A stretch of DNA of 21,304 bases from positions 1-21,304 of the IMG/VR virus record IMGVR_UViG_3300027976_000252; one strand, given 5' to 3'. The position numbers and the translations under genes are program-made. Below the pieces are notes generated by a model. The model was not told the origin of the DNA. It did no database searches and was given only the letters and a program-made list of their open reading frames with translations. This stretch comes from a virus. Below, piece by piece: positions 1 through 21,304 of this stretch (positions within the stretch are counted from its first letter, which is position 1; each line of letters starts with the position of its first letter).

Positions 1-51
1 GAAAGTGGAGAGACCTTCGGGACACTCAAATCGCAACGGCTGACCACGTGA
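1..51 (+). CDS. C-terminal end of an upstream gene (partial)
   Basis: Frame 1 is open from the window edge to a TGA at 49-51 and gives only 16 residues, ESGETFGTLKSQRLTT. The stop overlaps the ATG of the next gene as TGATG, the usual look of a coupled phage operon, which is the main reason to accept it. The ending resembles the C-termini of ParB/DNA-methylase fusion proteins seen in similar prophages (a 'GETF..' tail), but 16 residues cannot establish this. A second frame is also open over this short stretch. Confidence 0.35.
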   Translation, partial: ESGETFGTLKSQRLTT

Positions 52-257
52 TGCAGTCTCGCCGCCTATCACTAATTGAGGCTTTCACCAATGTGGTGGT
101 GGGCTATGCCCTGGCGCTTGCGACGCAGATCATCGTGTTCCCATGGTTCGGCTTGCACACGAGCCTTGGTGACAATCTGGCGCTGGGCGCAGTTTTTGTG
201 GGGATATCCCTGCTGCGCAGCTACGCGCTGCGCAGGTTGTTCGCGCGTTTGAGGTAA
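51..257 (+). CDS. small two-helix membrane protein, DUF7220-like
   Basis: This 68-residue protein has two hydrophobic segments, about residues 12-34 (AFTNVVVGYALALATQIIVF) and 41-60, and a basic, arginine-rich C-terminus ending RRLFARLR, so it is probably an inner-membrane protein with a cytoplasmic tail. It resembles the DUF7220 family of small proteins found in alphaproteobacterial prophages; its function is unknown. ATG at 51 is preferred over the GTG at 48 because the upstream stop overlaps it as TGATG. No strong ribosome binding site is visible, which fits translational coupling. It lies tail-to-tail with the next gene. Confidence 0.7.
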   Translation: MQSRRLSLIEAFTNVVVGYALALATQIIVFPWFGLHTSLGDNLALGAVFVGISLLRSYALRRLFARLR

Positions 258-266
258 TGGCCGAGG

Positions 267-848
267 TCAGGCCACATCAAGTTTATACACGGTGCCCCGC
301 TGATCAACCTTTTCGGAGATGATCGGCAGTCCAAGCTTCTTCTTCAACCCGCCCGAGATCATGCCTCTGGCAGAATGTGCAGCCCAGCCGGTCACCTCAA
401 CGATTTCGCTGATCGAGACGCCTTCGGACCGCTGAATGAGCGCGATGATCTTCGCCTGCTTGGTGCCAGCGCGGATAGCGATCGGCTTGGGCGTGACAGG
501 ATCAGTCAACGCTTCAGCTTCATCCTTCGGCGCAGAGGCCAGGTCCAGTCTGGACTTGCGCAGATTGTTCATGGTGGTCGCCACCGCCGGCTCTATCCCG
601 ATCGCGGCAAGGCCAGCTTCTGTCGCAACCAGCGTGGTGCCGTGGCCATCGCCTGTTTCGCGCCAAAGCGGCTCGCCGCGCCGAAGGTTGGCCTCGACCT
701 CTTCGAGCCAGCCGCGTGTGATCATCGCGGTCACCGCCTTTTGTGCGGCCGCCCCATGCAACCCCTTGGGCAGCGGCATGGCCAGATTGTCAGGACGCGT
801 TGCGGCGCGGCTGAGGATGATGGTCTGGGTGTCGGTGAGTTTGGGCAT
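267..848 (-). CDS. DUF3489 domain protein, probable winged-helix DNA binder
   Basis: This 193-residue protein has a C-terminal segment (about 128-190) that matches the DUF3489 pattern: TKQAKIIALIQRSEGVSISE, then a tryptophan-containing helix (VTGWAAHSARGMISGGLKKK) and a short strand ending in VYKLD. This reads as a winged helix-turn-helix. The N-terminal part (residues 1-75) also looks like a helical fold with a possible second HTH (LTDTQTIILSRAATRPD), followed by an alanine/proline-rich linker. The start at 848 has a strong AGGAGG site about seven bases upstream. It is the last gene of the five-gene minus-strand cassette. A regulatory or DNA-binding role is inferred from the fold only; no target is evident. 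Confidence 0.8.
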   Translation of the reverse strand: MPKLTDTQTIILSRAATRPDNLAMPLPKGLHGAAAQKAVTAMITRGWLEEVEANLRRGEPLWRETGDGHGTTLVATEAGLAAIGIEPAVATTMNNLRKSRLDLASAPKDEAEALTDPVTPKPIAIRAGTKQAKIIALIQRSEGVSISEIVEVTGWAAHSARGMISGGLKKKLGLPIISEKVDQRGTVYKLDVA

Positions 849-892
849 CTGGGCCTCCTGTCGTCATGGGCATGTCGGGGTCGGGTTCTGGG

Positions 893-1294
893 TCAGTCGC
901 TTTCGGCCATGGCTGAGGCGATGGCGAAATGCTGCACCCAACCCGTCAAGTAGGGCAGCCCTGCGGGGATCCCGTCGCAGCGCTCGATCTTGCGGCTGAT
1001 ACGCCAGTCCTGCCAGCGGCGGATCGCAGATGCGATCGCAGTCTCGGTATCGATGTTGCAGCCAGTCATGTTGCCGACCACATCGTCGGCGAAGTGGCGA
1101 CCCATGCGGCTGTCGAGGAAATCACGGATGCCGATCATCTCATCCACGCTGTCGACGCCAATGGCATCAGCGATCAGGCGCAAGGCGAGCGTCCAGACCT
1201 CCGCGCTGCGGCGGTCGCGATGCGGGCAAACAGTCAGGGCCCGGAAGAACCCGTAATCCTCGTTGCGGCTGGGTAGAATGGGGTGCGTGGTCAT
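893..1294 (-). CDS. conserved hypothetical protein of prophage accessory cassette
   Basis: This 133-residue protein begins MTTHPILPSRNEDYGFF and ends with a segment containing GIPAGLPYLTGWVQH. The central motif FLDSRMGRHFADDV is compact and probably conserved. I recall similar proteins in Rhodobacteraceae prophages but know no function. ATG at 1294 is chosen because a GGAG lies nine bases upstream. An in-frame ATG at 1345 overlaps the upstream gene's stop as ATGA and would add 17 residues, so that start cannot be excluded. There is no signal peptide or membrane segment. The protein appears soluble and mixed alpha/beta. Confidence 0.7.
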   Translation of the reverse strand: MTTHPILPSRNEDYGFFRALTVCPHRDRRSAEVWTLALRLIADAIGVDSVDEMIGIRDFLDSRMGRHFADDVVGNMTGCNIDTETAIASAIRRWQDWRISRKIERCDGIPAGLPYLTGWVQHFAIASAMAESD

Positions 1295-1341
1295 AGTGGT
1301 GGCTCCGTGGTCTTCGGACAGGCAGTTCAGGGAGGGATTGG

Positions 1342-1647
1342 TCATTGGGCTGCGCCTTCGGGGGCGTGGGCTTCAGGGTTGAGTTCAATCCATCCCCCGT
1401 CCCGCCAGACGTAGAGGTGGCAGAGCTGACAGGTCGGGCGCTGCAGGATCACTGGGTCGCGGGGCCGATCAAAGCAGTCCAGCGCGTCCGCACGCACTTG
1501 CCGGATTTCCTTCGCCGCGAGGATGTCCTCGGGCACCCAGCGGGCCAGCGCTGGGAGCATATGGGCAGGGTAGCCGTCAAAGTGACAATAAATGTGGGCC
1601 CATTCTCCGGGTCCGATCTCGATGGCGATCTGCGCGCGCGTGCTCAT
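1342..1647 (-). CDS. conserved hypothetical protein (MSTRAQIAIE family)
   Basis: This 101-residue protein begins MSTRAQIAIEIGPGEWAHIY, followed by CHFDGYPAHMLPAL. It has a Cys pair in RPTCQLCHLYVWRDGGW (CxxC) that could bind metal, though only one such pair is obvious. Related short proteins recur in Rhodobacteraceae prophages; no function is known to me. The start at 1647 is preferred over 1683 because AAGGAG sits seven bases upstream. The longer form would overlap the preceding gene's stop and add a lysine/arginine-rich leader. Its stop overlaps an alternative ATG of the following gene. Confidence 0.7.
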   Translation of the reverse strand: MSTRAQIAIEIGPGEWAHIYCHFDGYPAHMLPALARWVPEDILAAKEIRQVRADALDCFDRPRDPVILQRPTCQLCHLYVWRDGGWIELNPEAHAPEGAAQ

Positions 1648-1679
1648 GACTGTCTCCTTGTTGCGGTGTTTGCGCGGGC

Positions 1680-1892
1680 TCAAATGAATCCGTGCTGTTT
1701 TAGGACGGAGACAACATCGGCCAGCTCGATCGTCAGGCAGTCGATCCCGATCCGGCCCGCCATCTCGAAGACCTCAGCGTTCAGGCTGATGTCGTTGAAA
1801 TGGCCCTGCAGCGCGGGCACGGTCATGGCCTGAGTGAAGCGGCTGCGGTCGATGAAAATGCGTGTCGTGTCAGAAGTGGTGGCGATGGCCAT
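1680..1892 (-). CDS. small hypothetical protein
   Basis: This 70-residue protein, beginning MAIATTSDTTRIFIDRSRFT, has no motif I recognise. It is acidic and compact, with a C-terminal amphipathic stretch (IELADVVSVLKQHGFI) and no membrane segment. The start has an AAAGGA sequence upstream. It sits in the middle of the minus-strand cassette, with 41 bases to the preceding gene and 32 to the start of the next, which supports a real gene in one transcript. Confidence 0.6.
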   Translation of the reverse strand: MAIATTSDTTRIFIDRSRFTQAMTVPALQGHFNDISLNAEVFEMAGRIGIDCLTIELADVVSVLKQHGFI

Positions 1893-1933
1893 GTGCGTGT
1901 CCTTTCAGGAGTGGGGTGTGGGCGTGTGGGGAT

Positions 1934-2128
1934 TCAAGTGGCGCGGTGTCCAGCCTCAAAAGCCTCCTCGAGCGCCGCGCGGATGGACCAGACGGCGACA
2001 TCATGGAAGTCAAGGCGGTCGCGGTTGCGGGTTTCCAGCGTCTCGACGGTGTGGAAATGCTTCGCTGCGATCTCCAGCAGCAGGGCTTCGCTGGGGGCTT
2101 TGGCGAGGGTGGTGGTCTTCGTGGTCAT
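1934..2128 (-). CDS. DUF6900-like small protein
   Basis: This 64-residue protein has a core, LLLEIAAKHFHTVETLETRN followed by DRLDFHDVAVWSIRAALEEA, that fits the DUF6900 family: a helix, the TLETR..D.LDFHDVAVW signature and a final helix. Such proteins are common in plasmid and phage accessory regions of alphaproteobacteria; function unknown. ATG at 2128 is chosen because GGAG lies eight bases upstream; the in-frame ATG at 2155 is less likely. It is the first gene of the minus-strand cassette, so the promoter for all five genes should lie in the AT-rich region just upstream. Confidence 0.7.
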   Translation of the reverse strand: MTTKTTTLAKAPSEALLLEIAAKHFHTVETLETRNRDRLDFHDVAVWSIRAALEEAFEAGHRAT

Positions 2129-2256
2129 GGCGTTGTCTCCGGGGCTGAGTTGCATCGTTTTCCTGCACCCAGAGTCGCTCTATGTGGGAGTGTAATCAAC
2201 TGAATAAGATCGTTATTCTCATTTAGTTCCAATATGTTAAGGATATTCAAAGCGCC
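2129..2256. promoter_or_regulatory. divergent intergenic control region with inverted repeat
   Basis: This 128-base region lies between the minus-strand cassette and the plus-strand packaging genes and is clearly richer in A and T than its surroundings from about 2190 to 2250. It contains a perfect inverted repeat, GAATAA-GATCG-TTATTC (2202-2218), a plausible operator for a dimeric regulator. A weaker AATAT/ATATT pair lies at 2231-2247. TATGTT at 2234-2239 could be a -10 element, but no good -35 is found 17 bases upstream, so promoters are inferred from the divergent layout. Confidence 0.5.
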
Positions 2257-2826
2257 ATGGAAGGTATGTCTGAACGCGCCTATGCCGACCATTCCAGGCT
2301 CTCGCGCGGGGCCGTGCAAAAGGCACGCAAGACCAGGCGGCTCGTCCTGTTTCAGGACGGTTCGATCAATGCTGCTGCCTCGGATGCACGGCGCGGGTCC
2401 ATGACAGACCCCGATCAGCAGATGCGGTCACGAGGCGGGATTGCCAGTGGCAGCGATAGCGCAGCAATCGGCAGCAGCGGGGTTTCCGGCCCGGGCGACA
2501 GCACGTCCTATCTAAAAGCGCGCACGGCCCTGACGGTCTACCAAGCGCAGGAACGCCAGCTGTCACTCCAAAAGAAAAAGGGGACGCTGGTCGACCGCGC
2601 CCGGGCAGAGGCGCTGGTGTTTCGCCTGGCCAGGCAAGAGCGGGATGTCTGGGTCACCTGGCCCACCCGCGTAGCAGCCCTGATGGCTGCGCAATTGTCC
2701 GCAGAGATGGAGAAGGCATCGGGAGCACCCGTGACGATCGAAACTGCGATCCTGCAAAGGGTGCTGGAAACCCATGTCCGAGAGCAGCTCAACGCCCTCG
2801 CAGACCTCAGGGTCTCGCTTGCATGA
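2257..2826 (+). CDS. terminase small subunit (Nu1-like DNA packaging protein)
   Basis: This 189-residue protein begins with a short helix-turn-helix-like segment (MSERAYADHSRLSRGAVQKA) followed by a strand and 'DGSI', as in the N-terminal winged-helix DNA-binding domain of Nu1-type small terminases. A low-complexity Ser/Gly linker (about 55-85) follows, then a helical C-terminal half with a charged coiled-coil-like segment (about 90-130) for oligomerisation. Its place directly before the large terminase supports the role: recognising the packaging site and loading the large subunit. ATG at 2257 or 2266 could be the start; the second has GGAAGG-like bases just upstream. The 3' end overlaps the large subunit by 53 bases. 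Confidence 0.75.
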   Translation: MEGMSERAYADHSRLSRGAVQKARKTRRLVLFQDGSINAAASDARRGSMTDPDQQMRSRGGIASGSDSAAIGSSGVSGPGDSTSYLKARTALTVYQAQERQLSLQKKKGTLVDRARAEALVFRLARQERDVWVTWPTRVAALMAAQLSAEMEKASGAPVTIETAILQRVLETHVREQLNALADLRVSLA

Positions 2827-4828
2827 GGGCGATCATGATCACAGCCTGAACGACGGCGACCTAACCGAGGGGCTCGACCTTGGCTTTGACGGCGCTGAGG
2901 ACATGCTACGCCTCTGGCGGCGCGGGATCCGGCCCGATCCGGATCTGACAGTCTCGGAATGGGCAGATGCGCATCGCAAGCTGTCGTCACGGGCCAGTGC
3001 GGAACCCGGGCAATATCGCACGGCGCGCACGCCCTATCTGCGCGAGATCATGGACGCGCTGTCGCCGTGCCACCCGGCGCAGCGGATCACCTTCATGAAA
3101 GCCGCACAGGTCGGCGCCACCGAGGCAGGCAACAACTGGATCGGCTTTGTCATTCACCACGCGCCGGGGCCGATGCTGGCGGTGCTGCCGACCCTGGAGA
3201 TGGCAAAACGCACATCGCGTGGACGGATTGATCCGCTCATTGAGGACAGCCCGGCGCTGCGGGAGAAGGTGAGCCCAGCCCGCTCACGGGACGCAGGCAA
3301 TTCGATGCTGTCCAAGGAATTCCCAGGTGGCATCTTGGTGCTGACCGGGGCGAACTCCGCGACTGGCCTGCGCTCGATGCCCGCGCGTTATGTGTTTCTG
3401 GACGAGGTTGACGCCTATCCAGCCTCCGCTGACGAAGAAGGCGATCCGGTCACGCTGGCAGAGGCCCGCACGACGACCTTTGCGCATCGCCGCAAGGTGT
3501 TCATGGTCTCGACCCCAACCATTCGGGGCCTTAGCCGGATCGAGCGGGAGTTCGAGGCCAGTGATCAGCGGCGTTATTTTGTGCCCTGCCCGCATTGCGA
3601 CCATCGGCAATGGCTGCAGTTCGAGCGGCTGCGCTGGGACAAGGGGCAGCCGGAAACGGCCATGTATCATTGCGCAGGCTGCGAGAAGCCTATCGCAGAG
3701 CATCATAAGACCTCGATGCTGGCCAAGGGTGAATGGCGTGCAACGGCGGTTTCCGCCAACCCGAACGCGATCGGCTTTCACCTCTCAGCGCTTTATTCGC
3801 CGATTGGCTGGAAAAGCTGGGAACAGATCGCCCGTGACTGGCTGGCAGCCCAAGGCTCGGACGAAATGCTGCGCGCGGCGCGCAACACGCTGCTGGGCGA
3901 AACGTGGGTCGAGAGTGGCGATGCGCCGGAATGGCAGCGCCTCGCGGATCGCCGTGAGACGTTTGTGGCCCAGATCCCTGCACGCGGGCTGTTCCTGACA
4001 GCAGGGGCTGACGTGCAGAAAGACCGCATCGAAGTCGATGTCTGGGCGTGGGGTCGGGGCCTCGAAAGCTGGCTTGTCGATCACATCGTGATCCCGGGCG
4101 GGCCGGATGATCCGGCCTGCTGGAACCAGCTGACGGCCCTTCTTGGCCAGACATGGGTTCATGAACACGGCGCGGTCATGCCCCTAGCAAAGTTAGCCAT
4201 CGACACAGGGTATGAGACGGCTGCCGTCTACGCATGGGCTCGCATCCAAGGCATCGCACAGGTGGCCCCCGTCAAAGGCTTGGAGGGATTCAACCGAACC
4301 ACGCCGGTCTCTGGGCCAACCTTTGTTGATGCGACCGTGAACGGACGAAAGCTCAAACGTGGTGCGCGGCTTTGGACAGTGGCCACGGCGACCTTCAAGG
4401 CGGAGACCTATCGCTATCTGCGGCTGGAACGGCCGAGCGATGTAGACCGTGCCAGTGGCGTGTCAAATCCAGCGGGCACGATCCACCTGCCAGACTGGGC
4501 TGACAGCGAATGGCTAAAGCAGCTGGTGGCCGAGCAGCTCGTCACAATCCGTAACAAGCGGGGCTACGCGCGCCAGGAATGGCAAAAGATGCGCGAGCGC
4601 AATGAGGCGCTCGATACCCGCGTCTATGCCCGCGCCGCCGCCTGGATCCTCGGTGCTGACCGCTTCGATGAACGGATGTGGCGGCAGCTCGAAAAACAAG
4701 CCGGGGTGGAGACGATCACGGCTGCTGCCAAAGCCGACACTGACAGACCGTCCGAGCCTCAAGCCGGAAGGATTGCCGCCCCGCGCAAGCGCGGTTGGCG
4801 GGTAAGCACGCCCAAATACATGGAATAG
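2774..4828 (+). CDS. terminase large subunit, GpA family
   Basis: This 684-residue protein is the packaging motor and nuclease of a lambda-type phage. The N-terminal ATPase domain contains RITFMKAAQVGATEAGN (about 104-120), the GpA-type Walker A region, and YVFLDEVDAYP (206-216), a Walker B motif. Two Cys pairs, PCPHC (272/275) and CAGC (300/303), look like a zinc ribbon. The nuclease domain begins at TAGADVQKDRIEVDVWAW (Asp413), with further acidic residues at LAIDTGY (Asp477) and EALDTRVYA (Asp614). Lambda gpA is 641 residues, so the length is normal with a roughly 40-residue acidic N-terminal extension. ATG at 2774 lies inside the small subunit gene; an internal Met at 2903 is an alternative start. 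Confidence 0.95.
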   Translation: MSESSSTPSQTSGSRLHEGDHDHSLNDGDLTEGLDLGFDGAEDMLRLWRRGIRPDPDLTVSEWADAHRKLSSRASAEPGQYRTARTPYLREIMDALSPCHPAQRITFMKAAQVGATEAGNNWIGFVIHHAPGPMLAVLPTLEMAKRTSRGRIDPLIEDSPALREKVSPARSRDAGNSMLSKEFPGGILVLTGANSATGLRSMPARYVFLDEVDAYPASADEEGDPVTLAEARTTTFAHRRKVFMVSTPTIRGLSRIEREFEASDQRRYFVPCPHCDHRQWLQFERLRWDKGQPETAMYHCAGCEKPIAEHHKTSMLAKGEWRATAVSANPNAIGFHLSALYSPIGWKSWEQIARDWLAAQGSDEMLRAARNTLLGETWVESGDAPEWQRLADRRETFVAQIPARGLFLTAGADVQKDRIEVDVWAWGRGLESWLVDHIVIPGGPDDPACWNQLTALLGQTWVHEHGAVMPLAKLAIDTGYETAAVYAWARIQGIAQVAPVKGLEGFNRTTPVSGPTFVDATVNGRKLKRGARLWTVATATFKAETYRYLRLERPSDVDRASGVSNPAGTIHLPDWADSEWLKQLVAEQLVTIRNKRGYARQEWQKMRERNEALDTRVYARAAAWILGADRFDERMWRQLEKQAGVETITAAAKADTDRPSEPQAGRIAAPRKRGWRVSTPKYME

Positions 4829-4838
4829 CGAGTACTCA

Positions 4839-5048
4839 ATGACCCTCGATGATCTCAAATCCCGCCACAGCGCGTTGCTAGCGGCGCGCTACAGCGGCAC
4901 GCGCTCCGTAAGCTATGATGGCAAAACCCTGACCTATGGCACCGATGCTGAATTGGCGGCTGCTGTCTTTGATATCGAACGGCGCATTGCAAAGGCCGAG
5001 CGCGGCGCTGGGCGGATCTCTCACCCTCATGCCGTGAAGGACCTGTGA
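4839..5048 (+). CDS. head-tail joining protein, gpW family
   Basis: This 69-residue protein has the gpW layout: a first helix (TLDDLKSRHSALLAARYSGT), a beta hairpin (SVSYDGKTLTYG) and a second helix (AELAAAVFDIERRIAKAERG). Lambda gpW is 68 residues. It plugs the portal after packaging and forms the platform for the tail-joining protein. It lies between terminase and portal as in lambda-like phages, and its TGA overlaps the portal ATG as TGATG. Confidence 0.85.
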   Translation: MTLDDLKSRHSALLAARYSGTRSVSYDGKTLTYGTDAELAAAVFDIERRIAKAERGAGRISHPHAVKDL

Positions 5049-6556
5049 TGAACTGGCGGCAGCGCCTCGGGGCCTTTGTCGGTGGTTTTGATGCTGGCCA
5101 GCATCATCGCCGTCTGCGCGGGTTCCAGGCGACGCGCGCGCATGTGAATGCGCTGATTGCGGCGTCAGGACCCGATATCACGGCACGCGCCCGCTGGTTG
5201 GTGCGCAACAATGGCTATGCGGCCAATGCCGTTGAAAGCTGGGCTGCAAATACCGTGGGCGACGGGATCAAACCAATCTCGCAAATTGCAGACGCGGCGC
5301 ACAAAGAAGAGCTGCAGCGCCTTTGGTTGGCCTGGACCGATGAGGCTGACAGCGAAGGTCTGACTGATTTCTATGGGCTGCAGCGGCGTGCGGCGCGTGA
5401 GGTGTTTCTGGCCGGTGAGGTTTTCTTCCGGATCAGGCCGCGCCGCACGAACGATGGGCTTTCCGTACCACTACAATTACAGATGTTGCCCGCCGAGATG
5501 TTGCCGCTGCATCAGACGGGGGTGGCTGGCAATGGCCATGCTATCCGTCAGGGGATCGAGTTCGACCGGGTTGGACGCCGTGTGGCTTATCACTTTCTCC
5601 GGCGGCACCCCGGCGACAGCACTGATCCGGGGCTGGCTGGAGAAATGGTCCGCGTGCCCGCCTCAGAGGTAATCCATGTCATCGACCCGGTGGAGGCAGG
5701 ACAGCTGCGCGGGGTCTCAAAGCTGGCGCCGGCCATCGTAAAGCTGTTTCTGCTCGATCAATATGATGATGCCGAGCTCGACCGCAAAAAGGTCGCGGCA
5801 ATGTATGCGATGTTTGTGACCTCCCCCGCCCCAGAAAATCCCCTGCTGCCATCTGAAGATGACGACATGTTGGGCGGGTTCGAGATCAGCCCAGGCCAAA
5901 TCGTGCGTCTGGATCCGGGCGAGGATGTGACCGTGGGCCAACCTGCGGATTCAGGGGCGACTTACGAGCCGTTCCAATACCGCACGCTGCTGCAGGTCGC
6001 CTCGGCGCTGGGCATTCCTTATCCTTATCTGACGAATGACATGGTGAAAGGTAACTTCTCGAACTCGCGCTTGGCGCTGATAGAATTTAGACGCCGCGTC
6101 TCGGCCTGGCAGCACTCGGTGATGGTCTATCAGCTGTGCCGACCGATTTATGCGCGCTGGATGGATGTCGCCGTAATGTCCGGCGCATTGGACCTTCCCG
6201 GCTATGAGGTCGACCGGTCGCGGTTGCTTGCGGCCAACTGGCTACCCACCAAGTGGGATTGGGTCGACCCCCTGAAGGATGCCAATGCCGAGATTGCCCA
6301 GATCGAGGCAGGTCTCAAATCACGCACGCAGGCCATCGCCGAGCGTGGCTATGACGCGGAACAAGTCGACCGCGAGATCGCGGCTGAGCGCGCACGCGAG
6401 CGATTACTCGGCCTGGACTTCCGCCGCCCCGGCTCGCCCGCGCAAGGTGTGCAGGCTTTGCCGGGCCCTGCACAGGACGGGGACCAAGACGGCGATAAAG
6501 ACCCAGCAGATGAAACCTATGACGCGGAAGACCCTTCGCGCAACAATGAGGACTAG
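5048..6556 (+). CDS. portal protein, lambda (gpB) family
   Basis: This 502-residue protein is the dodecameric portal at the head vertex through which DNA enters and leaves. Signature segments include ITARARWLVRNNGYAANAVE near residue 40, VIHVIDPVEAGQLRGVSKLA around 205-225, and AEMLPLHQTG, all typical of the lambda portal family (PF05136). SALGIPYPYLTNDMVKGNFS near 320-340 with SNSRLALIEFRR is also characteristic. The C-terminus is acidic, glutamine-rich and probably disordered. ATG at 5048 overlaps the gpW stop; the GTG at 5045 is less likely. Lambda gpB is 533 residues, so this is full length. The gene ends in TAG. Confidence 0.95.
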   Translation: MNWRQRLGAFVGGFDAGQHHRRLRGFQATRAHVNALIAASGPDITARARWLVRNNGYAANAVESWAANTVGDGIKPISQIADAAHKEELQRLWLAWTDEADSEGLTDFYGLQRRAAREVFLAGEVFFRIRPRRTNDGLSVPLQLQMLPAEMLPLHQTGVAGNGHAIRQGIEFDRVGRRVAYHFLRRHPGDSTDPGLAGEMVRVPASEVIHVIDPVEAGQLRGVSKLAPAIVKLFLLDQYDDAELDRKKVAAMYAMFVTSPAPENPLLPSEDDDMLGGFEISPGQIVRLDPGEDVTVGQPADSGATYEPFQYRTLLQVASALGIPYPYLTNDMVKGNFSNSRLALIEFRRRVSAWQHSVMVYQLCRPIYARWMDVAVMSGALDLPGYEVDRSRLLAANWLPTKWDWVDPLKDANAEIAQIEAGLKSRTQAIAERGYDAEQVDREIAAERARERLLGLDFRRPGSPAQGVQALPGPAQDGDQDGDKDPADETYDAEDPSRNNED

Positions 6557-6561
6557 ACCTG

Positions 6562-8001
6562 ATGCTGCATGCCCGCATTGCTGCACGCGCCTTCAATACG
6601 CCGCTGCTGGTTGAGCCTTCCAAAGCCATGGCGTTTCTGTCCGGCCTTGGGCCGCGCATCCTCGGGCGCCAGGTCGAGACGCTGGATCAAGGCCTCGCGT
6701 TGGAAAGCGCCCCCATGCCAACAGCCCGCGCCAGCATTTTGGCTGGTGGGCTGCTGGACGATTACCCCCAACATGGTGAGACGCCCTATCCTGTGCTCGA
6801 CGGCATTGCTGTAATCCAGATTGCAGGCGTGCTGATCCACCGCGGGGGCTGGATCGGCCAGTCCTCTGGCCAGACCAGCTATGAGGGGATTGCAGCACAG
6901 ATTGACGCGGCAGCAAGCGACCCGTCCGTGCGCGGCCTTGCGTTGGAAATTGATAGTTTTGGGGGTGAAGTTGCGGGGGTATTTGACCTTGCAGATCGCA
7001 TTTGTGCAATTCGCGCCAGCAAACCCGTCTGGGCGTTTGTGGCTGAACACGCCTTTTCGGCGGGCTATGCGCTGGCCAGCCAGGCCGACCGCATCTTGCT
7101 GCCCCGCACCGGGGCTGTCGGCAGTATCGGTGTCGTAGTCATGCACGCTGATCTCAGCGGTCAGCTGGATCAAAAGGGTATTCGTGTGACGCTGGTCCAT
7201 TCAGGGCGGCACAAAGTTGACGCCAATCCCTATGAGCCGCTTCCAGCCACTGTGCAGAGCGACATTCAGCGCGAAATCGATGTGTTGCGGTTCCTCTTTG
7301 CAGAAACGGTGGCCGCAGGACGGGGCGTGCGACTTAACCAGGAGGCTGCACTCGCCACTGAGGCCGCCAGCTTTCGCGGGACCGAAGCTGTGGCAGCAGG
7401 TCTTGCCGACGAAGTCATCGATATGCAGCGCGGCTTTGCCGCCTTTCGACAAAGCTTGTCCCCGATCCGCGCATCTGTCCCATCCCACGTGGCCTCCAAG
7501 GCCCAAATTCAATCCCGAAAGGATCCTCTCATGAGCAACGACACCTTGCCACAAACCGAACCAAACCCCGATGACGCGCAAGACGGCCAAACGCAGAGCG
7601 ATATTGCCGAAAATAGCGGCACAGATCCCGAAGCGCCGCCTGCTGCTGCATTTGCTCCCACACCTCCCGCAGCCTCGGGATCACCAAAGGCTGACCCCAC
7701 CTCCGCCCTCCAGACATCCATGCGCGCGGAACTTTCCGCACAGCTTCGCCATGAAGCAGCAGAGATCACCGAGATCGCAGCGCAAGCGGGACGCCTCGGC
7801 ATTGCCATCGACGCGGCAAAAGCCCTGAGGGAAGGCACCACGCCTGCGGCGCTGCGCCGTTCAGTGTTGGAGCACGCGGCGGCGGCAGCCGATGCGCGGG
7901 ATGTGGTGGCAACAGCCCCCGCTCCGGCGGCGTCTCCAAACAGCGAAAGCCCTATTGTTGCGGCAGCTAAACGCGCCGCGGCTTCTGGCGCAAAACGCTA
8001 A
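6562..8001 (+). CDS. prohead protease, S49 (SppA-like, gpC) family with C-terminal scaffold
   Basis: This 479-residue protein matures the prohead. Residues 80-290 form an S49 serine peptidase domain: substrate-side strand GLALEIDSFGGEVAG (125-139), nucleophile Ser166 in AEHAFSAGYALAS, and the catalytic Lys218 in HSGRHKVDANPYEP. GAVGSIGVVVMHADLS (184-199) is also typical. The C-terminal part (about 324-479) is low-complexity, rich in Ala, Pro and acidic residues, with a short helical core, as expected for a scaffold. As in lambda gpC, the scaffold is the in-frame 3' part of the gene. The gene starts five bases after the portal stop, with a GAGGA inside the portal end as likely ribosome site. 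Confidence 0.92.
   Translation: MLHARIAARAFNTPLLVEPSKAMAFLSGLGPRILGRQVETLDQGLALESAPMPTARASILAGGLLDDYPQHGETPYPVLDGIAVIQIAGVLIHRGGWIGQSSGQTSYEGIAAQIDAAASDPSVRGLALEIDSFGGEVAGVFDLADRICAIRASKPVWAFVAEHAFSAGYALASQADRILLPRTGAVGSIGVVVMHADLSGQLDQKGIRVTLVHSGRHKVDANPYEPLPATVQSDIQREIDVLRFLFAETVAAGRGVRLNQEAALATEAASFRGTEAVAAGLADEVIDMQRGFAAFRQSLSPIRASVPSHVASKAQIQSRKDPLMSNDTLPQTEPNPDDAQDGQTQSDIAENSGTDPEAPPAAAFAPTPPAASGSPKADPTSALQTSMRAELSAQLRHEAAEITEIAAQAGRLGIAIDAAKALREGTTPAALRRSVLEHAAAAADARDVVATAPAPAASPNSESPIVAAAKRAAASGAKR
7531..8001 (+). CDS. nested scaffold protein (Nu3-like) from internal start
   Basis: An internal ATG at 7531, in the same frame as the protease, begins MSNDTLPQTEPNPDD. It is preceded by AAGGA (7519-7523) with seven bases of spacing, a better ribosome site than that of the protease itself. 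The product would be 156 residues, comparable to lambda Nu3: acidic/proline N-terminus, then helical segments (about TSALQTSMRAELSAQLRHEA and RLGIAIDAAKALREG) and an Ala-rich tail. In lambda, Nu3 is made this way from inside gene C and templates shell assembly. Independent expression here is inferred from the start signal and the family precedent. Confidence 0.7.
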   Translation: MSNDTLPQTEPNPDDAQDGQTQSDIAENSGTDPEAPPAAAFAPTPPAASGSPKADPTSALQTSMRAELSAQLRHEAAEITEIAAQAGRLGIAIDAAKALREGTTPAALRRSVLEHAAAAADARDVVATAPAPAASPNSESPIVAAAKRAAASGAKR

Positions 8002-8102
8002 GCGGTTCCACAGCCGTCATACTCCCACGGCCGTCCTAAAATTCCGCCGCTCCTGCCCAGCGGTGAATTGCTTATTCCTCCATCCCCAGAAGGATCCCCG
8101 AC

Positions 8103-8483
8103 ATGACTGTCCTGACCCAACCGCCCAGCCTGGGCGATATCCTCAAATATGAGCTGAACCCAAACTATACCCGAGAAACCGTCACCCTGCTGGCTGGGAC
8201 CGCCTATCCCGTGGGTGCTGTGCTGGGCCGCATCACCGCCAGCGGCAAATACAAACTGGCGACCTCGGGCGGCACGGATGGCGCGCAAACAGCAGCTGCC
8301 ATGCTACTCTACCCGGTCGATGCGTCTGGCGCTGATAACACCGGTCTTATCATCATACGCGGCCCCGCCATCGTTTCCAAAGCCGCCCTCGTTTTTGACA
8401 CCACCGTCGATGATTCAGCCAAAACAGCGACCAAACACGGCCAGCTCGCAGCGCTGGGCATCATTCCGCGCGATAGCGCCTGA
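8103..8483 (+). CDS. head decoration protein, gpD family
   Basis: This 126-residue protein matches the lambda gpD/HDPD pattern: a mostly beta protein with GTAYPVGAVLGRIT and GQLAALGIIPRDSA near the C-terminus. Lambda gpD is 110 residues. It binds as trimers to the expanded capsid and stabilises it against DNA pressure. The position between protease/scaffold and major capsid is the lambda order. An AAGGAT site lies nine bases upstream of the ATG. The 101 bases before it contain no other gene. Confidence 0.9.
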   Translation: MTVLTQPPSLGDILKYELNPNYTRETVTLLAGTAYPVGAVLGRITASGKYKLATSGGTDGAQTAAAMLLYPVDASGADNTGLIIIRGPAIVSKAALVFDTTVDDSAKTATKHGQLAALGIIPRDSA

Positions 8484-8528
8484 TCAACCCGCCCGCCTTT
8501 CCTCGCCCTCATTCCCCCGGAGTTTTCC

Positions 8529-9551
8529 ATGACAATCACCCGCAACCCGTTTGACACGGGCGGCTATTCGCTCGCCGAGATGACGCAGGCGATCAATATC
8601 CTGCCCAACCTCTACACCCGTCTTGGCCAGATCGGCCTCTTCCGCTTTGAAGGCGTCACACAGCGCTCAATTGTCATCGAGCAGCGCGAAGGTGTGTTGA
8701 GCCTCCTGCCGTCCGTCCCGCTGGGCGCACCTGCAACGGTGGGCAACCGCGAGGCGCGCTCAATGCGCTCTTTCGCCTTGCCCTGGATCCCGCATGACGA
8801 TGTGATCCTGCCTGCTGATGTTCAGGGCATGCCAGCGCTCGGCCTATCGGACGCTGCCGATCCGCTGGTCGAGGTGATGAACCGCAAACTCACGCTCATG
8901 CGCCGCAAACATGCCCAGACCCGCGAATATATGGAGATGAACGCCCTTCGCGGTATCGTGAAGGACGGCGCTGGCACCACGCTTTACGACTACTTTTCTG
9001 AGTTCGGCCTTGAGAAGATCTCAATCGACTTTGTCTTTGGCACTGCTGGCACAAACGTGCAGGGCAAAGTCCGCAACGTGCTGCGCGCGATGGAAGACAC
9101 CCTGCTGGGTGAGACCATGACCACCGCGCATGCGCTGGTCAGCTCGGAATTCTTCGACAAGCTGATCAGTCACCCCAAGACCGAAGAGGCCTACAAGTTT
9201 TTCTCGGCCACCGGCGGTCAACCGCTGCGCGAGGACATGCGACGAGCCTTTCCTTTTGCTGGCATTCTCTTTGAGGAATACAATGGTTCCGTCACCCTCT
9301 CGAACGGCACCTCCGAGCGGTTGATCCCCACAGGTGAAGGCATCGCGTTCCCTTTGGGCACATTTGATACCTTTACCACCTATGGCGGGCCTGCCAACCT
9401 TCTGGAGACCGCCAATACCATCGGCCTGCCGCTCTATGCCCGCCAAATGATCGACGCCAAGGGGCGCTGGATCGATCTGATGACCGAAAGCTCAATCTTG
9501 CCGGTCAACAAGCGGCCCCGCATGGCGATCCGCCTGCACTCTGGCAACTGA
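8529..9551 (+). CDS. major capsid protein, gpE family
   Basis: This 340-residue protein is very close to lambda gpE (341) in length. It begins TITRNPFDTGGYSLAEMTQA, followed by INILPNLYTRLGQIGLF, which fits the N-terminus of the gpE family (PF03864). RSFALPWIPHDDVILPADVQ and EYMEMNALRGIVKDGAG are typical central segments. It forms the icosahedral shell with an HK97-like fold. GGAG lies seven bases upstream of the ATG. No truncation or odd residue is seen. Confidence 0.95.
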   Translation: MTITRNPFDTGGYSLAEMTQAINILPNLYTRLGQIGLFRFEGVTQRSIVIEQREGVLSLLPSVPLGAPATVGNREARSMRSFALPWIPHDDVILPADVQGMPALGLSDAADPLVEVMNRKLTLMRRKHAQTREYMEMNALRGIVKDGAGTTLYDYFSEFGLEKISIDFVFGTAGTNVQGKVRNVLRAMEDTLLGETMTTAHALVSSEFFDKLISHPKTEEAYKFFSATGGQPLREDMRRAFPFAGILFEEYNGSVTLSNGTSERLIPTGEGIAFPLGTFDTFTTYGGPANLLETANTIGLPLYARQMIDAKGRWIDLMTESSILPVNKRPRMAIRLHSGN

Positions 9552-9559
9552 GGCACCGC

Positions 9560-9874
9560 ATGACCTCTGCCTTCGCTATCGCAATCGACGGGATCTTCCG
9601 CGATCCGCACATCGCCCGGGACGCGGTCTATATCGCCCAAGGCGGCACTCAGATCCTCATCCGTGTGGTCACACGCCGCGCGGATGAGATCACCGAGTTT
9701 GGCGCGGCACGACTTTGGTCAGACAGCACGCGCATTGACCTGCGCGTTGCCGAAGTCCCAAACCCACGTGCGGGCGACCGCATTGAGATCGACGCGGAGG
9801 CCTTCCTTATTCAGGGCGAGCCTGTGCGCGATCGCGAGCGACTTGTCTGGACCATAGATTTGAGACCAGCATGA
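9560..9874 (+). CDS. head-tail connector, gpFII-like
   Basis: This 104-residue, mostly beta protein follows the capsid gene at nine bases. The layout (short N-terminal helix, FRDPHIARDAVYI, then beta strands ending WTIDLRPA) resembles the lambda gpFII/Phage_attach family (PF05354), which binds gpW and forms the tail attachment site. Lambda gpFII is 117 residues. Its stop overlaps the next ATG (ATGA). Function rests on length, fold impression and position. Confidence 0.7.
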   Translation: MTSAFAIAIDGIFRDPHIARDAVYIAQGGTQILIRVVTRRADEITEFGAARLWSDSTRIDLRVAEVPNPRAGDRIEIDAEAFLIQGEPVRDRERLVWTIDLRPA

Positions 9875-10503
9875 AACTCAACATTACCATCTCCCCTAAC
9901 CTGGCCGCGATTATGGCAGCCGAAATCAAAGCAGGCGAAAAGGCGGTCACAGCGGCGATGCGCGCGGCCGGGGCACAGCTTAAATCAGACTGGCGCGGGC
10001 AGATTACGCAAGCGGGGCTGGGACGGCGGCTCGGCAATTCGATCCGCAGCCAGACCTATCCGAAGGTTGGTGAGAGCATCGATGCCGCAGCACTTGTGTG
10101 GTCAAAAGCGCCCGTGATCATCGGCGCACATGACACCGGGCCCCTGATCCGCTCAAAGAACGGCTTTTGGTTGGCGATCCCGACAGAAGCGGCAGGCAAG
10201 GGCGCGCGCGGTGGCCGGATCACCCCCGGCGAATGGGAACGACGGCGTGGGCTTCGGCTGCGGTTTGTCTATCGCAGGCGGGGACCGAGCCTGCTCGTGG
10301 CAGATGGCAGGTTGAACAATCGCGGACTTGGCGTCGCCTCAAGATCAAAAACCGGGCGCGGAAAGGCAACAGTGCCAATCTTCCTGTTGGTGCGGCAGGT
10401 AAAACTGCGCAAGCGGCTTGATCTGGCGCGGGATGCGAAGGCTTCGCAAGAGAGTATACCCGGAGCAATTGTGGCGAATTGGGTAGAAGGAAAGATCGGA
10501 TGA
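9871..10503 (+). CDS. tail-completion protein, DUF6441-like
   Basis: This 210-residue basic protein has an N-terminal helical segment (AEIKAGEKAVTAAMRAAGAQ) followed by LKSDWRGQITQAGLGRRLGN. VIIGAHDTGPLIRSKNGFWL and GGRITPGEWERRRGLRLRF are also characteristic of a family I know as DUF6441 in Rhodobacteraceae phages. Its place between head connector and tail terminator corresponds to lambda gpZ or HK97 gp10, so it probably completes the head-proximal end of the tail. The gene overlaps the preceding one by four bases (ATGA) and the next likewise. Confidence 0.75.
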   Translation: MKLNITISPNLAAIMAAEIKAGEKAVTAAMRAAGAQLKSDWRGQITQAGLGRRLGNSIRSQTYPKVGESIDAAALVWSKAPVIIGAHDTGPLIRSKNGFWLAIPTEAAGKGARGGRITPGEWERRRGLRLRFVYRRRGPSLLVADGRLNNRGLGVASRSKTGRGKATVPIFLLVRQVKLRKRLDLARDAKASQESIPGAIVANWVEGKIG

Positions 10504-10919
10504 CTCCCCGAGAAACCATCCTCACCGCCCTAGCGGACCTGTTGTGCACGGTACCGCACGTGCCGGTGCTACGCGGCGAGGTCCTGCCAGAGCGCATCCC
10601 ACCTGCGGGCCTGCTGATCCTGCGCGATGGCGATCCCGGCGATCCTGCGGTGACGCTGTCGCCACTGACCTATCATTATCAGCATCGCAGCGAGCTTGAA
10701 GTCATCGTTCAGGGCGCAGACCGCGACACGGATTTCGCTGCACTTTGCGGCCAGATCGGCGCGGTGATTGCCGCCGACCGCACGCTCGGCGGACGCTGCG
10801 ACTGGATCGAGGCGGAAGCGCCACAGCCAGTGGATTTACCTGTCGAGGGTGCGGCCAGCCTGAAGGCCGCGATCATCCCGATCGTTCTGCATTATTCAAC
10901 GTCAGACCCGCTGGCCTGA
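10500..10919 (+). CDS. probable tail terminator (gpU-like position)
   Basis: This 139-residue protein has a helix (PRETILTALADLL), beta strands around LLILRDGDPGDPAVTLS and ELEVIVQGADRD, and a second helix (FAALCGQIGAVIAADRT). This alpha/beta order and its position before the tail tube match tail terminator proteins of the gpU type, which cap the tube at its correct length. No specific family signature is recognised, and similar proteins are sometimes named acyl-CoA transferase in error. ATG at 10500 overlaps the preceding stop as ATGA, with AAGGA upstream. Confidence 0.6.
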   Translation: MTPRETILTALADLLCTVPHVPVLRGEVLPERIPPAGLLILRDGDPGDPAVTLSPLTYHYQHRSELEVIVQGADRDTDFAALCGQIGAVIAADRTLGGRCDWIEAEAPQPVDLPVEGAASLKAAIIPIVLHYSTSDPLA

Positions 10920-10946
10920 CCCACCCCATAGTTTGAGGAGAACACC

Positions 10947-11888
10947 ATGGCACGAGCTCAAGGGGCGCGGGCGCAGATGGCGATTGCGTTCGAATCCGCC
11001 TACGGCACATCGCCTGCAACTGGCTACGTCAAGATACCCTTCGCCAGCGCGACGCTTGGCGCAGAGCAACCGCTGCTCAACTCGGAACTTCTGGGCTACG
11101 GGCGGGATCCGCTTGCGCCGATCAAGGACGCCCTGACCGCTGATGGCAACGTGGTGGTTCCCATTGATGCGCGTGCGTTCGGCTTTTGGCTGAAGGCGAC
11201 CTTCGGAGATCCGATCACCACAGGCGCTGAGGCGCCGTACAGCCACGAATTCCGCTCGGGCAACTGGACGCTGCCAAGCCTCTCGATCGAGATCGCCATG
11301 CCGGAGATCCCGCGCTTTGCGATCTATGCGGGCTGCGTGGCGGATCAGCTGTCGTGGCAGATGACGCGCTCGGGGCTTTTGACGGCCTCGGTGTCCATGG
11401 TCGCGCAGGGAGAAACCTTGGCGACCAGCACCAATGTTGGAACGCCAGCAGAGATCGCGCTGCAGCGCTTTGGCCATTTCAACGGCGCCATCAAGCGCGA
11501 TGGGGTAGCACTGGGCAATGTGGTCTCGACCCAGATCACCTACGCCAACAACCTCGACCGCATCGAGACGATCCGCGCCGACGGCATGATTGATGGCGCA
11601 GATCCCTCTCTGGCCGCCCTTTCGGGCAGCATGGAGGTGCGCTTTGCCGACAATACGCTGATGGATCAGGCGATCAACGGCGCCGATTGCGAGCTCGAGT
11701 TCTCTTACCTGCTGCCCAGCGGCGAAAGCCTCACGGTCACAGCGCATTCGGTCTATCTGCCGCGCCCGCGCGTGGAGATCGGCGGACCGCAGGGCGTGCA
11801 GGCCACCTTCGATTGGCAAGCCGCCAAGGACGCCACCTTGGGCCGGATGTGCACGATCACCCTGGTCAACGATGTGGAGGCCTATTGA
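10947..11888 (+). CDS. major tail tube protein
   Basis: This 313-residue, beta-rich protein begins MARAQGARAQMAIAFESAYG, the typical start of alphaproteobacterial phage tail tube proteins. It has repeated strands (DALTADGNVVVPIDARAFGF, GLLTASVSMVAQGETLAT) and ends with a domain containing LMDQAINGADCELEFSYLLP and a final TITLVNDVEAY. It polymerises into the inner tube of the tail and is the counterpart of lambda gpV. GAGGAG stands six bases before the ATG, one of the strongest ribosome sites in the window, consistent with a product needed in many copies. Confidence 0.88.
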   Translation: MARAQGARAQMAIAFESAYGTSPATGYVKIPFASATLGAEQPLLNSELLGYGRDPLAPIKDALTADGNVVVPIDARAFGFWLKATFGDPITTGAEAPYSHEFRSGNWTLPSLSIEIAMPEIPRFAIYAGCVADQLSWQMTRSGLLTASVSMVAQGETLATSTNVGTPAEIALQRFGHFNGAIKRDGVALGNVVSTQITYANNLDRIETIRADGMIDGADPSLAALSGSMEVRFADNTLMDQAINGADCELEFSYLLPSGESLTVTAHSVYLPRPRVEIGGPQGVQATFDWQAAKDATLGRMCTITLVNDVEAY

Positions 11889-11890
11889 TC

Positions 11891-12364
11891 ATGCTCAAAC
11901 TTGATCTGTCAAAAAAGCCGCGCTGGCTTGAGCTGTCGCCCGGGGTCCGGGTGCAGCTGCTGCCGCTGACCACGGCACTGATGGTGTCCACCCGCAGCGA
12001 TATCACGGTCGAGACCCTGCCCGAAGACGCCAGCAACGAGGACCGCGCGCTGGTCTTTGCCAAGGCGCTGGGGCGGCGGGCAATGATTGCCTGGGAAGGT
12101 GTGGGCGACGCAGACGGCGAAGTGCTGGGCCTCACGCCCGAGGGTGTTGACGCTCTGCTCGATGTCTATCCGATCTTTGAAGCGTTCCAGACGGGCTACG
12201 TGGCCAAGGCACTGGTGTTGGAACAGGAAAAAAACGTCTCCGCGCCCTTGCCGACTGGCACTTCAGCGGGGGCGATCGGTACTGCGAGGCTTGCGAAGCC
12301 CTCGAGGCTTGCGAAGCCCTCGAGGCCTGCAAAGTCCCGTGCCCAGACTGCCCGGCAAAAGTGA
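11891..12364 (+). CDS. tail assembly chaperone, gpG-like
   Basis: This 157-residue protein begins MLKLDLSKKPRWLELSPGVR. Its helical core (about 50-110, RALVFAKALGRRAMIAWEGV, IFEAFQTGYVAKALVLEQEK) and place between tube and tape measure fit the tail chaperone that binds tape measure before tube polymerisation. The C-terminal 42 residues are low-complexity and include RLAKPS repeated twice. An A7 run at 12228-12234 gives a phased A AAA AAC slippery heptamer after residue 113, from which the -1 frame continues into the next ORF. A shifted G/GT-type product of about 234 residues is therefore likely. GGAGG lies upstream of the start. Confidence 0.8.
   Translation: MLKLDLSKKPRWLELSPGVRVQLLPLTTALMVSTRSDITVETLPEDASNEDRALVFAKALGRRAMIAWEGVGDADGEVLGLTPEGVDALLDVYPIFEAFQTGYVAKALVLEQEKNVSAPLPTGTSAGAIGTARLAKPSRLAKPSRPAKSRAQTARQK
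12229..12235 (+). promoter_or_regulatory. candidate -1 programmed frameshift heptamer A AAA AAC
   Basis: The zero frame reads GAA AAA AAC here, so the heptamer is phased exactly as X XXY YYZ. A -1 slip enters a frame open from 12181 to 12594, with no stop before the end of the following ORF. Two short GC hairpins lie about 50 and 70 bases downstream. That is farther than a classic stimulatory structure, so stimulation is uncertain. Confidence 0.65.
12286..12339 (+). repeat. 18-bp tandem repeat, two perfect copies and one degenerate
   Basis: GAGGCTTGCGAAGCCCTC occurs at 12286-12303 and 12304-12321, followed by a diverged copy at 12322-12339. The unit is a multiple of three, so both reading frames are kept: zero frame RLAKPS repeats, -1 frame EACEAL repeats. 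Each perfect copy contains GGCTT-GCG-AAGCC, a five-base-pair hairpin. It lies inside the chaperone overlap region. Confidence 0.9.
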
Positions 12365-12594
12365 ACCGCCCCCAGACTTTCGAGGGGGTGCAGATCTGGG
12401 ACCTGGTTGGGCGGTTGGGCGGCCAGCTGCGCGCGACACGGCAAATCATCCTCGGCTGGGACATGGGTGCGGCCCTCGCCATGGCGCGTGCCCTTGGCAT
12501 CAACGGCCTCGTGGCGATGGAACTGCTGCCCGAGATCGAGGCGGTGATGGTCAAAAAAGTAAACGAACGGATTGGAGAGCAGGATGTCCGATAA
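12361..12594 (+). CDS. DUF7697-like protein, probable gpT-type chaperone extension
   Basis: The 77-residue ORF begins MNRPQTFEGVQIWDLVGRLG and is helical, ending VKKVNERIGEQDVR. It resembles the DUF7697 family of small proteins found just before tape measure genes. GTG at 12361 overlaps the previous stop (GTGA), but no good ribosome site precedes it. The frame is open upstream to 12181, and from the A AAA AAC at 12229 it encodes a cysteine-rich link (RYCEACEALE ... VPCPDCPAKV). It may therefore be made mainly as the C-terminal part of a frameshift fusion, like lambda gpGT, or by coupled reinitiation. It overlaps the tape measure start by 11 bases. Confidence 0.75.
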   Translation: MNRPQTFEGVQIWDLVGRLGGQLRATRQIILGWDMGAALAMARALGINGLVAMELLPEIEAVMVKKVNERIGEQDVR

Positions 12595-13720
12595 ACGCGT
12601 CTTCGTGCGTCTCGCCGCCGTGGGCGGACGTCAGGTCAAGGCCGAGCTGCACGGCATTGGCGACGCCGGTGCCCGTGGCCTCGGTCGTCTCTCGCGCGAG
12701 GTCGATATTGCAAATGCACGCCTCGCGGCCTTCACCCGCCGGGCCAAGATCGCGGCCGCGGCGGCTGGTGCGGCCGTGGTCCTTGCAGGTGCTGCCATGA
12801 TCCGCTCGGGGCTGCAGACCATCGACCAGACAGCAAAGTTGGCGCAGTCGCTGGATACAACCGTCGAAAGCCTGCAGGTTCTGGAGCGTGCCGCTGACCT
12901 CTCGGGCGTCTCCATGGGCAATGTCGAGCAGGCCACGGTGCAGCTGACACGGCGTTTAAGTCAGGCAGCCGCAGGTGCTGGCCCTGCCGTCGATGCGCTT
13001 GACCGCCTTGGTCTGTCTGTCAGCGCGCTGCAAAGCCTGCCGCTCGATCAGCGCATCGCATTGATCCAGGACCGGCTGGCAGAATTCGTGCCGGAGGCCG
13101 AGCGCGCCGCTGTCGCCTCGCAGCTCTTTGGCGACCGCGCCGCCCTCGTGTTCACGCGCATCGACACCGCCACGCTGCGCCAGGCCACCGCTGATGTGAA
13201 TGATTTTGGGATTGTTGTCTCCGAACAGGACGCCGACCAGATCGAACGGACCAATGATGCAATCTCGCGCCTTGGCCTGATCTGGCGCGGCGTCTCGAAC
13301 CAGCTGGCGGTCGCCGCCGCGCCTGCGCTTGAGGCGGTCGCTGATGCTCTGGCAGCCATGGCGCGCACCACCGGCCCACTTGGGGTGGCCATCAAGGGCC
13401 TGTTTGAGAATATCGGGCGGCTGACCACCTACGCTGTGACCTTTGCAGGCGTGATGGCTGGCAGGTGGGTGGCAGGGCTTGTGACCGCGACCTTCTCGGT
13501 CAGTGGACTGGTGACCGGTCTGGTTTTCCTGCGGGCCGCGTTGCTCCGGACCGGCATCGGCGCGCTGATCGTCGGCGCGGGCGAACTGGTCTATCAGTTC
13601 ACCCGCCTTGTCGCTGGTGCCGGTGGGTTCGGCAACGCCATGGACCTGCTGAAAGACGTGGCAGTCGAGGTCTGGGACCGGGTGTCGCTCAGCGCGGATG
13701 CCGCCTGGGCGCGTGTCTAG
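12584..13720 (+). CDS. tape measure protein, N-terminal part (stopped by in-frame TAG)
   Basis: The 378 residues encoded before a TAG at 13718 form the start of a tail tape measure protein, which sets tail length and later enters the host envelope. It begins MSDKRVFVRLAAVGGRQVKA, then coiled-coil segments and hydrophobic stretches (AAAAAGAAVVLAGAAMI near 50; several between about 285 and 345). IQDRLAEFVPEAERAAVASQ and LFGDRAALVFTRID are typical of this family. GGAGAGCAGG precedes the ATG at 12584. The same frame stays open beyond the TAG to 14998, so the full gene would encode 804 residues. This fragment alone should not make a working tail. Confidence 0.88.
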   Translation: MSDKRVFVRLAAVGGRQVKAELHGIGDAGARGLGRLSREVDIANARLAAFTRRAKIAAAAAGAAVVLAGAAMIRSGLQTIDQTAKLAQSLDTTVESLQVLERAADLSGVSMGNVEQATVQLTRRLSQAAAGAGPAVDALDRLGLSVSALQSLPLDQRIALIQDRLAEFVPEAERAAVASQLFGDRAALVFTRIDTATLRQATADVNDFGIVVSEQDADQIERTNDAISRLGLIWRGVSNQLAVAAAPALEAVADALAAMARTTGPLGVAIKGLFENIGRLTTYAVTFAGVMAGRWVAGLVTATFSVSGLVTGLVFLRAALLRTGIGALIVGAGELVYQFTRLVAGAGGFGNAMDLLKDVAVEVWDRVSLSADAAWARV

Positions 13721-14998
13721 TCTGGTTGGGCCACGGCGCAGGCTGGTATTTACGACGGGCTGCAAGCAGCCACAGAGGCCGTGGTGGGCTGGGCAAACAG
13801 CCCTGTCAATACCTTTGAGGGCACGTTCCTTGCGGTGCAGGCAATCTGGGGCGCGTTGCCAGATGTGTTTGACCGGGTCGGAGCCCTTGCGATCAATGGG
13901 CTCGTCGAGGTGATGGAGACCGGGATCGCGGGCATCACGGAGGCGATCAACACCGTACTGACCCTTGGCGGTCGGCGTCCCGATTGGGCCATCACTGCAC
14001 CTGATCTTTCAGCGTGGCAATCGGTTGTTCCCGAAGCCGTCAATCTTGGGGACCGCGCAAGGGCGGCCTACGACAGCGCGTTCTCGGACAATCCGTTCCA
14101 AGCGCCTGATCTCTTCGGGGGCATGGCGGACGACGCGCGCGGCCGGGCATCTGGGTATTCCGAGGCGGCAGGCATGCTATCGGACGCAGCCTCGCGGCCC
14201 ATGACGGCATGGCAGGCGCTGAAAGATGCGGTTTCCGGCGCGGGCGATGAAGGCACGGCGGCGCTCGAAAGTGCTGCGACCTCGGCGGATCGGTTCAACG
14301 ACGCATTGGAGGAAACCGAAGAGCAGGCTGGACGCGCTGGCGGGGCGGCAAAAAAGGCAGGTGAGGACGCAGCCAAGGGTGCAGAAGCAGCAGCGACCGG
14401 ATGGCAGGCGGTGGTAAATGCGGTCAGTGAATATGCCGACAAAGCGCGCGATGTCGGCGCGGACGTGGGCAGCGTGCTGGTCAGCGCGTTTCAAAGCGCG
14501 GAAGACGCGATCGGGAACTTTGTCAAGACCGGCAAGCTGGACTTCAAAGGCCTGGTCACCTCAATGATCGCGGACCTTGCCAAGCTGGGCGCGCGCAAAT
14601 TCATCCTCGGACCCATCGCCAACGCGCTCTCCGGGGCTCTGGGCAATCTCGGCGGGATGTTTGCAGGCGTATTTCATCAGGGCGGTATTGTGGGCGGCCC
14701 TGCGCCATCGCGGATGGTTCCGGCCATGGCCTTTGCCAACGCAACGCGCATGCACAACGGCGGCTGGGCTGGCCTCAAATCCGACGAGGTGCCAGCCATC
14801 CTGCAGCGCGGTGAGCGCGTGCTGTCGCGCAAAGAGTCCCGCGCTTATGGCGACGGCAATGGTGGTGGCGGTGGCAATGGTGGCGGCGCGGTCACGGTCA
14901 ACATCATGACGCGGGACGCAGAGAGCTTCCGCCAATCGCGCACGCAGGTCGCGGCCGATATGGCGCGCGCAGTCTCCATGGGCCGGAGGGGCATGTGA
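13721..14998 (+). pseudogene. tape measure protein, C-terminal part after in-frame TAG
   Basis: The frame of the preceding gene resumes directly after the TAG and runs 425 codons. It contains helical, alanine-rich segments (AGRAGGAAKKAGEDAAKGAE), then the conserved tape measure end: NFVKTGKLDFKGLVTSMIAD, a hydrophobic stretch, FHQGGIVGG, and PAILQRGERVLSRKE. A Gly/Asn-rich tail (GDGNGGGGGNGGGA) follows, then a helical C-terminus. GTG codons at 13781/13784 could restart translation but have only a weak upstream AGAGG. The fragment is most simply the rest of a gene broken by one nonsense change, or read through. Its TGA overlaps the next ATG. Confidence 0.85.
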
Positions 14999-15627
14999 TG
15001 GCGTTTCACGAAGTGCAGTTTCCCGACAACATCAGCCGCGGGGCGCGCGGCGGTCCACAGCGGCGCACCCAGATCGTGGAGCTGGCCTCAGGCCGCGAGG
15101 AGCGCAACGCCTCTTGGTCCGCGTCCCGGCGTCGCTACGACGTTTCCTACGGCGTTCGGCGTGCTGATGATCTGCACGCGGTGGTTGCCTTCTTCGAGGC
15201 ACGCCTCGGGCGGCTTTATGGCTTCCGGTTCAAGGATTGGGCCGATTACAAATCCTGCGCCCCCTCGCAGCGCATCTCCGAGATGGATCAGCCCATCGGG
15301 ATCGGTGACGGCACCACCACGACCTTCGCGCTGACCAAAGCCTACGGCACGGTGCCGCATGTCTATCAGCGGCGCATCGAGAAGCCGGTCGCCGGAACAA
15401 TCCGCGTCGCGCTGAGCGGTGCCGAGCAGTTCAACGGCTGGTCGAGCGACCCCGTCACCGGGATCGTCACCTTTGAGGTCGCTCCGGATTCCGGCGTGAC
15501 CATCACTGCAGGCTACCAGTTCGACGTGCCCGTCCGCTTCGACAGCGATCTGATGGACGTCACCCTCGATATCGAACGCCTCGGATCCATCACCTCAATC
15601 CCGCTTGTGGAAATCCGTCTCAGCTAA
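14998..15627 (+). CDS. DUF2460 tail protein (distal-tail, Dit-like)
   Basis: This 209-residue protein begins MAFHEVQFPDNISRGARGGP, with QRRTQIVELASGREERNASW, SRRRYDVSYGVRRADDLHAV and FFEARLGRLYGFRFKDWADY. These are strong matches to the DUF2460/TIGR02217 family, whose member in Rhodobacter gene transfer agent (orf g12) is a distal tail protein. It should cap the tail tube and anchor the tip. ATG at 14998 overlaps the tape measure stop (TGATG), with GGAGG upstream. It is the only clear tail-tip protein of a known GTA/siphophage type here. Confidence 0.92.
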   Translation: MAFHEVQFPDNISRGARGGPQRRTQIVELASGREERNASWSASRRRYDVSYGVRRADDLHAVVAFFEARLGRLYGFRFKDWADYKSCAPSQRISEMDQPIGIGDGTTTTFALTKAYGTVPHVYQRRIEKPVAGTIRVALSGAEQFNGWSSDPVTGIVTFEVAPDSGVTITAGYQFDVPVRFDSDLMDVTLDIERLGSITSIPLVEIRLS

Positions 15628-15638
15628 GGACCCCGCTC

Positions 15639-17609
15639 ATGCAGACCTATACCGCCCTTGAACATCGCCCCGGCGATACGCCCCAGCTTTATGATCTCGG
15701 CGGTGGGCTTGTCACCCAGAACACCTTTGGCAAAGTAATCCGGCTCGATGCCAGCCAGCAGGTGACAGCACTGACCCCGGTGCCAATTGAGGCCGAGGAG
15801 CGCTACGCGTTTCGCGCTGTGTTTCGACGGGCAACGAACAGCCCCGATCCGTCCGACGACGCGATTTCCTGCGGCATCGACTGGCTGGCTGCGGATAAGA
15901 CGGCCCTTTCAACCACCACCATTAACACCATCCTCAACTTCAGCGTCGTGGATGGGCGGCGCGAGGTTCGCACCTCAGTCGTGGCCGAAGCCGAGGGTCC
16001 CGCCAGCGTGATAGCCCCGATTGGCGCGCGCTACGGCGTCCCATGGGTGCGCACATTCGGCCTTGGGCACGCAACAGACGTCGAGGTCTGCAGCCTTGAG
16101 CGGTTGCCTTTCGTCTCAGTGCCCGTGGCGCGCACCTTCTATGTCACCATGGATGGCAAGGACCTCAATGAGGGCAACTCGCTGACCTCGCCCCTTGCCA
16201 GCATCACTGAAGGCCTCACGCGCGCCGCAGCAGTTGCCCAGCCCTGCGTGGTGATCGTGCAGCCCGGCGAATACCTCGTGCCCTCTGATACGGTGATCCC
16301 CGCCAATTGCGCCCTTTACGGCTATGATCTGCGCGTCACCAAGCTGAGCCTGCCGCCGGGCCAGGAGGTGAACAACATGTTCCAGATGTCCAACGGCATC
16401 AAAGCCCGTGGCTTTACCTTCTCAAATCTGCGCCATGAGCCCTATACGCTGGCCGGTGGCCCGCCGCAAAAAGGCTGGGCTTTCGTCTTCAAGCCAGGCG
16501 AAGTCCTCACCCGCTCGCCCTATATTGCCGATTGCTCGCAGCTGCACAGCTTCACCCAAGACCAGATGGCCCTGCCGGTGGATAAGGCCGCAGGCAATCC
16601 GCTGATGCCGCGCGGCGGTGGCAACCTGCTGGCCGACGGATCGGTCCTCGCCCCGTCCTCACCGCTGCGCTCGGTCGTGGTCGACAGCTTTACCGCAATC
16701 AATCCCAATGGCGTCGGCTATGCCGTCACCCGCAACGCCTTTGTCCAGCTGGTCTCGGTGTTCACCAACTGGGCCCGCGTCGGCCTTTGGGCCCATGATG
16801 GCGGACAGATCACCGTTGCCAACTCCAACAACACCTTTGGCGATTATGCTCTTGCCGCTACCGGGTTCCGCAACACCGTCCAGATCGAAGGGCTGGCAGG
16901 AACCGGCGTGCTGGCCACGCACACCGCTGCCGCCAACACGATCACCGCCCAGACCGAGGCTATCATCACAGCCCTGATGGGCACGCGCTATCCAACGCTT
17001 GCAGGCTTCAACGGCCTGTCAGCGCGTGACAAGGCTTTCACCGAGCGCGACACTCGCACGCTTCTGCGCAGCCTCATCAATGATCTGCGTTCAGGTCAGG
17101 ATCGCGGCGCGCAGTTCTTTACCAAAGGGCTCTTTGACTGGAACGCCAATTACGCCTTCTCGGTGGCCCTCGTGCCGCTGTTTCTCGCCACTTGGGAGCA
17201 GGTTCGCTTGGAACTGATCGCGCGGATCAGCAGTGATGCAGCACAAGCAATGATCAGCGCCCTGATCGGGTTGATCTCAGATGTGGTCACGCGCCCGCAG
17301 GATTACCGCGTGGGCTTTGCCTCCGTCATCGAGGCCACCAGCCAGCAATTCAGCTACGCAGGCTCCGGCGTTAACTACAACGCGCTGCCCTTTAGCCAGC
17401 GCGGCACCGGCCGCGCGCCCGATCCGGCCAGTACGCTGCTGAAGACCGGCGGCGGCCGGATCTACGCCACCTTCTCCACCGAGGTCGGCGATACCTATCT
17501 CGGCGAAGACCTGCGCGTGGATTTTGAGCGCAACACCATCGAAGGCCAGGCCTTCTCGCGCGGTGTGCAGAACATCGCCCTCCCCCTCATCATCGGTCTC
17601 GGAGCTTGA
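15639..17609 (+). CDS. tail spike/fibre with probable right-handed beta-helix
   Basis: This 656-residue protein has an N-terminal beta domain (1-160) and then, near 164, RTFYVTMDGKDLNEGNSLTS, with PLASITEGLTRAAAV and CVVIVQPGEYLVPSDTVIPA. This is the DUF1565-like entry into a parallel beta-helix (pectin-lyase fold), extending to about residue 430 with short turn repeats rich in Asn and Gly. A helical section (about 430-560) follows, then a beta C-terminus (YATFSTEVGDTYLGEDLRVD and beyond). This architecture is seen in trimeric phage spikes that bind or cut surface polysaccharide; catalytic residues cannot be identified. AAGGA lies upstream of ATG 15639. Its position after the Dit-like gene supports a host-contact role. 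Confidence 0.75.
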   Translation: MQTYTALEHRPGDTPQLYDLGGGLVTQNTFGKVIRLDASQQVTALTPVPIEAEERYAFRAVFRRATNSPDPSDDAISCGIDWLAADKTALSTTTINTILNFSVVDGRREVRTSVVAEAEGPASVIAPIGARYGVPWVRTFGLGHATDVEVCSLERLPFVSVPVARTFYVTMDGKDLNEGNSLTSPLASITEGLTRAAAVAQPCVVIVQPGEYLVPSDTVIPANCALYGYDLRVTKLSLPPGQEVNNMFQMSNGIKARGFTFSNLRHEPYTLAGGPPQKGWAFVFKPGEVLTRSPYIADCSQLHSFTQDQMALPVDKAAGNPLMPRGGGNLLADGSVLAPSSPLRSVVVDSFTAINPNGVGYAVTRNAFVQLVSVFTNWARVGLWAHDGGQITVANSNNTFGDYALAATGFRNTVQIEGLAGTGVLATHTAAANTITAQTEAIITALMGTRYPTLAGFNGLSARDKAFTERDTRTLLRSLINDLRSGQDRGAQFFTKGLFDWNANYAFSVALVPLFLATWEQVRLELIARISSDAAQAMISALIGLISDVVTRPQDYRVGFASVIEATSQQFSYAGSGVNYNALPFSQRGTGRAPDPASTLLKTGGGRIYATFSTEVGDTYLGEDLRVDFERNTIEGQAFSRGVQNIALPLIIGLGA

Positions 17610-17613
17610 ACCC

Positions 17614-18027
17614 ATGGTCACCATCACCACACCGCGCCCGCCCCTGAACCTCTTCGAGGTGGTTCGCGCAGAAATCGGCGTCGAGTGGACGACCATCTAT
17701 GACGTGCCCGACTATCTGATCCCCAGCGAGGGCCCAAACCCCGCCCGCAGCATCGGGACGGCCGCCATCATGACCGGTGTGCTCATCACCCCCACCGCCG
17801 GGGCCTCCGTGCGTGTCTCAATCCGGATCCTCGCCTTCAACAACACGCCCTGGCTTTTGCTGGACCGCGCCTTCGCCCCCGCAGGCGATGTTCTCTCCAT
17901 CGGGCTTGATCGCCAGGTGCTGCGCGCGGGCGAGCGCTTCCAGATGAAGGTCGAAGCCAGCGAGGCGGCCATCGCGCATTTCTCCTTCATCCTCAACCAA
18001 CGCGAAGACTTCACGGTGATTTCATGA
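17614..18027 (+). CDS. small tail-tip structural protein, unknown family
   Basis: This 137-residue protein begins MVTITTPRPPLNLFEVVRAE and appears all-beta (strands around GTAAIMTGVLITPTAGASVR, VSIRILAFNNTPWLLLDRAF and HFSFILNQREDFTVIS). It has no transmembrane segment or signal peptide. Its place between spike and DUF285 protein, with a GGAG upstream and a four-base ATGA overlap to the next gene, suggests a virion part or an adaptor for the fibre. No family is recognised. Confidence 0.65.
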   Translation: MVTITTPRPPLNLFEVVRAEIGVEWTTIYDVPDYLIPSEGPNPARSIGTAAIMTGVLITPTAGASVRVSIRILAFNNTPWLLLDRAFAPAGDVLSIGLDRQVLRAGERFQMKVEASEAAIAHFSFILNQREDFTVIS

Positions 18028-18596
18028 GCATCCTGCGCTACGCCACTGGCCGGGGCCGCTTTGTCGGCCAGTCCCTGATTTATCCCATCCCGATCCCGCT
18101 TGATGCAGCGCAGTATTTTGGGGCGGCGGTGGTGGGTGAGAACGGCCAGTTCTACTATTCCAACGGCCTTGAATGGATCGTGCCCATCGAGGACAACGAG
18201 ATCCTGCGCCCCTCAGCACTTGTGCCCTTCAGCGTTGATGAGCGCACCCAGCTGCGCTTGACCACGTTCCGTTCACCTGCGGGCCTTGAGCAAACCGGCA
18301 TCATCTTCGAGGTCTCCAGCAACAGCGTGGATTTTGACGGCGCACTGACGCGCATCGTGGCAGGCTTTGGCAATACCTATCAGCTGGAATTCCCCGAGGA
18401 CGGCTTTGGCCCCGGCGACCGCGTGCTCTGGCGCGCCGCCTATACCGGCACCAGCGGCGCGCAGTCGAACTTCTCTGTGCCCTATGCCCAGACCTTCCCC
18501 GAGCTGATCTCGCGCCCCACGCCCATCACCCGCGAGAACGCCATCACCGGCACAGTGCGCGTGACGGATTTCAAGCGCGTCGCTATTTGGCTATAG
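18024..18596 (+). CDS. N-terminal part of DUF285 tail protein (ended by frameshift)
   Basis: The 190 residues begin MSILRYATGRGRFVGQSLIY and include beta segments with fibronectin-type-III character (TYQLEFPEDGFGPGDRVLWR, then AAYTGTSGAQSNFSVPYAQT). The frame stops at TAG 18594-18596 after RVAIWL. Removing one T from the TTT at 18586-18588 gives RVAIGYSYGETQTAFYAPD, which continues smoothly into the +1 frame of the next ORF. The intact gene (18024-20892) would encode about 955 residues: an attachment domain followed by PKD-like and leucine-rich repeats. Either the gene is broken or the base is a sequencing error. Confidence 0.75.
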   Translation: MSILRYATGRGRFVGQSLIYPIPIPLDAAQYFGAAVVGENGQFYYSNGLEWIVPIEDNEILRPSALVPFSVDERTQLRLTTFRSPAGLEQTGIIFEVSSNSVDFDGALTRIVAGFGNTYQLEFPEDGFGPGDRVLWRAAYTGTSGAQSNFSVPYAQTFPELISRPTPITRENAITGTVRVTDFKRVAIWL

Positions 18597-18666
18597 CTAC
18601 GGCGAGACCCAGACCGCGTTCTATGCGCCCGATGCCACGCCCGGCGTCGACGCACCCCTGATCGCC

Positions 18667-20892
18667 GTGACCCACACCGGCGGGGCCATCACCACTGTCC
18701 CGATCCCACCGCTGGTGCCTGCCGCAAATTATCTCTGGCGCAGCCGCTATGGCGGGCGGCTCAATGCCTCCGCCCCGATGATCTATTCCGCCTGGTCGTC
18801 CCCGCGCAGCTTCTTTCTCGGCGCAGCCTCCCTGATCCTGACCTATGATCTGGCGCTGGCCACCGTGCGCACGATCTTCGTGCCGCTCGGAGGTGGGACG
18901 ATCAACAATCCCCTCGATGTGACCATCGACTGGGGCGACGGCAGCTCTGAGCGCTTCACCACCGCCGGAATCAAGCCGCATACCTATGACGAGGGTCCGG
19001 GCCCGCGCGTGACTGTCACTATTACCGGTCGTCTCGACTGGTACGGCACCACCCAGCCCATCGATCAGGTAGGGCTGATCCGCGTCGAGAACATCGGCTT
19101 TGCCATGGGGCTCACCTCCCTGCGCGGCGCGTTTCGACAGACCGCCACAGCGCTGGATTATATCACCCCGAACATCCCCGAGACCGTCACCAGCTTTGAG
19201 GAGCTGTTCCAAGAGAGCGTTTGCGCCGCTGATCTGCGCGACCTGGATACCCGCAACATCACCAACCTGCGCAGGATCTTCTATCGCTCGAATGGCATCG
19301 GCCCAAACTGCGCCAATTGGGACGTGGGGCGCGTCACAGATGTCTTCCAGGCTTTCGCCGACAGCCAGATGAATAGCCCGTTCTCCCTTGGTAATTGGGA
19401 GAGCCTCACCTCAATGGAGGAGATGTTCGTCCAGACCATCGGCGATTACTACGGCGGACGCGACGGGCGTGTGCTGTTCAATCAGCCCATTGCCAGCTGG
19501 GACGTCAGCAGCATCACCAACATGCGCCTGATGTTTGGCTGCACAATGCGCGCCAATGCGGGCAAGATCGGTGCAGCCTTCAACCAGCCGCTGAATGGCT
19601 GGAATGTCTCCACTGTGCAAAACTTCGAAGGGTTCATGGGCCATCTCGCCAATCCCGGCATCAGCCAGAACACCCATGCGTTCAACCAACCGCTCAATCA
19701 GTGGAACACCTCCGCTGCCACCAACCTGCACCGCATGTTCGCGCTTGCACGCAGCTTCAACCAGGACATCTCCGCCTGGAACATCGCCAACGTCATCACC
19801 ACATCCGGCATGTTCCTCGGCGTGTCGGGGTTTCACGGGTTCAACCGCTCCCTCAATGCCTGGGACGTCACGAGCGTCACCGATATGAGCGAGATGTTCG
19901 CCAATTGCGATTACGACCAGCCGCTCGGTGCCTGGAACGTCGCGGCCGTCACCACCATGAACGGGATGTTTCGCAGCGGACTGTTCAACAAGCCAATCGG
20001 CACCTGGGACGTCTCAGGCGTTACCGACATGGCCTTCATGTTCGCCTCCGTCAGCACCAATGTTCAACGTGCCTTCTTCGATCAGGACATCGGTGGCTGG
20101 GACGTCTCGAACGTCATCACCATGGAGGCGATGTTTGGCGCGGTCGGCGCGGGCAATTCGCAGCGGGCCAATTTCAACAACGGCGGCAACCCCTCGATCG
20201 CGGCCTGGAATGTCTCTAACGTGACCAATATGCGCGCCATGTTCCGCTCTGGCGACAGCAACAGCGTCAACCCCTACCACCGCTTCAACCAGCCCATCGG
20301 GGTCTGGAACGTCGCCAATGTCACCACCCTGCGCGACATGTTTCGCGGCTGCCGCCAGAGCTTCGATCAGGATATTTCCCAGTGGCCGCTGCGCGCACTC
20401 GGCGTTGATCTGTCGGATTTCAAAGCGATTGATGTCGAGCGCGCCTTCTCGGAGGCCAATTATTCGCGCCTGCTGACCGGCTGGGCCAACCGTGTCGCCA
20501 CCATCAGTGGGCCGCTCAATGTTGCAGCGATCTTCGAGGCACGCCGTTTCAACACCACGGCCTATCAACCGGGGTCGCGATTTACCAACGCGGTAGCCGG
20601 GCGCGCGTTTCTCACGACGGCGCGCAGTCTGAGTGTAGCGGGGGCCACAACGCCCGCAGCAAACGGAGCCTATCCCTTTAACGCCGCCACCAGCGTCTAT
20701 CTCAACGCCAACGGCTGGTATTTCCTCAAAACCGGCCCCGACTGGACCCTCTACGACCCCGACGACAGCCCGCAGGCGACCGGCACTGGTGCCGATCCCT
20801 GGAGCGTCACCAGCTGGACCGGCTTGCTTTCAACCGCAACGCTGCTGATCGCAGGCGCCGCCTGGACACTTATCGGAGACACCCCCGCATGA
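18667..20892 (+). CDS. DUF285 (BspA-type leucine-rich repeat) tail protein, C-terminal part
   Basis: The GTG at 18667 is nominal; the frame is open from 18565, has no good start, and most likely continues the preceding ORF after a one-base frameshift. Domains: a fibronectin-III-like strand set (AANYLWRSRYGGRLNAS), a PKD-like domain (VTIDWGDGSSERFTTAGIKP, HTYDEGPG, VTVTITG; about 75-120), then about ten repeats at roughly residues 210-575. The repeat consensus is FNQPI..WDVS.VTNM..MF (for example FNQPIASWDVSSITNMRLMF and FNRSLNAWDVTSVTDMSEMF). This is the DUF285 signature of BspA-like adhesins. The C-terminal 120 residues are beta-rich and end in a probable folding or trimer domain. It likely contacts the host surface. 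Stop and next ATG overlap (ATGA). Confidence 0.85.
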   Translation: MTHTGGAITTVPIPPLVPAANYLWRSRYGGRLNASAPMIYSAWSSPRSFFLGAASLILTYDLALATVRTIFVPLGGGTINNPLDVTIDWGDGSSERFTTAGIKPHTYDEGPGPRVTVTITGRLDWYGTTQPIDQVGLIRVENIGFAMGLTSLRGAFRQTATALDYITPNIPETVTSFEELFQESVCAADLRDLDTRNITNLRRIFYRSNGIGPNCANWDVGRVTDVFQAFADSQMNSPFSLGNWESLTSMEEMFVQTIGDYYGGRDGRVLFNQPIASWDVSSITNMRLMFGCTMRANAGKIGAAFNQPLNGWNVSTVQNFEGFMGHLANPGISQNTHAFNQPLNQWNTSAATNLHRMFALARSFNQDISAWNIANVITTSGMFLGVSGFHGFNRSLNAWDVTSVTDMSEMFANCDYDQPLGAWNVAAVTTMNGMFRSGLFNKPIGTWDVSGVTDMAFMFASVSTNVQRAFFDQDIGGWDVSNVITMEAMFGAVGAGNSQRANFNNGGNPSIAAWNVSNVTNMRAMFRSGDSNSVNPYHRFNQPIGVWNVANVTTLRDMFRGCRQSFDQDISQWPLRALGVDLSDFKAIDVERAFSEANYSRLLTGWANRVATISGPLNVAAIFEARRFNTTAYQPGSRFTNAVAGRAFLTTARSLSVAGATTPAANGAYPFNAATSVYLNANGWYFLKTGPDWTLYDPDDSPQATGTGADPWSVTSWTGLLSTATLLIAGAAWTLIGDTPA

Positions 20893-21230
20893 CCCATGAT
20901 CTGACCGCAGACCGAAAAACGTACTGGATCGCGCATGACAGCGATAAAATCGAAAGCGGGGTCTTGCCAGAAGGCGGGACGCTCTCAACCGGCATGGCCT
21001 ACCTTGAAACCTATACCAGCCCTTTGGTGCAACACACCCGGCTGCACCTTTTGCGCAGCAACTATCCCACTGCCTTGGGCGAATGGCTGGAAACACTGCG
21101 GCTGCGCGACCCATCCCAGTTTCTTGCGGATTACCGCTGGCAGCGTGAAACCGGCGGCGTCACGCTTTCGTCTGGCGTCCGCATCCACACGGACCAGAAC
21201 ACACAAAGCAAAAGGCTCAATTCGCATTAG
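20889..21230 (+). CDS. DUF4376-like tail fibre assembly protein, apparently truncated
   Basis: The 113 residues begin MTHDLTADRKTYWIAHDSDK. The final part, DYRWQRETGGVTLSSGVRIH followed by TDQNTQSK, looks like the start of a DUF4376 domain, found in phage tail-fibre-associated proteins. That domain normally continues for roughly another 70-80 residues, but here the frame ends in RLNSH and TAG. The break falls near 21213, so the gene may be cut by an insertion or frameshift. GGAG lies ten bases upstream of the ATG, which overlaps the previous stop. Confidence 0.6.
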   Translation: MTHDLTADRKTYWIAHDSDKIESGVLPEGGTLSTGMAYLETYTSPLVQHTRLHLLRSNYPTALGEWLETLRLRDPSQFLADYRWQRETGGVTLSSGVRIHTDQNTQSKRLNSH

Positions 21231-21304
21231 CTATGCACATGGTCTAACCGGCAGGATTCCTACTGCTGCGGCGAGAACGGCGCGTGGTGTGGGTTGCCTT
21301 GGAA
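21231..21304. other. window end, no confirmed gene; possible mobile-element edge
   Basis: No plus-strand gene is recognised. On the minus strand two frames are open inward from the edge, one ending with TAG at 21244-21246 after 19 codons rich in Arg and Ser. A C-terminal end of a gene entering from the right is possible but unproven. The sequence from 21214 (GGCTCAATTCGC) could be the terminal repeat of an insertion sequence. Confidence 0.2.

Follow-up and report, generated by a model that had tools for sequence, protein, structure and literature searches.

A DUF285 leucine-rich-repeat protein in a probable mobile tail-adhesin cassette of temperate Rhodobacteraceae siphoviruses

We analysed the whole of an IMG/VR virus record (21,304 bases, the window), which carries a head and tail block comprising terminase, portal, tail tube and tape-measure genes and a distal tail protein of the DUF2460 family. 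The tail genes and the cassette that follows them are laid out as listed below, with residues numbered along the intact leucine-rich-repeat (LRR) protein.

12572–14998, + strand: tail tape-measure gene (Tape_meas_lam_C, 2e-22)
14995–15627, + strand: distal tail protein, DUF2460/Rcc01695 family (PF09343, 3.4e-87; TIGR02217, 255.5 bits against a cut-off of 136.65)
15639–17609, + strand: cassette gene 1, 656-aa protein (PHROG tail-fibre matches, best 2.4e-23)
17614–18027, + strand: cassette gene 2, 137-aa protein with no family assigned, its position kept in all window-type relatives
18024–20892, + strand: cassette gene 3, DUF285 LRR protein, frameshifted into ORFs 18024–18596 and 18667–20892
18024–18822, + strand: conserved anchor of the LRR protein, a short beta motif and two FN3-like domains (residues 1–267)
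18829–19056, + strand: PKD-like beta-sandwich with a WGDG motif (residues 270–345; AlphaFold2 beta strands at 270–337)
19057–20436, + strand: DUF285/PARCEL leucine-rich-repeat solenoid (residues 346–805), 12–13 recognisable units
20437–20625, + strand: C-terminal helix and linker (residues 806–868) with a conserved ANYSRLLTGWAN-type motif
20626–20892, + strand: small beta tip domain (residues 869–956)
20889–21304, + strand: cassette gene 4, DUF4376 protein (PF14301, 6.7e-20 on the homologue in L054)

The distal tail protein of the Rcc01695 family is the window's member of an RcGTA-like tail set. The window ends before the hub, NlpC peptidase and GTA_TIM genes of that set, and these three were read from relatives. 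Ahead of the tape measure, two ORFs overlap (11890–12594), and their equivalents in Rhodobacter phage RcSwan are tail assembly chaperones annotated as a joined frameshift product; by this analogy, the overlap is probably a programmed frameshift. An 18-bp tandem repeat (12285–12334, 2.8 copies) encoding RLAKPS-type repeats also sits in a tail-assembly gene upstream of the tape measure. Within the cassette, one region of the 656-aa protein is related to tail-fibre and baseplate-wedge families, and this protein is the probable tail-proximal attachment protein. The 137-aa protein is weakly conserved outside window-type relatives, and the DUF4376 protein is 186–191 aa long in relatives.

The initial annotation had placed DUF285 repeats in an ORF directly downstream of tail-tip genes, and both observations hold. 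The ORF at 18667–20892 adjoins the tape-measure and DUF2460 block, matches PF03382 (DUF285) with an E-value of 2.8e-80 (266.3 bits against a gathering cut-off of 25) and scores 66.2 bits with NCBIfam TIGR02167 (PARCEL repeat; cut-off 30). The 12–13 recognisable units lie at about 19291–20430, with degenerate turns also present from about 19117, and a strict repeat motif, counted 8 times in the LRR protein, was absent from all of 2000 shuffles. The units had been thought near-identical, which their DNA contradicts: pairwise identity averages 48% and reaches at most 71%, the longest exact repeat in the region is 13 nt, and Tandem Repeats Finder reported no array there. No other Pfam LRR profile, LRR_5 included, matched the ORF at E-values up to 0.1, the only non-DUF285 match being a sub-threshold one to Pcf11_C. 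The label 'BspA-type' is used here by annotation custom, and not in the strict sense of the LRR_5 profile.

Reading-frame breaks affect the window's copy. Between its two matches to the relatives' gene, the window has 643 nt and intact relatives have 645, and this 2-base loss splits the LRR gene into its two ORFs. A joined protein of 955 residues had been proposed; the window itself encodes it in two frames, while close relatives have a single uninterrupted protein of 956–964 aa starting at the equivalent of window position 18024. In addition, an in-frame TAG (13718–13720) interrupts the tape-measure gene, which is read through in relatives L006, L037 and L054, and the DUF4376 gene loses frame near 21213, close to the contig end. 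Because L006 is intact at all three sites, either the prophage in the window is decaying or its assembly contains errors; with its LRR gene frameshifted, this copy may be inactive. Elsewhere, the tail and LRR genes of a relative, contig 3300028301_000047 (L027, L052 and L124), align only in broken pieces, which suggests another degenerate copy or a poor assembly.

We modelled the LRR protein with AlphaFold2 from an alignment of 14 relatives. The model shows a confident solenoid over much of residues 391–800, a helix at 811–828 and a small beta domain near 870–943. Using VIA-align, the modelled repeat region was superposed on solved LRR proteins, namely 4u08 (Z = 16.4, 367 residues, rmsd 4.4) and the Bacteroides protein 4fs7 (Z = 13.8, 357 residues, rmsd 4.8), so that the prediction is of a leucine-rich-repeat fold. 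A Foldseek search of the repeat region against the PDB returned no significant match, and we found no PDB chain matching the LRR protein by sequence. In structure, the closest predicted viral proteins carry BspA names and come from Aeromonas phage D3 and giant viruses. A second model, of residues 1–431 from a more diverse alignment (mean pLDDT 77.8), contains two FN3-like domains followed by the WGDG beta-sandwich; the FN3-like pair aligns with 4lxo over 178 residues (Z = 12.3, rmsd 6.2). The PKD-like domain that had been proposed ahead of the repeats may correspond to this beta-sandwich, which looks PKD-like, although searches with PKD profiles, including PKD_4, did not match it. In order, the predicted fold has a pair of FN3-like domains, a cap resembling PKD, the LRR solenoid and finally the tip domain.

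The gene order around the LRR protein is widely kept. Twenty-four window-type viral contigs share the order tape measure, DUF2460 protein, 656-aa protein, small protein and LRR protein, and wherever these contigs run on further the DUF4376 gene comes next. Among the genomes scanned, Phaeovulum veldkampii DSM 11550 (L053) and Aliiroseovarius sp. S1123 (L054) carry this block too, and there the LRR gene is followed by genes for the DUF4376 protein, a protein of ~180 aa, the baseplate hub, the NlpC peptidase and the GTA_TIM protein. This gene order in the window-type contigs and both genomes rules out a cellular gene outside the prophage. In RcSwan, the distal tail, hub, peptidase and TIM-barrel genes are contiguous, and therefore the cassette of the L053 and L054 prophages is an insertion between distal-tail and hub genes, whose products make up the RcGTA baseplate region (PMC7296036). 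Reverse-strand genes are also inserted between conserved tail genes of these prophages (L054:481-1026 and L053:791-1609), at nearby but non-identical sites; they are possible cargo genes, and by eye the one in L054 looks like a GNAT acetyltransferase.

The complete cassette has five genes, encoding a beta-helix protein, the small protein, the LRR protein, the DUF4376 protein and a heme-oxygenase-like protein. This last protein has 170–184 aa (L054:12440-12973, L053:12295-12849, L126:10370-10879), its heme-oxygenase match is weak (0.0049, in L053), and no relative was found among phage isolates. It is up to 69% identical between siphovirus and podovirus cassettes and better conserved than the adhesin. 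A profile of the LRR protein's N-terminal anchor identified 30 viral contigs and 3 of 395 Rhodobacteraceae genomes, in phage loci only, and no isolated phages. All copies with sufficient downstream sequence run into DUF285 repeats; anchors carrying non-LRR tips were sought, and none occurs among those of the 30 contigs that extend far enough.

The anchor also reaches other tail types. Six of the contigs and the genome G305 have distant copies, 41–47% identical in the anchor. Upstream of the cassette, L131 and G305 have a different siphovirus hub, and in G305 we also identified portal, capsid and tape-measure genes. A single contig, L126 (73.6 kb), provides the N4-like instance: its terminase is 90% identical to those of N4-like roseophages, and its cassette is flanked on one side by gp69-, gp68- and gp67-like genes (75–90% identical) and on the other by genes 73–74% identical to the same phages. 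The beta-helix proteins of these cassettes have a common core and differ in how far they extend at the N-terminus: the window protein has no extension, that of L131 adds about 72 aa, that of G305 120 and that of L126 289, the last extension having no match among phage isolates. L127 is a siphovirus with the tail type of the window and L054, yet its beta-helix core shares 61% identity with the podovirus L126 against just 35% with L054, and its anchor 77% against 43%. This incongruence points to horizontal transfer of the cassette between virion types. By these comparisons, the cassette has been passed among siphoviruses of the RcGTA-like kind, siphoviruses of other kinds and one N4-like podovirus.

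Variation within the LRR protein is concentrated in its distal half. Among 13 close relatives, mean identity is 85–100% over residues 1–480 and 55–78% over residues 481–956. At the DNA level, L023 matches its nearest relatives at 75–99% identity as far as codon 440 and at 35–68% over codons 441–880, its extreme end being 87–98% identical to L044; the same alternative repeat block is found, 97% identical, in L026. The proposal of a modular protein is borne out here, the repeat half being swapped as a block and the N-terminal half conserved. The tip follows its own course: L014 combines L006-like repeats with an L045-like tip (95–96%), L041 combines L049-like repeats with an L013-like end, and L126 and L135 have no tip. 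In these alignments, the repeat block and the tip domain appear as two separately exchanged modules.

Unit-by-unit recombination of near-identical repeats had been suggested as the means of changing specificity, and we reject it. The units within one protein average 48% DNA identity, so gene conversion among them is not indicated, and the number of repeats is nearly constant among close relatives, at 11–13; L029 has 15 and L126 has 14. To judge from the sequences, the observed change is block exchange between phages, together with substitution. Within the repeats, the core positions (F, W, V, M, F) are nearly invariant and the exposed positions most variable, the most variable ones including those that flank the strand methionine. 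This pattern would fit a binding surface, and drift would give the same one. Pervasive positive selection left no sign, dN being well below dS in all regions of the LRR protein that were compared.

We consider it probable that the LRR protein belongs to a tail appendage of a temperate Rhodobacteraceae siphovirus, encoded by a mobile tail-adhesin cassette whose LRR rod, tip or both recognise a receptor. The gene lies inside or next to the tail-tip block and is kept across relatives, and its conserved anchor with a variable, exchangeable distal half is as expected of a receptor-binding protein. In the proposed mechanism, the beta-helix protein would hold the appendage to the tail through its tail-type-specific N-terminus, the FN3-like half of the LRR protein would dock on the beta-helix protein, and the rod and/or tip would bind a cell-surface receptor. 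Under this mechanism, exchanging the repeat block would alter host specificity. The earlier reading stands on three counts: the gene belongs to a phage, it is linked to tails and it is modular; the location of its product in the virion and receptor binding are what we infer from the sequence comparisons.

Other functions would also be compatible with parts of these observations. The LRR solenoid could be only a rigid, evolvable spacer, with either the C-terminal tip or the upstream beta-helix protein binding the receptor. The 656-aa protein has matches in tail-fibre families, beta-helix proteins commonly serve as tailspikes, and the tip is itself variable and exchanged on its own. However, two of the cassettes lack the tip altogether, and the beta-helix protein is well conserved (91–98% identical in most window-type phages) while the repeats vary most. 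The contrast between varying exposed positions and constant core positions also speaks against a mere spacer, with the qualification that neutral drift would match it too. We judge the spacer function unlikely. Less likely again is an appendage that binds polysaccharide, particles or other matrix in environmental or co-operative adhesion, with no specific infection receptor. FN3- and PKD-like domains are common in glycan-binding phage surface proteins and the contigs are metagenomic, but block exchange and the diversity of the distal half are better suited to the tracking of a receptor. Finally, a cargo gene for lysogenic conversion, expressed by the bacterium as a cell-surface adhesin like other DUF285 proteins, is very improbable: anchorless DUF285 proteins do occur among ordinary chromosomal genes in 4 of 395 genomes of the family, but the gene considered here lies on the same strand as the tail genes, nearly overlapping them, within the distal-tail-to-hub block, its anchor is confined to phage loci, its cassette also occurs in a contig related to lytic N4-like phages (L126), and no hydrophobic signal-like N-terminus is seen in its sequence.

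Returning to the tail adhesin, we advance a broader proposal tentatively, as a reasonable possibility: that phages use an LRR solenoid for host recognition, diversified by whole-block exchange, and that a portable cassette fits it to siphovirus and podovirus tails through interchangeable ends. A defined cassette in cultured, prophage-bearing strains offers a direct route to ask whether LRR rods decide host range. The same system bears on how adhesins jump between viruses with different tails, and it suggests a role for the many DUF285 proteins of other phages that have no assignment.

Of 50,697 phage records, 109 encode DUF285 proteins, chiefly those of jumbo, Synechococcus and Prevotella Lak phages; the proteins include Vibrio pir03 ORF200 and others from Aeromonas LAh10 and Synechococcus ACG-2014f, and mostly have no assigned function. 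They have the repeat family in common with the window protein but lack its anchor, which was found in none of the DUF285 proteins of phage isolates. The pir03 protein is listed as miscellaneous, of unknown role and not previously described in phages (PMC7765460), in the only paper discussing the domain that we found in the phage literature searched. In that literature, no DUF285 protein or LRR solenoid of another kind is described as a receptor-binding module of phages, and we found no solved structure matching the DUF285 repeat family by sequence. In Rhodobacteraceae chromosomes, the anchorless DUF285 proteins (L103 to L107) are about 600–1640 aa long. The DUF285 gene of Bo-Finn, examined for comparison, adjoins an annotated terminase small subunit and is not obviously a tail gene. 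The PARCEL proteins of Mycoplasma, Listeria and protists, for which surface-protein diversification has been proposed (PMC2996958), share with the window protein a repeat of 24–26 residues, above curated cut-offs. Unlike these cellular proteins, the window's repeats follow an FN3-like phage anchor in a tail block.

The tail tips of RcGTA, RcSwan and R4C contain the same distal tail, hub, peptidase and GTA_TIM genes as the window type (PMC7296036, PMC10276861). The fibre gene of RcGTA (Rcc00171) lies elsewhere and is lectin-like, whereas the window type has the LRR cassette between its distal-tail and hub genes. In the N4-like phage RPP1, the interval equivalent to the L126 cassette, between the same conserved flanking genes, holds gp80–82, which are virion proteins by mass spectrometry (PMC4193335). 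These are unrelated proteins encoded on the opposite strand, and the cassette takes their place in L126. Relative to known DUF285 proteins, the new element would be a phage adhesin cassette that is mobile and carries an LRR module for recognition.
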